A DNA stretch of 64,000 nucleotides from Proteiniphilum propionicum (GTDB lineage Bacteria; Bacteroidota; Bacteroidia; Bacteroidales; Dysgonomonadaceae): NCBI RefSeq assembly GCF_022267555.1, contig NZ_CP073586.1, positions 310,001 through 374,000 of the forward strand. Reading direction: 5' to 3'. Position 1 is the stretch's first letter, and each line of letters begins with the position of its first letter. The position numbers and the translations under genes are program-made. Below are positions 1-64,000 of this stretch, piece by piece. The notes under the pieces were generated by a model that saw nothing but the letters and a program-made list of their open reading frames with translations, made no database searches and was not told the origin of the DNA.

Positions 1-1215
1 CAAAAAGACAAGCAATATTAACGATATTCCTGAAGCGTATATAATGGTCCTCTTTTGTCGCGCTACCATCTCGTTACGAAGATTCAGGCCCGATATGTAT
101 TGCATGTTTTTATCACTTTCGTAATTTTGACGTACATCAATCACCTTATTATATTTCTGCATATTCTGAATACTGTCCTGAAATTGTTGGCTTTTCTTAT
201 AATTGCTTAATGCTGTAGCGTAATTACCACGTTTAATATTATACTCATGGAGCAAATTATAAACTTCTGCGAGATGTTTTGGCGACTGAATGGCTTTGGC
301 TGCCTTATCAGCAATTCTTATATACCTTATAGACTCAACAGAATCATTTTTAAGCAGCATTATACGAGCAATGGCTAAGGTTGAATTCAGCCAGTGCCAT
401 GTATCTGAAATATCGCTCAGTATATTATATGCCATCAGATATTCACGTTCTGCCTTATCATACTCGTTCTTTAGCTCGTAAATATGTCCTAAGTGAATAT
501 AACACAAGCCTATTCCCAACTGCGATTTAGCTAGCATGTTCTTTTCCAAGGAACGTTGATAATATGCAAACGCTGAATCATACATCAGCTTTTTTTCAAT
601 AACAGTACCAATATTTGCATAATTCATGGCCTGACCAAGATTGCTGCCCAATGTTATTTCCTCCGCCAGTGCTTCCTTGAACATCCTCTCGGCTTCATCA
701 AGATTTCCAAATGAGAGGTGAACATTACCGATTCCATTAATTGCCATGGCACGGCTTTTACGACCAACATATTCATTTTTAGCCGAGAAGGACTCGGCCA
801 TCTGAAGTGCCTGATAATGATAATCGGAAGCTTCGGGCAGAGCCTCTATTCTCCTAAAGTTGGTCCCGATATTATTGAGAGCCTGAATAATGCCGATTGT
901 ATCATTTATCTTGTAAGCTGCAACTAGACCTTGCTGGTGATATGAAATAGCTTTAGAAAAATCTGAAGCTTCCCGCATCCTTTCCCCCAGCACCTTACAG
1001 AGCACGGATACTGCCAAGTTATCACGATCGATAACGCTTTTCCCCAAAAGCAGCCTGATTGAATCTGTAGGAAAACTATCGTCCGAAATCTTCTCTTCCC
1101 AGATTCTTTTCTGATCATACATGAGTTGCTGCTGTTTTTCATTTTCCGAACAGAAAAAAAACAAGGAAGTTATCAGCAGGAAAAATCCTGCATTGATAAA
1201 CAGTTTACACCACAT
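1..1215 (-). CDS. TPR-repeat membrane sensor protein (3' end outside window)
   Basis: An uninterrupted reading frame of 405 codons runs off the left edge, so the C-terminus is missing. The chosen ATG (complement of 1213-1215) is followed by a hydrophobic export signal at about residues 4-21 that ends in SLFFFC; the cysteine could be lipidated, but the box is not canonical. The middle is built of tetratricopeptide repeats, seen as recurring A..YY.....A and LG..Y patterns at roughly residues 70-350. A membrane helix begins near residue 390 (IIYASGISLILLVF). Bacteroidales proteins of this plan usually end in a cytoplasmic LuxR-type HTH or histidine kinase domain, which would lie outside the window. 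A GTG at 1260 is an in-frame alternative start. The signal is not known; the histidine kinase gene at 6256 has the same plan. Confidence 0.72.
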   Translation of the reverse strand, partial: MWCKLFINAGFFLLITSLFFFCSENEKQQQLMYDQKRIWEEKISDDSFPTDSIRLLLGKSVIDRDNLAVSVLCKVLGERMREASDFSKAISYHQQGLVAAYKINDTIGIIQALNNIGTNFRRIEALPEASDYHYQALQMAESFSAKNEYVGRKSRAMAINGIGNVHLSFGNLDEAERMFKEALAEEITLGSNLGQAMNYANIGTVIEKKLMYDSAFAYYQRSLEKNMLAKSQLGIGLCYIHLGHIYELKNEYDKAEREYLMAYNILSDISDTWHWLNSTLAIARIMLLKNDSVESIRYIRIADKAAKAIQSPKHLAEVYNLLHEYNIKRGNYATALSNYKKSQQFQDSIQNMQKYNKVIDVRQNYESDKNMQYISGLNLRNEMVARQKRTIIYASGISLILLVFL

Positions 1216-1441
1216 AGCACGTGGGTTTACCGAACAGTTAATTGTCCTAATTTTCAGCACTGTGACTTTATTTTATTGCAAAAATAACAAATAATCAGGT
1301 ATTAAAAAATATTTTAATAAAAAAATGTGAATTTGGAATTAAGCACCCTTCTTAAATGTCTCTTATATTATAAATAATTATTTTTTATATTCAGGGTTAT
1401 CGGGGTAGGCTCAAATTAATATTGTTTAAAGATATGGATCC

Positions 1442-2125
1442 CTATTTTTTAAGGGATGTCAAGATGGTATAACCTATAAGATTCTCCTTTTTATCATAGC
1501 TCTCTGATTTTACCATACCTACTCCGGCAGCATACCATTGAATGTTTTTTCCAGAAGTGGATATTCCCATTGCTTTGCCAGAAACATCTCCCGAAATCTT
1601 CATGCAGGAAAATGTACCCGCCGGCACAGTAATATCTTCAACTGCTTCTATGCGGCGATTGGTTATTTTTGTTGCCATTTTCATGGAAATAAATCCCATC
1701 TCGGCAGTTATTGTAATGTCAGCATCAGGCAAGGTTTGACTGGCTTCGCCAATTACAGGTATCTCCATGCCATTTCCTTCAATTATAACGGAAGCAGGTA
1801 TCTCTCCATCCTGTTGAAAAGCAGCCTTATTCACGAAACTGCTCATATCAAAATACATTTTGTCTCCAACCTGTTCCATTGTGATGCGATCTGAAAATGT
1901 AAGTTTATCCTTTTCATCGTAAGATGAAACCAAATAAGTGACTGAAATTTTATTACCGGAGTCAGCTATTGATTCAAGCAGATAAACGTTCTTCCCTACA
2001 GACTTACCCTTTTTGTCGAAGTTCTGATAAGTCATCACTGTTCCCTGAGCAGGGAACAGTCCCTTTTGAGCTGACAGTACAAAACTAATACAAAGCACAA
2101 TGTTTAAAACAACTATTCGTTTCAT
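1442..2125 (-). CDS. TapB/DUF3108-like exported protein
   Basis: A 227-residue protein with a clear signal peptide (residues 1-19, cleaved near VLSA|QK). The mature part is beta-rich and contains two signatures of the TapB/DUF3108-like family: VPAGTFSCMKI at residues 167-177 and WYAAGVGMVKSE at 197-208. Known relatives are periplasmic or surface beta-sandwich proteins of unclear role in Bacteroidota. It is the last gene in a same-strand row of envelope proteins (6109 down to 1442), 52 bases after the coiled-coil protein gene. The stop codon lies in a small inverted repeat (ATCCCT at 1438-1443, AGGGAT at 1452-1457). Export is certain from the sequence; the family call rests on motif memory; no biochemical function can be assigned. 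Confidence 0.7.
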   Translation of the reverse strand: MKRIVVLNIVLCISFVLSAQKGLFPAQGTVMTYQNFDKKGKSVGKNVYLLESIADSGNKISVTYLVSSYDEKDKLTFSDRITMEQVGDKMYFDMSSFVNKAAFQQDGEIPASVIIEGNGMEIPVIGEASQTLPDADITITAEMGFISMKMATKITNRRIEAVEDITVPAGTFSCMKISGDVSGKAMGISTSGKNIQWYAAGVGMVKSESYDKKENLIGYTILTSLKK

Positions 2126-2177
2126 AATTTATTTCAATTATATGTTATGACGGTTCAGAATATTTAAACTGTAAAAA

Positions 2178-2954
2178 CTAAAATTCATATAGTTCGGTAA
2201 TATTATATGAATTGTAGTCATATATTTTCATCAACTCACCAGTATGCATCATGATGTAATCTAGCCAGAGTCCGTAGCTGGTTTTAACATTATATGACTG
2301 ATAAGCAATTCTGTTTGCCTCGTCCTGAAGCTCATTAATCTTTACTCCACAGGAAACAAGTTCACCAAGCATGTTACGATATTTGACAAGGAATTCTCTG
2401 CATATCATTCCCAACTCCAGGCACCTTTCTGCTACAAGGTTCTTAATCTTATCCCTAACATTGCTAGTGTCCTTTCCCTGGGCAATAGCATTTCTAAGCT
2501 CATTATTCAACGGTTCTAATATTTGCTGGTACTTGGTTTCCACCGAAATTATGTTTTTAGACTTATCCAAAAGTATCTCATTCAGTTTGGATTCGGCCTG
2601 CCTCTCTGTAAGTTCAATCTCTTTCAATAATCCAAAGTACTTCCTCTGAAGTTCACCACCTGATGGTTCAAACAAAGCCATGTTCGACTTAGCATCTTTA
2701 AGAGCATCATCTTTTTCCCATTTTTCTTTGACCTGAAGTTCCACCATCCTGTCCTTCAGTGCAGACAGTCTTTCTACCCATTTTGCAGCAACATCAAGCC
2801 TCTCACCGCATATATTCACAGGGATGGGAGGCAACTCTTTAATAAATGACCAGGGATCATCGCCTGCATCAGCGTAACCGGGAACCATCATAAATGCACA
2901 TAACATCAATATGTTAACTATCTTTAATTTATACGGTAAAATGCTATTCTTCAT
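2178..2954 (-). CDS. Secreted coiled-coil protein, function unknown
   Basis: A 258-residue protein with an N-terminal signal peptide (about residues 1-31, ending GYADA|GD). The mature chain is rich in Lys, Glu and Leu. From about residue 55 to 190 it shows heptad-like spacing typical of a long alpha-helical coiled coil, with few predicted beta segments. No catalytic motif or known domain was recognised. It lies between the Yip1-type gene and the TapB-like gene on the same strand, so it may be co-expressed with the envelope proteins around it. It could be a periplasmic spacer or scaffolding protein, but this is only inferred from shape. Upstream of the ATG is the usual A/T-rich leader without a Shine-Dalgarno sequence. 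Confidence 0.65.
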   Translation of the reverse strand: MKNSILPYKLKIVNILMLCAFMMVPGYADAGDDPWSFIKELPPIPVNICGERLDVAAKWVERLSALKDRMVELQVKEKWEKDDALKDAKSNMALFEPSGGELQRKYFGLLKEIELTERQAESKLNEILLDKSKNIISVETKYQQILEPLNNELRNAIAQGKDTSNVRDKIKNLVAERCLELGMICREFLVKYRNMLGELVSCGVKINELQDEANRIAYQSYNVKTSYGLWLDYIMMHTGELMKIYDYNSYNITELYEF

Positions 2955-3128
2955 ATGATTAATTTATTTATTTCGCAACGGTTTAAGAAACATTTTCATT
3001 ATTAAAACAACAATTGCAAAAACGGATTAATGACCATATTAATCATTTTATTATCAAAAAATTCTGTAACTCACGGAAATTTTAAGATACAGGAATTTTG
3101 ATGCTCTCAGTAATGGCTGTTGTCTGTA

Positions 3129-3713
3129 TCAACGCCAATAACTGCCAGTGCCAATCAGCTGAGCAAGAATTAAACCCAAAACCAGCGAAATAACTATCAT
3201 CGCCAATAGTGAAACAACAAAATAGGTGGTAGCCTTTTCATCAGTTACCTTCATCATGGGTTTAACACCAAAGTATAAAAGAAACAGTCCGTAAATTCCC
3301 GCCACTCCTGCCAACATGCTCAAGCTGTAGTGAATATAAAATATTCCGCCAACACAAACCGGGGTATAGCAGTAAGCAGCAAGCTGAAATGCTCTATTAA
3401 AATCTTTTACACCACCGTATTTAGGAGCCATAAAATTAAATACAGCTGCAGTAAGGTATGCTCCTCCTATTACTGAAATAAAATGCTGTATTGCATATCT
3501 AACTCCCCAGAAGATACCTCCCCCCACTCTAACTCCAAGAAAGTGGTAACCGATCAGTCCATAACCTATAAAAGATGCGACCACAGGAATTAAAGACAGC
3601 CAGATCAAATATGTCATCAACACTTTAGTATGGGAGTCATTTTCAGATTCAATCACGCTCCATTCATCTTTGGGAGTGAACAAAATTTTTCTTGCTCTTT
3701 CAATCTGATTCAT
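3129..3713 (-). CDS. Yip1-family integral membrane protein
   Basis: A 194-residue protein with about five hydrophobic helices after a short cytoplasmic start (MNQIERARKILFTPKDEW). That opening and the later ...FNFMAPKYGG...FQLAAYCYTP pattern are typical of bacterial Yip1-domain proteins, whose function is not established. The frame stays open to an ATG at 3770, but the extra 19 residues are low-complexity and would start inside the repeat element at 3758-3866. The start at 3713, preceded by the typical A/T leader, is therefore preferred. A second Yip1-type gene lies at 37618-38169, and it too is bordered by a copy of the same repeat element. The protein sits within the envelope cluster; a partnership with its neighbours is possible but not shown. 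Confidence 0.75.
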   Translation of the reverse strand: MNQIERARKILFTPKDEWSVIESENDSHTKVLMTYLIWLSLIPVVASFIGYGLIGYHFLGVRVGGGIFWGVRYAIQHFISVIGGAYLTAAVFNFMAPKYGGVKDFNRAFQLAAYCYTPVCVGGIFYIHYSLSMLAGVAGIYGLFLLYFGVKPMMKVTDEKATTYFVVSLLAMIVISLVLGLILAQLIGTGSYWR

Positions 3714-3757
3714 ATTTTTATTAATTTTAAATAAATTATTTTCGATTTCTTTTTTTC

Positions 3758-3866
3758 GAGTCCCCTCCATAAAATCTCTTTTATTAAATATGGACCAAAG
3801 CAGATGTTGATTTTCAATGAAATATGAATAATCATTTCTGATATTTTGGATTATATGAGCAGGCTC
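3758..3866. repeat. 109-bp intergenic element, copy A
   Basis: One member of a dispersed family. It begins GAGTCCCCTCC and ends with a degenerate inverted copy (GAGCAGGCTC at 3857-3866). A palindromic core, TTGATTTTCAAT, starts just after offset 48 from the left end. Hand alignment with copy B (37509-37616) gives 48 identical of the first 61 positions without gaps, and with copy C (47961-48069) 42 of 61. It lies between the DUF4412-like lipoprotein gene and the Yip1-type gene, and carries no coding capacity of its own. Confidence 0.65.
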
Positions 3867-3891
3867 TTTTCTGATAATTCAATATAATAAT

Positions 3892-3961
3892 CAAGTTAAA
3901 TACCCAGAGCCAACTCTGTTGGCAAGCAAGTTAAATGTCAGGAATCAACTCTGCCGGCAAG
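3892..3961. repeat. Two tandem 35-bp repeats with a hairpin
   Basis: Two adjacent 35-base units (3892-3926 and 3927-3961) share the frame CAAGTTAAAT......CAACTCTG..GGCAAG. The first unit contains a perfect short hairpin (GCCAAC, loop TCT, GTTGGC; about 3909-3923), which is broken in the second unit. The repeats lie just after the stop codon of the minus-strand lipoprotein gene (3990) and before copy A of the 109-bp element. They may act as an RNA processing or termination structure. Confidence 0.55.
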
Positions 3962-3989
3962 CAAGATGTTGGCTACGAAAGATTCATGA

Positions 3990-4637
3990 CTACTCCATGA
4001 ATTTAATATCACCTGGTATCTCAAACTTTTCAGCCGGCGGCGCTACCTCTTCAACCGATATCACCCTGGTGTTAGACTTAACTCCCATAGCCTCACCTTC
4101 CATACTCATCATCACATTACCGAACATAATATATTCCATCTCGGTACCCTTGTCGCTTTTTATCCTCATCTTTTGACACTTGTACCCAAGATAGTCCACA
4201 TCGCCCAATTTCTCAATATTCATCTTACCCGATAACTCAGCTGACATACCCTCTACATCAACACCCATTGGATTTACTGATCTAGTCATTACATAATGCT
4301 CACCGGTTCCTTGGTCGAGATCTATTCTCCAATGTTCGTCACCTTTAATGATCTCAAGGGTGTGTGAGGAGTAGTCCTCTCCCATTATCTCCATTGGAAC
4401 TGTTGTCTCGATAGCTTCCCAGTCACCCCATTTATCGAAATAGGTAACGGTATTAACCTCAACACCCATTGTTTCAGAAGTTGAATGAATTATTCCCTGT
4501 GCCAAGGGGTATCTCTTTTTGGAAGCGTCCCCTGCAAGCTCTTTCATTGTTGTTTCATCCTCCGGCTTGCTTTTTCTGTCGCCTCCGCATGCTCCCAACA
4601 ACAGAGAAAACATTATTACAAAAATTATCTTTCTCAT
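3990..4637 (-). CDS. DUF4412-like lipoprotein
   Basis: A 215-residue lipoprotein precursor: the lipobox LGAC places the lipidated cysteine at residue 17, followed by a Gly/Asp/Lys-rich segment. The body resembles DUF4412-type beta-sandwich proteins in its repeated ...EIIKGDEHWRIDLDQGTGEHYVM and YLGYKCQKM-like strands and in its stretch of methionines (near EYIMFGNVMMSMEGEAMG). No catalytic residues were recognised. In Bacteroidota such genes often sit beside OmpA-type proteins, as here (the next upstream gene is the OmpA protein at 4802-6109). A location on the periplasmic face of either membrane is inferred from the lipobox and the Gly/Asp +2/+3 region. The family assignment is moderate; an unrelated lipoprotein with the same fold is possible. 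Confidence 0.62.
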   Translation of the reverse strand: MRKIIFVIMFSLLLGACGGDRKSKPEDETTMKELAGDASKKRYPLAQGIIHSTSETMGVEVNTVTYFDKWGDWEAIETTVPMEIMGEDYSSHTLEIIKGDEHWRIDLDQGTGEHYVMTRSVNPMGVDVEGMSAELSGKMNIEKLGDVDYLGYKCQKMRIKSDKGTEMEYIMFGNVMMSMEGEAMGVKSNTRVISVEEVAPPAEKFEIPGDIKFME

Positions 4638-4801
4638 GCGTAAATAATTTAAATATTAAAATTCTCAATAACAGTTCGGTAAAAATTCATTTAATATCAA
4701 TATAATCTAACAACTACGCTGTTCGCATTAAAAAGCATATTAAACACCAATAATAAATTAACAATCTGCATTCTGTCAGCCCTTCTGCAAATTAAATAAT
4801 T

Positions 4802-6109
4802 TTATATCTTTACAAACTCAACACGTCTGTTTTTAGCCTTATTCTCAGGTGAGTCATTAGGAGCAATTGGCTCTCCCTCTCCAGCTCCTGACGTTTCCAG
4901 CCTGGCTGGCTCAACGCCGAAAGATGTAACCAGTTCATTTTTAACCGACTCTGCCCTTTTGGCTGATAGTGTCTTGTTGAGATTATCATCGCCGTCACTG
5001 TCGGTATGGCCAATAATTCTAACCCTTACTCCGGGATTATCACTTAGGACACCGGCAATACTCTTCATGGTGGCATAAGACTCTGGTTTTACTTCGGCCT
5101 TGTTCACATCAAAATAAATACCGTAACTCACCAATTTACCTTCAGTAATAAGTTTACTGCGCGTATCGGGAGAAGCTGTAGTTATCTTAAGATTGGTAAT
5201 ATACGGAAAGCTGTATGAATCCCAGGCTGAAAAGCGGAAGCGGTTAAAAAGGGTACCCTCGTAAATGTTGGTAGGTATGTCCAGTACTTTCTGACCTTCG
5301 TGATAGATGCGAACACGACGCTTTTGTATCCACACAATCACATGGTTCACTCTTTCAAGTCTTACCGGTTTAATTGTCGATTTCCCATTTATCCACTCTT
5401 TGTCATCACTGTATCCTTTGGTCTCCCAACAATCACTCATCAGCCTGATATGCAAACCTCCAATACCGGGATAAAGATCATCGTTCATCTCTTTGTGCTC
5501 TTGCTGATCCTCCTGATAAAATGTGAGCTGTGTCCCATATTTGTATTCATTGTCAGGAATAATGTCGAATTCCATAATAAAATTATCAGGGAATTTAACG
5601 GAATGCATATAACAATAGGTGGCATCCTCTCCATACATATGAAACCAATGGCCATCGGATATATTAACCGTTTTTACCTCACCACCACTATTGGAAGTCC
5701 AAGTTGCAGGAAAATCTCCGATAGCATCACTGGAAAAATCTTCAAAATATAAAATCTGATCGCCCGGAACAAAATCATAACTAGAAAAAGATTGCAACAC
5801 CGTAGATCCTTTTTCATCGGAACCAGATACTGTATGATCATGCTCAGATACATCATCGTTTTCATCCGATTCCCGTTTACGTACATCCGTGTTATCCTCA
5901 TCACCTTTCTTAGTGACAGACTCTTCAGCCCTGTCTATCACCTTGTTAGTCACTTCATCTGATTTTCTTTCCACCTTCTCCTCTACAGCACGCTGAGCAG
6001 CATCTTTGGCAGTATTGCCCAGTTTCTTGATCCAGCTCTGTGCATTTGAAGTAAATGATAGCAAAAATATCATGCTAAGGAATAAAAGTAATTTTCTCAT
6101 GACGCTCAT
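4802..6109 (-). CDS. OmpA-family protein with coiled coil and lectin-like domain
   Basis: A 435-residue exported protein with three parts. After the signal peptide (residues 1-23, SNA|QS) comes a charged helical segment (about 25-100, many Glu/Lys/Asp). Next is a domain at about 110-315 starting GDQILYFEDFSSD and containing GFPATW-type turns, which looks like a concanavalin-A/LamG-like jelly roll. Last is a C-terminal OmpA domain (about 325-435) with the peptidoglycan-binding signature IIGHTDSDGDD...LSAKRAESV and a terminal NRRVEF. Known OmpA C-domains bind peptidoglycan diaminopimelate, so this protein probably anchors a sugar- or protein-binding module to the cell wall in the periplasm. An ATG three codons in (6100) is an equally good start. 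It is the first gene of the minus-strand envelope group. Confidence 0.82.
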   Translation of the reverse strand: MSVMRKLLLFLSMIFLLSFTSNAQSWIKKLGNTAKDAAQRAVEEKVERKSDEVTNKVIDRAEESVTKKGDEDNTDVRKRESDENDDVSEHDHTVSGSDEKGSTVLQSFSSYDFVPGDQILYFEDFSSDAIGDFPATWTSNSGGEVKTVNISDGHWFHMYGEDATYCYMHSVKFPDNFIMEFDIIPDNEYKYGTQLTFYQEDQQEHKEMNDDLYPGIGGLHIRLMSDCWETKGYSDDKEWINGKSTIKPVRLERVNHVIVWIQKRRVRIYHEGQKVLDIPTNIYEGTLFNRFRFSAWDSYSFPYITNLKITTASPDTRSKLITEGKLVSYGIYFDVNKAEVKPESYATMKSIAGVLSDNPGVRVRIIGHTDSDGDDNLNKTLSAKRAESVKNELVTSFGVEPARLETSGAGEGEPIAPNDSPENKAKNRRVEFVKI

Positions 6110-6208
6110 TTTTTGTTATAAAGTAAATGTATTTACAAAAATATATGGTTATGTGTCTAATAAATACCCCCAAAAAGGGGTATTTTAAAATATGTTACTT
6201 AATTTAAA

Positions 6209-6237
6209 TTTGTATTCATTAAATTTCCCTATTTTTG
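6209..6237 (+). promoter_or_regulatory. Bacteroidota-type promoter for the TPR histidine kinase
   Basis: TTTG at 6209-6212 and TATTTTTG at 6230-6237 match the -33 and -7 boxes, with a 17-base spacer that is slightly short. The kinase ATG follows 19 bases after the -7 box. Confidence 0.5.
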
Positions 6238-6255
6238 GAGAAAAATTGAATTACT

Positions 6256-8178
6256 ATGAAACCAAAAAGGAAAATTCCGGCTTGCATTGCTCATCTTATC
6301 CTGATATTATTGTTATCAACAGGATGCAACTTAAAAAATGGCTCTTATCTAAAAGCAACAGATCCGGAACACAATCCCGATACACTTCTTTCACATTCAC
6401 AAAATCTACTTTATACTTATCCCGACAGTGCTTATATGCTTGCAGTAAAAGCCGGGGAGCTGGCAAAAAGCCACCAAAACCCCCTTGCATTAGCCAGGGC
6501 TTACAAGTTACAGGGAAGTTTTTATTCTGATATCAAACAGGATTTTGAGATGGCAACAAAGAGTTGTGAGCGTGCCGACAGCATTTACCGGAAGCATTCA
6601 GGTAGCGATTTTGTCCTTGGGAGAGGTACTATATACCATAACCTGGGTACAATAGAGCTGCGCAAGGGTAATTACCTGTCCGCCATCGAGCTGTATATAA
6701 ATGCGATGCGACTTTTTGATACTGTAAAAGACACTAAAATCCTCCCACGAACTTTAAATAACTTATCCACTCTCTACTCTTTTCTAAAGGATGACAAAAA
6801 ATCGGAAGAATATGCACGAGCATGTTATGCCATGGCAAAGAAAAATAGGGATGAGTATCTGCTCTCGGTGAGCAGTACCACACTTGCGGCATCATTGATT
6901 AACCAGAGAAAATATGATGAAGTCCCGCAAATGCTTGAAGAAGCCAAAGCCATTGCTTTAAAAAGAAAAGATTATTACATTTTAGACCTGGTACATTTGA
7001 ACTACGGAGGATATTACAGGTATTATAAAAATGATTACGGGCAGTCGGTTAAGCATCTTCTTAGTGCATCTGCCTTTGCCGACAGCCTGAGTAACGAATA
7101 TGAACAAATGCGCGTTTCAATCAATCTTTCTGAGGCATATTTCTCAAATAATCAACTCATGGAATCGCGTAATGAAGTTCAAAAGGCATTAGCGTGGGCA
7201 GAAAAATTCCAAACCGGAGATATAGTACAGCGAGCATTGTGGCTTCTATCAAAAATTGAAGAGCAAAACGATAGTTTTGCCACAGCATACAATTACCTGG
7301 ATTTATCATACAGTATGCGTGACAGCATACTTAATGAGAACAACAGGCAACATCTGAACTTACTGGAAGCCACCTTCCAGAATGAAAAAAAAGAGATGAA
7401 AATCAATTCATTGCAAAAAGATCAGAAAAATTACCAAATTATTGTTTTGTTAATTGTAATTTCACTGTTATCAATGATTTTACTTCTACACCTCCGCAAT
7501 AAAAACACCAAAGCAAAAAAACAGCTAGCCGACAACAAAGTTATTCAGCTCGAACAAGAGAAGCAGCTTGTAGCCACTCAGTCAGTGCTGGAGGGAGAGA
7601 CAGCCGAACGCACACGCTTGGCCAGGGATCTTCACGATGGATTGGGAGGAATGCTTTCTGCAGTAAAACTAAACCTTTTTGATATGAAAAAAGATGTTAT
7701 CATTGAAGAAGAAGATGTGTTCCGATTCAACAAAGTGCTGGAGATGTTAGATAAGTCTATGCGGGAACTGCGTCGCGTGGCACACAATATGATGCCAGAA
7801 TCATTGTCACGCTACGGATTGAACATAGCACTGTCTGATTTTTGCGATAGCCTCCCCAACGTAAAATTCCATCGTTTCGGCAACAATGAACGTTTGAATC
7901 AAAAACTGGAAATAATTGTTTACCGTACGGTTCACGAACTGGTAAATAACGCCCTTAAACATGCTGAGGCGACTGAAATAAATGTCCAGTTATTGCAGGA
8001 AGAAGACCGGGTTTCCGTTACCGTTCAGGACAACGGAAAGGGTTTTGACCCTACTGTAAAGACAGATGGGATAGGTTTGATAAGTATTCAGAACAGAGTC
8101 ACCTCATTTAATGGCACAATGAACATCTGTTCAAAAACAGGTGAGGGGACAGAGGTAAATGTTGACTTTAAAGTATAA
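6256..8178 (+). CDS. TPR-containing sensor histidine kinase (NarL/HisKA_3 type)
   Basis: A 640-residue kinase. It opens with a lipoprotein-like signal (LSTGC, Cys24), followed by a TPR array at about 55-370 that would lie in the periplasm, a membrane helix near 393-412, a helical linker, then a HisKA_3 dimerisation domain with the phospho-acceptor in ARDLHDG (His460) and a HATPase domain with an N box (HELVNNALKHA, 560-570) and a G1 box (DNGKGF, 592-597). All catalytic motifs are intact. Kinases of this class phosphorylate NarL/LuxR-type regulators; the gene six bases downstream encodes one, making a two-component pair. A combined lipobox and internal membrane helix is unusual but recurrent in Bacteroidales TPR kinases; cleavage at Cys24 is not proven. 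The signal is unknown. Confidence 0.9.
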   Translation: MKPKRKIPACIAHLILILLLSTGCNLKNGSYLKATDPEHNPDTLLSHSQNLLYTYPDSAYMLAVKAGELAKSHQNPLALARAYKLQGSFYSDIKQDFEMATKSCERADSIYRKHSGSDFVLGRGTIYHNLGTIELRKGNYLSAIELYINAMRLFDTVKDTKILPRTLNNLSTLYSFLKDDKKSEEYARACYAMAKKNRDEYLLSVSSTTLAASLINQRKYDEVPQMLEEAKAIALKRKDYYILDLVHLNYGGYYRYYKNDYGQSVKHLLSASAFADSLSNEYEQMRVSINLSEAYFSNNQLMESRNEVQKALAWAEKFQTGDIVQRALWLLSKIEEQNDSFATAYNYLDLSYSMRDSILNENNRQHLNLLEATFQNEKKEMKINSLQKDQKNYQIIVLLIVISLLSMILLLHLRNKNTKAKKQLADNKVIQLEQEKQLVATQSVLEGETAERTRLARDLHDGLGGMLSAVKLNLFDMKKDVIIEEEDVFRFNKVLEMLDKSMRELRRVAHNMMPESLSRYGLNIALSDFCDSLPNVKFHRFGNNERLNQKLEIIVYRTVHELVNNALKHAEATEINVQLLQEEDRVSVTVQDNGKGFDPTVKTDGIGLISIQNRVTSFNGTMNICSKTGEGTEVNVDFKV

Positions 8179-8184
8179 AACATT

Positions 8185-8796
8185 ATGATACAGGTACTGA
8201 TTGTAGATGATCACAAAATACTGGTCGAGGGGTTAAAAAAGCTGATAGATGAATCAGAATTTGCCACTGTTTGCAGTACAGCCTACACAGGCAAAGAGTG
8301 TTTACAACAGCTCACCCTGAAAAAGGCAGATGTAGTATTGCTGGATATAAACCTGCCTGATATCAGTGGTATCGACCTCTGCAAGGAGATTCACCAACGC
8401 TATCCCGACCTTAAGATTGTCGCGTTGACCAGTTATGGTGAATACGCAATGGTGCGCCGTACACTGGAGAACGGCGCCATGGGCTATGTTATAAAAAACG
8501 CTATGCCCGAAGAGATTCTCCTGGGCATCAGAACAGTAATGGACGGAGAGCGTTTTCTGAGTGAAGAAATAGATATGCTTATGCGCAAACGATCACGCAA
8601 CCCAGTGTGGCTCACACCACGGGAAAAAGAACTTTTACAATTCATTGTTGAAGGTTACACAAACCCTGAGATTGCCGATAAGATGTGCCTGGGGAACCAG
8701 ACCATCAACAGTTATCGAAAAAACTTACTGCTCAAGTTGGGCGCCAAAAACACAGCAGTGTTAGTGCGAATGGCGCTTGAAGAAAAACTTGTATGA
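8185..8796 (+). CDS. NarL/LuxR-family response regulator
   Basis: A 203-residue two-domain regulator. The receiver domain (1-120) has the acidic pair D8/D9, the phospho-acceptor Asp54 in LLDINLPD, and the conserved Thr and Lys (ALTSYG, VIKNAMP). The C-terminal part (about 142-203) is a LuxR helix-turn-helix beginning WLTPREKELL and containing ...TNPEIADKM...TINSYRKNLLLKLGAKN. It lies six bases after the histidine kinase stop codon and is surely its partner. The target promoters are not evident here. A strong hairpin terminator (8802-8839) follows immediately, closing the pair as a bicistronic unit and separating it from the convergent ribosomal operon. Confidence 0.93.
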   Translation: MIQVLIVDDHKILVEGLKKLIDESEFATVCSTAYTGKECLQQLTLKKADVVLLDINLPDISGIDLCKEIHQRYPDLKIVALTSYGEYAMVRRTLENGAMGYVIKNAMPEEILLGIRTVMDGERFLSEEIDMLMRKRSRNPVWLTPREKELLQFIVEGYTNPEIADKMCLGNQTINSYRKNLLLKLGAKNTAVLVRMALEEKLV

Positions 8797-8801
8797 GAAC
8801 A

Positions 8802-8839
8802 ATGCAAAAACCCCAGGCTTTTACCCGAGGTTTTTGCAT
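8802..8839. terminator. Bidirectional terminator between response regulator and rplI
   Basis: Perfect 11-bp stem, ATGCAAAAACC (8802-8812) with GGTTTTTGCAT (8829-8839). The A5/T5 runs inside the arms give a U-tract on either strand, which suits two convergent transcription units. Confidence 0.75.
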
Positions 8840-8858
8840 ATCATGTTGCGTAAAAATC

Positions 8859-9302
8859 TTATTCGGCAACTACATCAAACGGAATTTCAACAGAAACCTC
8901 TTTATGCAGTTTTACTGTTGCCACGTAGTTACCAACCTCTTTTACCTGTCCTTTTATCACAATTAACTTTCTGTCCACTTCAAAGCCTTTTTCCTGAAGT
9001 GCATCAGCAATCTGAATGTTGGTAACAGAACCGAAAATGGTACCGGTAGTACTGGTTTTGGCTCCTATGGTCAAAGTAACGCCTTCCATCTTGTCAGCTA
9101 GAGCCTGTGCATCGGCTTTAATCTGTGCAAGCTTGTGGGCACGCTGCTTTTGATTCTCAGCCAGCACTTTCTTTGCTGATTCACTGGCAATAACAGCTTT
9201 TCCCTGAGGAATAAGGAAATTACGTGCATATCCTTTTTTTACATTCACTACATCATCTTTGTAGCCTAAATTCTGTACGTCTTCTTTTAAAATTACTTCC
9301 AT
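8859..9302 (-). CDS. rplI: 50S ribosomal protein L9
   Basis: A 147-residue protein with the L9 N-terminal signature ([30 protein letters not shown] split over residues 1-30: conserved G13, V18, K22-G24, N28) and a full C-terminal domain after a long connecting helix (about 40-75). L9 binds 23S rRNA near the L1 stalk and influences frame maintenance. It is the last gene of the rpsF-rpsR-rplI operon, 15 bases after rpsR. Length and order match other Bacteroidota. Nothing unusual is seen. Confidence 0.97.
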
Positions 9303-9317
9303 CTCCTATTCCTCCTT

Positions 9318-9584
9318 TTATTTCATTAAATCGGTTACGTATGGAAGCATGGCAATATGACGTGCTCTCTTTACTGCCTGTGCAATACGTCGTTGAAACT
9401 TCAATGATGTACCGGTAATTCTCCTCGGTAAAATTTTCCCTTGTTCGTTAAGAAACTTTTTCAAAAACTCAGGATCTTTATAGTCAATATATTTGATACC
9501 GTTCTTTTTGAAGCGGCAATATTTTTTCTTCTTCACATCCACCGACAGTGGTGTCAAATATCTGATTTCTGTTTGCTTAGCCAT
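9318..9584 (-). CDS. rpsR: 30S ribosomal protein S18
   Basis: An 88-residue S18 with the conserved core ([17 protein letters not shown], then [18 protein letters not shown] and [13 protein letters not shown]). S18 pairs with S6 on the platform of the small subunit. In Bacteroidota ribosomes S18, with S6 and S21, has been reported to help hide the anti-Shine-Dalgarno of 16S rRNA, which fits the lack of Shine-Dalgarno sequences across this window. It lies 3 bases after the rpsF stop and 15 before rplI. Confidence 0.97.
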
Positions 9585-9587
9585 CTC

Positions 9588-10022
9588 TTAATCCTCCTTT
9601 TCGTTTAATTCTACATCTTCAACCGCCACAGCAGTCTCTGTCTTTCTGGTCTTTACAGTTTCAGAAGCCTGGGGACGGGCTTCATGCCTTTTGCCTCCTT
9701 TGTTGTTTCTTCTTTTTTCGGCATACTCCAGCGCAAATCTGTCTTGTTTAACTGTCAGGAAACGGATAACCCGTTCATCACGACGGAAATTAACTTCCAA
9801 TCGTTCAATCATCGAAGGATCTGCTTTGAATTCCAGAAATGCATAAAATCCGGTAGTTTTCTTGTCAATAGGGTAAGCCAGTTTGCGCAAACCCCAATCC
9901 TCTTCGTTTACAATTTCAGCTCCTTGGTCCGTAAGGAGTTTCTTGAATTTTTCAACCGCTTCCTTCATCTGTACATCAGACAAAACGGGAGTCAAAATGA
10001 AAACGGTTTCGTAATTATTCAT
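9588..10022 (-). CDS. rpsF: 30S ribosomal protein S6
   Basis: A 144-residue S6: the ferredoxin-like fold starts [16 protein letters not shown] and ends near residue 100 with the conserved ...[11 protein letters not shown] strand. A basic then acidic tail of about 40 residues follows ([14 protein letters not shown] ... VELNEKED), longer than the E. coli core and typical for Bacteroidota. S6 binds S18 and the central domain of 16S rRNA. It is first in the operon, with a well-formed promoter at 10072-10102 and an A/T leader. Confidence 0.96.
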
Positions 10023-10071
10023 ACTAAATTAATTATTAAAGCGTTAATTGGAAAAAATATTTTTCGAGCGG

Positions 10072-10102
10072 CAAAGATACAACAAATTATAATACATTCA
10101 AA
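10072..10102 (-). promoter_or_regulatory. Promoter of the rpsF-rpsR-rplI operon
   Basis: Read on the minus strand, TTTG (10099-10102) and TATCTTTG (10072-10079) are separated by 19 bases, a textbook Bacteroidota sigma-ABfr promoter. The leader before rpsF is about 45 bases. Confidence 0.7.
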
Positions 10103-10174
10103 ACGACAACAATGATTACTTTCTATTGGCAGTCGATTTTTTCTTTGAGAGCTGTAGATTCAACTTTTTTGCTC

Positions 10175-10182
10175 TACATTTG
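10175..10182 (+). promoter_or_regulatory. -7 box (TAnnTTTG) of zwf
   Basis: TACATTTG matches the Bacteroidota -7 element 38 bases before the zwf ATG. The nearest TTTG upstream (10144-10147) is 27 bases away, too far for a standard -33, so only the -7 box is supported. Confidence 0.4.
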
Positions 10183-10219
10183 TTGCATATTTATCTTAAC
10201 TGCTAACTCAATTTTTAAA

Positions 10220-11749
<1,530 letters not shown>

Positions 11750-11774
11750 AACTACAAAAAAATCATTTACTTGC

Positions 11775-12503
11775 ATGAGAAAAATTAGAATTTATAATAC
11801 TGCTGAAGAATTAAACATATCATTTACCGGGTGGCTTACAGATATATTAGCTGAAAAGGAGCTTGCAACAATAGCTCTCTCTGGTGGTTCCACACCCAGG
11901 TTGCTGTTTGATTATTGGGCCAGACTGCCCGAGGGTGCAATAGATTGGACAAAGGTCAAATTTTTCTGGGGAGACGAACGCTGCGTTCCTCACACAGATG
12001 TTGAAAGCAATTACGGGATGACGAAAGAGCATCTGTTTAACTTTATACATCTGGCTGACAAAAATATTTTTCCTGTTCAGGGGGATAACGACCCTGAAGC
12101 TGAAGCCAAAAGATATGGCGAACTGCTGAATAGAGAGCTGGAATCAAAAAATGGGATACCCGTTTTTGACATAATGATGTTGGGTATGGGCGACGACGGC
12201 CATACGGCCTCCATCTTCCCTCATGAAATGAAACTCTGGTACAGCGACGAAAATTGTGTTGCTGCGACTCACCCCGTAAGCGGCCAAAAGCGTATCTCTC
12301 TCACTGGAAAAGTGATCAACGCCTCTAGCAACATAGCTTTCCTTATAACCGGCGAAAATAAGGCACAAAAGGTGAAGGAGATAATTGAACAATCAGAAAA
12401 TGCAGAGGATAAGTATCCAGCCGCTCTTGTGCAGCCTGATTCGGGAAATCTTTTCTGGTTTCTGGACAATAAGGCAGCGGCCAGGCTCACCAAAGGAGAG
12501 TGA
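11775..12503 (+). CDS. pgl: 6-phosphogluconolactonase
   Basis: A 242-residue member of the SugarP isomerase-like lactonase family (DevB type), hydrolysing 6-phosphogluconolactone. Recognisable are LSGGSTPR near the N-terminus, the FFWGDERCVP motif and GMGDDGHTASIFP, which carries the catalytic histidine. The ATG lies 26 bases after the zwf stop; the frame is open upstream into zwf but the family begins at MRKIRIYN. It is paired with zwf as in many Bacteroidales. It converges on def, with only 13 bases between the stop codons. Confidence 0.95.
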   Translation: MRKIRIYNTAEELNISFTGWLTDILAEKELATIALSGGSTPRLLFDYWARLPEGAIDWTKVKFFWGDERCVPHTDVESNYGMTKEHLFNFIHLADKNIFPVQGDNDPEAEAKRYGELLNRELESKNGIPVFDIMMLGMGDDGHTASIFPHEMKLWYSDENCVAATHPVSGQKRISLTGKVINASSNIAFLITGENKAQKVKEIIEQSENAEDKYPAALVQPDSGNLFWFLDNKAAARLTKGE

Positions 12504-12516
12504 TAGCAGAACTATA

Positions 12517-13077
12517 TCACTTTACGGTTCTGATCTTATATTCGCAAGCAACCTTTCCCTTTTCCATGTTTGAGAGCTTACCCTTCACCATACGCTTACG
12601 CAGCGGTGATATTCTGTCGACAAACATTATCCCGTCCAAATGATCATACTCATGCTGGATGACCCGTGCCATAAAACCCGAGAATGTAATATCTTGCTGA
12701 ACAAGGTTTTCATCAAGATACTTTATGCGTATCTCTCCTTCACGGGGTACTTTTTCATGAATCCCCGGGATACTCAGGCATCCCTCTTCAACAGCCTCAA
12801 TTTCACCGCCGCGCTCAGTGATATGAGCATTTATAAATACCTTTTTAAAATCTTTGAATCCGTTATGTTCCTCACTCGCAAGCGGAGAAAGGTCCACTAC
12901 AAAAATCCTATCCTCTAGCCCCACCTGCGGAGCGGCAAGCCCAACTCCATCAGCATTATACATGGTTTCAAACATGTTCTCAACAAGCTCACTCAAATTG
13001 GAATAATTAAGGGGATCGATATCTTTTGATACCTTGCGCAACACAGGGTGTCCGTATATATATATTGGTAAAATCAT
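12517..13077 (-). CDS. def: Peptide deformylase
   Basis: A 186-residue metalloenzyme that removes the formyl group from nascent N-termini. All three family motifs are present: GVGLAAPQVG (44-53), EGCLSIP (98-104, metal ligand Cys100) and HEYDHLDG (142-149; metal ligands His142 and His146, catalytic Glu143). Length is normal for type 1/2 bacterial enzymes. It follows ruvX on the same strand with a 92-base gap holding a GC-rich inverted repeat (TACCCGG 13094-13100, CCGGGTA 13114-13120). Confidence 0.97.
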   Translation of the reverse strand: MILPIYIYGHPVLRKVSKDIDPLNYSNLSELVENMFETMYNADGVGLAAPQVGLEDRIFVVDLSPLASEEHNGFKDFKKVFINAHITERGGEIEAVEEGCLSIPGIHEKVPREGEIRIKYLDENLVQQDITFSGFMARVIQHEYDHLDGIMFVDRISPLRKRMVKGKLSNMEKGKVACEYKIRTVK

Positions 13078-13169
13078 AATCTAATCTTCAGCTTACCCGG
13101 CCTTGTCGCACTGCCGGGTATAAAAGCCTCGGGTACACTTCTCTCAACTGCGTAATAAAACTGATAAAC

Positions 13170-13589
13170 TTATTTTATTCTTTTGCTTTCCATGTATCCC
13201 TGCAGGATAATGGTAGCGCTTATTTCATCTACTAACTCTTTATTCTGACGGCTCTTCTTTTTGAGTCCCGCATCTCTCATTGTCTGTTGTGCCATTCTGG
13301 ATGAAAACCGCTCATCGTAATACTCCACGGGAATATCAGGGTATAGCTTTCTAAGACGATTCACAAACGGCTCTACTCTTTTCATATTTTCCGAAGGTTC
13401 GTAATTCATCTGCCTGGGGAGGCCAACAACGATACATGAGACATCCTCTTTTTGAAGATATTCACTCAGAAAATCGAAAAGTTTTGAGGTCTCCACTGTC
13501 GTCACCCCGTTGGCAATGATCTGCAGCGGATCGCTCGCAGCTATTCCGGTACGTTTTTTGCCGTAATCTATAGAAAGGATTCTTGCCAT
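13170..13589 (-). CDS. ruvX: Putative pre-16S rRNA nuclease / Holliday junction resolvase YqgF
   Basis: A 139-residue RNase H-fold protein. It starts MARILSIDYGKKRTG, where the Asp and Lys/Arg are catalytic-core residues of the family, and contains VVGLPRQMN and the late YDERFSS motif. The YqgF family trims 16S rRNA precursor and has been called a resolvase; which role applies here cannot be read from sequence. The ATG at 13589 is preferred over an upstream in-frame ATG inside lptB (13715). It lies 7 bases after the lptB stop and is probably translated from the same message. Confidence 0.93.
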   Translation of the reverse strand: MARILSIDYGKKRTGIAASDPLQIIANGVTTVETSKLFDFLSEYLQKEDVSCIVVGLPRQMNYEPSENMKRVEPFVNRLRKLYPDIPVEYYDERFSSRMAQQTMRDAGLKKKSRQNKELVDEISATIILQGYMESKRIK

Positions 13590-13596
13590 ACAGCGT

Positions 13597-14436
13597 TTAT
13601 AAAGTTTCGAATACACGTTTTCTGAGTTCAAAATCACGTCCCAGGTATTTTTCACGCACGATTGTATTGGCTGCCAGCTCTTCAGCTGTGCCCTGAAACA
13701 ACACCTTCCCTTCAAAGAGGAGATATGCGCGATCGGTGATACTTAATGTTTCATCTACATTGTGGTCTGTGATAAGAATTCCAATATTTCTATATTTTAA
13801 TTGAGCTACAACAGATTGAATATCCTGCACTGCAATAGGATCAATTCCGGCAAAAGGTTCGTCCAGCATAATAAATTTCGGGTCAATAGCCAGGCAACGT
13901 GCAATCTCTGCACGGCGCCGCTCTCCACCCGAAAGACGATCACCCGGATTTTTACGCACTTTCTCCAGCCCAAACTCATTAATCAGTGACTCCAGCTTGT
14001 CGAGCTGCTCTTCGGGCGACTTATCAGTAAATTCCAATACCGATTTGATATTATCCTCTACCGTCATCTTTCGAAAAATAGATGCCTCCTGTGCAAGATA
14101 ACCGATACCACTCTGGGCGCGTTTGTAAACAGGATAACGTGTAATATTCCGGTTACCGATAAATATTTCACCTTCATTCGGAACAATCAGCCCCACCGTC
14201 ATATAAAAAGTGGTAGTTTTACCAGCTCCATTAGGTCCCAGCAGTCCTACTATCTCTCCCTGCTTCACATTTATGGAGACATGGTTTACCACTGTGCGCT
14301 TACCGTATTTTTTAACAAGATTTTCGGTGCGCAACATCAGCGGCCCGTCCTGTTGCTCAACAGGGCCGGCATTTTGTAAAGTGGTGTCATCTTCTGCAAC
14401 GGCAGTTAATGTTATTTCATCTAAGCGCTGGTCCAT
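13597..14436 (-). CDS. lptB: LPS export ABC transporter ATPase LptB
   Basis: A 279-residue ABC ATPase that powers lipopolysaccharide extraction from the inner membrane with LptF/G and C. Walker [10 protein letters not shown] (67-75), Q-loop (YLAQEASIF), signature LSGGERRR (168-175), Walker B FIMLDEP (188-194) and the switch His in ITDHNV are all intact. The C-terminal GRDFELRK tail is typical of LptB. An N-terminal extension of about 35 residues precedes the domain, as often seen in Bacteroidota; a start at the internal [13 protein letters not shown] methionine is the alternative. Neither LptF/G nor LptA/C is in the window. Confidence 0.93.
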
Positions 14437-14525
14437 TTATAAATAATTTATGCAAAGGTAGAAAAAAGTTGCGAGATAAGCAGGATGGTTGCAATGAGAT
14501 CTGTCTCATCACTCCATAAAAAACA

Positions 14526-14879
14526 TTAGCAGGTTATTATAACCTCAGCACTTTCCATCTCACCATTGACAGGGGGATGCATCTTTTTCACACTCACCTC
14601 CACTGCAGATAGCACAGGGTAATATTCCCTTATCTTTCTGCATATTCTGCAGGCAACATGCTCAATAAGGTTTGAAGGGATTTTCATTTCCTTGTTTACC
14701 AGATCATACACATCTGAATAGTTAACGGTATCTGATACATCATCAGACATGCTGGCTGCCTCAAGATCTGCTTTAAGAGTAATATTCACTTCAAATTCAT
14801 TACCTATAACCTTTTCCTGCTGCATCACTCCGTGAAATGCATAAAAATGCATCTTGTTAAGTCTTATTTTTGTTTCCAT
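14526..14879 (-). CDS. folB: Dihydroneopterin aldolase
   Basis: A 117-residue FolB. The family begins with I.L..M.FYA.HGV, matched here by KMHFYAFHGVMQQE with the catalytic Glu, and ends with a VSVKKMHPPV strand containing the conserved Lys and Pro. The enzyme cleaves 7,8-dihydroneopterin to 6-hydroxymethyl-dihydropterin in folate synthesis. The ATG at 14879 is used; a TTG four codons upstream is less likely. It is a stand-alone gene, with no other folate genes nearby except the folate-using metH at 31978-35667. Confidence 0.94.
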   Translation of the reverse strand: METKIRLNKMHFYAFHGVMQQEKVIGNEFEVNITLKADLEAASMSDDVSDTVNYSDVYDLVNKEMKIPSNLIEHVACRICRKIREYYPVLSAVEVSVKKMHPPVNGEMESAEVIITC

Positions 14880-15269
14880 TTTTATTCTCAATTAGCTGAC
14901 ACATTGATGAATATCTGCCTAAGTCTTTACTTAATATCAATATCATCATGCGATTATGCTGTTAACTTTAAAAAAGGGCATTTGATACTAACAATTAATT
15001 ATGAGTGATCGACTGAAAAAAATACCGGAATACAGGAATACATGATAAACCAACTTCATAATTGATTTATATTGTCCTGATCTGTTTTCAAGATCACCGG
15101 ATAATAGATTGCCAGTTTTTTATCGTTCCTATCATCCATGCCAGTTTGACATTTAACAGAACAGTAATTTTATTATGCACTGTTTACTCTTTATCCTGTT
15201 TTGAAGCCCAAAAATAAGAACAAATTATTATATTTGTTGTTTAAAAAATAAATTCATATTGTAAATATA
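14880..15269. other. 390-base intergenic stretch, divergent promoters
   Basis: The divergent space between folB and the aminopeptidase gene. It contains no credible ORF (the longest ATG frame has 14 codons). On the plus strand TATATTTG at 15229-15236 fits a -7 box for the aminopeptidase gene, with TTTTG at 15200-15203 somewhat far upstream. A short inverted repeat GATCT/AGATC lies near 15079-15095. Nothing else is visible. Confidence 0.4.
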
Positions 15270-17060
15270 ATGAAAACAAACGAAATTCCCGAAAGGCTCG
15301 CTGCCCTGAGACATTTCATGGAGGCAAAAAAGCTTGATGCCTTCATCATCCCAACTACCGATGCTCATTTGAGTGAATATCCGCCCAAACATTGGGAATC
15401 CAGAAAATGGATAAGCGGTTTCACCGGATCAGCCGGCACAGCGGTAGTTACCAAAGAAAAAGCAGGAGTGTGGACCGATTCGAGGTATTTTCTGCAAGCG
15501 GCAGATGAATTGAAAGATACGGGATTCGAACTTTTCAAAATGGGGCAGCCCGGCACTCCGGATATGACGGACTGGATTATTGAACAGACGGGTCAGGGCG
15601 CCACTGTAGGCATAGATGGAATGGTATATGCCGCTTCTGATGCAATAGCACTGAAGAACAGACTCAATGCAAAAGGGATTAGTCTTGATTCATCATTCGA
15701 CCCTTTTACTGAAATAAGGGCCGATCGTCCCGAGATTCCCAAAAACCGCATTTTCATACTTCCTGATGATATTACCGGAGAATCTGTGACAAGCAAGATC
15801 GGCCGAATCAATGCCAGGCTGAAGAAGCTGGATGCGGACGGTCTAATAATTGCCACGCTCGACACCATTGCATGGACTTTCAACCTGCGGGGAAACGATG
15901 TTGAATACAATCCCGTGGCAGTTGCCTATGCATACGTTTCAGAAAATGAGACGGTACTGTTCATCGATCAGGTAAAATTGACCGGTGAAGTGGCGGGCTT
16001 TTATAAGGAACGGGGAATCAAGATTGACGATTATCACAAAATCTTTGAATATGTATCCAGGCTACCGGAGAACAGTTCTGTTTGTGTTACAGGCAACAAA
16101 ATTAATTACAATCTGCTTCTGACAATTCCTGCTTCATGCAAAATTGTGGATGTTCCATCACCGGTAGACCTGATGAAGAGCGTAAAGAATGAAACCGAAC
16201 TTAAGGGCTTCCGCAATGCAATGGTAAAAGACGGGGTGGCACTCGTGAAATTTTATATGTGGCTTGAAAAAGCAGTCCCTACAGGGGAGGTAGCCGAAAC
16301 AGACATCGAAAAAAAGTTGCGAGAATACCGCTCCCGGCAGGACCTGTTTGTTGGAGAAAGCTTCGGAACTATTGCAGGATATGGTACTAATGGTGCCATC
16401 ATTCACTACCATGCTTCGCCGGAGACATGCCTGAAATTGCAGCCTGAAGGATTGTTGCTGATAGATTCCGGCGCCCAGTACAAAGACGGCACCACCGATA
16501 TCACCCGCACGGTAGCATTAGGGGAGGTAAGCAAACAGATGAAGGAAGATTATACCAATGTGCTTAAGGGTCATATCGCTCTTGCTACAGCCATATTCCC
16601 AGAAGGCACGCGTGGTTCCCAACTCGATATTCTTGCCAGAAAAACTTTGTGGAACAACGGCCTTACCTACTGGCACGGAACCGGTCATGGCATCGGACAT
16701 TTTCTCAACGTACACGAAGGTCCCCAGAACATCCGCCTTGAAGAAAATCCGACCCCACTACAACCTGGAATGGTCACTTCAAACGAACCCGGGGTATATC
16801 GTGCCAATCAATATGGCATACGAATTGAGAACATGATTGTGACCCGGGAGTACAATAAAACTGAAGAGTTTGGCACATTCTATAATTTCGAGACCATCAC
16901 TCTTTGTCCCATCGACACCAGGCCTATAGCCGTTGAACTCCTTACCGCAGAAGAGATTAAATGGATAAATAACTATCATAAGATGGTGTACGATAAGCTA
17001 AATAATCATCTTGATAAGGATGAAAAAATTTGGTTGAAAGATAAGACAAAACCCATTTAA
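15270..17060 (+). CDS. pepP: Xaa-Pro aminopeptidase (M24B family)
   Basis: A 596-residue cytoplasmic metallopeptidase of the long, three-domain aminopeptidase P type: two creatinase-like N-terminal domains (about 1-130 and 150-310) and a C-terminal pita-bread domain (about 310-540) followed by a C-terminal extension (PepP_C). The dinuclear metal ligands appear in order: IDSG....DGTTDITRT (two Asp), GTGHGIGHFLNVHEGP (His) and the glutamates in NEPG and ENM. The enzyme releases N-terminal residues before proline. Length matches eukaryote-like APP1 homologues common in Bacteroidota. Single-gene unit with its own promoter. Confidence 0.93.
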   Translation: MKTNEIPERLAALRHFMEAKKLDAFIIPTTDAHLSEYPPKHWESRKWISGFTGSAGTAVVTKEKAGVWTDSRYFLQAADELKDTGFELFKMGQPGTPDMTDWIIEQTGQGATVGIDGMVYAASDAIALKNRLNAKGISLDSSFDPFTEIRADRPEIPKNRIFILPDDITGESVTSKIGRINARLKKLDADGLIIATLDTIAWTFNLRGNDVEYNPVAVAYAYVSENETVLFIDQVKLTGEVAGFYKERGIKIDDYHKIFEYVSRLPENSSVCVTGNKINYNLLLTIPASCKIVDVPSPVDLMKSVKNETELKGFRNAMVKDGVALVKFYMWLEKAVPTGEVAETDIEKKLREYRSRQDLFVGESFGTIAGYGTNGAIIHYHASPETCLKLQPEGLLLIDSGAQYKDGTTDITRTVALGEVSKQMKEDYTNVLKGHIALATAIFPEGTRGSQLDILARKTLWNNGLTYWHGTGHGIGHFLNVHEGPQNIRLEENPTPLQPGMVTSNEPGVYRANQYGIRIENMIVTREYNKTEEFGTFYNFETITLCPIDTRPIAVELLTAEEIKWINNYHKMVYDKLNNHLDKDEKIWLKDKTKPI

Positions 17061-17247
17061 GAAATGGTATTACAGATAATTGAGCTGTCGCATATATTGT
17101 GATGACAGTACCAATACAAGCAATTGTTAAATAAATAATTCAGGGCACGTGTACCTTCTCGTGTACCTTCTATTCCAAAAGCGATACCTGCCCTTGAATT
17201 ATAAATATAAAGCCTCAAATTCAAAAGATCAGATCCAAATAAAGACA

Positions 17248-17769
17248 ATGGCCCTTATAAAATCAGTTCGCGGCTTCACTCCCGTGATCGGCGAAGATAC
17301 ATACCTGGCAGATAACGCCACCATCATCGGTGATGTGGTTATCGGCCGCAATTGCAGCATCTGGTTCAATGCGGTGCTTCGTGGCGATGTAAACTCCATC
17401 CGTATTGGCGACCGTGTGAACATTCAGGACGGCACTGTTCTTCACACTCTCTACCAGAAATCCGTATCAGTCATTGGAAACGATGTCTCCATTGGGCACA
17501 ACGTGGTTATTCACGGTGCTGAGATAAAAGATGGCGCACTTATTGGGATGGGGGCAATAGTCCTCGATCATGCAGTGATTGGTGAAGGGGCAATCATTGC
17601 AGCGGGCTCAGTAGTGCTGAGTGGCACTCAGGTGGAGCCTGGCAGCATCTATGCCGGTGTGCCCGCCAAATTTGTAAAAAAGGTAGATCCTGAACAATCC
17701 AAAGGGATGAATCAGAAGATTGCCAACAACTACCTTATGTATTCCGGCTGGTTCAAGGAGGAGGGATAA
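17248..17769 (+). CDS. Gamma-carbonic-anhydrase-like hexapeptide-repeat protein
   Basis: A 173-residue left-handed beta-helix protein with repeated [LIV]G..... hexapeptides. It contains the family blocks NCSIWFNAVLRGDV and NIQDGTVLH and the metal-binding histidine region SIGHNVVIHGAEI. Gamma carbonic anhydrases bind Zn or Fe through three histidines at trimer interfaces; many family members are not proven hydrases, so the activity is tentative. The ATG at 17248 is chosen by homology to the usual MALIKSVRGF-type start; an in-frame ATG at 17149 adds 33 unrelated residues. No clear partner is adjacent. Confidence 0.88.
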   Translation: MALIKSVRGFTPVIGEDTYLADNATIIGDVVIGRNCSIWFNAVLRGDVNSIRIGDRVNIQDGTVLHTLYQKSVSVIGNDVSIGHNVVIHGAEIKDGALIGMGAIVLDHAVIGEGAIIAAGSVVLSGTQVEPGSIYAGVPAKFVKKVDPEQSKGMNQKIANNYLMYSGWFKEEG

Positions 17770-17821
17770 ATAAGTTGATTCTTTCAATTTACTTCAGCAA
17801 AGTACCATTCCGTACACTGAT

Positions 17822-19090
17822 TCAGCGTTCATGCGACGTTCCCTTTCTGTTGGCAGCAACCATTTTGTAGAGCTGGTCGTTGGGGCGGATCTTTTCGTTG
17901 ACTTTAATGGAAAAATGATCTCCCTTGAACGCCTCCGGCACAGTGGCCAGATCCACGCGAATATCGTCGGCCGTGACAAAGACAGCTCCGGTGGTAGGGC
18001 CTGTGATCAACAGTTCGTCACCCTGTCTGACCGATTGTGTCTCTACCAGAAACTCTGTCACGCCAAGGTTTCCAAAATGCTTGATGGCTTTACCCACATA
18101 CACCTTCCTCTTTGTGGCGCCTGATCCGTAGCGGTGTGTCCACTCACCCAGCCGTTGTCCAAGATAATAACCGTTCCAGAATCCGCGGTTAAACACGGTT
18201 GAAAGGCGTTCGTTCCAGTCGCTTATCTTCTCTTCCGTATATATGTCACTGCAATAAGCCTGTACCGCTTCCTTGTAGCACGACGTTACAATACGTACAT
18301 ATTCGGGGCCCCTTGCACGCCCTTCAATTTTAAACACCTGCACACCAGCATCCATCATCTTGTTCATAAAATGAATGGTTTTAAGGTCTTTGGGTGACAT
18401 AATATACTCATTGTCTATTTCCAGTTCTATCTCGCTATCTTTATCCTTCACTATATATCCTCTACGGCATATCTGGTTACATGCCCCCCGGTTGGCGGAA
18501 AGATTTTTTTCGTGCAGGCTCAGGTAACATTTTCCGGATACGGCCATGCACAAGGCACCGTGTGCAAACATCTCTATTCGAATCAGCTCTCCCGAGGGCC
18601 CTATAATCTGCTGCTCCACAATATCGCGATGGATGGAAGCCACCTGTTCGAGGGTGAGCTCCCGTGCCAGAACCACCACATCGGCAAACTTTGCGTAGAA
18701 CTTCAGCGACTCGGTATTGGTTATATTCAGCTGGGTGGAGAGATGCACCTCAACGCCGATGCTGCGGGCGTACATCAACACCGCCACATCGGCTGCTATG
18801 ATGGCTGACAGGTTTGCCTCCCTTGCCGCATCCACAATCTTGCGCATCAATGTCATGTCATTATTGTAAATGATCGTGTTCACCGTGAGATAACTTTTCA
18901 GGTTATTCTCCCGGCAGATGCGGGCAATGTTGTGCAGATCGGCTATTGTGAAGTTATTGGAGGATTTGGCTCGCATATTCAGCCCTTCAATACCGAAGTA
19001 GATTGAATCTGCCCCTCCCTGTATGGCAGCCGTCAGTGACTCATAAGACCCTGCCGGCGCCATTATCTCGTAATCTTGTATCGAATTCAT
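17822..19090 (-). CDS. U32-family peptidase / tRNA hydroxylation protein
   Basis: A 422-residue U32 protein. It has the PROSITE signature EMFAHGALCMAVSGKCYLS, including the cysteines that continue to CNQICRR, and the N-terminal APAGSYESL...GADSIYFG barrel start. Close relatives are annotated as collagenase-like proteases or as TrhP, needed for 5-hydroxyuridine formation in tRNA with an Fe-S cluster; the cysteine set favours the latter class, though this is inference. The ATG at 19090 is preferred to an upstream ATG at 19168 that would lie inside the hairpin region at 19139-19176. It converges with the carbonic-anhydrase-like gene. Confidence 0.88.
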   Translation of the reverse strand: MNSIQDYEIMAPAGSYESLTAAIQGGADSIYFGIEGLNMRAKSSNNFTIADLHNIARICRENNLKSYLTVNTIIYNNDMTLMRKIVDAAREANLSAIIAADVAVLMYARSIGVEVHLSTQLNITNTESLKFYAKFADVVVLARELTLEQVASIHRDIVEQQIIGPSGELIRIEMFAHGALCMAVSGKCYLSLHEKNLSANRGACNQICRRGYIVKDKDSEIELEIDNEYIMSPKDLKTIHFMNKMMDAGVQVFKIEGRARGPEYVRIVTSCYKEAVQAYCSDIYTEEKISDWNERLSTVFNRGFWNGYYLGQRLGEWTHRYGSGATKRKVYVGKAIKHFGNLGVTEFLVETQSVRQGDELLITGPTTGAVFVTADDIRVDLATVPEAFKGDHFSIKVNEKIRPNDQLYKMVAANRKGTSHER

Positions 19091-19138
19091 TATCCAGCTG
19101 TAATTTGGAAGTACAAATGTACAAAAAATCGGGTAATA

Positions 19139-19176
19139 GAACGAGGGTGAAATCACGTTGTGATACACCCTCGTTC
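19139..19176. terminator. GC-rich hairpin between DUF302 gene and U32 gene
   Basis: Stem GAACGAGGGTG (19139-19149) pairs with CACCCTCGTTC (19166-19176), and an inner ATCAC/GTGAT extends it. It lies just beyond the stop of the minus-strand DUF302 gene, so it probably ends the redox operon; the T-rich stretch follows about 13 bases later rather than directly. Confidence 0.55.
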
Positions 19177-19202
19177 CTTATAACAAATAATAATTGTAAC
19201 AA

Positions 19203-19604
19203 TTATTGTTCCTTTACTATTTTCTCTACAAATTTTTCGGCATCGCTGTACGCACCAGACATTACATCCAGCACCGGGCCTCCTATATGCGAGGCGGGAA
19301 TTGCCGGGTTCATACGCGACACATAGGTGCCTCCATCGTCTTTTTCATAAACAGCAATACGGCAGGGCATCATGTTTGAATAGAGCCGCAAATGATCGTC
19401 CGACAATAAGCGATAGGCATGATCGGGTTTGCACAGCTCTATCACTTTCACAGGAACAACATCTTTCCCGTTTTTTCTCATTGTCTCCTGCAAGTCGTGA
19501 ATATGTAAAACTCTCCACCCACCCTCTACAATGATTTCAGATAGTCTGTCCACAGTCTCTTCAAACCCGAATCTGCTCCTGTTTTCAAAAAAAATCTGTT
19601 CCAT
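19203..19604 (-). CDS. DUF302 domain protein
   Basis: A 133-residue cytoplasmic protein of the DUF302 family, recognised from ...FEETVDRLSEIIVEGGWRVLHIHDLQ in its first third and LCKPDHAYRLLSDD...PCRIAVYEKDDG in its second. The family fold is small alpha/beta; the function is unknown, but DUF302 genes recur beside thioredoxins, sulfur and metal-stress genes. The conserved Cys of LCKPDHA and the MPCRIAVY cysteine are kept. It is the last gene of the ArsR-DUF6132-thioredoxin-DUF302 row, 21 bases after the thioredoxin stop. Confidence 0.85.
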   Translation of the reverse strand: MEQIFFENRSRFGFEETVDRLSEIIVEGGWRVLHIHDLQETMRKNGKDVVPVKVIELCKPDHAYRLLSDDHLRLYSNMMPCRIAVYEKDDGGTYVSRMNPAIPASHIGGPVLDVMSGAYSDAEKFVEKIVKEQ

Positions 19605-19625
19605 AGCCTCTCTTATAAATTTATA

Positions 19626-20123
19626 TTAATTTTTCAGCAGCACCTCATCTATTGCTTGTTTAAAAGCATCTTTCGGAAGAGCTCCCTGAGCCATTTGCGG
19701 GGATTCCCCCATAGGACAGAATAGCAATGAAGGAATACTCCTGATACCGAATTCAGCGGCAAGCTGCTGCTCTGCCTCCGTATCTACTTTGTAAATATAA
19801 ATATCATCCTCATATTCAACTGCCAGCTCTTCCAGGATAGGAGCAATCATTTTGCATGGCCCGCACCAGTCTGCATAGAAGTCGATGATACAAGGTTTGT
19901 CTCCAAGATAAACCCATTTATCGGGGTTCTCTTCTAAATTTGCCACTTTCTCCATAAAGTCGGCTCTTGTCAAATGAATCGTTTTCATACTATTTTCAGT
20001 TTTAATTGTGTTTGTTTCCTGTTTTGTTTCTGTTATGGTTGCAGCTGATTTTTGTTTCATGTTATTGCATGAAACAATAGCAACAGTCAAAGCAGAAGCA
20101 AATAAGATTTTTTTTATAATCAT
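19626..20123 (-). CDS. Thioredoxin-like lipoprotein
   Basis: A 165-residue protein: lipoprotein signal ending VSC (Cys19), a Thr/Lys-rich linker to about residue 45, then a thioredoxin fold with active site WCGPC (86-90) and cis-Pro in IRSIPSLLF. Lipidation and linker imply it works in the periplasm, anchored in a membrane, not as the housekeeping cytoplasmic thioredoxin. An internal methionine near residue 46 (MKTIHLTRADF) would give an ordinary soluble thioredoxin; both forms are conceivable. It overlaps the DUF6132 gene by 4 bases (ATGA), showing translational coupling. Confidence 0.88.
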   Translation of the reverse strand: MIIKKILFASALTVAIVSCNNMKQKSAATITETKQETNTIKTENSMKTIHLTRADFMEKVANLEENPDKWVYLGDKPCIIDFYADWCGPCKMIAPILEELAVEYEDDIYIYKVDTEAEQQLAAEFGIRSIPSLLFCPMGESPQMAQGALPKDAFKQAIDEVLLKN

Positions 20124-20386
20124 AATTTTTGATTTATATCATTTTTTTTTGAAACCTCTTTATATTTTTTACGTGAACTGTCTCCGGTAAACAGCTCGAA
20201 AAGGAGATAACCTACCACTGCTCCATAAAGCATCATTCTGTAGGGATTGGAGGTTATCGGACATGTCCCCTGCAGACATCCTACGTAATGGTAATAAAGG
20301 TATCCGCCAAGTGTTCCTGTTGCTATTCCGGCTATTTTAAGCCAGTGCTTTATAAAAAAATCACTTATCTTTTGCATTGTCATCAT
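20120..20386 (-). CDS. DUF6132-family small membrane protein
   Basis: An 88-residue protein with two hydrophobic helices (about residues 14-33 and 49-66) around a short loop with two cysteines (GCLQGTCPITSNPYRM). This C....C-P-I-T-S arrangement is characteristic of DUF6132, a Bacteroidota family of unknown function that often accompanies sulfur-transfer or redox genes. A basic tail follows. Alternative starts are the second and third methionines. It is coupled by a 4-base overlap to the thioredoxin-like lipoprotein, and the ArsR gene lies 27 bases upstream. Confidence 0.82.
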   Translation of the reverse strand: MMTMQKISDFFIKHWLKIAGIATGTLGGYLYYHYVGCLQGTCPITSNPYRMMLYGAVVGYLLFELFTGDSSRKKYKEVSKKNDINQKL

Positions 20387-20413
20387 ATCTAAATTACAAA
20401 GATGTTATTTTAC

Positions 20414-20746
20414 TTAATTGTTATTGCTACGGCCGCAACCCATCACACATTTCAACACATTGGAAATTCGTTTATCTTTAATAGAGTAGAAGCTGTTTTT
20501 ACCGCTTCTTCGGCAATTAAGAATTCCTTTTGCCCTCATATCTGTGAGATGATGAGATAAGAGTGATTGCTCGCAATCCATATTTTCCAGTAACTCCGAA
20601 ACAGACTTCTCATCAGTCTGCGAGAGCTGTAATATAACGCATAAACGAGTTTCATTAGCTAGCGACCTCAATAGATAAGCAGCTTCTTCAAATTGTGATT
20701 TATCAATTTTCTGATCTTTACCTATTTCTATTTCTAAATCTTCCAT
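20414..20746 (-). CDS. ArsR/SmtB-family thiol- or metal-sensing repressor
   Basis: A 110-residue winged-helix protein: LANETRLCVILQLS, then the recognition helix SLLSHHLTDMRAKGIL and the wing RRSGKNSFYSI. It carries five cysteines (36, 58, 78, 100, 104). Cys58 sits just before the recognition helix, where ArsR-type inducer sites occur, and Cys100/Cys104 form a CVMGCG pair at the C-terminal end. This could bind a soft metal or form a disulfide/tetrasulfide as in persulfide sensors; the sequence alone cannot decide. It probably represses its own operon (DUF6132, thioredoxin, DUF302); a palindrome at 20780-20795 is the likely operator. Confidence 0.88.
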   Translation of the reverse strand: MEDLEIEIGKDQKIDKSQFEEAAYLLRSLANETRLCVILQLSQTDEKSVSELLENMDCEQSLLSHHLTDMRAKGILNCRRSGKNSFYSIKDKRISNVLKCVMGCGRSNNN

Positions 20747-20779
20747 ATTTTACCAGCTTTCAAATTAATGAATCTATAT

Positions 20780-20795
20780 ATGAACATGTATTCAT
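20780..20795. promoter_or_regulatory. Putative ArsR operator palindrome
   Basis: ATGAACATGTATTCAT is an inverted repeat (ATGAA......TTCAT) located 34 bases upstream of the ArsR start codon. ArsR-family operators are typically such imperfect palindromes overlapping the promoter. A further GTTCA half-site lies at about 20804. Confidence 0.5.
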
Positions 20796-20842
20796 CTAAA
20801 TTTGTTCAAAAGTAGTACATTTTTCTTTATGTACAAAATTTT

Positions 20843-21538
20843 TTATCTGATTTTTACGTAATAGGTCAGCTTTGCCTCAATTGCACGATGCGCTGACCGT
20901 GAGAAGAAGGCATTTTCGCTTCTACGGCTGGTAAAGAGGTCACCCAAACCAAAATAATAACGCCCTTCAAGATCGAAATCGCCAATGGGAGTTTTCAGAG
21001 CAACTCCTGCTCCTCCAATCAGGCCATAATCCACAACACTCATTTCACTTCGCGGACTGTACTGAACACCGATACGGGCATCGGGGCTGGCCGACCTGCG
21101 GGCTTCAAGGTCATCGGCAAGTGCCTGGCTCATTTTCTGTTTATCCCCAATAAGAAAACTTATTTGCGGACCGACATTAATTATAAAACGGAAGCTATTA
21201 CCAAAATAGATATGAGTCATAAAAGGCACCTCAACATAGTTTAGCGTTCTGGAATAATCAAACCCTGATTCCGGGTCGAACTCCTCTTTCCATCCTCTTT
21301 GTGCAAAATTCAACTCTCCAATCAATCCCAAATGTTTTTCAGAGATCAGTTTAGCAGCAATGCCACCATGAAAACCGATATTCAATTTCTGCTGAATGCC
21401 TGGCACGAAGTCCATGCTTGATGAAGCAACGCCTCCACCGGCTCCAATATAAAGCTCACTTTTAAAAGTCTCCTTTTGCGCATAGATAAAACTACTGCAC
21501 ATTAAAATAACAGAGACAATGGAGAAGAAACGTTTCAT
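20843..21538 (-). CDS. PorT-like outer-membrane beta-barrel protein
   Basis: A 231-residue outer-membrane protein: signal peptide 1-20 (SFIYA|QK), then about eight amphipathic beta strands with glycine-rich turns (GAGGGVASSSMDF; YGLIGGAGVALKTPIGDFDLEGRY is split by turns), ending in a strand of alternating residues (AKLTYYVKIR). It fits the porin/PorT-type barrels (OMP_b-brl_2) of Bacteroidota. The last base of aromatic targeting is not classic because the chain ends in Arg. Its ATG overlaps the end of the LysM/PBP gene by 4 bases, so the two are co-translated and may work together in the envelope. Confidence 0.85.
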   Translation of the reverse strand: MKRFFSIVSVILMCSSFIYAQKETFKSELYIGAGGGVASSSMDFVPGIQQKLNIGFHGGIAAKLISEKHLGLIGELNFAQRGWKEEFDPESGFDYSRTLNYVEVPFMTHIYFGNSFRFIINVGPQISFLIGDKQKMSQALADDLEARRSASPDARIGVQYSPRSEMSVVDYGLIGGAGVALKTPIGDFDLEGRYYFGLGDLFTSRRSENAFFSRSAHRAIEAKLTYYVKIR

Positions 21539-23535
21539 CTGCTTTTGTCAGTTTTAATAATCCTTCCGTTCGTGTCATATAGAACCAGATACTGTCCGGT
21601 ATTAATGAAACCGCCCCAATTGTTTGGTCTTTCGAAATTGAAAGTAAACTGAAGGGGGGCTAAACGCACCTGCCTCATATTTTGCTCAAAACTAGATCCG
21701 TACCGGTGCATAGCGGTCAGAAAAAACAGTGCTGTATCGTACCCCCACATAGCATAATTAGGATAGGTATCCATCAGTTTTCTGTCATACCATCTTCGGA
21801 AATCATCAATGAAAGCCTTTGTACCGGGATCACTATCATCAATAAAGAATGGTGTAAAGATATAGGTGCCGAAAAGATGGTAGTCATCTTTCAGGTTCGA
21901 ATATGTCTGCCACTCAGGATACCCGTACAGACGTGTCATAAATGCTGAATCTGAATCACGCACCTTTTTCAGTTCATCCATTATCTGGCGGATGGTACCT
22001 GCATCACCGCTAACAGGCACAATAACATTCTCCCTGTCGCTGCTCAACAATGAAAGGATAGAACTGCTGAGTGTGCTTGTCAAAGCAATAGTTTCGTATT
22101 TTATTTTATTACTCCGTAGATTATTCTGCAACATTGAAACGAACTCAATTTTATCGTTCAGCCCGCCATTTACAAAAATAATATTTGAATTTCTGAATGT
22201 CTGCAAAAAAGCTGAAGATGCTTTGTTGTATGATGAACTCAGCATCGGATTTACCTGAAAGATATTCCCGTTGTTCAATACTTCGCCGTTGCTTTGAGAG
22301 AATGGTACTACATACTTTATATTAAAGGCTTTTGAAAAATCGGATAAGACCTTTATCTGTGCATCGTTTACTCCTCCTACGATAAGGTTAAGCGACTGCA
22401 TCTCCATTGTTCCCAGCAAGCTTTGCAGTTTTTTTGTGTCATTATCTTTTCCGATCTCAAAAACATATAACTCTATATTGGCACCAATGTTTTTCATTTT
22501 TTCAACTGCAAGCAGAAACCCTTCATAGTACTCCTGCAATCGTAGATGCGCCCTACCAGTTTCATCCAAAAATGGTAACAGCAACCCCACCCTGATCATA
22601 TCTACCCTTTGTGAGCGGACACTCTGTGACAGAAGCCGGTTAGCTTCGTTGATTGCAGACCGTGAATTTTCGTCTAAAGCACTTTTTTTCACTGGTACAA
22701 TAATCTCCATATTGGTTTTCAAGCCCCTTTGAAGAGATGAATTATAACGTTCAATATCCTCAATGTCAACACCGTAAAGAATTGAAATACTGTACAGAGT
22801 TTCTCCTTTCTGAACCTTATGTACTATGTTGGTAGTCTGATTCTCATATGGAGTGATCACCTCATACGACTCGAAGAAAGGTATCCGTATTGTTTTACCT
22901 ATCTGAAATGTCTCTACAGACAAACCGGGGTTGGCTCTCATTACATCTTCCGGTTTGAGAGAGTAGGTTCTGGAAACAGAATAAAGCGTCTCTTTCGGGA
23001 GGATGGTATGATAACGATAGTTATCTTCTTTAACCTCGCTAATGACCCTTCTCTGAGGGATTGTAAGAATCTGGCCTTCAGAGATTGTTTGGCTGGAACC
23101 TGGATTTAGCCGGTATATCTCATCAACTGTAGTATTGTACATTTTAGAGATACTATACATGGTTTCCCCACTCACAACAGTATGGCTGAAGGTTGAATTC
23201 TGATCTACAGGGCGTGACGGCCCTGAGCTTATTTCGTTGGTGCCGGCAGACAACAGCCCTGAATTATCCTTAGTGACCGGGATAAGCAACTTCTGGCCTC
23301 TTTGCAAGCCGCTGCTTGCCGAGGGATTGTTACGAATAATCTCTGCAACAGAAACCGAGAAGGTGCGCGAAACAGCATATAGGCCCTCACCGGGTTGTAC
23401 ACTGTACTCGTAGTACTTCTGACCGTTAACGGTAACGGTTTGGTAATGCAGATTCTGCGCCAGAAGTGAAATGAGTCCTGTGTTCAAAAAAAGAACAATA
23501 GCAATAATTTTGCTTATCCTAAGCATGTTACCCAT
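21535..23535 (-). CDS. LysM-repeat protein with periplasmic-binding-protein domain
   Basis: A 666-residue exported protein. After a signal peptide (about 1-26) come four LysM peptidoglycan-binding repeats (roughly 43-87, 118-160, 174-218 and 239-281; each with the G[ED].L[YF].[IV]S core and a closing IP), then a periplasmic type-1 binding-protein fold (about 312-655, as in branched amino-acid receptors and LpoA). Bacteroidota proteins of this plan are probable cell-wall-associated regulators or scaffolds, comparable with LpoA, which activates PBP1a; that role is inference. Start could also be the fourth codon (MLRISK). A -7 box, TACTTTTG, lies upstream at 23582-23589 on this strand. Confidence 0.85.
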   Translation of the reverse strand: MGNMLRISKIIAIVLFLNTGLISLLAQNLHYQTVTVNGQKYYEYSVQPGEGLYAVSRTFSVSVAEIIRNNPSASSGLQRGQKLLIPVTKDNSGLLSAGTNEISSGPSRPVDQNSTFSHTVVSGETMYSISKMYNTTVDEIYRLNPGSSQTISEGQILTIPQRRVISEVKEDNYRYHTILPKETLYSVSRTYSLKPEDVMRANPGLSVETFQIGKTIRIPFFESYEVITPYENQTTNIVHKVQKGETLYSISILYGVDIEDIERYNSSLQRGLKTNMEIIVPVKKSALDENSRSAINEANRLLSQSVRSQRVDMIRVGLLLPFLDETGRAHLRLQEYYEGFLLAVEKMKNIGANIELYVFEIGKDNDTKKLQSLLGTMEMQSLNLIVGGVNDAQIKVLSDFSKAFNIKYVVPFSQSNGEVLNNGNIFQVNPMLSSSYNKASSAFLQTFRNSNIIFVNGGLNDKIEFVSMLQNNLRSNKIKYETIALTSTLSSSILSLLSSDRENVIVPVSGDAGTIRQIMDELKKVRDSDSAFMTRLYGYPEWQTYSNLKDDYHLFGTYIFTPFFIDDSDPGTKAFIDDFRRWYDRKLMDTYPNYAMWGYDTALFFLTAMHRYGSSFEQNMRQVRLAPLQFTFNFERPNNWGGFINTGQYLVLYDTNGRIIKTDKSR

Positions 23536-23581
23536 CTTTATCTGTTTTTAATGTGAGGTCACTTATACAACTTTTAACGGA

Positions 23582-23589
23582 CAAAAGTA
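23582..23589 (-). promoter_or_regulatory. -7 box upstream of the LysM/PBP gene
   Basis: On the minus strand TACTTTTG fits TAnnTTTG and lies 46 bases before the ATG. No matching TTTG box is seen 19-21 bases further upstream. Confidence 0.4.
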
Positions 23590-23810
23590 CGAATATTATT
23601 TTGAATTGTACCTTATAACATCATGAGCGGCCTGTAGTTTGACAGTAATTAAAACAATTTAAACACAATTATAGTTATAATCTTTTATTTACTCTTTACA
23701 CGTAACTGTTTCACAGGATTATACAGGAAAACTTCAGTGTTAACATATTAAGTTTAATAACTGTATGAAAACAGTATGACACAGAATCTATAATGCAGTC
23801 ACACTTTCTA

Positions 23811-25346
23811 TTAGAACGGGAGAGGATCTTTATTTTGTGAAATAAAATCGGATGAAGAGAACGATGATTCACCCGAAGGTTCTGCCTGTTTTGAATTTTT
23901 ATTCATCTTTGAAGGGCGTTCCACATATCTCTTACCTACAGCATACTCGTCAAGATTCTGAAAACGCGCGTATTCACTATCGAATCTCATGTTGGCTATG
24001 CCCGTAGGACCGTTACGATGTTTCGCTACAATGATCTCCGCAATACCAACCAAAGAGTTTCCGCGATCATCTTCAGTGATACGGTAATATTCCGGCCGGT
24101 GGATAAAGCATACTATATCGGCATCCTGCTCAATTGCTCCAGATTCGCGAAGATCGGCAAGCTGCGGCCTCTTCCCTTCGGTCCCCTGGCGTGTTTCCAC
24201 ACCCCTGTTAAGCTGTGAAAGAGCAATAACAGGAATATTAAGCTCTTTTGCCAGCCCCTTCAACGATCGCGATATCATGCTCACCTCCTGTTCGCGGCTG
24301 CCAAAACTCATTCCACTGGCATTCATAAGCTGCAAGTAGTCGATTATAAGCACTTTCACATCATGCTCACGTATCAGGCGGCGCGCTTTTGTACGCAACT
24401 CAAACACCGACAGGCTGGGTGTATCATCTATATATATGGGTGCATTATATAAAAACTTGTGATTTTTGTCAAGCCTCTCCCACTCGTCTTCCGAGAGTCG
24501 CCCACTTTTAATGCTCTCACCTTTTATCTGGCATACATTAACAATTAAACGATTCACCAACTGCACATTAGACATTTCCAAAGAAAAGATGCCGACAGGC
24601 TGTTCATAATCGAGTGCAATATTTTTTGCCATTGAAAGGACAAAAGCCGTCTTTCCCATAGCAGGCCTCGCAGCGATAATAACAAGATCAGACTTCTGCC
24701 AGCCTGAAGTAAGCTTATCCAACTCCTTAAAACCGGTAGGCAAGCCACTCATACCATCCTTCCGGTTTGCAGCCAGCTGAATATTCTGCATCGCCTCCTT
24801 GATAATAGGATTGATCTGTATTACGTCTTTCTTTACGTTCCTTTGCGAAATTTCAAACAGCCGCCCTTCGGTTTCTTGCATCAAGTCATCCACATCAACA
24901 GTTTCATCAAAAGCCTGTTGTGAAATCTCAGAGGAGAAAGAGATAAGTTCTCTAGCCAGATATTTCTGGGCAATGATGCGAGAATGATACTCGATATGCG
25001 CTGCAGATGCAACTTTTTCTGACAGCTCGGCAATATAAACTGCGCCACCTACCGTCTCAAGTTCTCCTCTCCTCTTCAGCTCCTCTACCACCGTAAGCAC
25101 GTCCACAGGCTTCTGTTGCATGGCGAGTCCCTGAACTGAACCGTAAATAAGCTGATGAGCAGGGTCATAGAAACTTTCAGGTTTCAATATCTCACTAACT
25201 ACCGAATAGGCATCCTTTTCGAGCATCAGCGCACCAAGCACTGCCTCTTCTAGTTCTTTGGCCTGTGGAGGCAATTTACCTATATCAGGGGCAACAACTG
25301 TTTTTTCTACTACTTTTACAGAGGGTCTTCTTTTTTGTTTTTCCAT
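23811..25346 (-). CDS. dnaB: Replicative DNA helicase DnaB
   Basis: A 511-residue hexameric helicase that unwinds DNA at the replication fork. The N-terminal primase-interaction domain (about 25-130, LPPQAKELEEAVLGALML) is followed by the RecA-like domain with Walker A ARPAMGKTAF, Walker B VLIIDYLQLM, the SQLNRGVE motif and the arginine-finger region. A Ser-rich tail follows (GESSFSSSDF). No intein or insertion is present. Expressed alone; the upstream 295 bases separate it divergently from the cysteine desulfidase-like gene. Confidence 0.97.
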   Translation of the reverse strand: MEKQKRRPSVKVVEKTVVAPDIGKLPPQAKELEEAVLGALMLEKDAYSVVSEILKPESFYDPAHQLIYGSVQGLAMQQKPVDVLTVVEELKRRGELETVGGAVYIAELSEKVASAAHIEYHSRIIAQKYLARELISFSSEISQQAFDETVDVDDLMQETEGRLFEISQRNVKKDVIQINPIIKEAMQNIQLAANRKDGMSGLPTGFKELDKLTSGWQKSDLVIIAARPAMGKTAFVLSMAKNIALDYEQPVGIFSLEMSNVQLVNRLIVNVCQIKGESIKSGRLSEDEWERLDKNHKFLYNAPIYIDDTPSLSVFELRTKARRLIREHDVKVLIIDYLQLMNASGMSFGSREQEVSMISRSLKGLAKELNIPVIALSQLNRGVETRQGTEGKRPQLADLRESGAIEQDADIVCFIHRPEYYRITEDDRGNSLVGIAEIIVAKHRNGPTGIANMRFDSEYARFQNLDEYAVGKRYVERPSKMNKNSKQAEPSGESSFSSSDFISQNKDPLPF

Positions 25347-25605
25347 TTCAACAAATATTTACTTAATGAGTGTAAAGTTAGGGAGTAATTTATTCCTTTG
25401 AGAATTTTGTGCTCCATTCTTCCCCAAAAGTTATTAACAAGGTGTGTTGAAAACTTTTCTTCAATACAGTTAAACAAATAAGGCATGCTAAAATAAAATT
25501 TACCTGCCAATCATTAAAGCATAGACAAGCACCATTGCAACGGCAACAATTAACCATCGTTTCAATTCTTTCAGGAAAGCATTTAAAAGATTGGCCAAGT
25601 TTACG

Positions 25606-25613
25606 TATCTTTG
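25606..25613 (+). promoter_or_regulatory. -7 box of the cysteine desulfidase-like gene
   Basis: TATCTTTG fits TAnnTTTG and lies 28 bases before the GTG start. A proper -33 TTTG is not visible. Confidence 0.45.
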
Positions 25614-25641
25614 CCGTTAGGTAACAAAAAAAATCGACAAA

Positions 25642-26922
25642 GTGCTTTCATATGAAGAGAGACTGCAAATCAGACTACTGATGCAGCAAGAAATTATTCC
25701 GGCTATAGGGTGCACAGAACCTATTTCAGTGTCGTTATGTACTGCCAAAGCGACTGAGATTTTAGGTGAAAAGCCAGAGAGAATAGTTGTACATCTAAGT
25801 GCGAACGTTTTAAAAAATGCCATGGGCGTCGGCATTCCCGGTACCGGGATGAACGGGCTCCCTATAGCAATAGCTTTGGGTGCGATTCGAGGTAAATCTG
25901 CTGATTGTCTGGAACTGCTTAAAGATTTAACACCTGATGAAGTTGAAAGCGGAAAGAGTTATATTAACGAGAAGAGGATAAATGTAAGATTAAAGGAAGA
26001 TGTCTCCGATAAATTATTCATCGAAGTGCATTGCAGTAGAGGCAACAATTATGCCAAAGCAATCATCAGCGGAAACCACACGGCTTTTTCTTATCTCGAG
26101 AAAAACGGAGAAGTACTCCTGGATAAGAAAACAGATGGCCCGGAAGTATCAGATATCGCCGTTCAGCTCTCTTTCAGAAAATTATATGATTATGCAACAG
26201 AATCCCCTATTACAGAATTAAACTTTATACTCGATGCAGCTGAGATGAATAAAAGAGCAGCTGAGATTTCTGGTAAAAGGCACTTTGGACACAACGTTTC
26301 AAAAAATATTAAGGGAGCAAAAGGGAAAAAAATTTTTGGGGATAATCTGCACAGTAGAATGGTAGCCTCAACTGCAGGAGCCTGCGATGTTAGAATGGCA
26401 GGTGCTGCTGTTCCGGTCATGAGCAATAGCGGCAGCGGAAATCAGGGAATTGCAGCAACACTTCCGGTACTGACATATGCCGAGAACGAAAATTGTTCTA
26501 AGGAACAGCTTGTCCGGGCACTTATATTAAGTAATCTGTCAATGATTTACATTAAACAGCATCTGGGACGACTATCTGCACTTTGTGGTTGCGTGGTTGC
26601 TTCTACCGGTGCCAGTTGCGGAATTACCTACCTCATGGGAGGGAATTATGAACAGGTTACTTATGCTGCGAAAAATATGATAGCCAACATCACCGGCATG
26701 ATTTGCGATGGTGCCAAACCCAGCTGTGCACTTAAAATTGCGAGCGGTGTCTCTACCGCAACACTTTCCGCATTAATGGCAATTGAAAATGAAGTTGTTA
26801 CCTCGCAAGAAGGAATAATAGATGACGGGATTGACAAAACAATTAAAAATCTGGCATTGATTGGAACAATTGGAATGACAGAGGCTGACAAGATTGTTCT
26901 AGATATACTAACAAGCAAATAG
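25642..26922 (+). CDS. L-cysteine desulfidase-like / UPF0597 serine dehydratase-family protein
   Basis: A 426-residue protein of the UPF0597 (YhaM/CyuA) family, related to the alpha chain of Fe-S serine dehydratases. Conserved features are GCTEP (Cys24), GIPGTGMNGLPIAIALG, SGSGNQGIAA and the late cysteines in CGCVVAS, SCGITYLMGG and CDGAKPSC, which are probable [4Fe-4S] ligands. Characterised CyuA enzymes break L-cysteine into pyruvate, ammonia and sulfide; specificity for cysteine over serine is inferred from family placement. Translation starts with GTG: an in-frame TAG lies only 7 codons upstream and no ATG fits. Divergent from dnaB. Confidence 0.85.
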   Translation: MLSYEERLQIRLLMQQEIIPAIGCTEPISVSLCTAKATEILGEKPERIVVHLSANVLKNAMGVGIPGTGMNGLPIAIALGAIRGKSADCLELLKDLTPDEVESGKSYINEKRINVRLKEDVSDKLFIEVHCSRGNNYAKAIISGNHTAFSYLEKNGEVLLDKKTDGPEVSDIAVQLSFRKLYDYATESPITELNFILDAAEMNKRAAEISGKRHFGHNVSKNIKGAKGKKIFGDNLHSRMVASTAGACDVRMAGAAVPVMSNSGSGNQGIAATLPVLTYAENENCSKEQLVRALILSNLSMIYIKQHLGRLSALCGCVVASTGASCGITYLMGGNYEQVTYAAKNMIANITGMICDGAKPSCALKIASGVSTATLSALMAIENEVVTSQEGIIDDGIDKTIKNLALIGTIGMTEADKIVLDILTSK

Positions 26923-27125
26923 TTTCAAGCTACAATGGTGTACAACCTGTCAACAAAAAATCACATATTCAACTATACCCTCATAGAGTTGATACATGTA
27001 AAAAGCTCAACAATCTACAATTTAACCGTAAAACAGTAACTGTTTATTTAATGATGAAAAAAGAGTTTTAACTCAACAAAATTGTTTATAACCGATATTA
27101 ACCTAAGATATTAAGTTCCGTTTAT

Positions 27126-27133
27126 TAACTTTG
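27126..27133 (+). promoter_or_regulatory. -7 box of dsbD
   Basis: TAACTTTG fits TAnnTTTG 30 bases before the dsbD ATG. It overlaps a TTG codon that would otherwise extend the gene, which supports the ATG at 27164. Confidence 0.45.
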
Positions 27134-27163
27134 CCGATTAAACTCAGAAAAATCATTTTAAAT

Positions 27164-29203
27164 ATGAAATCAGTAACCACCCTCTTTGGCTTTCTGTTTC
27201 TTTTTACCTCCCTCATATTAGCCCAGGACGAGGTGAAATGGAACTTTTATCTTGAAGATAAAGGAAACGGAGAAATAGATCTGGTTGCCGAAGCAAAAAT
27301 TAAAAAAGGATGGTATCTTTATGATACAGATATACCGGACGGAGGCCCTACACCCACTCAACTCAGCATCGATAAAATTACTGGAGCGGAGCCTTCGGGT
27401 AAATTTCATGCCGATGGTAAGCATGCAACGGTAAAGTACGATGCCATCTTTGGTATGGAAATAGGTAAATTTCAGGATAATGCAAGGTTTGCACAGCGAC
27501 TGAGAGTAACTGATAAGGACAACTTCTCTATTCAGGGCGATGTCCGTGCTCAGGCGTGTGACGACTCAAGCTGCACTCCTCCCCTACCTCACGATTTTTC
27601 GTTTACTTCTGCTCAACTGCCGGTAACATTTACAGAAGCCCGCTCTCCCGTAAAAGAGAACAGTGACGCAACATCTTTTCCGGGATTGTCACCAGTTTTG
27701 GTTAACGATGCTCTGAAAGAATCTACGGCTGACACCTTAACGTCAACGAAGTCGGCTGAGATTGATAGTGATATTTTGTGGGCTCCTGTTATTGAAGAGT
27801 TACAAAATTTCGGGATGAAGGGCAGCACTGCAGGAATGTCGTTGCTCTGGATATTTTTTGCCGGTTTCATCGGCGGCCTAATTGCTTTGGTTACACCCTG
27901 CGTATGGCCAATGATCCCTATGACGGTAAGTTTTTTCCTTAAACGTAATAAAGCAGAGAAGAAAAATGCTATCACCGAAGCAATGGTATATGGAAGCGCC
28001 ATAATTGTTATATATTTAATTCTGGGACTTCTAATTACCGGAATATTTGGCGCCAGTGCGCTGAATAATCTGGCTACCGGCGCACTGTTCAATCTGATCT
28101 TCTTTGCCCTTCTGGTTTTTTTTGCCATCGCCTTTTTTGGCGGCTTTGAGCTGGTGCTGCCATCAAAATGGACAAACAGGATGGATGAAAAAGCAGATAA
28201 GACATCAGGTGCTATAAGCATATTCTTCATGGCTTTTACATTGGTATTGGTGTCATTTTCCTGCACAGGGCCCATCATAGGAACGCTACTGGTGGAAGCT
28301 GCAGTATCGGGCAGCATACTTGGGCCGGCTATCGGTATGCTTGGATTTGCCATTGCCCTTGCAATTCCTTTTGTGCTTTTTGCCATATTCCCTTCATGGC
28401 TGGCCAATATGCCGAAATCAGGAGGTTGGCTCAACTCTGTGAAGGTTGTACTGGGATTCCTTGAGCTGGCACTGGCACTGAAGTTTTTGTCTGTTGCCGA
28501 CCTGGCTTATGGATGGGGGATTCTCGACCGGGAGGTATTCCTTGTGTTGTGGATTGTAATCTTTTTTATGCTTGGGATCTACCTTCTTGGGAAGATAAGG
28601 TTCCCCGGCGACAGTGAACCGCAGCATGTAACCATACCACGACTTTTCCTTTCCATAATATCAATCGCATTTGCCATTTATATGATCCCCGGGTTATGGG
28701 GCGCTCCATTAAAGGCTATCAGCGCCTTCTCGCCTCCTTTGTACACCCAGGACTTTAATCTCTACAAAGGGGAGGTACATGCCAAGACTTTGGATTATGA
28801 AACCGGCATAAAAATGGCAAAGGAACAGGATAAGCCAGTTCTTATAGATTTTTCCGGTTATGGATGTGTAAATTGCCGCAAAATGGAGGCATCGGTATGG
28901 ACCGACCCGCGTGTAAAAAATATCCTTGACAATAAATATATACTCATTACTTTAATGGTAGATGATAAAACCCGCCTTCCGGAAATCATTGAAGTGAATG
29001 AAAACGAAAGGAATACGCGACTGAAAACTATTGGCGATAAATGGAGTTACCTGCAGCGGCACAAGTTCGGAGCCAATGCGCAACCATATTATATAGCACT
29101 TGATCATGAGGGCAAACCGCTAAGCCCTTCATATGCCTACGATGAAAATGTAGAGAAATATTTAGAATTCTTGCAGACAGGATTGACAAACTTTAAAAAA
29201 TAG
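27164..29203 (+). CDS. dsbD: Thiol:disulfide interchange protein DsbD
   Basis: A 679-residue inner-membrane electron carrier that passes reducing power from cytoplasmic thioredoxin to the periplasm. Signal peptide 1-21; N-terminal DsbD-alpha domain (about 25-150, with the pair CDDSSC); eight or so membrane helices (about 215-515) with the paired cysteines in VTPCVWPMIP and SFSCTGPIIG; C-terminal thioredoxin-like gamma domain with YGCVNCRKME. All three redox pairs are intact. The ATG at 27164 follows the promoter box; an in-frame TTG at 27131 is rejected. It could serve NrfA/NrfH maturation and periplasmic thiol systems. Confidence 0.94.
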   Translation: MKSVTTLFGFLFLFTSLILAQDEVKWNFYLEDKGNGEIDLVAEAKIKKGWYLYDTDIPDGGPTPTQLSIDKITGAEPSGKFHADGKHATVKYDAIFGMEIGKFQDNARFAQRLRVTDKDNFSIQGDVRAQACDDSSCTPPLPHDFSFTSAQLPVTFTEARSPVKENSDATSFPGLSPVLVNDALKESTADTLTSTKSAEIDSDILWAPVIEELQNFGMKGSTAGMSLLWIFFAGFIGGLIALVTPCVWPMIPMTVSFFLKRNKAEKKNAITEAMVYGSAIIVIYLILGLLITGIFGASALNNLATGALFNLIFFALLVFFAIAFFGGFELVLPSKWTNRMDEKADKTSGAISIFFMAFTLVLVSFSCTGPIIGTLLVEAAVSGSILGPAIGMLGFAIALAIPFVLFAIFPSWLANMPKSGGWLNSVKVVLGFLELALALKFLSVADLAYGWGILDREVFLVLWIVIFFMLGIYLLGKIRFPGDSEPQHVTIPRLFLSIISIAFAIYMIPGLWGAPLKAISAFSPPLYTQDFNLYKGEVHAKTLDYETGIKMAKEQDKPVLIDFSGYGCVNCRKMEASVWTDPRVKNILDNKYILITLMVDDKTRLPEIIEVNENERNTRLKTIGDKWSYLQRHKFGANAQPYYIALDHEGKPLSPSYAYDENVEKYLEFLQTGLTNFKK

Positions 29204-29210
29204 TTTATCT

Positions 29211-29237
29211 GCATAGGCGCCTCCAAGGCGTCTATGC
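29211..29237 (+). terminator. Strong hairpin between dsbD and mazG
   Basis: GCATAGGCGCC (29211-29221) pairs with GGCGTCTATGC (29227-29237) with one G-U pair and a 5-base loop. There is no long U-tract, and the mazG ATG follows 11 bases later, so it may be an attenuating or processing structure rather than a full stop. Confidence 0.5.
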
Positions 29238-29247
29238 CGTTTCAATT

Positions 29248-30024
29248 ATGAACAGAAGAGAACAAAAACTGGAGGCATTCGGCCGATTGTTGGATATTAT
29301 GGATGAGCTTCGCGAAAAATGCCCATGGGACAGGGTACAGACCAATGAAAGCTTACGGGCAAACACAATAGAGGAAACCTATGAACTGGCTGAAGCAATT
29401 ATCAACAATAATAACAACGAAATAAGAGAGGAGCTTGGCGACCTGCTCCTGCATGTTGTCTTTTACTCTAAGATTGGAGAGGAAAAGAAAGCTTTTGATG
29501 TTGCCGATGTTTGTAACGCCATATGCGACAAGTTGGTCTTCCGCCATCCGCACGTTTTCGGAGATAAGAATGCCGATTCTCCCGTCACTGTAGAAAAATC
29601 GTGGGAGCAAATAAAACTTAAAGAAAACGGGGGAAACAAAACTGTTCTGGAGGGCGTCCCATCGTCACTTCCTTCATTGGTGAAAGCCTACAGGATACAG
29701 GACAAAGCCAGAAACGCCGGATTCGACTGGAACCGGCGCCATGATGTATGGGACAAAGTGAAAGAAGAGATAGGAGAGCTGGAAGTTGAAATCGAAAATA
29801 TGGACCACGACAGGATGGAAGATGAATTCGGCGACATGCTCTTCAGCATCATCAACGCAGCCCGTTTGTATAAGGTGAATCCCGACAATGCACTGGAACG
29901 TACCAATCAAAAATTCATCTACCGGTTTAACTACATGGAGAAGAAGGTGAAGGCAGCAGGACGTTCACTCAAGGATATGTCACTTGAAGAGATGGAGTCT
30001 ATCTGGCAGGAAGCTAAAAGATGA
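29248..30024 (+). CDS. mazG: Nucleoside triphosphate pyrophosphohydrolase MazG
   Basis: A 258-residue protein with two MazG folds. The first carries CPWDRVQTNESLR, EETYEL.EAI and EELGDLLLHVVFY (residues about 24-72); the second carries EIGELEVEIEN and EDEFGDMLFSIIN (about 178-210). The acidic EExxE...ExxD set binds Mg2+. The enzyme hydrolyses NTPs and dNTPs to monophosphates, clearing damaged nucleotides or moderating alarmone levels. It follows dsbD and converges on the UPF0316 gene with one base between stops. Confidence 0.95.
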   Translation: MNRREQKLEAFGRLLDIMDELREKCPWDRVQTNESLRANTIEETYELAEAIINNNNNEIREELGDLLLHVVFYSKIGEEKKAFDVADVCNAICDKLVFRHPHVFGDKNADSPVTVEKSWEQIKLKENGGNKTVLEGVPSSLPSLVKAYRIQDKARNAGFDWNRRHDVWDKVKEEIGELEVEIENMDHDRMEDEFGDMLFSIINAARLYKVNPDNALERTNQKFIYRFNYMEKKVKAAGRSLKDMSLEEMESIWQEAKR

Positions 30025-30025
30025 A

Positions 30026-30589
30026 TTACTTGCCAATACGCCAGCGCGAAAGAATAGTTTTTCTTTTCGGAAATATCCCGTTCTGTTTGGTACGTACATC
30101 CTCCACCACATAGAATATGTTGTTGTCGAAATCGGTTAGCAACTGCTCCAGATTTTTCATCTCTTTGCGGTCGACAACAGTTTCAATAATATCCACCTCT
30201 TTGGTTGAACCCACTCCATGAGTCAACGTTGCTCCAAAGTCGAGCTTATTAAGTGATTGAACCAGTTCTTTGCCATTCTTCTGAGTATAGATACGACATA
30301 ATACAATACCGTATGCAATTCTGTTCTCAATCAAAATACCTACATAATTCCCCGTCGCATAACCGGCAGCATACGATAAATAAGATACCAGATCGTTTGC
30401 ACGGGTAAGTATCTGAGAGATTACAACAATCCAGATAAACACTTCAATAAAACCGATGACAGGAGCTATATTTTTTGCACCTTTCGATACAAAGATTATA
30501 CGCAGTGTGCCCAGTGTCACATCAATAATGCGACCGAAAAAAATGATGACAGGCAATAGCCAGGGATAAACGTCTAAAAAATCGAACAT
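30026..30589 (-). CDS. UPF0316/DUF2179 membrane protein
   Basis: A 187-residue membrane protein. Three helices occupy about residues 10-105 (starting YPWLLPVIIFFGRIIDVTLGTLR over positions 9-31), and a C-terminal cytoplasmic DUF2179 domain (about 110-180) contains THGVGSTKEVDIIETVVDR. The family (YebE/YitT-related) has no settled function; DUF2179 domains are thought to bind a ligand and gate the membrane part. It stands alone between mazG and the threonine aldolase gene. Confidence 0.85.
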   Translation of the reverse strand: MFDFLDVYPWLLPVIIFFGRIIDVTLGTLRIIFVSKGAKNIAPVIGFIEVFIWIVVISQILTRANDLVSYLSYAAGYATGNYVGILIENRIAYGIVLCRIYTQKNGKELVQSLNKLDFGATLTHGVGSTKEVDIIETVVDRKEMKNLEQLLTDFDNNIFYVVEDVRTKQNGIFPKRKTILSRWRIGK

Positions 30590-30647
30590 TATATTATATA
30601 TTTATGATAATCAGGAGAAAGTATTTCAATTGAAAGGGGACATTCCC

Positions 30648-31685
30648 TTATGCTTTTTTTAAATCAGCAAGTTGTTTCAGATAACTGACAAACTGCTCAA
30701 TATCCTCATCAGTGGTATCCCATGAACATACAAGTCGCATTTCATTGCGGCTCTCATCCCAGTCGTAGAAAAAGTAGCGCTCCCTGAGCTTGTCTGTTAT
30801 CTCTTTAGGAAGAATAAAGAACAGGGCATTCGATTGTACCGGTTGTGTAATTTCTATTCCCTCAATTCTGCTCATTTCGCCATGTAGCTTCTGTGCTGCA
30901 TTATTTGATCTCTTAGCATTATCCAGCCAGATGTTTTCATTCAAATATGGAATAAACTGTGCAGAAATAAATCGCATCTTGGAATAAAGTTGAGTAGTTT
31001 GCTTCCGGTAATATTTTAGATTCTCCGCCAACTCTTTACGCAATGGCACCAAGGCTTCACCAAACATCAACCCGTTTTTGGTACCTCCCAAAGTGAAAAT
31101 ATCAACACCGCAATCTACAGTTATCTCCTTAAGTGAAATATTTAACCAGGCACATGCATTGGCAATTCGAGTTCCGTCAACAAAGAGATACATATCATGC
31201 CGGTGAGCCAGATCAGCAAGTGCCTTCACTTCCTGCGGTGTATAAGCGGTACCCAGCTCTGTAGTTTGAGAGATAGCTATCACTTTCGGCTGAGAGTGAT
31301 GTTCAAATCCAAAACCATGCAAATATGGAAGAACCAGGCTGGGGGTCAGCTTGCCGTCAGGCGTTGGAATCTCTTTGAGAGATGCCCCTGTAATCTTAAC
31401 GGGCGCACCGCATTCGTCCACGGCAATATGGGCAGTCGAAGCACATAGGATAGAATGGAATGGCATTGTACAAGCCTGTAATGCAACAACATTAGCTCCC
31501 GTTCCATTAAACACAAAACAGGAAGCCACCTTTTTATCCCCAAGGATAGAGCAGATAATCCTTTCTGCTTCACAAGTCCACTCATCATCGCCATAGGCAA
31601 TTGCGTGTCCTGTGTTCACATCTGCCAAAGCCTCCATTATTCGCGGATGAACACCTGAATTATTGTCGCTTCCAAAGCTTCTCAT
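30648..31685 (-). CDS. ltaE: Low-specificity L-threonine aldolase
   Basis: A 345-residue PLP enzyme that cleaves threonine or allo-threonine to glycine and acetaldehyde. The family start (MRSFGSDNNSGVHP), the YGDDEWTCEAE block, FVDGTRIANA with its cofactor-binding Asp/Arg, and the Schiff-base lysine in LGGTKNG are all present. The ATG at 31685 is chosen because family members begin at MRSF.SDN; an in-frame ATG at 31754 would add 23 unrelated residues and run into the repeat at 31747-31845. It lies downstream of metH on the same strand and could feed glycine to one-carbon metabolism. Confidence 0.93.
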   Translation of the reverse strand: MRSFGSDNNSGVHPRIMEALADVNTGHAIAYGDDEWTCEAERIICSILGDKKVASCFVFNGTGANVVALQACTMPFHSILCASTAHIAVDECGAPVKITGASLKEIPTPDGKLTPSLVLPYLHGFGFEHHSQPKVIAISQTTELGTAYTPQEVKALADLAHRHDMYLFVDGTRIANACAWLNISLKEITVDCGVDIFTLGGTKNGLMFGEALVPLRKELAENLKYYRKQTTQLYSKMRFISAQFIPYLNENIWLDNAKRSNNAAQKLHGEMSRIEGIEITQPVQSNALFFILPKEITDKLRERYFFYDWDESRNEMRLVCSWDTTDEDIEQFVSYLKQLADLKKA

Positions 31686-31746
31686 AATAGTCTTTCCATT
31701 TTTGATCCAAATATTTTTGGATAATTCGTTTAAATAATTTTTATAC

Positions 31747-31845
31747 GAGCCCACTTAAAAGAAGTCGTTTTTCAATAAAACAGCCCTGAATAACTGTCAG
31801 TTGAATTTTAAAAACTCTTATTCCTACATTTTTTCAAGTAGGCTC
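31747..31845. repeat. 99-bp intergenic inverted-repeat element, possible copy D
   Basis: Begins GAGCCCACTTAAAAGAA (31747-31763) and ends with its near-perfect inverted copy (TTTTTTCAAGTAGGCTC, 31829-31845), with a GTTGAATTTT core in the middle. Length, GAG...CTC ends and position between genes resemble copies A-C, but internal identity is weak, so its membership in that family is provisional. Confidence 0.5.
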
Positions 31846-31894
31846 TTATATTATATTTTGAAATGAAAGCGTTTTCATTTACAAAATCATGCGT

Positions 31895-31989
31895 TTACAA
31901 TTTATATGTTGTTTACCTCAGGTTTTTTCTCGTTCATCATCGCTATATAACAGATTAGCTTACAATTTATATGTTGTTTACCTCAGGTT
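31895..31989. repeat. 30-bp direct repeat duplicating the end of metH
   Basis: An identical 30-base sequence occurs at 31895-31924 and 31960-31989 (period 65). The right copy contains the last three codons and stop of metH; the left copy repeats them just downstream. It looks like a short tandem duplication or slippage product; only the right copy is translated as MetH. Confidence 0.75.
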
Positions 31990-34900
31990 GGCAAGCAGGA
32001 ACTTCCTAATCTCTTCCGGCTTCATTCCTTTACGTTGTGCATAGTCGGCCACCTGCTCTTCCGATATCTCACCTATTGCAAAATATTTCGAGCAGGGATG
32101 TGCGAAAAAGAACCCGCTAACCGAAGCATTGGGATACATTACGCCATTCCCGGTGAGAGAGATGCCAATATCAGCTGTTGAAAGCATATCATGCAGCTTA
32201 AAATTCACCGTCTGATCAGGTATGGACGGGTACCCCACCGCGGGGCGAATACCATTATACTTACAAGCAAACATCTCCGCGATGGATAGTTCCTCATCAG
32301 CTGCATACCCCCAGTAATAGCGTCGTACTTTTGCATGCAACCATTCTGTTGCCGCTTCCGCCAGACGGTCTAACAGCGACTTCATAAGCAGAGAAGAGTA
32401 CTCATCTCCATCGTCCTTATATCTGAGCAGCAGATCATCAGCACCGCAGCCGGCCGTAACCGCGAAAGCACCAACGTAATCTTTCTTACCCGAACTGTAT
32501 GGAGCAATAAAATCGCTTAAGCAAAGATACTCATTTTTTTCATTCTTCTTTTGTTGCCGCAGAAATGGGAACTGCACCCCGCCAATATTAATAGTGTCAT
32601 TTTTGCTGTAAGCTTCATAAATACCAAAAACAGCTCTTATATAATCCACATTATCCGACACAAACCTTTGCAGCATTTCCAGGGCATCGTAATACAGCTT
32701 CGCGGCTTCCTGCCCTTTCTCGCGATCATCGTCACGATACGACTCAAGCCACATGGCACGAGCATTAATGCTGTTATTAATTTTGGTTATAGTATGAAAT
32801 TTTGCCGGCAGATTCCATGCATGAAAGAAAAATTTCCAGTCTATATAGGGAATAACCCATGCAATCTTTATATCATCAAGCTTCACTCGCCCCAAGGTAA
32901 CCGGGGCAACCGCTTTAAAATTGCTCCAGTCCATAGAACAGGCATTGAGCCTTGCCTCATCAAGAGAGACCAGCTCAGAAACTTTACGGGACTGGTTTTC
33001 ACGAAGCAATGTATACTCATTGCGTACCTTATGAATATAATCGCTCCTGTTTTCCTCACTCATCAGATTGGCAACTGCCAAAGGGCTCTGCGATGCATCT
33101 TTCACGTAAACGACCGCACCCTGTGTATATCTGGGTTCAATCTTGATTGCCGTGTGAAGCTTAGAGGTGGTAGCTCCTCCTATCAACAGAGGGATGGTAA
33201 ATCCGGCTTTTTCCATCTCTTCGGCTACAATCGCCATCTCTTCAAGAGAGGGTGTGATCAGTCCGCTTAACCCTACAATATCAGGCTTTTCCTTGATCAC
33301 TGCCTCAATGATTTTACCGGGAGGGACCATGACGCCCAGGTCGATGATCTCGTAATTGTTGCATGCAAGTACAATAGAGACAATATTTTTACCAATATCA
33401 TGCACATCTCCTTTTACAGTAGCAAGCATTACAGTACCTGCTTTACGCGCCTTGCCACCGGACGATTTTTCAGCTTCAATGGCTGGTTGCAGGATGGCTA
33501 CGGCATTTTTCATTGTACGTGCAGCTTTCACCACCTGGGGCAGGAACATTTTACCTTCCCCGAAAAGATCTCCCACACGATTCATACCTGCCATTAGCGG
33601 TTTATCAATAATATCCACCGCTCGAGGGTATTTCTTCAGTGCTTCGTCAAGATCCTCTTCCAGATAATCCCCTACTCCTTTTACCAACGCATATTTCAAC
33701 CGTTCTTCTATCGGTAGGATACGCCACTCCTCTGTTCTTGATTGTTCCGGGTTAAATGTCTTTTCACTCTTTATCTTCTCTGCATAGGCCATTAGCCGGT
33801 CAGTGGCATCATCACACCTATTCAGCACCACATCCTCCACCAGCTCTTTTACATCATAAGGAATATCTTCGTAGATAACCGATTGAGAAGGATTCACAAT
33901 CCCCATATCCAATCCCGCATTGATGGCATGATAAAGAAAAACTGAGTGCATTATCTCCCGTACATTTTCATTGCCACGGAATGAAAATGAGAGATTGCTA
34001 ACCCCTCCGCTCACTTTGGCATAAGGCAAATTATCTTTAATCCATTTAACAGTATTAATGAAGTCAACCGCGTAGTTCCTGTGTTCATCAATGCCGGTAG
34101 CGACAGAAAGGACATTGGGATCGAAGATTATATCTTTTGCATCGAATCCGTGCTCCGTAAGCAATTTGTACGCACGGCTACAAATCCCGATACGTCGTTC
34201 AAAGTTATCTGCCTGGCCCGTTTCATCGAAAGCCATCACAACAACTGCCGCACCATATCTCTGCACAAGCCCGGCCTGTCTCAGAAACTCCGCCTCACCA
34301 TTCTTCAGAGAGATGGAGTTGACAATCGCCTTGCCCTGAATACATTTCAGGCCGGCTTCAAGCACCTCCCATTTTGAAGAGTCAATCATTACAGGTACTC
34401 GAGACACATCGGGGTCGGAAGCAAGCATGTTGAGAAAACTCGTCATCTCCTGCACTCCATCAAGCAGTCCATCGTCCATATTGACATCCAGCACCTGTGC
34501 TCCATCCTCCACCTGCTTTCGGGCTATATGCAGGGCTTCATCATATTTCTTCTGCTGAATAAGCCTCAGGAATTTTCTTGATCCTGCCACATTGCATCGC
34601 TCTCCTATATTCAAAAACCTGATCTGTGGCGACACCTCCAGCATTTCCAAACCCGACAGTTGTAAATATTTCGGCGGGGCCGATTTCCGGTGCGGCACGG
34701 CTCCCTCTACCAATTGCACATACTCTGCAATATGAGCGGGAGTGGTACCGCAACATCCACCCACAATATTTACAAGACCCTCATCAATAAACTCTTTAAT
34801 CTGTGCTGCCATCTTTTCAGGTGTCTCATCATATTCACCTAACTGATTTGGCAGCCCGGCATTGGGATAGGTAGAGATATAACATGGTGCAATACGTCCC

Positions 34901-35667
34901 AACTCTTTCACATACGGCTTTAGTTCAACTGCACCGAATGAACAGTTCAGGCCTAATGCCAGAGGTTTGGCATGACTCACGGAAGTAACAAAAGCATTCA
35001 GTGTTTGGCCTGAGAGGGTACGCCCTGCCTTGTCAGAGAGAGTTGCGGAGAGAATGAGTGGTATTTTCCTGCCTGTCTCAGCAGCAGCCTCTTCGGCAGC
35101 AAAGATTGCGGCTTTAGCATTAAGAGTATCAAAAATGGTCTCTATCATCAGCAGATCCACACCTCCCTCAACAAGTGCCAAGATCTGCTCTTTATATGCA
35201 GCTTTGAAGCCGTCGAACGTAACAGAGCGATACATTGGGTTCTCCACCTGCGGACTCATTGATGCTGTCTTGTTGGTAGGCCCGATGGAGCCGGCAACAA
35301 AACGGGGCTTGTCTGGCGTTTTCAGTGTATATTCATCTGCAGCTTCTCGCGCAAGCCTGGCAGCAGAGAGATTTATTTCGGTAGCCAGGTGGCTCATATG
35401 GTAATCGTGCAAAGATATCGCAGTTGCGTTAAACGTATTAGTCTCTATGATATCGGCTCCTGCAGCAAGGTATTCCCTGTGAATCTCGCCAATTATATCG
35501 GGACGAGTGATCGAAAGCAGGTCGTTATTGCCTTTAAGCAGCGATTGAGATCCTTTAAAACGTTCACCACGAAAATCTGCTTCAGTTAGTTTGTAGCACT
35601 GTATCATTGTACCCATTGCACCATCGAGAATCAGGATGCGATCGGATAATATTTCTTCAATATTCAT
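31978..35667 (-). CDS. metH: Cobalamin-dependent methionine synthase
   Basis: A full-length 1229-residue MetH that transfers a methyl group from 5-methyltetrahydrofolate to homocysteine. Domains in order: homocysteine/Zn domain (about 1-330; ligands in LNCSFG and GGCCGTTP), folate domain (about 350-620), cap and B12 domain (about 645-890) with DVHDIGKN, where His756 ligates cobalt, and the activation domain (about 905-1229) that binds S-adenosylmethionine ([12 protein letters not shown]). A -7 box (TAATTTTG, 35699-35706, minus strand) lies upstream. No cobalamin riboswitch is visible in the 214-base leader region. The extreme 3' end is duplicated downstream. Confidence 0.97.
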
Positions 35668-35698
35668 TGATTTTGTTTATTCTTGTTTTTAATAAACG

Positions 35699-35706
35699 CA
35701 AAATTA
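35699..35706 (-). promoter_or_regulatory. -7 box of metH
   Basis: TAATTTTG on the minus strand fits TAnnTTTG and lies 31 bases before the metH ATG; a -33 TTTG at the right distance is not seen. Confidence 0.4.
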
Positions 35707-35881
35707 ATTGTTATCTGCCATCCGGCACATAGAAATCGGCACAAACTGCCTTAAATGTCCAGATCTCTTTGTTAATAACTGTAATCTGTTGTTCGGCAAA
35801 ATACAATCATCGCTATAAAACAGCACAACCAAACAGTTGTCAGACTCTTATAGTTTCAAAATTAAACATTAAAACTGATAT

Positions 35882-36826
35882 TCAAACACCTTCAATCTTT
35901 ATGCCAATATCCCCATACCTTAATTTCATGATAACCCTTCTTATCCATACTACCAGCCAGGCAGCCACAAATCTGACTCCAAGTATCCACCAGATTGAAA
36001 CACCAAGTGCAACGAACAAAAGATTGTCTTCCAGAACAGAGTGAGATACAGCAAGGTGATAATTCAGCAGGCTTGCATCGGTTCTTGTCACCTTTCCCTC
36101 CCTCATCTGATCCATCATCAGCGCCCCGCCATAAGCCAGACCCACTATATAGCCGATAAGCCACAGGAATCCTGTACTCTCCGGCAATCCAAAAAACTTC
36201 AATATGGGTGCTATTCCCCTGCTTAGTTTGGGAATAAGTTTATAAGCCTCTAGAATGTTATACAGCAAATTCAACATAAACACTATAGAGGTTATAAGCA
36301 GCGCAATACTCATCGAACTCTTCAGCCACGCAAGCAACACATCTGCCACGGAGTTCATGGCTTTTACGCCGACATGTGAGAAAACAGGCATACCCATGTT
36401 TTGAGGGAGAATAAGGTTCAGCACCACACCGGTAATTATACTCATTGCAATCCGCAATATTGACATAGACCAGAACGAAGTACCTGTCTTTGCCTGAATA
36501 GCACTCTCCACGGGAAGGTTATGAGATATCTGGCACATCAGCGCAAGTATGGTCAGTTCCCTCAGCGTAAGGGGCATTGATGTAATAATTGCCAAAGGGG
36601 CATAGAGAGGTAGAAAAATACTTGTAATGAAAACAATGGCCGTACTTCCGGGCAAGCCCATATATACAAAAACCGGGTCAAGAAATTTGGCTAAATAGGC
36701 AAGGGCTCCAAAATAGTCCAGGAATCTGACTGCCAAGGATATCGGAAGAATTATTTTAAGCAGCCACAGGGTTGTGTAGCCCGATTTTTTTACAGCAGGG
36801 AAAAATATATCGTTTCTAAACTGCAT
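35882..36826 (-). CDS. Nucleoside-recognition (Gate) domain membrane protein
   Basis: A 314-residue inner-membrane protein with about eight hydrophobic helices. It has two Gate-type halves: ILPISLAVRFLDYFG....FLDPVFVYMGLPG early, and ILKFFGLPESTGFLWLIGYIVG (spread over about 215-236) late, with HNLPVESAI between. The family (SpmA/SpmB, YjiH-like) is believed to transport or recognise nucleosides or ions; no substrate is proven. It is an isolated gene between smpB and metH. Its overall plan, a fused two-Gate protein, is common in Bacteroidota. Confidence 0.82.
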   Translation of the reverse strand: MQFRNDIFFPAVKKSGYTTLWLLKIILPISLAVRFLDYFGALAYLAKFLDPVFVYMGLPGSTAIVFITSIFLPLYAPLAIITSMPLTLRELTILALMCQISHNLPVESAIQAKTGTSFWSMSILRIAMSIITGVVLNLILPQNMGMPVFSHVGVKAMNSVADVLLAWLKSSMSIALLITSIVFMLNLLYNILEAYKLIPKLSRGIAPILKFFGLPESTGFLWLIGYIVGLAYGGALMMDQMREGKVTRTDASLLNYHLAVSHSVLEDNLLFVALGVSIWWILGVRFVAAWLVVWIRRVIMKLRYGDIGIKIEGV

Positions 36827-36963
36827 TGATAAATACGAAAATTAAGTAAATAAAAACTCTACAAGTATAAAGCTATGAAATATGGTAATAAGTGATTCTT
36901 GTGATGATACACAACTCTCAGTTGTGCGTGCATTAAAACATAAAATTTGTCAGTAAGAGCTTA

Positions 36964-37416
36964 TTACTTTTTAAACATCCTGTCCATATCCCTCTTATCC
37001 TCCTTCTCTTTCAGTGACTGCCGTTTGTCGTACTGCCTTTTTCCTCTGGCCACTGCAATCACCAGCTTTGCCAGTCCTTTCTCGTTAATGAACAAACGAA
37101 CGGGAATAATTGTAAATCCTGTCTCCTTGGTCAACCGTGAAAGTTTTCGCAGCTCGTTCCTGTTAAGCAACAGTTTCCGGTCGCGGCGAGCATTGTGATT
37201 ATTATAGGTGCCGTAAAAATATTCCGATATATGCATATTACGCACCCATAATTCGCCATTTTGGAACAAACAATAGGTATCCACAAGGCCAGCCTTGCCT
37301 AAACGGATCGATTTTATCTCAGTACCTGTAAGTACAATACCTGCAGTGAAAGTCTCAACCAGTTCGTAGTCGAACGTGGCACGCTTGTTCTTTATATTTA
37401 TTGGAGCTTGCTTCAT
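36964..37416 (-). CDS. smpB: SsrA-binding protein SmpB
   Basis: A 150-residue oligonucleotide-binding protein needed for tmRNA rescue of stalled ribosomes. Typical blocks are NKRATFDYE at the start, [13 protein letters not shown], ...[12 protein letters not shown], and the C-terminal basic tail ([24 protein letters not shown] over the last 40 residues), which enters the mRNA channel. Length is normal. It follows copy B of the 109-bp element and the second Yip1-type gene; the tmRNA gene is not in the window. Confidence 0.97.
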
Positions 37417-37508
37417 ACGATTATATTATTTTTTACATCAAGGTGAACAGCACTCGCTGCAATAATGTAGCCTTTCCTGGAAACATTTTGCCTGCAAGTT
37501 TCATTATT

Positions 37509-37616
37509 GAGTTCCCTCCGAAAAGTCTCTATTATTAAAATAGGATCAAAATAGCTGTTGATATTCAATACATTACGAATGGTCATTCTTTATATTTTGA
37601 TTTCAGGAACGGACTC
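37509..37616. repeat. 108-bp intergenic element, copy B
   Basis: Starts GAGTTCCCTCCGAAAAGTC and ends ...TTCAGGAACGGACTC, an inverted match to the start. The palindromic core GTTGATATTCAAT (37557-37569) lies at offset 48, exactly as in copies A and C. It directly abuts the stop codon of the minus-strand Yip1-type gene (37618). Confidence 0.65.
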
Positions 37617-37617
37617 A

Positions 37618-38169
37618 TTATTTTATCAGGAATGAAAAGAGAATATTCACAAGTGCAGGCGTCAGCATTACCAGCGCCGATGCCATAACGGTAAAATTTG
37701 TACGTTTATCCTCCGGAACTTTAATATAAAGCTGTGCCCCGGTGTTCACCAGATGTATAGTGTAAAATGCAAGTAACCATAAAATGAAAAAACCTGGAAG
37801 AAAAGGAATAATGATGTACAGCAGATAAATCACCACTGAAGAATATCCTACAAAAAATTGGAACTCTGCTAAATTTTTTTTCAGCCCAAACCGGGGAGCT
37901 GTTTCATTCAGGATATATGACACTAAAAAATACCCCCCATACACAGCTACTATGTTAATAATAGTGTTTTTCAACGCATTCTCAAGACCTCCGTTGCGCG
38001 TAAACCATAAACCGCCAACAAAAGAGGCAAGTGCAATTATCCCAAAAACAGGGTGCAGGAAGCGGTAGAGGAAGTCATTCTGCGTTCTCTCTTCCCTTTC
38101 AATATATTTCCATTCTTCGGGAGACGCAACAATCAACTGCACGATAGTTACAAAAATATCTCTCCACAT
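37618..38169 (-). CDS. Yip1-family membrane protein (second copy)
   Basis: A 183-residue membrane protein with five hydrophobic helices after a short start containing IVASPEEWKYIEREE, the 'P.EW..I' opening shared with the gene at 3129-3713 (FTPKDEWSVIE). A conserved YSSVVIYLLYIIIPFLP region follows. The two are diverged paralogues in the same window. The role of bacterial Yip1 proteins is unknown; membrane-stress or secretion links are speculative. The stop codon abuts repeat copy B. A start further downstream is not supported by the helix pattern. Confidence 0.75.
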   Translation of the reverse strand: MWRDIFVTIVQLIVASPEEWKYIEREERTQNDFLYRFLHPVFGIIALASFVGGLWFTRNGGLENALKNTIINIVAVYGGYFLVSYILNETAPRFGLKKNLAEFQFFVGYSSVVIYLLYIIIPFLPGFFILWLLAFYTIHLVNTGAQLYIKVPEDKRTNFTVMASALVMLTPALVNILFSFLIK

Positions 38170-38233
38170 TACTTTTTGATTTTGGATTGCAAAGGTAACG
38201 AATTCCGATTAATATTTAGAATGTGAGAGAGAT

Positions 38234-38273
38234 AAAAAAAGCAGCAACTACTTTTTTTCAGAGTAGTTGCTGC
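38234..38273 (-). terminator. Intrinsic terminator of the sigma-Dma-NigD unit
   Basis: A perfect 11-bp stem (GCAGCAACTAC 38241-38251 with GTAGTTGCTGC 38263-38273). On the minus strand it is followed at once by seven U residues: a classic Rho-independent terminator, 23 bases after the NigD-like stop codon. Confidence 0.85.
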
Positions 38274-38295
38274 TGATTAGACGAGGTTGTTCGGC

Positions 38296-39030
38296 TTAAT
38301 CTCCGGCAACTCTCATTTTGTAAACATTTGAATCTACAATGTCGTTGCGGTTCTTCAAATAGTATCTGAACTGAATCTTTATATCTTTAGTATTGGTTTG
38401 GCTTGTTCCTTCATACATAGCACGTATAGGTGCCATATTCAAAGCAATGATATCCGAACCTGAAGTTGTTGAAGCGCCTGCTTCAGGTGTTCCGTCTATA
38501 ACAAGATGAATTTCAATAAATACTTCATCGTCATTGGCTCCTTCCTTGTTAATTTTATAGAACTCCAGTGAGACAGTCTGTCCCTTTTTGTACTCATAGG
38601 CATATTGAAACAGCCAGTGATCACCCAGGTATATCTCGTCTGCAGCATAATAAGGAGGGTCTATAGCTAAAAACTTATCAGGTGTTTCCACTACAGGTGG
38701 ATCGGCCATTATCAGATCTGCACGACTTATCAGCTTTGGATCGCCTGAAATCACCACCTTATCAGCATACTTATCTCCAATTTTTTCTTCTCCATACTCC
38801 TCTTCCCAGCTATAGCGAAGAAACTGAAAAGTACCCGGAGTCATCCCCTGCATTTGTGCAGAGGTTATTAAGCGCCCGGTAAGGGTTCTTCCATAAATTT
38901 TTGATGATGCGTTATCCATAGCAATATAGGCTACGGAAGCTTCTGAATAGTTACTGTTTCCATCCCCAAGGCAGGAAGTCAACAGAAGAGTCATGCCGAT
39001 TATGGCAAGAAATAAATTCGTTTTTTTCAT
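38296..39030 (-). CDS. NigD-like lipoprotein
   Basis: A 244-residue lipoprotein (lipobox LLTSC, Cys20). After a Gly/Asn/Ser linker comes a beta-rich region (AYIAMDNASSKIYGRTL...GRLITSAQMQG, about 33-58), compatible with the N-terminal OB-like fold of NigD-type proteins, followed by a second beta domain (about 120-244). The NigD assignment is by size, lipobox, layout and genomic position rather than by an invariant motif. It follows the Dma-like gene by 34 bases on the same strand and precedes a strong terminator, so it is the last gene of the sigma factor operon. In Bacteroides thetaiotaomicron a NigD protein is the reported output of the Dma1 pathway. Confidence 0.6.
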   Translation of the reverse strand: MKKTNLFLAIIGMTLLLTSCLGDGNSNYSEASVAYIAMDNASSKIYGRTLTGRLITSAQMQGMTPGTFQFLRYSWEEEYGEEKIGDKYADKVVISGDPKLISRADLIMADPPVVETPDKFLAIDPPYYAADEIYLGDHWLFQYAYEYKKGQTVSLEFYKINKEGANDDEVFIEIHLVIDGTPEAGASTTSGSDIIALNMAPIRAMYEGTSQTNTKDIKIQFRYYLKNRNDIVDSNVYKMRVAGD

Positions 39031-39064
39031 TTTCTAATCTTTCAATATTTTGTTAATTCGTATA

Positions 39065-40366
39065 TTAAAACTCATACCTGAGCCCTATGTTCAGATCCAT
39101 CACGATCTTGCTGTCGGAATAGATAGTCTTGTATTCATTTTTTGCATCGAAATAGTATGCTCCGCCTATTTTTCCATACAGCTTCAGAGAGTTATATATA
39201 GGAAATGAAACTCCAACACCGGCGTTGACCGAGATCTGTGGATTGTGTTGTGAAATTTTCTTAACCTCTTTCTCTTGAGATGAACTGTTGAGATCCAACG
39301 CCTGCCCCTCTCCTGTTCTCCGGAATTCACCATATATATCTTTCTCTATTATGCCGCCTACAGAGGCATAAACATCTAACTTACTTAAAGAGAAAAGATT
39401 GTAATTCACGTTTAAAGGTATCCCCAGATAGTGAAGGCGCTGCGTTTCATGTACCTGAAAATTTGAGTTTTTATTTCGTGTTTTGGAGTAAAGAGAGGTA
39501 TATATCAGGCCGGTCTCAATAGATAGATTATCTAACAAGGATTTAGATACCGTAATACCAAACGATACCGGCTGGTCGTGCTCCATTTCCGAAATATTAT
39601 CGGCAGTATTGTTTGCCTGCAATAACATCTTATTGGGTTCGCCGGAATATTGGCTTTCAGGGGCTACGGCCGCACTTCGCAGGGTCATGGGCGAATTCAC
39701 CGTTTGATGAAAAGAGGTTAACCCGCCCCTTCCGCTAAGTGTCAGCACAATATTTCCATTATCATTGTGAGATGACACATTTTCTGCAAACAACCCTTTT
39801 TGTCCTTCCACCACAATAAGCTCATCAACCAACAACCTTTTTCTCTGATTTTCCTCTGATTGACGCAATACCCGCAATGCGTCTGAGTCAGGCACTCTTG
39901 CCATGCCGCTGCGGGTTGAACTCTCACGGCGCAGCATGGACTCAATAATCCCTGATGGATCGGATGGGCGAACGGGGTTAATTCCCTTTCTTATTGCTGA
40001 ACCCGATACATACTGCTTCACTTTGCCAGGGTGAGTAACAATAGCCTGTTTCAATGTTTCGGGCTGTTTTTTAATTTCTGCACCGCTACCGGGTTTTATA
40101 TCTATTTCCGGAGTTGTTAAAGCAGATTCCGAAATAAGGGAATTACTTTGATCAACCTGGTTCCGGAAGAAAAGCACAGTACCTATCAACAAAACAAGGA
40201 CAGCAGCAGCAGTGCAGGTGTACCATCTGCGCCGTACTGCAACCCTGGCTGCAGCATCAATCTTCAGCGATTGTTCCAGCATGCTCCATCCATCATCAGG
40301 GACTGATGCCCGGAAATCACTGAATTTCGACTGAAACTCCCTTCTAATATCGTTATCTGAATTCAT
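39065..40366 (-). CDS. Dual membrane-spanning anti-sigma factor (Dma-like)
   Basis: A 433-residue protein with an unusual plan and no signal peptide. Residues 1-47 are a soluble helical segment (DIRREFQSKFSDFRASVPDDGW) ending in Arg-rich residues; 48-67 are a single membrane helix (TAAAVLVLLIGTVLFF). Residues 68 to about 260 are a low-complexity, Ser/Pro/Gln-rich linker, and about 265-433 are an eight-strand barrel-like domain ending in a C-terminal Phe (LNIGLRYEF), the usual BAM targeting end. The positive-inside rule puts the N-terminus in the cytoplasm, so the chain must cross both membranes. This matches Dma proteins, which sense outer-membrane state and hold a sigma factor. The sigma gene ends 6 bases upstream. 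Confidence 0.8.
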   Translation of the reverse strand: MNSDNDIRREFQSKFSDFRASVPDDGWSMLEQSLKIDAAARVAVRRRWYTCTAAAVLVLLIGTVLFFRNQVDQSNSLISESALTTPEIDIKPGSGAEIKKQPETLKQAIVTHPGKVKQYVSGSAIRKGINPVRPSDPSGIIESMLRRESSTRSGMARVPDSDALRVLRQSEENQRKRLLVDELIVVEGQKGLFAENVSSHNDNGNIVLTLSGRGGLTSFHQTVNSPMTLRSAAVAPESQYSGEPNKMLLQANNTADNISEMEHDQPVSFGITVSKSLLDNLSIETGLIYTSLYSKTRNKNSNFQVHETQRLHYLGIPLNVNYNLFSLSKLDVYASVGGIIEKDIYGEFRRTGEGQALDLNSSSQEKEVKKISQHNPQISVNAGVGVSFPIYNSLKLYGKIGGAYYFDAKNEYKTIYSDSKIVMDLNIGLRYEF

Positions 40367-40372
40367 TTATAG

Positions 40373-40930
40373 TTACTGTTGCTTTTTTAATATGGCTGAA
40401 ATCTTCTTCTGTAATATGCTCTTTGCCCTAAATAATTGTGACCGTGACGCTGCCTCTTTTATGCCCAGCATGCGGGCGATCTCTTTATGTGACAACTCCT
40501 CAAAAATATACAGGTTAAAGACTGTTCTATATCCGGCAGGAAGATCCCTTATCATCTCCAGAACCTTCTCACGTGGAATATTTCCTATATCAAGAATATC
40601 ATCCTCCGGCATGTTGGCTTCTCCACCATGTATATATCGATATTCTTCCATAAACCGGTATTTTTGCTTCTCTTTCCTGTAGTTTTCCAACGCCAGATTT
40701 ACAAAAATCCGCCTCATCCAGCCTTCAAAAGAACCCCTGCCCGAATATGAGCATATCTGCGTAAAGACCCGGATGAATCCATCATGCAAGAGATCGCGGG
40801 CTGTTTCCTCATCGCCGCTGTAACGCATACATACCGCCATCATTATAGGTGCATATTGCTCATACAACATTTTTTGAGCATTACGATCCTGTTTCTTACA
40901 TGCAATTATCAGTTGCGAATCATCCATCAT
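40373..40930 (-). CDS. ECF RNA polymerase sigma factor
   Basis: A 185-residue group-4 sigma factor. Region 2 (about 15-90) has the core-binding and -10 parts (ARDLLHDGFIRVFTQI...SFEGWMRRIFVNLALENYRK). Region 4 (about 120-180) has LPAGYRTVFNLYIFEELSHKEIARMLG split by a turn, then SQLFRAKSILQKK. Such sigma factors act only when released from an anti-sigma partner; the next gene, 6 bases downstream, is the Dma-like membrane protein. The pair plus the NigD-like gene forms one unit ending at the terminator 38234-38273. No standard -33/-7 pair is evident upstream, compatible with autoregulation by another promoter type. Confidence 0.93.
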   Translation of the reverse strand: MMDDSQLIIACKKQDRNAQKMLYEQYAPIMMAVCMRYSGDEETARDLLHDGFIRVFTQICSYSGRGSFEGWMRRIFVNLALENYRKEKQKYRFMEEYRYIHGGEANMPEDDILDIGNIPREKVLEMIRDLPAGYRTVFNLYIFEELSHKEIARMLGIKEAASRSQLFRAKSILQKKISAILKKQQ

Positions 40931-41118
40931 TATCGCAGTTCATTAAATAGATGAGAAAAAAGAAAAAACGCTGCACTGACAGCCCTGTTTTTACCTCTAT
41001 TTAGCTTTTTTTAAGTAATTATTTACCCCACTTATGATTAAAATTATTTTTAATCATCAAAATTAGTACCACGCCAAGGAAATACCAAGTGAAATTAATT
41101 AAGAATATGTAATTTTAA

Positions 41119-41150
41119 ATTGTAGAGTAACTCTTTTTTCTTTATTTTTG
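41119..41150 (+). promoter_or_regulatory. Promoter of sppA-lpxK-pnp-thiL
   Basis: ATTG (41119-41122) and TATTTTTG (41143-41150), spaced by 20 bases, match the Bacteroidota promoter. The sppA ATG follows 28 bases later. Confidence 0.6.
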
Positions 41151-41178
41151 TCCTGTTAATCAACTAAAAATTATTTCT

Positions 41179-42954
41179 ATGAAGGATTTTCTAAAAATCA
41201 TGCTCGCGTCTGCTTTGGGATTTATCATCGCAAACGTAATCTTTTCTTTGATTGCAATGATCTTCTTTTTCGGAGCAATGGGATCAGTTATTGATTCTAT
41301 ATCTTCGGAAAAATTCTCTCTTCAGGATAATTCGGTTTTAAACCTGCGATTAAGCGGCCCTATAAATGAACGTACCCCCGAGCAGGACCCGTTCACATCG
41401 ATGATCAGTCGCGACGAAACCCAGCCAATTGGCCTGAACGACATTGTAAGTGCTATCCGAAAGGCCAAAAGCAGCGATAAGATCAAAGGCATCTACCTGG
41501 ATTCGCGCATGATGTCGGCCTCCATGGCTACACTGGCCGAAATCCGTCAGGAACTGCTTGATTTCAAGGAGAGCGGCAAATTTATCGTTTCATACGCCGA
41601 CATATATACACAGAGTGGTTATTACCTTGCCTCCGTAGCCGATAAAGTAGCAATCAATCCCAAAGGGATGCTCGACCTGCACGGGCTGGCCGCCACACCC
41701 ATCTTCTTCAAGGATGCCCTTGACAAGCTGGGAATAGAGATACAGATCTTTAAGGTCGGCACCTATAAATCGGCCGTGGAGCCGTACACACAAAACGAGA
41801 TGAGCGAAGCAAACAGAGAACAGCTGACCTCCATTCTGAATGACGCCTGGAGTTTCCTTAAAAACGATTTTGCCGAGTCGCGTTCACTCACTCCTGCCGG
41901 TATAGATTCTCTTGCCAACTTGCTGCCGTTGATCCGGGAAACCGATTTTCTACTTTCTTCCAATCTTGTAGATACGCTTCTTTATGAAACAGAGATGAAG
42001 GATTATCTTCGCTCGTTACTGAATATCGAAAAAAACAAAAAAATTCCATCGGCAACGGTAGCAAACATGAAATCGGTAAAAACTAAAACAGTCAAGAAAA
42101 CCGATAATACAATTGCTATCCTCTATGCAGTTGGAGAAATCATTTCCGGTAACGGCTCATCCGGTATCCAGGATAAATATATTGTGGATCAGATTGAAAA
42201 ACTGAGGATGGATGAAGAAATAAAGGCAGTGGTATTCCGCATAAATTCAGGTGGAGGGAGTGCCTATGCTTCAGAGCAGATCTGGAAAGCGATCAACGAC
42301 CTGAAGTCAGAAAAGCCGGTAGTAGTTTCCATGGGCGACATGGCTGCCTCCGGAGGGTATTATATCGCCTGCAACGCCGACAAAATAGTTGCCCAGCCTA
42401 CAACCCTAACCGGATCGATAGGGATATTCGGCACCATACCTAATTTAGAAGGTACATCCAAAAAAATAGGAGTAAATATCGATGAAGTAAAAACAAACGA
42501 GTTTTCAGATTTCGGGAATATTTCACGTCCTTTAAATGATAAAGAGAAACAGATGTTTCAGACAATGATAGAGCGGGGGTATGACCTCTTTCTAACGCGT
42601 TGTGCCGAAGGGCGTGATATACCAAAAGACTCAATGGCTCTCTACGCCGAAGGACGTGTATGGACAGGAAATCAGGCAAGACAAATTGGTCTTGTTGATG
42701 AATTGGGTGGTATTGAGAAAGCGATTGAAATTGCTGCCGATCTGGCTAACCTGGGAAAAAGCTATGTAGTTTTTGAATATCCCAGGCTACGATCAAGATT
42801 CGATGAGTTGTTGAACCCTTCAAAAGAGGATTTGGCCGCCAAAACTCTTAAAGAGTATCTTGGCTCAAGTTACGATCTGTTCATGCTCCTGAAAAATATT
42901 AAAGAACAGGATTACCTACAGGCCAGAATTCCTTTTGATCCGAACATTAAATAA
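41179..42954 (+). CDS. sppA: Signal peptide peptidase SppA (67K type)
   Basis: A 591-residue membrane protease that degrades cleaved signal peptides. One N-terminal membrane helix (about 7-33) anchors it, with two tandem ClpP-like S49 domains in the periplasm (about 55-290 and 315-560). The catalytic serine lies in MGDMAASGGYYIACNAD in the second domain and the general-base lysine in the first, near GTYKSAVEPYTQNEMS. The double-domain length matches E. coli SppA. First gene of a four-gene run with lpxK, a purine nucleoside phosphorylase and thiL. Confidence 0.95.
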   Translation: MKDFLKIMLASALGFIIANVIFSLIAMIFFFGAMGSVIDSISSEKFSLQDNSVLNLRLSGPINERTPEQDPFTSMISRDETQPIGLNDIVSAIRKAKSSDKIKGIYLDSRMMSASMATLAEIRQELLDFKESGKFIVSYADIYTQSGYYLASVADKVAINPKGMLDLHGLAATPIFFKDALDKLGIEIQIFKVGTYKSAVEPYTQNEMSEANREQLTSILNDAWSFLKNDFAESRSLTPAGIDSLANLLPLIRETDFLLSSNLVDTLLYETEMKDYLRSLLNIEKNKKIPSATVANMKSVKTKTVKKTDNTIAILYAVGEIISGNGSSGIQDKYIVDQIEKLRMDEEIKAVVFRINSGGGSAYASEQIWKAINDLKSEKPVVVSMGDMAASGGYYIACNADKIVAQPTTLTGSIGIFGTIPNLEGTSKKIGVNIDEVKTNEFSDFGNISRPLNDKEKQMFQTMIERGYDLFLTRCAEGRDIPKDSMALYAEGRVWTGNQARQIGLVDELGGIEKAIEIAADLANLGKSYVVFEYPRLRSRFDELLNPSKEDLAAKTLKEYLGSSYDLFMLLKNIKEQDYLQARIPFDPNIK

Positions 42955-42955
42955 A

Positions 42956-44068
42956 ATGGGCAAACCTTCCGTCGAATTCCGTCGATCACTGCTGCCGTTA
43001 TCATGGCTGTACAAAGTTGGGGTGAACTTTCGGAATGCACTTTTCGACAGAAAAATACTCAAACAAAAGAGTTTCAATATTCCTGTTATCTGCGTAGGTA
43101 ATATCACTGCAGGAGGTACAGGAAAGACCCCGCATATTGAATATCTCATAAAATTGCTCTCCCCCGGGTATAAGGTCGCCGTTCTGAGCAGGGGATACAA
43201 ACGTAGTAGCAAGGGTTTTATGATTGTTAATACCGATTCAAAAGCGAACGAAGCGGGTGATGAACCTTTACAAATAAAGCTGAAGTTTCCAGATACGCTC
43301 GTCGTGGTTGACAAAAACAGGGTAAACGCAATTGAAAAGATACTTAGCATTGATAAAAAAGAGAGGCCAGATGTGATTTTGCTCGATGATGGATTTCAGC
43401 ACCGGTATGTACAGCCCTCGCTATCCATTCTTCTGGTAGACAGCAACCGTCCTGTGTTCGAAGACCGACTGCTTCCTGCGGGGATGCTTCGCGAGCCGTT
43501 GAAAGGGAAAGACAGGGCATCTATCGTACTGGTTACCAAATGCAATCCTGACATGCAGCCAATCGACTTCAGGATTTACACGAACGGGTTGAACCTGTAC
43601 CCTTACCAGAAGTTGTTTTTCACATCACTCGATTATGGCACAGTCAGGCCCGTCTTCTCCGAAATCAGGGAAGACCGTTATCTATTGGACGATCTACGAA
43701 AGAAGCACGTGTTTCTTGTTACCGGTATTGCTTCACCTCAACCGCTGGTAGAGAAGCTTGAGCATAAGACATACAATCTCTATACGCGTTTTTTCCCCGA
43801 TCACCATTTTTTCAATGATGCTGATGTGCAATCCATTCGTGAGCAGGTTGAATCATTGGAAGATGATAACAAGATCATTCTCACAACGGAAAAAGATGCC
43901 GTACGTTTCAGGGCGTTGCCTTTTCTGGATGAGGAGATAAAAAAAATACTCTATTACATTCCCGTTCGCATAACATTTATAGATGAGAAAGAAAAAGAAT
44001 CATTTAATAAGAAAATATTAGAACATGTTAGAAGCTATCAAACAAACAGCAGATTATCTGAAGAGTAG
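42956..44068 (+). CDS. lpxK: Tetraacyldisaccharide 4'-kinase
   Basis: A 370-residue lipid A biosynthesis enzyme that phosphorylates the 4' position of the disaccharide precursor. Its P-loop is GNITAGGTGKTPH (about residues 47-59), followed by VAVLSRGYKR and the DDGFQHRYV motif. The ATG is one base after the sppA stop; an in-frame TTG 21 bases upstream lies inside sppA and is rejected. Its 3' end overlaps the phosphorylase gene by 44 bases in another frame. It acts at the inner membrane's cytoplasmic face. Confidence 0.95.
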   Translation: MGKPSVEFRRSLLPLSWLYKVGVNFRNALFDRKILKQKSFNIPVICVGNITAGGTGKTPHIEYLIKLLSPGYKVAVLSRGYKRSSKGFMIVNTDSKANEAGDEPLQIKLKFPDTLVVVDKNRVNAIEKILSIDKKERPDVILLDDGFQHRYVQPSLSILLVDSNRPVFEDRLLPAGMLREPLKGKDRASIVLVTKCNPDMQPIDFRIYTNGLNLYPYQKLFFTSLDYGTVRPVFSEIREDRYLLDDLRKKHVFLVTGIASPQPLVEKLEHKTYNLYTRFFPDHHFFNDADVQSIREQVESLEDDNKIILTTEKDAVRFRALPFLDEEIKKILYYIPVRITFIDEKEKESFNKKILEHVRSYQTNSRLSEE

Positions 44069-44837
44069 AATTGAAGAGATTCCAAACACAGCCATTATTC
44101 TGGGTACGGGCCTGGGGGAACTGGTGCATGAGATTGAAGATAAAAATGAAATTTCCTACACCGAAATACCAAATTTCCCGATTTCCACGGTTGAAGGGCA
44201 CAGCGGGAAACTGATTATAGGCAAGCTTGGCGGCAGAAAGGTGCTGGCCATGCAGGGGCGCTTCCACTACTATGAAGGGTACGATATGAAACAGGTTACT
44301 TTTCCTGTTCGCGTCTTCCAGTCCCTGGGTATAGAGTACCTATTTGTTTCCAATGCAGCCGGAGGGATGAACCCCAGTTTCGACATAGGCGATATCATGC
44401 TGATTGAAGACCATATAAACATGTTTCCCGAACACCCCCTTCATGGTAAAAACTTCAATGAGCTGGGTACACGCTTCCCAGATATGAGTGAAGCTTACAA
44501 CAAAGAGTTGCGTCTGATGGCAATGGAGATAGCCAGGGAGAAAAACATCAAACTGCAGCACGGTGTCTACGTCGGTGTGCAGGGACCCACCTTTGAAACA
44601 CCGGCCGAGTATAATTTTTTCCGCGTAATCGGTGGAGATGCAGTTGGAATGTCAACCGTTCCCGAAGTTATCGTTGCCAACCACGCGAGAATTAAAGTGC
44701 TTGCGTTTTCCATTATCACTGACCTGGGCGTAATAGGCAAGATTGTAGAGGTTTCTCACGAGGATGTGCAGGAGGCCGCCAAAATTGCCCAGCCAAAGAT
44801 GGCGGAGATTATGCGTACCATAATCCAAAGGATCTGA
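44025..44837 (+). CDS. Purine nucleoside phosphorylase
   Basis: A 270-residue trimeric-type PNP that splits inosine and guanosine with phosphate. It shows ILGTGLGEL, the phosphate-binding EGHSGKL with its Ser/His, GRFHYYEGYDM, the SNAAGG block with the conserved Asn, and the GDAVGMSTVPE and late ITDLG motifs. The ATG lies 44 bases inside lpxK; N-terminal residues (MLEAIKQTADYLKSRI) are normal for the family, so the overlap is real. It overlaps thiL by one base. The lpxK-pnp-thiL order is, from memory, common in Bacteroidales. Confidence 0.93.
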   Translation: MLEAIKQTADYLKSRIEEIPNTAIILGTGLGELVHEIEDKNEISYTEIPNFPISTVEGHSGKLIIGKLGGRKVLAMQGRFHYYEGYDMKQVTFPVRVFQSLGIEYLFVSNAAGGMNPSFDIGDIMLIEDHINMFPEHPLHGKNFNELGTRFPDMSEAYNKELRLMAMEIAREKNIKLQHGVYVGVQGPTFETPAEYNFFRVIGGDAVGMSTVPEVIVANHARIKVLAFSIITDLGVIGKIVEVSHEDVQEAAKIAQPKMAEIMRTIIQRI

Positions 44838-45868
44838 TGAGCCGCACAGAAATAGCCAACTTAGGCGAGTTTGGCTTAATAAATCACCTGACCAAAGACA
44901 TCATCCCCAAGCAGGAAACAACCATCAAAGGGATTGGCGATGATGCGGCAATATTGGATTATAGGGGGAGAAACATACTGGTGACCACCGACCTGCTTCT
45001 GGAAGGTATACATTTCGACCTCATCTATTTTCCATTAAAGCATCTTGGATACAAAGCAGCGGTGGTCAACTTTTCCGATATATACGCAATGAACGGGATA
45101 CCACGGCAGCTAACGGTATCTCTGGGTATTTCCAAGCGATTCTCGGTAGAAGACCTCGAAAACTTTTACAGTGGATTAAAGCTTGCCTGTGAAATATATG
45201 GAGTGGATATAGTGGGAGGTGATACCTCTTCCTCGCTTACCGGATTAACAATCAGCATCACATGCATTGGCTCGGCAGACAAAGAAAAAATAACCTTCAG
45301 AAATGGCGCCAAAGAGACAGACCTTATTTATGTTTCGGGCGACCTGGGAGCCTCTTATATGGGCTTGCAGCTTTTGGAAAGAGAAAAAGCAGTGTTCGAC
45401 GGAAGCGGCGATTTTCAACCCGATTTTGCAGGAAAAGAATACCTGCTGGAACGCCAGCTCAAGCCGGAAGCTAGAAAAGATATCGTAGCACTGCTTGCAG
45501 AGAACGGAATTGTTCCTACCTCAATGATAGATATCTCGGACGGATTATCGTCTGACCTTCTACATATCTGCAACCAGAGTAATGCCGGTTGTCAAATTTT
45601 CGAAGAACGGCTTCCTATCGACTATCAGACAGCTATGATGGCCGGGACCTTTAACATGAACGTAACGACAGTGGCTCTAAGTGGAGGAGAAGATTATGAG
45701 CTTTTGTTCACAGTTCCATTGCATCTGCACGACAAGATGAGTACCATGCAGGGAGTTCATCTAATAGGGCATATCACCAAAGCCGAAAAGGGATGTTATC
45801 TAGTCACACGCGATGGACAGGAGATGCAGCTAAATGCTCAAGGATGGGATCCGCTGACAGTAGAGTAG
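44837..45868 (+). CDS. thiL: Thiamine-monophosphate kinase
   Basis: A 343-residue ATP-dependent kinase making thiamine diphosphate, the active cofactor. The N-terminal GEFGLINHL, the KGIGDDAAIL metal/ATP block, TTDLLLEGIHFD, the VVGGDTSSS motif and the MIDISDGLSSD block are intact. Translation starts in TGATG at the end of the phosphorylase gene. Last gene before tRNA-Phe, with a new promoter (45896-45926) beginning 28 bases after the stop. Confidence 0.96.
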   Translation: MSRTEIANLGEFGLINHLTKDIIPKQETTIKGIGDDAAILDYRGRNILVTTDLLLEGIHFDLIYFPLKHLGYKAAVVNFSDIYAMNGIPRQLTVSLGISKRFSVEDLENFYSGLKLACEIYGVDIVGGDTSSSLTGLTISITCIGSADKEKITFRNGAKETDLIYVSGDLGASYMGLQLLEREKAVFDGSGDFQPDFAGKEYLLERQLKPEARKDIVALLAENGIVPTSMIDISDGLSSDLLHICNQSNAGCQIFEERLPIDYQTAMMAGTFNMNVTTVALSGGEDYELLFTVPLHLHDKMSTMQGVHLIGHITKAEKGCYLVTRDGQEMQLNAQGWDPLTVE

Positions 45869-45895
45869 ATTTTTTTGACTTTTTTATTTACAAAT

Positions 45896-45926
45896 TTTGT
45901 AAATCTCAAAAATGCGCTTATCTTTG
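45896..45926 (+). promoter_or_regulatory. Promoter of tRNA-Phe
   Basis: TTTG (45896-45899), 19-base spacer, TATCTTTG (45919-45926): a consensus Bacteroidota promoter. The spacer shares ATCTCAAAAAT with the tRNA-Leu promoter, and both run into GCACTC after the -7 box. Confidence 0.75.
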
Positions 45927-45948
45927 CACTCGCAATTTGAGCAATGTT

Positions 45949-46021
45949 GGTGCCATAGCTCAGTCGGTAGAGCAAAGGACTGAAAATCCTTGTGTCCCCG
46001 GTTCGATTCCTGGTGGCACCA
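45949..46021 (+). tRNA. tRNA-Phe (anticodon GAA)
   Basis: A 73-base cloverleaf: acceptor GGTGCCA pairs with TGGCACC, and the D arm has AGCTCAGTCGGTAGAGC. The anticodon stem AAGGA/TCCTT encloses CTGAAAA (anticodon GAA), and the T arm CCCGG.TTCGATTC.CTGG is normal with one weak pair. The 3' CCA is not encoded beyond the discriminator A. Confidence 0.97.
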
Positions 46022-46036
46022 CTTCATAAAATTATT

Positions 46037-46070
46037 AAACGCTGTAGTTACACAACTTACAGCGTTTTTT
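46037..46070 (+). terminator. Terminator after tRNA-Phe
   Basis: AAACGCTGTA (46037-46046) pairs with TACAGCGTTT (46058-46067), followed by a short T-run. Confidence 0.8.
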
Positions 46071-46248
46071 GTTTGCCTTAGGTCAAACATATATAAAACA
46101 TTTTAAATTCATATACTCCCATATATCTATCAACTATACTGGTAATTTGAAATTACTCTGTAACTTTATCATAACATTTAAAGAAAAGTTCGGGATACAC
46201 TGATTATACTTATACTTTATCATTATATTAGCGGAAAATTCGACACTT

Positions 46249-47004
46249 ATGTTTGAAGCTGCATTTTGGGGGTTTGTCTCAGGTTCGGCCATTCTCATAG
46301 GAGCATTTTTAGGCCTTTACTTGAAAATAGGGGATAAAGTAACCGCTACTGTAATGGCTTTTGGAGCGGGAGTTTTAATATCAGCACTCTCCATCGACTT
46401 AATGGCAGAAGCTTTTGAAAAGGCACACGATCCCTTAACAGTAGGGTTGAGCTTTCTGGCAGGAGCAATTATGTTTGTTGGCGGAGACTATCTGATAGAT
46501 TCCAGGGGCGGTCATTTTCGGAAACATGTTCATGGCATCTCGGAGCAAAAGAAAAAGGAAGAAGCAGGTAACAACTCAGGTTCAGCAATTTTATTAGGCA
46601 CTTTCCTTGATGGTATCCCTGAGTCTTTCGTTGTCGGAGCATCAATCGCCGCAGGTGGTGCTACAGGCATTGTATTTATTATGGCTGTGTTTTTAAGTAA
46701 CCTTCCGGAGGGAATGTCAGGTTCTTTGGGCATGAAAATGGCCGGTATGTCTAACAGGCAGATAATGGCTTTATGGACAGCAACAGTAATTATCACCGTT
46801 ATAGCTTCTGTCTGTGGTTATATTTTCCTTGGTAGTTCACCCGGCTCCCTTCATGCAGCAACAATGGCATTTGCATCAGGTGCAATTCTGGCTATGCTCT
46901 GCGACACAATGATTCCTGAAGCATTCAGGTATGGCGGACGTGCAGTAGCATTGGTGACAGTGGTGGGATTTATGACAGCGTTCTTTCTTAGCAAATTGTT
47001 TTGA
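46249..47004 (+). CDS. ZIP-family metal transporter
   Basis: A 251-residue inner-membrane protein with about eight helices. The central metal-binding helices show LGTFLDGIPESFVVG and FLSNLPEGMSGSLGM, matching the HNxPEG-type signatures of ZIP carriers (His replaced by Asp/Asn here), and a histidine/lysine-rich loop (GGHFRKHVHG) lies between helices 3 and 4. Such proteins import divalent metals such as zinc or iron; the substrate cannot be fixed from sequence. A single gene after tRNA-Phe. Confidence 0.88.
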   Translation: MFEAAFWGFVSGSAILIGAFLGLYLKIGDKVTATVMAFGAGVLISALSIDLMAEAFEKAHDPLTVGLSFLAGAIMFVGGDYLIDSRGGHFRKHVHGISEQKKKEEAGNNSGSAILLGTFLDGIPESFVVGASIAAGGATGIVFIMAVFLSNLPEGMSGSLGMKMAGMSNRQIMALWTATVIITVIASVCGYIFLGSSPGSLHAATMAFASGAILAMLCDTMIPEAFRYGGRAVALVTVVGFMTAFFLSKLF

Positions 47005-47084
47005 TGAGGGTTGCAAATATAAAAATATTATACCAAAAAAAGACTCTTCATATGTGGCAACTAAAAATATCACAAATCAATTAC

Positions 47085-47092
47085 TATCTTTG
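47085..47092 (+). promoter_or_regulatory. -7 box of the methyltransferase gene
   Basis: TATCTTTG, 83 bases before the ATG at 47176, fits TAnnTTTG; no good -33 box is seen. Confidence 0.35.
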
Positions 47093-47175
47093 TCAATTAA
47101 TTCTTTTTCGTAATGAATTGTTTTTTTATAAACAGCAACAGTCAACGCGCCTGAAACATAAATAGTGGCTAATAT

Positions 47176-47952
47176 ATGAATGATCTGGAGAAATTCTTTT
47201 ATAACAACAACGATAAATTAATTGACAAGTGGAACCATTATTTTGATATTTATGATTTATATTTTAATAAATATCGGGGCAAAGAAATAGTAATACTTGA
47301 AATCGGCGTTTTCCAGGGGGGAAGCCTTCAAATGTGGAAGAAGTATTTCGGCCAAAATGCCAAAATATATGGTGTAGATATTAATCCTAACTGCAAAAAC
47401 CTGGAGGAGGGAAATATCGAGATCTTCATAGGCTCTCAATCCGACCGGACATTCCTTCGTAAAATTAAAGAGCAGATACCACCAATTGATATTCTTATTG
47501 ACGATGGCGGGCACACAATGACTCAACAAATTGTCACCTTTGAAGAACTTTTTGGACACATAAAAGAAACCGGTATATATTTATGCGAGGATACACATAC
47601 ATCATATCAAATAATGTATGGTGGGGGTTATAAAAGAAGAGGAACATTTATTGAATATAGTAAAAACCTTATTGACTTTTTAAATGCCTTCTATTCGGAA
47701 CAATCATCATTGAAAGTTAATAATTTTACCATAAGTGTTAAAGCCATACATTTTTATGACAGCATTGTGATAATTGAAAAAGGACAACGGAGTAAGCCAA
47801 AAAGGCTTACAACAGGGAAGGCAACAGTTTCTAATTATTACCAGGAACCTTCAGGATTAAAAAAAACAAAATGGGAAATTAAAAAATCAATATTAAAGAT
47901 AATAAATAAATTCTTGAGATATTTCAGGCTTAAAAGTTTTATTTGGAAATAG
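47176..47952 (+). CDS. Class I SAM-dependent methyltransferase
   Basis: A 258-residue protein with a Rossmann-like methyltransferase core: motif I ILEIGVFQGGSLQMW (SAM binding), the acidic end of strand 2 in YGVDINPNC, and IDILIDDGGHTMTQQI, which resembles cephalosporin-hydroxylase/macrocin-O-methyltransferase-like enzymes, where the aspartates bind a metal. The C-terminal 45 residues are Lys-rich. Codon use and base composition are markedly more A/T-rich than its neighbours, suggesting transfer, perhaps from a polysaccharide or natural-product locus. The acceptor substrate is unknown. Repeat copy C begins 9 bases after the stop. Confidence 0.82.
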   Translation: MNDLEKFFYNNNDKLIDKWNHYFDIYDLYFNKYRGKEIVILEIGVFQGGSLQMWKKYFGQNAKIYGVDINPNCKNLEEGNIEIFIGSQSDRTFLRKIKEQIPPIDILIDDGGHTMTQQIVTFEELFGHIKETGIYLCEDTHTSYQIMYGGGYKRRGTFIEYSKNLIDFLNAFYSEQSSLKVNNFTISVKAIHFYDSIVIIEKGQRSKPKRLTTGKATVSNYYQEPSGLKKTKWEIKKSILKIINKFLRYFRLKSFIWK

Positions 47953-47960
47953 AAACATTC

Positions 47961-48069
47961 GAGTCCCCTCCGATAAGTCTTTTTTCTTGAAAATTCCACA
48001 AGATGAACATTGATTTTCAATATGTTGCAAACCGATAAAATTGGGTCTTGAGGTTTTCGGAGAGGACTC
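47961..48069. repeat. 109-bp intergenic element, copy C
   Basis: The best-preserved ends: GAGTCCCCTCCGA (47961-47973) against TCGGAGAGGACTC (48057-48069), an inverted repeat with one mismatch. The palindromic core ATTGATTTTCAAT (48009-48021) lies at offset 48. It lies in the convergent space between the methyltransferase gene and the Crp/Fnr gene. Confidence 0.68.
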
Positions 48070-48104
48070 AACATTTTAATTACACTTTTGAGGGGATGCT
48101 GTTT

Positions 48105-48791
48105 TTAAAACATGTTTTGAAGTGCAACCCGATTTAGAATTGTAATCTTCCTCCTGTCAACCTCAATAATCCCCTCTTCTGCCATCTCCATCATCACCTT
48201 CACCAGCGCGGGACGGGAAACACTGAACAGCCGGGCAATACTCTCTTTTGTTGTTTTCAACTGGAAGCTCTTTTCCCCTTCCGACTCTTTCAGCAGGTAA
48301 TAGGCCAGTTTTGCCCTTATTGTTCGTAATGAGACAAGTCGCAGCTTATCTGAAAGAAAGGATACCCTATTGGATATATATGCCAGGAAAGCAATCATAA
48401 ACTCATCATACTTTTTCAACAGAAGGGATAGATTCTCCTTAGGTATCACAACAAACGTACAGGCAGTTCTGCAAATAGCAGAGACCGGGGAACGGTTATC
48501 GGCTGAAAACAAAAAACCGGTTGCCATGGGATTGGGAGCCTTGATATACTCTACCTTCATAAAATCTCCCTTATCATCTGCCATCTCGGTAACTGCCTCC
48601 CCTTTTATTAATATATAGAGTGATTGATAACGTGCCCCCTGGGTGACAATCACATCTCCTTTTTCAAATTTCCTTACAGAGAAGTGAATATCACGCATAA
48701 ACTCGTCCCGCTGATCTTCAGGAACAGAGCTGCAAAGGGGACATTGAAAAATCATACCTGAATAGCCGGCATCAACAAATAAGTTGTCCAT
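48105..48791 (-). CDS. Crp/Fnr-family transcriptional regulator
   Basis: A 228-residue regulator: cyclic-nucleotide-binding-type beta roll (about 25-145; RKFEKGDVIVTQGARYQSLYILIKGEA spread over about 37-63) and a C-terminal HTH (about 160-228) with TTKESIARLFSVSRPALVKVM as its recognition part. Near the N-terminus are three cysteines (MIFQCPLCSSVPEDQRDEF region: Cys17, Cys20 and nearby), which could bind a cluster as in FNR, but the set is incomplete. The gene is divergent from nrfHA with 119 bases between; a likely operator palindrome is at 48829-48843. It probably controls nitrite ammonification. Confidence 0.88.
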   Translation of the reverse strand: MDNLFVDAGYSGMIFQCPLCSSVPEDQRDEFMRDIHFSVRKFEKGDVIVTQGARYQSLYILIKGEAVTEMADDKGDFMKVEYIKAPNPMATGFLFSADNRSPVSAICRTACTFVVIPKENLSLLLKKYDEFMIAFLAYISNRVSFLSDKLRLVSLRTIRAKLAYYLLKESEGEKSFQLKTTKESIARLFSVSRPALVKVMMEMAEEGIIEVDRRKITILNRVALQNMF

Positions 48792-48828
48792 ATCACCTTC
48801 AATTTAAGAAACTAAATTAGTTTATTTT

Positions 48829-48843
48829 TCGCAAACGTCATAA
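48829..48843. promoter_or_regulatory. 15-bp palindrome between the Crp/Fnr gene and nrfH
   Basis: AAACTAAATTAGTTT is a perfect palindrome around a central A, 38 bases from the regulator start and 68 from the nrfH start. The position suits an operator for the adjacent regulator, acting on both divergent units. Confidence 0.5.
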
Positions 48844-48910
48844 TTATTACAGTTTTTTCAAGATTTTGTGCTTTACTTTGTTAATAATAAAAAGCTTAAA
48901 GTTTGCGACC

Positions 48911-49528
48911 ATGAACAGACTGCGAAACTTCCGGAATAAAATTAAGCCTCGCGGGGGTTGGAGATATCCCGCAATCATCATCAGCGGGGCTTTCGTGGGG
49001 CTTTTTGCTTATACTTTTTTTGCATCAAGGGCTTACAGCTATCTATCCAACGACCCTGCGACCTGCGTTAACTGCCACATTATGGGCCCGTACTATGCAA
49101 CCTGGATGCATAGTTCTCACGGCAGGAACACTACATGCAACGACTGTCACGTTCCGCAGGACAGTAAAGTAAAGGGATATTATTTTAAAGCAGTGGACGG
49201 ATTACGCCATTCTGCCATATTCACCATCCGTGGAGAAAATCAGGCTATCCAAGCTATAGAAGCAAGCTCTCAGGTGATAATGGATAATTGTATTCGTTGC
49301 CATACTCAGCTCAACACCGAGTTTGTAAAAATCGGACGAATGGATTTCAAGGAGGTGAAGAATATGGGAGGTAACGCTTGCTGGGATTGCCACAGGAATG
49401 TACCGCACACCCTAAGCAGGTCGCTTTCATCAACACCTAATGCACGAGTACCTATGCCTGAAAGCAATGTTCCGGAATGGCTTCACAACATGGTGAAGAG
49501 ATCAGAAATGAATAATACCAACCGTTGA
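48911..49528 (+). CDS. nrfH: Cytochrome c nitrite reductase small subunit NrfH
   Basis: A 205-residue membrane-anchored tetraheme cytochrome of the NapC/NirT family that takes electrons from menaquinol and delivers them to NrfA. One N-terminal membrane helix (about 19-40) is followed by four CxxCH heme sites: CVNCH, CNDCH, CIRCH and CWDCH. The ATG at 48911 is chosen; a TTG upstream would add residues with no family support. It lies upstream of nrfA with a 179-base gap containing no gene. Confidence 0.95.
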   Translation: MNRLRNFRNKIKPRGGWRYPAIIISGAFVGLFAYTFFASRAYSYLSNDPATCVNCHIMGPYYATWMHSSHGRNTTCNDCHVPQDSKVKGYYFKAVDGLRHSAIFTIRGENQAIQAIEASSQVIMDNCIRCHTQLNTEFVKIGRMDFKEVKNMGGNACWDCHRNVPHTLSRSLSSTPNARVPMPESNVPEWLHNMVKRSEMNNTNR

Positions 49529-49707
49529 CAGATGCGGTATGCGGAAGACTAAGAGCTTTTGGCAGCTTACTGAAAGAAGCTGAGAATTGGTGATTGAAGC
49601 AGGACAGAAAGACTATGATGGCTACCCGAGGGCGGTTGGGCGATAAGAGTTGGCAAGGGACGGTTGAAAACTAAAAAACTGAAAACTAAGCATAAAACAG
49701 AGTTACT

Positions 49708-51207
49708 ATGAACAGTAAAAGGCACAGTGACAGGATGAAGCCCTGGGTTGGGTGGTTTCTTTTTTTCGTTACGATGGGAATGGTATTCCTTTTGGGAATG
49801 CTGGCAGCTTCAATCACACAAAGAAGAGCCGAGATAGCTAGCGTGATGAACAACAGGAAAGTAGAAATAACTGGTATAGAGCCAAGAAGTGAGCTTTTTG
49901 CCGTTAACTATCCACACGAATACGAGACATGGAGCAGAACAGCCGATACCACTTTCCAGAGTGAATTTAACGGGAGCAAAGCAGTGGATGTACTTGCTGA
50001 ACGTCCCGAGATGGTTATCCTTTGGGCCGGCTATGCTTTTTCAAAAGATTACAATACTCCCAGGGGGCATATGCATGCAGTGGAGGATGTGCATCATACA
50101 TTGCGTACCGGAGCCCCAATGACTCCGGAAGAAGGGCCGCAGCCGGCAACCTGTTGGACATGTAAAAGTCCCGATGTACCCCGGCTGATGGAGTCTGAAG
50201 GCATCGCCGAATTCTATAACAAGACATGGGCCCACTGGGGGCAAGAGGTGGTAAACCCGATTGGTTGTGCAGACTGTCATAACGCAGAAACCATGGATTT
50301 GAAAATCAGCCGGCCCGGATTGATTGAAGGATTCGAAAATATGGGGCTGGATATTAAAGAAGCTACTCATCAGGAAATGCGTTCGCTGGCTTGTGCACAA
50401 TGCCATGTAGAATACTACTTCACACCCGTGGGAAAATATCTGATCTTCCCATGGCACAATGGAACTACCATGGAGGGTGCAGAACAGTATTACGACAGCA
50501 TAGGGTTTGCAGATTATACACACGCACTGAGCAAAGCACCAATCATAAAAGCGCAACACCCCGATTACGAGATATTCAAGACAGGTATCCATGCACAGCG
50601 AGGGGTCTCCTGTGCCGACTGCCATATGCCTTATATTTCAGAAGGTGGTATAAAATACAGCAGTCACCATGTGAGAAGCCCGCTGGCAAGCATGAATAAC
50701 ACCTGTCAGGTGTGCCATAGAGAGACGGAAGAGGACCTTCGCGATGCAGTGTATGAACGCCAGCGCAGTGCAAACCAGATTCGCGATCTGGTAGAGAAAG
50801 AGCTCGCTACCGCACATTTGGAGGCTCAGTACGCGTGGAACAAAGGGGCAACCGCGACACAGATGAAAAATGTACTGCAGCTTCTCCGACAGTCGCAATG
50901 GCGCTGGGATTACGCTGTTGCTTCACACGGTGGGGCCTTTCACTCTCCGGTTGAATATCAGCGTATTCTTTCATTAAGCCTTGACAGGGCTCACAAAGCC
51001 AGGTTTGAAACGGCAAAAGTACTTGCACAACTTGGATTTACCGGAGATGTTCCTCTACCCGATATTTCCACGAAAGAAAAAGCACAGGCTTATATCGGCC
51101 TTGATATGCAGAAAGAGAAAACCGATAAAAAAATATTTCAGGAGGTTATTATCCCTCAATGGCTTAAAATAGCCAGAGAGAACGACCGGCTGGCAAGCTT
51201 GAATTAA
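49708..51207 (+). CDS. nrfA: Cytochrome c nitrite reductase catalytic subunit NrfA
   Basis: A 499-residue pentaheme enzyme that reduces nitrite to ammonia with six electrons. The active-site heme site has the special lysine ligand (CWTCK near residue 149) and the other four are CADCH, CAQCH, CADCH and CQVCH. An uncleaved-looking N-terminal helix (about 12-33) precedes the periplasmic domain. Calcium-site residues are expected in the ...QHPDYEIFKTGIHAQRG region, which contains the active-site His. Complete and normal in length; acts with NrfH and relies on ResB/CcsA for heme attachment. Confidence 0.97.
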   Translation: MNSKRHSDRMKPWVGWFLFFVTMGMVFLLGMLAASITQRRAEIASVMNNRKVEITGIEPRSELFAVNYPHEYETWSRTADTTFQSEFNGSKAVDVLAERPEMVILWAGYAFSKDYNTPRGHMHAVEDVHHTLRTGAPMTPEEGPQPATCWTCKSPDVPRLMESEGIAEFYNKTWAHWGQEVVNPIGCADCHNAETMDLKISRPGLIEGFENMGLDIKEATHQEMRSLACAQCHVEYYFTPVGKYLIFPWHNGTTMEGAEQYYDSIGFADYTHALSKAPIIKAQHPDYEIFKTGIHAQRGVSCADCHMPYISEGGIKYSSHHVRSPLASMNNTCQVCHRETEEDLRDAVYERQRSANQIRDLVEKELATAHLEAQYAWNKGATATQMKNVLQLLRQSQWRWDYAVASHGGAFHSPVEYQRILSLSLDRAHKARFETAKVLAQLGFTGDVPLPDISTKEKAQAYIGLDMQKEKTDKKIFQEVIIPQWLKIARENDRLASLN

Positions 51208-51215
51208 AAAGATAG

Positions 51216-52487
51216 ATGAAAAATTCTTCACGAAATATCTGGGAGCAACCATGGGGATATACAGAAGGTTTTATACTTACCGCCGGTATCCTGCTCACGG
51301 GATTCTTTCTGCAGTTGGCCGTTGGAAATATTGAGATTTCCCTTTTCGCCGCACCTGTAAATTATATCACTGGTGCACTGTTTATCACGGGGATTATTCT
51401 TTTACATCTTCTGTCCGGGAAAAGCCGTGTAACAAGGTGGTTGTCGGGAATATATGCAGCCATTCCTGCAGTTAGTGCTCTGCTCCTCCTCTGTATAATT
51501 CTGGGATTACTCCCTCAACTCCCAAAAGAGATAGCCGGCAATGAGCTGCCACCTGGCATATTCAAACCGCTGGGCTGGTACCAGATGACTACTTCATGGC
51601 CATTTATACTGCTGTGCTTTTATTTGTTAATGATCTTGGGACTGGCTATACTCAAAAGGACAAGGAGGAAACAGTCGTTACGCGATATCGGGTTCTATCT
51701 GAATCATATCGGCCTTTTTGTCGCCCTGCTGGGAGGAATACTCGGCAGTGCAGATATGGAGCGACTCATCATGAGTGTAAATGAGGGGCAAGTGGAGTGG
51801 CGTGCGACAGACAGACAAGGGACAATAAAAGAGCTAACTATTGCTATCCAATTGGATTCATTCATTATTGAAGAGTATGAACCTAAGCTGGTGATTATTG
51901 ATAATGAAACAGGAATTGTGTTACCTCTATCACGACCCGAAAGTTACATGTTTGAAGGAGCAGGAAAGACTGCCCTGCTGGCTGGAGCTACAATTGAGAT
52001 TATTGAATATCTGCCTCATGCAGCCATCTTCAGGGATTCTGCTTTTTTGAATGTGGTACCAATGATGATGGAGGGAGCAGCCATCGCCATGAAGATAAGG
52101 GTGGACAAAGCAGGACTACCTTGTCCTGTGGAGGGATGGGTCAGCAACGGCAGTTATCTTTTTCCGCCTAACCAGTTGCAGATCGATGAGCATACCAGTG
52201 TAGCCATGCCGCTGCAGGAGGTTAAGAAATACAGATCGCATGTAACCGTCTATACTGAAGCAGGGCATACGCAAAAAATTGTCATTGAAGTAAACAAGCC
52301 ATTATCAATAGGAGACTGGACAATTTATCAATACAGCTACGATGATTCAAAAGGAAAATACTCAGACACACCGATTTTTGAACTCGTGCGTGATCCGTGG
52401 CTGAAAGTGGTTTACAGCGGCATCTTCATGCTTATTGCAGGAGCCATCTTTATTTTTATTGCCGGACCTGAAAAAAGTATATTATGA
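51216..52487 (+). CDS. ResB-like cytochrome c biogenesis protein
   Basis: A 423-residue membrane protein with three N-terminal helices (about 18-35, 47-66 and 75-100), a further helix near 125-145 and 160-180, a large periplasmic domain (about 190-395) and a last helix at about 398-418. This is the plan of ResB/Ccs1, which works with CcsA in system II heme transport and attachment. Sequence motifs in this family are weak; the call rests on topology and position between nrfA and ccsA, 8 bases after nrfA and overlapping ccsA by 4. Confidence 0.85.
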   Translation: MKNSSRNIWEQPWGYTEGFILTAGILLTGFFLQLAVGNIEISLFAAPVNYITGALFITGIILLHLLSGKSRVTRWLSGIYAAIPAVSALLLLCIILGLLPQLPKEIAGNELPPGIFKPLGWYQMTTSWPFILLCFYLLMILGLAILKRTRRKQSLRDIGFYLNHIGLFVALLGGILGSADMERLIMSVNEGQVEWRATDRQGTIKELTIAIQLDSFIIEEYEPKLVIIDNETGIVLPLSRPESYMFEGAGKTALLAGATIEIIEYLPHAAIFRDSAFLNVVPMMMEGAAIAMKIRVDKAGLPCPVEGWVSNGSYLFPPNQLQIDEHTSVAMPLQEVKKYRSHVTVYTEAGHTQKIVIEVNKPLSIGDWTIYQYSYDDSKGKYSDTPIFELVRDPWLKVVYSGIFMLIAGAIFIFIAGPEKSIL

Positions 52488-53275
52488 CCTGGAGTTCATT
52501 TATTTATTTTGCATTTGGTGCAGTACTCCTTTGGAGTTTTGGAGCAATTCTTGCGTACAAAAACAGAAACAAGGCAATGCCGTCAATGTTTACAGCGGCT
52601 GGACTTATGCTCTTTTTCATTTTTATATCGGGCCTCTGGATATCTTTGGAGAGACCGCCCCTGCGTACCATGGGCGAGACACGCCTTTGGTATTCGTTTT
52701 TCCTGCCTGTTGCGGGGCTGCTTACCTATCTAAGGTGGAACTACAGATGGATAATTTCATTCACCACTCTGCTCTCCTCGGTTTTTATAATTATAAATAT
52801 CGCGAGCCCGGATATCCATAACAAAGTGCTCATGCCGGCACTGCAGAGCCCCTGGTTCGCCCCGCACGTTATTATCTACATGTTTTCCTATGCCATTGTG
52901 GGCGCCGCAACACTAGTAGCCATATACTATCTTGCCAGGGAGAATAAAATCGTCTGCAAAGCCCACATCATGAATATGACAGACAATATGGTGTATGCCG
53001 GTGTTGCCTGCATTACACTGGGCATGCTTATGGGAGCTATCTGGGCTAAAGATGCATGGGGACATTACTGGAGCTGGGATCCAAAAGAGACATGGGCTGC
53101 AACCACCTGGCTGGGGTACCTGATCTATATCCATTACCGCCTTAAAAGAAACTCTTCAAACAGAATCTCCATGATCATTCTGGTAGTTGCTTTTATATTG
53201 TTGCAAATATGTTGGTATGGATTGAACTACCTCCCCCCGGCAAAGCAAAGTATCCACACCTACTCTTCACAATGA
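52484..53275 (+). CDS. ccsA: Cytochrome c biogenesis protein CcsA
   Basis: A 263-residue membrane protein with about eight helices. The heme-handling tryptophan-rich WWD motif is present (WGHYWSWDPKETWAA, about residues 192-206), together with histidines in HVIIYMFSYA and IHYRL, the expected axial ligands. It exports heme and, with ResB, attaches it to CxxCH sites of periplasmic cytochromes such as NrfH and NrfA. Its ATG overlaps the ResB-like gene by 4 bases. It completes the nrf module. Confidence 0.94.
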   Translation: MTWSSFIYFAFGAVLLWSFGAILAYKNRNKAMPSMFTAAGLMLFFIFISGLWISLERPPLRTMGETRLWYSFFLPVAGLLTYLRWNYRWIISFTTLLSSVFIIINIASPDIHNKVLMPALQSPWFAPHVIIYMFSYAIVGAATLVAIYYLARENKIVCKAHIMNMTDNMVYAGVACITLGMLMGAIWAKDAWGHYWSWDPKETWAATTWLGYLIYIHYRLKRNSSNRISMIILVVAFILLQICWYGLNYLPPAKQSIHTYSSQ

Positions 53276-53595
53276 GTGAATCGTTTACAGCATCCAATAC
53301 CCGAAAACAATATATCTTAATGGTTGTCAGTACAAAATTACAATTGAACTTTCGCATGTGTTATGATAAGAGCTAAATCATTCAACTGACAACGTTTTGC
53401 GACCCGTTTTATCGCAGAAGCGCTCCACAAAAGATTGATATATCATATATTTAACTTTATACAATAGTAACTATCACATTAGGAACTTGATTAAATAAGA
53501 TTTTTTCCGTATAAAAATCTTTTGTTCAACAAAATTGAAAAAACAACTACAAAATGATTAATTTTGTAGCTTCATCAAAATAATAATGTGTAGGT
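53276..53595. other. 320-base leader region of glnN with inverted repeats
   Basis: No ORF is credible here. Visible are a 9-bp inverted repeat separated by 53 bases (GTTGTCAGT 53323-53331, ACTGACAAC 53385-53393), a small hairpin TGCGA/TCGCA (53398-53402, 53412-53416) and a 9-bp hairpin AAGATTTTT/AAAAATCTT (53497-53505, 53513-53521). The last could end the ccsA message or regulate glnN. The promoter at 53534-53566 follows. Confidence 0.5.
53534..53566 (+). promoter_or_regulatory. Promoter of glnN
   Basis: ATTG (53534-53537), 21-base spacer, TAATTTTG (53559-53566): close to the Bacteroidota consensus. The ATG lies 29 bases downstream. Confidence 0.6.
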
Positions 53596-55791
53596 ATGTC
53601 AAGATTACGATTTAAAGCGGTAGAAGCAGCATCAAAAAGAATTCCTGTAGAAGTTTCAGTTCCTGATCAGTTACCCTCCGAATATTTTGGTAAATATGTG
53701 TTCAATAGAACACAAATGTCAAAATATCTTTCAAAGGAAACTATGAATACCGTACTTGAGGCAATAGACCGCGGGACCACCCTGCATCGTGAGATCGCCG
53801 ACCATGTGGCGGCAGGCATGAAGATGTGGGCAATGGAAATGGGTGCTACACATTATACTCACTGGTTTCAACCGCTCACCGAGGGAACTGCAGAAAAGCA
53901 TGACTCGTTTATCGATTATGTGAATGGGCCGGGGGGGGGTATCATTGAACGCTTCTCCGGAAAATTGCTGGCTCAGCAGGAACCTGATGCATCTAGTTTT
54001 CCAAGTGGCGGCATACGAAATACTTTTGAAGCGAGAGGATATACAGCATGGGACCCCTCCTCCCCCGCTTTTATCATAGATGATACACTTTGCATCCCAA
54101 CCGTTTTTATCTCCTACACAGGGGAAGCACTTGACTACAAAACACCGCTGTTGAAATCACTTACTGCAGTGGATAAAGCAGCGGTTGAGGTTTGCAGGCT
54201 TTTTCACACGGATGTAAGGAAGGTGTACTCATTTCTTGGCTGGGAGCAGGAGTATTTTCTTGTTGACCAGGCACTATATGCTGCACGCCCCGATCTGAGC
54301 CTTACAGACCGTACACTTATGGGGCACGAGAGCGCCAAAAACCAGCAGCTTGAAGATCACTATTTTGGTGCCATACCCCCCAGGGTAGCCTCATTTATGC
54401 GTGAGGTGGAGTTTGAAGCATATAAATATGGCATTCCTTTGAAAACACGCCATAATGAAGTAGCGCCTAATCAATTTGAACTCGCGCCTATCTACTGTGA
54501 AACAAATCTGGCAGTAGATCAAAATCTGCTTGTGATGTCACTCATGCGACGGATTGCTGCCAGGCACCATTTTAAACTGTTACTCCACGAAAAGCCATTT
54601 GCAGGAGTAAACGGTTCAGGCAAGCACAACAACTGGTCGCTTTGTACCGATACAGGCATAGGGCTTTTCACACCCGGCAAGAGTGCCAATGAAAACCTCT
54701 TGTTTGTCACATTCCTGGTAAACACCCTTATGGCAGTACACAAACACAATGGGCTGCTTAAAGCCTCAATCATGTCGGCCAACAATGCACACAGGCTTGG
54801 AGCCAACGAAGCGCCCCCAGCTATCATATCCGTATTTCTAGGAAAGCAGATATCCGGTGTACTGGATAAGATTGAGCAAAGTTCGGAAGATGATGATATC
54901 ACCGTTGACGAATTGAAAAAGATGCAGCTTGGTGTAGCACATATTCCCGAGGTACTGATCGACAATACCGACAGAAACCGCACATCTCCCTTCGCTTTTA
55001 CCGGCAATCGCTTTGAATTCAGGGCAGTAGGTTCATCTGCTAACTGTTCATCTGCCATGATCGCTTTGAATTCAGCTGTTGCTGCCCAGTTGATCAATTT
55101 CAAAAAAGAGATTGACCGAAAAATGAAAAAAGGAATAAAGAAAGAGGAGGCTATATTCGATACTCTCCGACTTTATATCAAAGAATCCAAACCAATCCGC
55201 TTCGAAGGTAACGGTTACAGCGACGAATGGAGAGAGGAAGCCAAAAGAAGAGGGATAGACTGCGAAACAAGCGTTCCCCTTATATATGACGTGTATACCT
55301 CGAAAGAATCGGTAGAGATGTTCGAAAGCATAGGCGTACTGAACGAAAAGGAACTACATGCCCGCAACGAGGTGAAGTGGGAAACCTATACCAAAAAGGT
55401 ACAGATAGAAGCACGTGTGCTTGGCGACCTCTGCATGAACCATATCATACCTGTTGCTACCGAATACCAATCGATGTTGCTGGATAACATATATAAAATG
55501 CATGCCGTTTTCGACAAAGAGAAAGCGGACAGGCTATCAAAAGAAGACGCTGCCCTTATCGAGGAGATTGCAGACCATATATCAGCAATTAAAACCAACG
55601 TGGATGATATGGTGGACGCCCGCAAGGCGGCCAACAAGCTGGAAGAGGCCCGTGACAAGGCCCTGGCCTACCACGACACGGTAGAAGTCTTCTTCAACGT
55701 TATCCGTTATCACGTGGACAAGCTGGAACTGATAGTTGACAATCAGATGTGGACCCTGCCGAAGTACAGAGAGCTGCTGTTCATAAGCTAA
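53596..55791 (+). CDS. glnN: Glutamine synthetase type III
   Basis: A 731-residue glutamine synthetase III, the large dodecameric form of Bacteroidota and cyanobacteria, which makes glutamine from glutamate, ammonia and ATP. The catalytic beta-grasp/kinase-like core shows HNEVAPNQFELAP, the GVNGSGKHNNWSL nucleotide and metal block, FTGNRFEFRAVGSSAN and the N-terminal MKMWAMEMGATHYTHWFQP signature. No adenylylation tyrosine region of type I is present. It directly follows the nitrite-ammonifying genes, so ammonia from NrfA could be assimilated here. Monocistronic. Confidence 0.97.
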   Translation: MSRLRFKAVEAASKRIPVEVSVPDQLPSEYFGKYVFNRTQMSKYLSKETMNTVLEAIDRGTTLHREIADHVAAGMKMWAMEMGATHYTHWFQPLTEGTAEKHDSFIDYVNGPGGGIIERFSGKLLAQQEPDASSFPSGGIRNTFEARGYTAWDPSSPAFIIDDTLCIPTVFISYTGEALDYKTPLLKSLTAVDKAAVEVCRLFHTDVRKVYSFLGWEQEYFLVDQALYAARPDLSLTDRTLMGHESAKNQQLEDHYFGAIPPRVASFMREVEFEAYKYGIPLKTRHNEVAPNQFELAPIYCETNLAVDQNLLVMSLMRRIAARHHFKLLLHEKPFAGVNGSGKHNNWSLCTDTGIGLFTPGKSANENLLFVTFLVNTLMAVHKHNGLLKASIMSANNAHRLGANEAPPAIISVFLGKQISGVLDKIEQSSEDDDITVDELKKMQLGVAHIPEVLIDNTDRNRTSPFAFTGNRFEFRAVGSSANCSSAMIALNSAVAAQLINFKKEIDRKMKKGIKKEEAIFDTLRLYIKESKPIRFEGNGYSDEWREEAKRRGIDCETSVPLIYDVYTSKESVEMFESIGVLNEKELHARNEVKWETYTKKVQIEARVLGDLCMNHIIPVATEYQSMLLDNIYKMHAVFDKEKADRLSKEDAALIEEIADHISAIKTNVDDMVDARKAANKLEEARDKALAYHDTVEVFFNVIRYHVDKLELIVDNQMWTLPKYRELLFIS

Positions 55792-55884
55792 CAGTCTCCA
55801 GCGATTTTGCAAAACATCAGCTCTGCAAACCTGAAACAAGGTTATGTTATCTGCTGAAAGGCCTCTGCCGGCAGGGTAAGAGTT

Positions 55885-56967
55885 TTAAATATATTTGTCT
55901 CCGTAACGGAATTTCACATCTGTCACGAAATGTTTGATGCGCTGCTCTTCGCTTTTTTTGCATATAAGCAGCACATTATCCGACTCAGCCACTATATAAT
56001 CGTCAAGTCCCTGTATCACTACCAGTTTATCCTCACTCATAGCAACAATGTTACCGGTACTTTCTATATAAAACGTTTTACAATGCAGGTTGGCATTATT
56101 GTTCTCGTCGCGGGCAGATATATCGTGTAACGCCCCCCACGTACCCAGATCACTCCATCCAAAATTGGAGATGTTTACATACACGTTGTCTGCTTTTTCC
56201 AGGACTCCGTAATCGATTGAAATATTGGGGCAGAAGGGGAAACTGGCATCAATAAACTCTTTTTCTGCAGGTGTATTAAACAGCTCTCTGCCTTCACTGA
56301 ATTTCTGAATTATATCAGGAAGGTATTTACCAAATGCATCTAAAATAGTGTTCACATTCCAGAGAAATATGCCCGAGTTCCATACAAATTCTCCACTGTC
56401 GACAAACTTCTTAGCAATTTCAAAATTTGGTTTTTCGGTAAACGCTTTCACTTTGTGTATGCCACCCATCTCTTTCTCATTAACCTGAATATAACCATAA
56501 CCTGTTTCAGGACGGCTAGGTGTTATACCCAGTGTCAGCAGATATGGATTTTCAGCCACAAAATTAAGGCCGTTTTTCATATCAGCTACAAACTCATCCT
56601 CCTTCATTATCAGATGATCTGATGGTGCTACAATTATATTTGCTTCAGGATCCACCGACCTGATCCTGAATGAAGCGTAGGCAATAGCAGGTGCAGTATT
56701 TCGTCTTATAGGCTCCAGCAGAATTTGATTCTCTTTCAACTCCGGGAGTTGTTTTTTTGTCATCTCTGCATATGCATCATTTGTAACGACAAAAATATTC
56801 TCAGCTGGAACAATCTTTTTAAACCTGTCGAAAGTGGTTTGCAGCAGAGATCTGCCTGTTCCAAAAAAATCAAGAAATTGTTTGGGTTTACCTTCCTTGC
56901 TAAAAGGCCAAAAGCGGCTACCCACTCCACCGCTCATAATAACACAATAATTATGATTGTTTCTCAT
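55885..56967 (-). CDS. manC: Mannose-1-phosphate guanylyltransferase
   Basis: A 360-residue nucleotidyltransferase forming GDP-mannose from mannose 1-phosphate and GTP, for O-antigen, capsule or glycoprotein sugars. The N-terminal pyrophosphorylase loop is VIMSGGVGSRFWPFSKEGKPKQF (positions 8-30), with ...PSDHLI, TLGITPSRPETGYGYI and FTEKP in order. It is the short form lacking the C-terminal isomerase domain. The start at 56967 (MRNNHNYC) is preferred; an ATG four codons upstream is possible. It converges on glnN with a 93-base gap. Confidence 0.93.
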   Translation of the reverse strand: MRNNHNYCVIMSGGVGSRFWPFSKEGKPKQFLDFFGTGRSLLQTTFDRFKKIVPAENIFVVTNDAYAEMTKKQLPELKENQILLEPIRRNTAPAIAYASFRIRSVDPEANIIVAPSDHLIMKEDEFVADMKNGLNFVAENPYLLTLGITPSRPETGYGYIQVNEKEMGGIHKVKAFTEKPNFEIAKKFVDSGEFVWNSGIFLWNVNTILDAFGKYLPDIIQKFSEGRELFNTPAEKEFIDASFPFCPNISIDYGVLEKADNVYVNISNFGWSDLGTWGALHDISARDENNNANLHCKTFYIESTGNIVAMSEDKLVVIQGLDDYIVAESDNVLLICKKSEEQRIKHFVTDVKFRYGDKYI

Positions 56968-57166
56968 TTCTAAGATCATATATATTTAATAAAATGAAAT
57001 TCATACTGATTTACCCCTGCTATTTTACGGGTTAGATGCTAAATAAATAACACCATTTAGTTACAGTTTGTTTATGGTTTTCTCTATTTTACCTTAAAGA
57101 TACAAAACAAAAATGGAAAACATCGCAACGAAGTCCGGCAAATGAATAAAAAGTGGGAAAACTTTT

Positions 57167-57196
57167 TTTGTAATCTCAAAAATATGTGTACTTTTG
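57167..57196 (+). promoter_or_regulatory. Promoter of tRNA-Leu
   Basis: TTTG (57167-57170), 18-base spacer, TACTTTTG (57189-57196). Spacer (ATCTCAAAAAT) and downstream GCACTC match the tRNA-Phe promoter. Confidence 0.7.
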
Positions 57197-57214
57197 CACT
57201 CTCTTTAATCTGAT

Positions 57215-57298
57215 GCCCAGATGGCGGAATTGGTAGACGCGCTGGTCTCAAACACCAGTGGATTCACTTCCATGCCGGTTCGATCCCGGCTCTGGGCA
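57215..57298 (+). tRNA. tRNA-Leu (anticodon CAA)
   Basis: An 84-base class II tRNA: acceptor GCCCAGA with TCTGGGC plus discriminator A, anticodon stem CTGGT/ACCAG around CTCAAAC (anticodon CAA), a long variable arm, and a T arm with GGTTCGATCCC. The degraded element starts immediately downstream, so its 3' end was probably used as an integration site. Confidence 0.96.
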
Positions 57299-57310
57299 CT
57301 CGAAAAGACA

Positions 57311-57346
57311 AATCCTAATTGACGGATAATCAATTAGGATTTTTTG
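57311..57346 (+). terminator. Terminator after tRNA-Leu
   Basis: AATCCTAATTGA (57311-57322) pairs with TCAATTAGGATT (57330-57341) and is followed by T5. Confidence 0.85.
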
Positions 57347-57408
57347 CTTTTAGATTTGTTCCCAAATTGTTCCCGAATAGAGATTATCCCACATTTTCCC
57401 CACGAGAG

Positions 57409-58087
57409 TCATTTTTGAGAGTCTTCTGTTGTATCCACAATTTCCCAGCCCGCATCCCTGAAATGGTTAATATCATCGCAAACATTTTCTTTTAAACAGG
57501 CAAAACATAGCAAATGGGTTGGTCTGGAAAAACCCACATACATCATTTTCACCACTTCTTTAGTTCTTTTATACTCTCCACCATTATATTCGTGTTCTTG
57601 CTTGAATAGCGGGTTGTTTAAAATCCGTTTACCTCCTTTGGCTTTTACTTTTAACTTCTCAGTTTCATATTTATAAAAAGAAGTCTCAACATACATTGTT
57701 GCACAGTGAGTTTGTCCTTTTGATGAATGAACAGTCCCAATATCAATATTTATATGATTAGATGGGGCTAGTTCTGAATTTTCTTTAGTCGATACAATTA
57801 AGGGCTCGAACTCCTCTCCTAAAAAATTTTGTTTCTGTAGTCAAAGCCAAATTAAACCAAACCTTAAAGTTGTTTCCAATAAATTGTTTAATGGCAGTGT
57901 ATATTTCAGAGTAGTTTCTTTTTGTTGATAAAGAGTAGCTCCAGATATATAGGTCTTGCTTAAAGGAGTTGTAGTCTACTGGATTTGACTTAATTCTGTT
58001 AATCATATCTTTGTAAAACGATGGCGATGCTTTGAACCATTGGAACATAAAAACGATTAGGGGATCGACTCCTAACCGTTTTTGACC
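57409..58087 (-). pseudogene. UvrD-type helicase, C-terminal remnant with frameshift
   Basis: The minus strand encodes the last part of a superfamily 1 helicase in two frames. The frame ending at 57409 contains GTVHSSKGQTHCAT (motif V of UvrD/Rep proteins) and MMYVGFSRPTHLLCF (motif VI), which are the family's key C-terminal motifs. Upstream, a second frame (about 58087-57785) covers FQWFKASPSFYKDMI and VWFNLALTTETK. It runs into a stop at 57785, while the coding signal continues in the other frame from about 57830, at an A/T homopolymer. The 5' half with the ATP-binding site is absent. Neither frame can make an active helicase. A/T-rich and flanked by remnants, so probably mobile-element cargo. 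Confidence 0.75.
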
Positions 58088-58243
58088 AACTAAAACTCAG
58101 GTCTCAGCATTACCCATTAGAAAAAAGGTGCCCAATTAACTATAAAAATAAAACCTGACACAGTTTAATTAACACATCCTTATTTTTCAAAATTCTATTA
58201 TTCTCTTAGAATTCAATTTATTCATATAGTCATTTTATCAGAT

Positions 58244-58627
58244 TTAAAACTTTATCATATCTGCTAACTGCAAAAAGTAATCATTCGACCAGATTTCCAA
58301 CTCGTCCGAATTTTTAATAAATGGCAATACATCACGTTTAACCATTTTGATATCAGTAGTTGTTATCCGTTCTTTTAATTTGTCCAAGAATTGTTCTTTG
58401 CTCATCTCAATATAATCAAATTGTTTAATTCGCTCCTGCAAGTGATTAAAATTTAGTTTTACTCCATTTCTAACGTACCATTCAAAATCGTACCAATCAC
58501 GCCCTTTTACCCTTTGTTTCCATTTACGGAACACCATAGCGTGCATTTTCCTTGCATATAAATCCGGTAATACAAAACAACGCGTCATAAATGAGTAAGG
58601 GAGCAACAAGGGAAAAATCCATATCAA
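58244..58627 (-). pseudogene. AbiEii/AbiGii toxin nucleotidyltransferase, C-terminal fragment
   Basis: A 127-codon frame matching only the C-terminal part of AbiEii-type type IV toxins: LPDLYARKMHAMVFRKWKQR, then VKGRDWYDFEWYVRNGV and a long helical tail. The N-terminal nucleotidyltransferase domain with the GSxxxxD-type active site is missing, so it cannot be toxic by the known mechanism. Translation would need a TTG start. It overlaps the truncated antitoxin frame at 58524-58627, the mark of an internal deletion that fused the two genes out of frame. Confidence 0.8.
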
Positions 58628-59209
58628 ACCGGATATTCTCTTCTAAATAAGTTTGAAGCAATTTTATGGAACGAAGTTGCAGTTTTGGGGTATAAGCAAT
58701 TTGGTCGCATAACGCCTTTTCGGGCGAGGAAATCAGAAAAGCGTAATCATCTTGAACGACTGGCGAAATTCCAATAGGGTAATAATTCGCAGGACATGAT
58801 ATGTAACTAAACAGACCGAATTGGTTTTTAAAACTCCGGCTTCTCTTTAAGGTCATCGAGACCGTATTAAATACTCTTTCGGGTATTAATCCATAAAACC
58901 GTAACGCACTTTCCATTGATACATACGAAGGGCCATAGAGATGGTTGGCAATCAGCTCAGTAGATATGAGTTTTTTTGAGACTTGAGGAGAAACAATATA
59001 CATTCCTCTCTTTAGTCGAATAATAGTACCCTGTTTTTCTAAATCGGAAATTTTATCGTTTAATGATTTATGAGCAGGATAAATACTTCGTAATGAGGTG
59101 TAATCTATCGGAATAATACCAAAATCGAGTAGGGAATTCTTAGAGTAATTATTTTTTACTTCGCTAATATAGCCATTATCTGCATAGTTAATCGACTTTT
59201 TCTCGATTT
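58600..59209 (-). pseudogene. AbiEi-type antitoxin, truncated
   Basis: An open frame of about 200 codons with AbiEi-type antitoxin features: an N-terminal winged helix (SLNDKISDLEKQGTIIRLKRGMYIV), then SYVSMESALRFYGLIPE, TLKRSRSF, and SSPEKALCDQIAYTP. It has no good start: a TAG lies at the upstream end near 59210 and the first ATG (59003) falls inside the winged helix. At the other end the sequence switches after YLEENIRFDMD into the toxin's C-terminal region in the wrong frame (to 58524). It thus lost its own C-terminus and normal partner. The whole AbiE module is non-functional as read. Confidence 0.75.
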
Positions 59210-59234
59210 TCTATGTAAAAAGTTACATTTATTG

Positions 59235-59357
59235 TTAATCAAGGTATTTTACCAGTTCTTTTTTCATGTCTTCATCAATCTGTCTGTAACGATTAAAAGC
59301 CTTGCTGCCTTCTTTGTGTCCGCTTAATGCACCTACTAAATTGGGATCTTTAACTTG
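59235..59357 (-). pseudogene. Tyrosine recombinase/integrase, C-terminal fragment
   Basis: Only the last 40 codons remain, translated as ...PNLVGALSGHKEGSKAF, then NRYRQIDEDMKKELVKYLD and a stop. The GH...RY spacing holds the box II His/Tyr region of tyrosine recombinases, and the nucleophile is probably the Tyr of NRYRQI. Everything upstream is cut off at the insertion-sequence end starting at 59358. The remnant supports past integration of a mobile element next to tRNA-Leu. Confidence 0.78.
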
Positions 59358-59405
59358 TGAACTGCACCCCAAAAGTTGGACACAAAACTTTTGGGGTGCA
59401 GTTCA
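59358..59405. mobile_element. Insertion-sequence end(s): perfect 20-bp inverted repeat
   Basis: TGAACTGCACCCCAAAAGTT (59358-59377) is followed after 8 bases by its exact inverted copy (59386-59405). The sequence looks like the terminal repeat of an IS3-like element. Either the whole interior was deleted, leaving two tips, or this is one IS end with its own subterminal hairpin. A short frame to the right (ATG at 59408, MEALIFKFLFHPEEL) may be the start of a transposase, cut near 59480. Confidence 0.65.
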
Positions 59406-59480
59406 ATATGGAGGCTTTAATTTTCAAATTCCTCTTCCACCCAGAGGAGTTAAAGAGTTATCTATTTCAACTGTTTCCTC

Positions 59481-62084
59481 TTAATGTTTTAATACATCAA
59501 ACCAATCCTGTGCCGAAGGGCAACATTGAAATTGATGCCCGCGCAACCAGTCACCCTGAATGTTATAAGTTATTGGTTTTCCACGTTTACAATCCAGTAC
59601 TACCCGGTGTTCCTCCGGTTGGTTATCGAAACGCAGGAACCGTTCCGGTGGAAACATGATTCCCATGCCTATCCAGCCGATCTCCGGATCCTGGAATCCC
59701 CACGAACCGATAATGCCGGCATCTTTGTCGGAAAAGAACGTCTCGTCCGGTAACCTAACCAAACCTATGCCCAATTCGATTTTATCGCCTGGAGCGCCGC
59801 CATCCACCGTCGCTACCACCGATGAATAAAGATCCCCGGCGCCGATTGAAGGACGCAGCCGTACTGTGTAGGGGGCGTTTTCAGGGCCGACCCCTTCCGC
59901 CACGAATTCAAGGATGACCCTATGGTGTGTTTCCTCCACCAACCGGCCGCTAAAAATGGGGGCTCCCTTGCCCGTTTCGTTGCGGACCGGATAGGGCACG
60001 CCATTCACATAGAGGATGACCCCTCCGCATCCCGCCGTTTTCCCCACGTGCAGGATATCCATTCCCCAACCGTTCTGGTCGATATGGTAACTCTTGCCCT
60101 CGGCTATTTTTGGCATGATCAGCGTGTCAATCCACTGCCGTTTACCGAAGAGGTCGAAATGACCCAAGTAAAAGCGGAAGGCCGCTTTTTCCGATTCCCA
60201 TCCCCAGTTGGGAGGAAGCCATTGGTTGTTCCAGGCCACGCGCGGCCTGTCCTCTTCCCTGCGCAACCGTGCCGTCCATGCATGATAATCTTCTTCCGGT
60301 CTGCCCGTTTTGAAATGTTTCGCGACGGTTTTGACCATAGCTTGTGTGTCGCCTTTACTGCGGGCTGCGTTGAATTTTCTCCAGAAGGAATTGTTTTTGT
60401 ATCCCGATTTTTTCAGCCGGTCGATCTGCCGGTCCTGCACCAGCGTAAGGTAGTACAATATGGATTGGTCGCTGTTGATAAGGCGACGTGCAATATCGTC
60501 CGGAATATTTTTACCCTGCATGCGATTTGCAAGCAAATCCCACACCGCGTCTTCTTCCATTTCCTCCTTCGTGGATCGGAGTGCTGTAGTAAGAGCCATT
60601 ACCAGATTGTATGTATGTTCCGGTTCGGTTTTAAAAATGGGCGCCAATGTCTCGTTTAACTCCTTGAATGTCCAGCCCACCGGTTTTACGTCCGACACAT
60701 CTATGGGGAAGGAGTCATCCGTTATGCCGTCGCCATCCGTGTCAATATCCACCCTGTCCATGATGCCGTCCTTGTCTGTATCCACCCAGAGGTACGCCAT
60801 GTCTGTTTTTGTGTCGAAGTCGTAATCCACCTTGATCCAGCTCCTGTTGCTGTTTTTAATATGGACGCGATGGTCGGCGGGATTGAAATAAAACTCGTTG
60901 GGTCCAGAGGGCTTAAGCACCAGTTCATAGCGTTTGTTATAAGGTCCGCAATCCGGAGCGCCGATTCGCGGCATATAGTATCCTGAATCGGTGGATGCGG
61001 CATTGATCACTCCTTCCCAGCGTTCAATGGTATCTTTCGGATCATTGAATGCGATATTCAGGTTATTCTCATTCCAGGTCATCAACACACGTTCCCAAGT
61101 AACTGTTTGCAAGTAATTGCGTGCAGTAGAGCGTTTCAACACCGGACCGGTAGGGATACCCCGGATCATAAAATGTTCCGTTTGCTCTTCCGGTAAATAC
61201 ATGATGAAATCGCTCTCCCGATCCTTCTCTTGTGTCCATCCTTTTGCACATGCCGAAACGGACACATCGAAATCTCTTTGCTTTCCCGCTATCGGGTTCA
61301 CATTAAAGCTCCACCGGAGTGACTTCACCAACTCTTCTTTTCCTTCTACGCGAATTACCTCTTCACTGATGCCGTCGTTATCGAAATCGTAAAAAAGGAA
61401 CGGGTTCTCAAAATGAGGGATCCATTTGTCTTGTTCAGGATTCAGGTAATAAGCGACAAAACTTTCATTTCCTCCAAAATGTGAGTGGTTCTGGCAAGGA
61501 ATCTGATAATAGACATAATCCATATCGTAATCCAACAGGTTATCGTCCCCATCGTCGGTTGAGACAAGCACCCGCAATCCATCAAAAGGAACCCGCCAGC
61601 CTTTCTTACCGTAAGTGAACCATTCCATCACGTCGAGATCCCCGTCTCCGTCGAAATCGCGATAGCTGATCACGGCATCGACCAATCCGTCGGCATGCCA
61701 GTCGGCGATCCAGAGATCTCCATACTTTTCGGGCTCCTTGCCCATCTCCAGATTACCATTCTCGTCAATCACTTTGACCAGTATCGGTTTTTTTGCTTCC
61801 GTATGGCGCGGTTCGATATCGATAAACCACACCTCCTCCGGCTTGCCGTCACCGTCCCTGTCCACATAGTGGCGCTTACCCGGGGTATCATTTTTTACTT
61901 TTTCAACCATAGCAGGATCCAGTCTGACGGCATCGCCGAAAATCTGCTCAAAAGCGTTTTGCTTCGCCATCTTTTCCGTGTCCTGTGCATGTACGGTTGT
62001 GGTGTGAAGGCAGCAAATGGAAATCATCCAAAGAAAAGCCATACCGAGCCGCAACCGATTTTTGTTCAATAAATTTTGTACCAT
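59481..62084 (-). CDS. Secreted DUF4861 protein with FG-GAP/EF-hand-like repeats
   Basis: An 867-residue exported protein (signal about 1-33, VHA|QD). The first half carries Ca-binding-type Asp repeats (DRDGDGKPEEV, DFDGDGDLDVM, DFDNDGISEEV, DTDKDGIMDRVDIDTDGDG), like FG-GAP or thrombospondin type 3 loops. The last 250 residues (FRFYLGHFDLFGKR, SYHIDQNGWGMDILHVGKT, GGVILYVNGVPYPVRN) match DUF4861, a family found in pectin and other acidic-glycan utilisation loci; its activity is not established. The region is clearly richer in G+C than the core genes. It is followed on the same strand's upstream side by the phosphatase and acyltransferase genes, forming one transcription unit that ends at the IS remnant. 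Confidence 0.75.
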   Translation of the reverse strand: MVQNLLNKNRLRLGMAFLWMISICCLHTTTVHAQDTEKMAKQNAFEQIFGDAVRLDPAMVEKVKNDTPGKRHYVDRDGDGKPEEVWFIDIEPRHTEAKKPILVKVIDENGNLEMGKEPEKYGDLWIADWHADGLVDAVISYRDFDGDGDLDVMEWFTYGKKGWRVPFDGLRVLVSTDDGDDNLLDYDMDYVYYQIPCQNHSHFGGNESFVAYYLNPEQDKWIPHFENPFLFYDFDNDGISEEVIRVEGKEELVKSLRWSFNVNPIAGKQRDFDVSVSACAKGWTQEKDRESDFIMYLPEEQTEHFMIRGIPTGPVLKRSTARNYLQTVTWERVLMTWNENNLNIAFNDPKDTIERWEGVINAASTDSGYYMPRIGAPDCGPYNKRYELVLKPSGPNEFYFNPADHRVHIKNSNRSWIKVDYDFDTKTDMAYLWVDTDKDGIMDRVDIDTDGDGITDDSFPIDVSDVKPVGWTFKELNETLAPIFKTEPEHTYNLVMALTTALRSTKEEMEEDAVWDLLANRMQGKNIPDDIARRLINSDQSILYYLTLVQDRQIDRLKKSGYKNNSFWRKFNAARSKGDTQAMVKTVAKHFKTGRPEEDYHAWTARLRREEDRPRVAWNNQWLPPNWGWESEKAAFRFYLGHFDLFGKRQWIDTLIMPKIAEGKSYHIDQNGWGMDILHVGKTAGCGGVILYVNGVPYPVRNETGKGAPIFSGRLVEETHHRVILEFVAEGVGPENAPYTVRLRPSIGAGDLYSSVVATVDGGAPGDKIELGIGLVRLPDETFFSDKDAGIIGSWGFQDPEIGWIGMGIMFPPERFLRFDNQPEEHRVVLDCKRGKPITYNIQGDWLRGHQFQCCPSAQDWFDVLKH

Positions 62085-62090
62085 AAATTT

Positions 62091-63269
62091 TTATTTGATC
62101 AGCAATGTTTCTTTCATTTTATGCAATACGTCCTCGTTGGCCTCTATCAGGTGTTCCGTTGAACCCGCCCTGTGCCACTCCGTTATCCTGTCCTGATGGT
62201 AAAACGGCTCGGGCGTCAGGTATTCATTGGAGAGGGAGGAGATAATATTGGCCACATAGTTATTCTTCTCGGCAACCAAAACCAATTGGGCATACAGAAT
62301 ATTGTATTGCCGGATTTGCTGATTGATGGTTTTGATATATCGGGCTGGATGATAGGATGATGCGTCCGTTTTTGCCATGATCTCTTCCACGGCTTTTCCC
62401 GCCCCGCCGCCGGTGTTCGGGGCTTCCACGCCCAACAGCCGGGCAATTGTCGGCGCAAGGTCGGTATGCTCAAAGTAAGGGAGTTCACGTCCCCGGGCGA
62501 TTCCGGTTCCGCCAAAGACCAACGGCGTCACCCAGCTATCCTCGTCGAGCATGGGATGCCATCCCACCTTACTCTGTCCGTGATCGGAGGTTACTATTAA
62601 AACGGTACTCTCCCATTTTCCTGCCGTTTTCAGGTAATCGATCAACTCTCCCAGCAGTCTGTCGGCATTCTCAATGGCTTCGACATAAGGAGAACCCTCT
62701 CCGAAAACATCTCTCGCATAAGGCTTCCCTTCACTGAACATGGCTATATTCGTACCTAGGGATCCCGGGCTTTGCAGGTGAACGCGCATAAAACGGATCT
62801 CCTGGCTTTCCAGCAGGTTGATGGCCTGTTGTACCGTCTGATCATCCGTCAGCGAGTTATCCATGATACAGGTGGAGAAACCCCTTCCCACGGAACGATA
62901 GGCGGTCGTGTTCACCACGAATGCCGTCTGTTGCTTCGGGGAGATCATCTCCTGGATCATTTTATTCTTCGGGCTCAGGAAGATGGTGCCTTCATGCAGC
63001 ATCGGGTTGGGAAAGGAGCAACTGTTCGACAGACTGTAATCCCCCACCGTGGGGTGATGGGGAATGATCATGTACGATTTCCGCACGTACGTCCCTCCCT
63101 TTATCAGGGAATTAAGCACCGGCATATTCAATTTTTCCGGCGCCTGCCAGTGCATTCCGTCAATCATGAACAGGATCACCCTTTCAGGCTCCTTCGCCGA
63201 TAAAGTCGATATATTCACCGACAAGAGATACAGCAGAAACAATACCAAACCTACATGTATTCTTTTCAT
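62091..63269 (-). CDS. Alkaline-phosphatase-superfamily hydrolase (nucleotide pyrophosphatase/phosphodiesterase-like)
   Basis: A 392-residue exported protein (signal about 1-26, TLSA|KE). The core is an alkaline phosphatase/sulfatase fold: VILFMIDGM at the start (metal Asp), a probable nucleophile in PHHPTVGDYS (Thr), DRLLGELIDYL, VLIVTSDHGQSKVGWHP (Asp/His metal ligands) and FEHTDLAPTIARLLG (His/Asp). No sulfatase C/S-x-P-x-R is present, so a phosphodiesterase or phosphonate-type activity is likelier. The start at 63269 gives a proper signal peptide; an upstream in-frame ATG (63356) does not. It lies 6 bases before the DUF4861 gene and 13 after the acyltransferase gene. Confidence 0.83.
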   Translation of the reverse strand: MKRIHVGLVLFLLYLLSVNISTLSAKEPERVILFMIDGMHWQAPEKLNMPVLNSLIKGGTYVRKSYMIIPHHPTVGDYSLSNSCSFPNPMLHEGTIFLSPKNKMIQEMISPKQQTAFVVNTTAYRSVGRGFSTCIMDNSLTDDQTVQQAINLLESQEIRFMRVHLQSPGSLGTNIAMFSEGKPYARDVFGEGSPYVEAIENADRLLGELIDYLKTAGKWESTVLIVTSDHGQSKVGWHPMLDEDSWVTPLVFGGTGIARGRELPYFEHTDLAPTIARLLGVEAPNTGGGAGKAVEEIMAKTDASSYHPARYIKTINQQIRQYNILYAQLVLVAEKNNYVANIISSLSNEYLTPEPFYHQDRITEWHRAGSTEHLIEANEDVLHKMKETLLIK

Positions 63270-63282
63270 ATCATTATTTATT

Positions 63283-64000
63283 TTACAATTTAATGAAAAT
63301 ATTCCGTTTATACATATAATAGCAGATGCCCCAGACCATAAACGCCACCACCGCAATCGTCACCATGTTGATCACCATATCGCCTCCCCAGCCAAAAAGA
63401 CGGTACGTGAACGGACGGGCCATCCGGGTAAGCAGACTCTTTCCGCCGAGGCTGCTGAAAAGGTAAATAAAAATAGGGTTCATACCCACGATGGCAAAGA
63501 ACGTGGCTACCTTTCTGAAGCGGAGTATATCCACAAAGAGATAGGACAATCCCATCGCCAGCAAGCACCAACCGCCGCTGAAAATGACAAAAGAGCCGGT
63601 GCTGATACGCTCTATCATGGGGATACATAACCCCAGCAGATACCCTCCCATGATCCCGGCGACCCCGGTTGAAAGCATGATCCATAGTTTTTTCTTTCGG
63701 GGCCAATCAGTCATTAATAATTTTCCTATGCAGACGCCCCAGAGGATATGGGCGCAAGTAGGCACCGCATTGAATGTGACCCAATGGTCGGGATGCAGAT
63801 GACCCACTGTGACTGAATCTAACCATGCGCCGAAATTGTGGTCGGGCGTGTAGGGCATATTGTATCCTTTTATCGACCAAAGCTGGTAAAGCAGGTCGGA
63901 GACCAGTATCAGCGCAAAGGAAACCACCAGTTGCCATTTCACATCCTTTTGCAACAACAGAAAGGCAAACACATACACAAACGCCAGTTGGGGAAGGATA
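63283..64000 (-). CDS. NagX/HGSNAT-like acyltransferase membrane protein (5' end outside window)
   Basis: The C-terminal 239 codons of a polytopic membrane protein; the frame is open to the right edge. About six helices are visible, with W-x-x-x-G-x-N-M-P-Y-T-P-D-H-N, FNAVPTCAHILWGVCIG and GGWCLLAMGLSYLFVDI. This pattern matches heparan-alpha-glucosaminide acetyltransferase-like (NagX, DUF5009) proteins, which acetylate or move amino sugars across the membrane; the bacterial substrate is unknown. It forms the top of the visible glycan-related unit with the phosphatase and DUF4861 genes. Confidence 0.82.
   Translation of the reverse strand, partial: ILPQLAFVYVFAFLLLQKDVKWQLVVSFALILVSDLLYQLWSIKGYNMPYTPDHNFGAWLDSVTVGHLHPDHWVTFNAVPTCAHILWGVCIGKLLMTDWPRKKKLWIMLSTGVAGIMGGYLLGLCIPMIERISTGSFVIFSGGWCLLAMGLSYLFVDILRFRKVATFFAIVGMNPIFIYLFSSLGGKSLLTRMARPFTYRLFGWGGDMVINMVTIAVVAFMVWGICYYMYKRNIFIKL

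Follow-up and report, generated by a model that had tools for sequence, protein, structure and literature searches.

The locus described here raises the question of whether Proteiniphilum propionicum carries an envelope switch of the kind known from gut Bacteroides, and which lipoproteins such a switch would command. Loss of the anti-sigma factors Dma1 or Dma2 raises vesiculation, and loss of Reo protects cells from envelope toxins. The window, by which we mean the whole 64,000-nucleotide stretch analysed, contains three minus-strand open reading frames at 38296-40930, where an earlier note had read a sigma factor, a dual-membrane anti-sigma factor and a NigD-like lipoprotein in one operon with a strong terminator. 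They encode the ECF sigma factor sigma-A (185 aa, 40373..40930), the Dma/Reo-like dual-membrane anti-sigma Dma-A (433 aa, 39065..40366) and the lipoprotein LipA (244 aa, 38296..39030), separated by gaps of 6 nt (sigma-A/Dma-A) and 34 nt (Dma-A/LipA). Folding against shuffled sequences places an intrinsic terminator at 38233..38274 on the same strand, a hairpin at about 38274-38240 with a U-tract (-22 kcal/mol, z -5.4) that none of 200 shuffles equalled and that is absent from the list of a consensus terminator scan. The short gaps, the terminator and the conserved gene order bear out the operon of the earlier reading, and on sequence evidence the three genes are a single transcription unit. 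A minus-strand gene for a Yip1-domain membrane protein (37618..38169; Pfam Yip1 E 3e-8) is the first past the terminator, and so probably lies outside the unit. Rfam gave zero matches at gathering thresholds across 36500-43500, and a sigma-70 promoter scan was uninformative, finding 7 sites where shuffles predict 11.7.

The order sigma-Dma-lipoprotein recurs in all 29 other same-genus loci fetched, one lipoprotein being cut at a contig end, and sigma-Dma-LipA is present in all nine loci read outside the genus, where a mature-LipA profile matches at E 5e-7 to 7e-77. The Yip1 gene keeps its place in 27 of the 29 same-genus loci and in none of the nine outside. More widely, a NigD-type gene adjoins the sigma-Dma pair in 42 of 89 Bacteroidales loci examined (14 families), and a NigD-profile lipoprotein fills LipA's operon slot in 26 of the 89. 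This wide association upholds one half of the suggestion that the pathway travels as a module outside Bacteroides; as for travelling, the inheritance of the sigma-Dma-LipA triad looks vertical from the sequences. The operon is, as judged from its genes, a variant of a known switch type, conserved within the family. Weak LipA matches in six genomes outside the family (E 9.8e-4 to 2.8e-5) were set aside for their partial coverage, four ending by position 82 (G328, G218, G388, G254) and two spanning 1-137 (G229) and 1-126 (G117). On reading the loci, a lipoprotein was seen in a related setting in G328, G229 and G218. The host genome, which groups with Proteiniphilum (Dysgonomonadaceae), has three sigma-Dma pairs, namely A in the window, B and C; one is canonical, and paralogue B has the arrangement NigD-sigma-Dma.

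Sigma-A matches Pfam Sigma70_r2 (E 5.5e-14) and r4_2 (E 2.1e-15), and among NCBIfam models TIGR02937 (E 5e-26), with solely general ECF models above cut-off. The cognate sigmas of described Dma/Reo anti-sigmas belong to group ECF21. The anatomy of Dma-A comprises a predicted cytoplasmic N-terminal part (residues ~1-46), a transmembrane helix (~47-69), a linker disordered by AlphaFold pLDDT (~70-202) and a barrel (~258-433), to which residues 206-223 may add another strand. Hydropathy gives a single peak within 47-71, after RRR, whose best 19-residue window (49-67) scores 2.21, and no other 19-residue window outside that peak reaches 1.6. Pfam OMP_b-brl covers 246-433 (E 2.5e-7). The AlphaFold model is weak overall (mean pLDDT 57), low in confidence in the N-terminal part and below 50 in the linker (68-202), but from 261 to the C-terminus 15 of 18 ten-residue blocks reach at least 70, and VIA-align matches the barrel to the 8-strand barrels of OprF (Z 13.0), NspA (12.3) and OmpA (11.8). 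In 30 aligned homologues the linker is poorly conserved and the terminal Phe (F433) is invariant, some sequences having one added Lys. An ECF sigma gene lies directly upstream of Dma in 29/29 other same-genus loci and 86/89 order-wide loci. This anatomy, an adjacent sigma factor and homology to a same-genome paralogue beside a true NigD support the assignment of Dma-A as a Dma/Reo-type anti-sigma, predicted to span both membranes, with one inner-membrane helix, a disordered linker and a C-terminal OmpA-type barrel.

The NigD identity of LipA had been thought the weak link, and it finds support in the fold but not in the sequence. LipA has a lipobox, LTSC at 17-20 (LLLTSC20), with S19-C20-L21 invariant in 29 sequences, and is modelled confidently by AlphaFold (pLDDT 88, pTM 0.81) as an N-terminal OB-like domain and a C-terminal beta sandwich. 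The 20 PDB chains that match it at E<=0.001 come from seven structures. Five of these (4pqx, 3k6o, 3k0y, 4j8q and 3qwn; VIA-align Z 12.7-15.0) are sequence relatives of the host genome's true NigDs; the others are 5bmt (Z 16.0) and 3nqi (Z 13.4). These alignments span 175-209 residues, and unrelated folds begin in the next row at Z 6.5. The top match, 5bmt (PARMER_03598), is itself uncharacterised; 3nqi represents the BF3042 type (Pfam PF22221, 'NigD_N-like, Lipoprotein BF3042 OB domain'). LipA thus resembles the NigD family and the BF3042 type in being a lipoprotein with an OB domain followed by a beta sandwich, but differs in its 7-13% identity in structural alignments and in lacking a profile match: Pfam NigD_N (PF12667) and NigD_C (PF17415) match none of 29 LipA members at E<=1, and the host's three Pfam NigDs sit outside the window operon. 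A PDB sequence search with LipA returned chance matches only. Iterative HMMs started from LipA or from NigD reached the same 119 proteins, a convergence that we rejected as a product of shared signal peptides, since mature-region HMMs left clusters of 34 (LipA) and 77 (NigD) proteins with zero overlap; for 96 of the 201 proteins trimmed, which lacked a recognised lipobox, the cut was made at residue 30. The models support a NigD fold in LipA, and no significant sequence link to NigD emerged from these comparisons.

A predicted ECF promoter, GCAGCGTTTT-N11-CATCTA, lies at 40948..40974 on the minus strand, 17 nt before the sigma-A ATG. The motif GCARCKTTTT-N11-CRTCTA, defined from sigma-A upstream regions alone and then tested genome-wide, is exact before sigma-A in 29 of 30 loci. 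A search of 39 same-genus genomes gave 70 exact sites, compared with 2 when the pattern was reversed, and the motif recurs in 38 of the genomes. These sites precede 33 sigma-A operons, 14 nigD-X genes (NigD-X being a true NigD unlinked to the operon), 11 genes for a microprotein, one of them in G007, and 7 rSAM-type lipoprotein genes; the remaining five precede a small lipoprotein, a Big_2-type lipoprotein, a 445-aa protein, a probable envelope protein and one contig edge. In the 3.9-Mb host genome the operon promoter is one of two exact sites. Weaker targets are not callable there, because sites at <=2 mismatches number 33 against 22 in the reversed control; with spacer 12 and 1 mismatch there are 3 against 1, and behind the one-mismatch site C1:3878032 a script found no gene start.

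Two targets recur most clearly. NigD-X has the motif within 1 mismatch in all 35 genes, 28 with spacer 11 and 7 with spacer 12, the latter spacer having been admitted for nigD-X after seven genes failed at 11; by the same test it precedes 0 of 26 NigD-B and 0 of 7 NigD-Y genes. Of eight NigD-X-like genes from outside the genus, four retain the site (shuffled windows 0/2000), and the genomes of those without a clean one (G061, G344, G408 and G169) have sigma-A operon promoters that have also drifted. The second target is a conserved 45-residue single-span membrane microprotein upstream of serS, with the motif within 1 mismatch in 26 of 28 genes, or 16 of 18 once genes first found via the site are left out (shuffled windows 0/3000). 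In the host, nigD-X is followed on its own strand, after ~0.5 kb, by a gene for a SusC-like TonB-dependent receptor (L041); neither SusC nor SusD was among the first genes read by eye behind exact sites. On this evidence the predicted regulon of the sigma-A circuit comprises its own operon, nigD-X and the microprotein, which puts names to its probable targets.

The genes, their order and conservation, the predicted folds and the conservation of the promoter are established here; beyond them we infer that Dma-A binds sigma-A and that sigma-A reads the motif, as well as the signal and the action of the lipoproteins. We consider it likely that the three genes form an envelope stress circuit of the EcfO-Reo or Das-Dma type that has output genes of its own, a switch that probably senses damage to the outer membrane and responds by inducing surface lipoproteins. 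In the resting state, sigma-A would be held by the cytoplasmic end of Dma-A. With the barrel in the outer membrane and the disordered linker crossing the periplasm, a perturbed outer membrane or perturbed barrel assembly could be signalled inward to release sigma-A, which would then read GCARCKTTTT-N11/12-CRTCTA promoters. Released sigma-A would raise expression of its own operon in a feedback loop, LipA included, and also that of NigD-X, the 45-residue membrane protein and, in certain species, a radical-SAM-associated lipoprotein. The site of action of the lipoproteins would be the outer membrane or the cell surface, with remodelling or vesicle shedding as the presumed effect.

Other readings bear on separate parts of this scheme. 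Several ECF sigmas, sigma-C for example, might read the GCARCKTTTT promoter and place NigD-X and the microprotein in a shared envelope regulon. The type-C operon of the same genome carries GCAACGTTTT-N12-CGTCAT, in which the -35 is identical and the -10 similar, so the sigma-A and sigma-C regulons may overlap; against full sharing, the -10 differs (CRTCTA versus CGTCAT/CGTCTT), the B and C loci L039 and L040 have no site even at 3 mismatches with spacer 11, and it is the sigma-A operon itself that holds the motif almost throughout. We regard this sharing as possible but doubtful. It is rather unlikely that LipA is no NigD relative and merely has a common OB-plus-sandwich architecture, leaving NigD-X as the circuit's sole NigD link. 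The absent Pfam matches, the separate mature-region clusters, an hhalign probability of just 3.5-5.9% and Foldseek TM-scores of a moderate 0.44-0.59 by query length would fit such a resemblance, but the full-length match to seven structures, five of them NigD relatives, falls away steeply after them, hhalign exceeds its reversed-alignment controls (0.25-0.49%), and NigD-profile lipoproteins occupy the same operon slot elsewhere.

What the circuit does could also differ. Like Dma2 of Bacteroides thetaiotaomicron, it might mainly tune glycan-use or other surface genes and affect vesicles indirectly, without NigD: the Dma2 vesicle effect is independent of its co-operonic genes and NigD1 is not induced, according to that report (PMC13088901), and nutrient genes may belong to the regulon given the SusC-like gene near nigD-X. 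A predicted regulon with a true NigD and a NigD-fold lipoprotein, and first genes free of SusC and SusD, make this decidedly unlikely. Proteolysis might instead part the barrel from the anti-sigma portion, leaving the two to act independently with no chain through both membranes, as the disordered, poorly conserved linker would allow; yet both portions share one reading frame in 30/30 aligned homologues, and published Dma/Reo proteins are described as spanning both membranes (PMC13088901, PMC9308784, PMC13114119), so we think this very improbable. Within the favoured stress circuit, LipA might be a switch component: bound to Dma on its periplasmic or outer-membrane side, it would set the signal or reset it, and each paralogous circuit would have a private NigD-type partner (NigD-B for B; LipA and NigD-X for A). 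That idea, itself unlikely, would explain the NigD-type gene beside about half of Bacteroidales sigma-Dma pairs.

Dma/Reo anti-sigmas across Bacteroidota are already in published papers; in the literature searched we found no description of a Proteiniphilum or Dysgonomonadaceae version. The Proteiniphilum circuit offers, outside Bacteroides, a system whose predicted regulon is small and whose promoter motif is specific, along with a conserved microprotein and, in LipA, a NigD-fold protein that sequence profiles miss. Regulon, motif, LipA and microprotein each bear on the role of NigD-type proteins for a Dma switch.

The closest parallel is EcfO-Reo of Phocaeicola vulgatus and Bacteroides fragilis, likewise an ECF sigma followed by a one-span anti-sigma with an outer-membrane barrel and a nigD regulon. 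In P. vulgatus, EcfO-Reo drives three nigD genes and is induced by toxins that damage the envelope (PMC9308784, PMC13114119). Three nigD genes also rank with the most strongly transcribed genes of this species in the monocolonised mouse gut (PMC13114119). There nigD (M0N98_03762) adjoins the pair (M0N98_03761/03760), an order inferred from locus numbers. The host's NigD-sigma-Dma arrangement is paralogue B; the window pair has LipA downstream and reaches NigD via an unlinked promoter. Das1-Dma1-NigD1 of B. thetaiotaomicron, compared by description, is alike in its sigma, dual-membrane anti-sigma and NigD-type lipoprotein; vesiculation was shown there by mutants, whereas the window operon is known from sequence and its lipoprotein is NigD by fold only. 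In the published account, Dma1 works through NigD1 and Dma2 acts with no increase in NigD1, hence a NigD-driven vesicle pathway cannot be deduced from a Dma on its own, and the Dma2 effect does not need its co-operonic genes (PMC13088901). Das2-Dma2 (BT_1555-BT_1559) is again a sigma-Dma pair with downstream accessory genes, in an operon strongly induced on anti-sigma loss, but those genes are DUF4943, DUF4858 and an enoyl-ACP reductase-like gene, where the window operon has a NigD-fold lipoprotein. The Proteiniphilum circuit is a variant of the switch known from gut Bacteroides.

Operon A, on the minus strand at window positions 38296-40930, is most likely an outer-membrane stress switch, in which the barrel of the anti-sigma factor would sit in the outer membrane with its tip in the cytoplasm, damage would release the sigma factor, and the circuit would then make envelope lipoproteins, a small membrane protein, and more of its own components. 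The three open reading frames claimed by the earlier note were all found at their positions on that strand: an ECF sigma factor of 185 aa (sigma-A), a 433-aa putative dual-membrane anti-sigma factor (Dma-A) whose gene starts 6 nt downstream, and a 244-aa lipoprotein (LipA) encoded 34 nt past the Dma-A gene. The strong terminator it described is also there, a hairpin and U-tract at about 38274-38233 (-22 kcal/mol, z -5.4) with a stability equalled in none of 200 shuffles. Dma-A has a single hydrophobic peak (best window 49-67) and a linker, residues 68-202, that is predicted to be disordered. The proposed C-terminal barrel is supported by a Pfam OMP_b-brl match (E 2.5e-7), by AlphaFold strands at 258-432, and by VIA-align comparison with known barrels, including OprF (Z 13.0, 132 residues, 3.1 A), NspA (Z 12.3), and OmpA (Z 11.8). 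In the barrel region, pLDDT is at least 70 in 15 of 18 ten-residue blocks; taken whole, the Dma-A model scores poorly (mean pLDDT 57) and cannot be relied on for the N-terminal 60 residues. Directly before the barrel, residues 213-231 (GRGGLTSF-QTVNSPMTLRS) are near-invariant in Proteiniphilum type-A Dma proteins, kept in Petrimonas (alignments A2 and A3), and missing from paralogues B and C and from genome G344. An EHxxP motif follows, with H263 and P266 invariant in all 19 Dma proteins of alignment A3. Judging from the alignments, this stretch or the EHxxP motif is a possible signal-sensing element.

The description of LipA as NigD-like stood on fold and failed on sequence. No NigD match was found at E<=1 in Pfam or NCBIfam for LipA, nor in Pfam for 29 orthologues, and operon A encodes none of the genome's three Pfam NigDs. 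An apparent sequence homology between LipA and NigD was a signal-peptide artefact, exposed by repeating the comparison on mature regions; profile-profile comparison gave 3.5-5.9% versus 0.25-0.49% for reversed controls, above the controls but not significant. The AlphaFold model of LipA is good (pLDDT 88, pTM 0.81), and Foldseek gave it 20 PDB matches at E<=0.001, all of them chains from seven entries (5bmt, 3nqi, 4pqx, 3k0y, 3k6o, 3qwn, and 4j8q), with TM scores of 0.44-0.59 by query length. VIA-align superposed 175-209 residues of LipA on these seven structures (Z 12.7-16.0, 7-13% identity), the next row scoring 6.5. Five of them (3k0y, 4pqx, 4j8q, 3k6o, and 3qwn; Z 12.7-15.0) are sequence matches of the host genome's own true NigDs, 3nqi is BF3042, with an OB domain that Pfam names NigD_N-like, and the top match, 5bmt, is an uncharacterised protein. 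Because the NigD fold comes without a sequence match, we call LipA a NigD-fold lipoprotein and do not assign it to the NigD family.

The three genes are conserved neighbours: sigma, Dma, and lipoprotein lie together in 29 of 29 other same-genus loci read (one lipoprotein is cut by a contig end), with a Yip1-domain gene next in 27. The host genome is one 3.9-Mb contig (C1, with the window at C1:310001-374000), and the named records with the closest relatives of Dma-A (36 loci) are labelled mostly Proteiniphilum, a member of Dysgonomonadaceae, including P. acetatigenes DSM 18083 (L094), with some Fermentimonas, some unplaced, and one Petrimonas. The type-A anti-sigma is present in 33 of 36 other same-genus genomes, although in two of these it aligned in two pieces. 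Outside the genus, the triad is together in all nine loci read, five of them from same-family genomes and four from records with names (one of Petrimonas sp. IBARAKI, the others of three MAGs of no finer placement), with mature-LipA profile E-values of 5e-7 to 7e-77; the Yip1 profile matched in none of these nine. Kept with the Yip1 gene inside the genus and without it outside, the triad is therefore a unit, and it looks vertically inherited. In two loci from two other families (L141 and L142), an orphan lipoprotein of similar size with no adjoining sigma-Dma precedes what appear by eye to be a Yip1-domain gene and then smpB, which would fit an ancestral sigma-Dma-lipoprotein-Yip1-SmpB order that later lost the pair.

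An anti-sigma search identified two further sigma-Dma pairs in the host genome. Locus B (L039, C1 near 3.63 Mb) has the order NigD, Ig-like gene, sigma, Dma, and its NigD-B is the best Pfam NigD of the genome (NigD_N E 1.1e-23, NigD_C E 1.2e-39). In P. vulgatus, the locus numbers of nigD (03762), ecfO (03761), and reo (03760) imply this same arrangement (PMC13114119 and PMC9308784). Since locus B has the EcfO-Reo-NigD arrangement, operon A is not the genome's canonical system of this kind; it is a second branch. Locus C (L040, C1 near 0.69 Mb) consists of sigma, Dma, and an LVIVD-repeat lipoprotein.

The predicted sigma-A promoter, GCARCKTTTT-N11-CRTCTA, is exact upstream of sigma-A in 29 of 30 loci and off by one base in the other (L019). 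Exact sites in the host genome number two. One is at operon A; the other, at C1:1181202-1181228, lies 48 nt upstream of the start codon (ATG) of NigD-X, a second true NigD (L041 5154-4420). Four additional sites have one mismatch, and with up to two mismatches the control comes close to the motif in frequency (33 sites versus 22 in the control). Across 39 same-genus genomes, we found 70 exact sites versus 2 for the pattern read backwards. Assigned from the loci read and coordinates, their targets are sigma-A operons (33), nigD-X (14), a small membrane protein (11), lipoproteins of a radical-SAM-associated kind (7; kind assigned by eye, the one lipoprotein tested giving TIGR04134 E 1.1e-26), and others (5). 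All 35 NigD-X genes from the Pfam search carry a site within one mismatch, 28 at spacer 11 and seven at spacer 12, which was admitted after those seven had failed at 11; the same two-spacer test found sites at 0 of 26 NigD-B and 0 of 7 NigD-Y genes. Of eight out-of-genus NigD-X-like genes, classed as such by eye, four have a site with at most one mismatch, 23-34 nt upstream of the ATG; they are those of Petrimonas sp. IBARAKI, of two MAGs, and of G266. No such site was found at those of G169 (3 mismatches), G061, G344, and G408, or in 2000 shuffled windows.

The element upstream of operon B differs in most genomes (TGCAAGRTTT), and that of operon C in the loci read, GCAACGTTTT-N12-CGTCAT or CGTCTT, resembles the motif, so crosstalk between A and C regulation is possible. 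In the host, nigD-X is followed on the same strand, some 0.5 kb away, by a SusC-like gene, and the predicted regulon may thus extend beyond lipoproteins. One-mismatch sites also lie at C1:121589-121615 (minus strand), ahead of an MG2-domain (alpha-2-macroglobulin-like) gene, and at C1:3109862-3109888 (minus strand), ahead of the gene of a 446-aa protein; genome G025 has an exact site at a protein similar, by eye, to the latter. The gene between NigD-B and sigma-B (L039 7106-7678, minus strand) has two domains, Pfam T2SS-T3SS_pil_N and Big_2, and in genome G012 (L252) a weakly Big_2-like lipoprotein lies behind a sigma-A type site; Ig-like proteins may therefore belong to sigma-Dma regulons.

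Sites upstream of serS precede the gene of a 44-47-residue single-span microprotein (host C1:3089113-3089247, minus strand, L401; homologues L385-L414). It is present in 37 of 39 same-genus genomes, has a conserved HFQ-[LI]-F C-terminus in 11 of 11 loci, and has no significant match in Pfam (best E 0.022) or NCBIfam (best E 0.019). Among the 28 genes readable in the 30 loci listed, 26 have a site with at most one mismatch in the 250 nt upstream, nine of them exact, compared with 0 of 3000 shuffled windows; ten of the 28 were originally found via their site, and 16 of the 18 found independently carry it. Because this class was unused in building the motif, its sites are strong sequence evidence for a real promoter.

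Of 393 Bacteroidales genomes sampled, 133 matched a mixed Dma profile at E<=1e-10, in some cases through the N-terminal part only. We examined 89 loci in 75 genomes, made up of the 29 listed besides that of the window and a further 60 taken mostly from the upper part of the list. The sample is therefore non-random, and it has seven loci of the family to which the host belongs. Dma has a co-directional sigma gene directly upstream in 86, and a member of the NigD cluster built on mature regions, which includes iteration-added members and is more liberal than Pfam, adjoins the pair in 42 (14 families, 35 of 75 genomes). The NigD gene is downstream in 26, upstream co-directional in seven, and upstream divergent in ten, one locus having two; given two or three NigDs per ~3000 genes, we estimate random adjacency at well under 1%. 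Where no NigD lies downstream, the pair is followed by an LVIVD lipoprotein in 12 loci, a LipA-profile protein in five (all in the host's family), another lipoprotein of comparable size in eight, and a different same-strand gene in 17; in 20 there is no gene or one on the opposite strand, and one locus stops at a contig edge. The LVIVD-repeat lipoprotein, of about 425 aa and directly downstream, is a second recurrent partner (locus C and the 12 order-wide loci), and the pairs it accompanies are a separate branch of Dma circuits.

In P. vulgatus, according to Evans et al. (PMC9308784), Reo-type anti-sigma mutants have partial resistance to two toxins and longer O-antigen, and expression of the sigma gene and of nigD genes rises on toxin treatment. 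PMC13114119 describes an EcfO-dependent NigD that is produced in the mouse gut and released, and PMC13088901 reports earlier work in which the increased vesiculation of a dma1 mutant requires NigD1, as well as a Dma2 that works without raising NigD1. By analogy with the toxin, mouse-gut, and dma1 results, a role for LipA and NigD-X in vesicle formation or surface remodelling is plausible. Overall, what the earlier note observed holds, and its interpretation is supported in part. New relative to the literature consulted are a NigD-fold partner hidden from sequence profiles, the microprotein, the prediction of a specific promoter and of a regulon for one branch of Dma circuits, and an order-wide count of NigD beside Dma.
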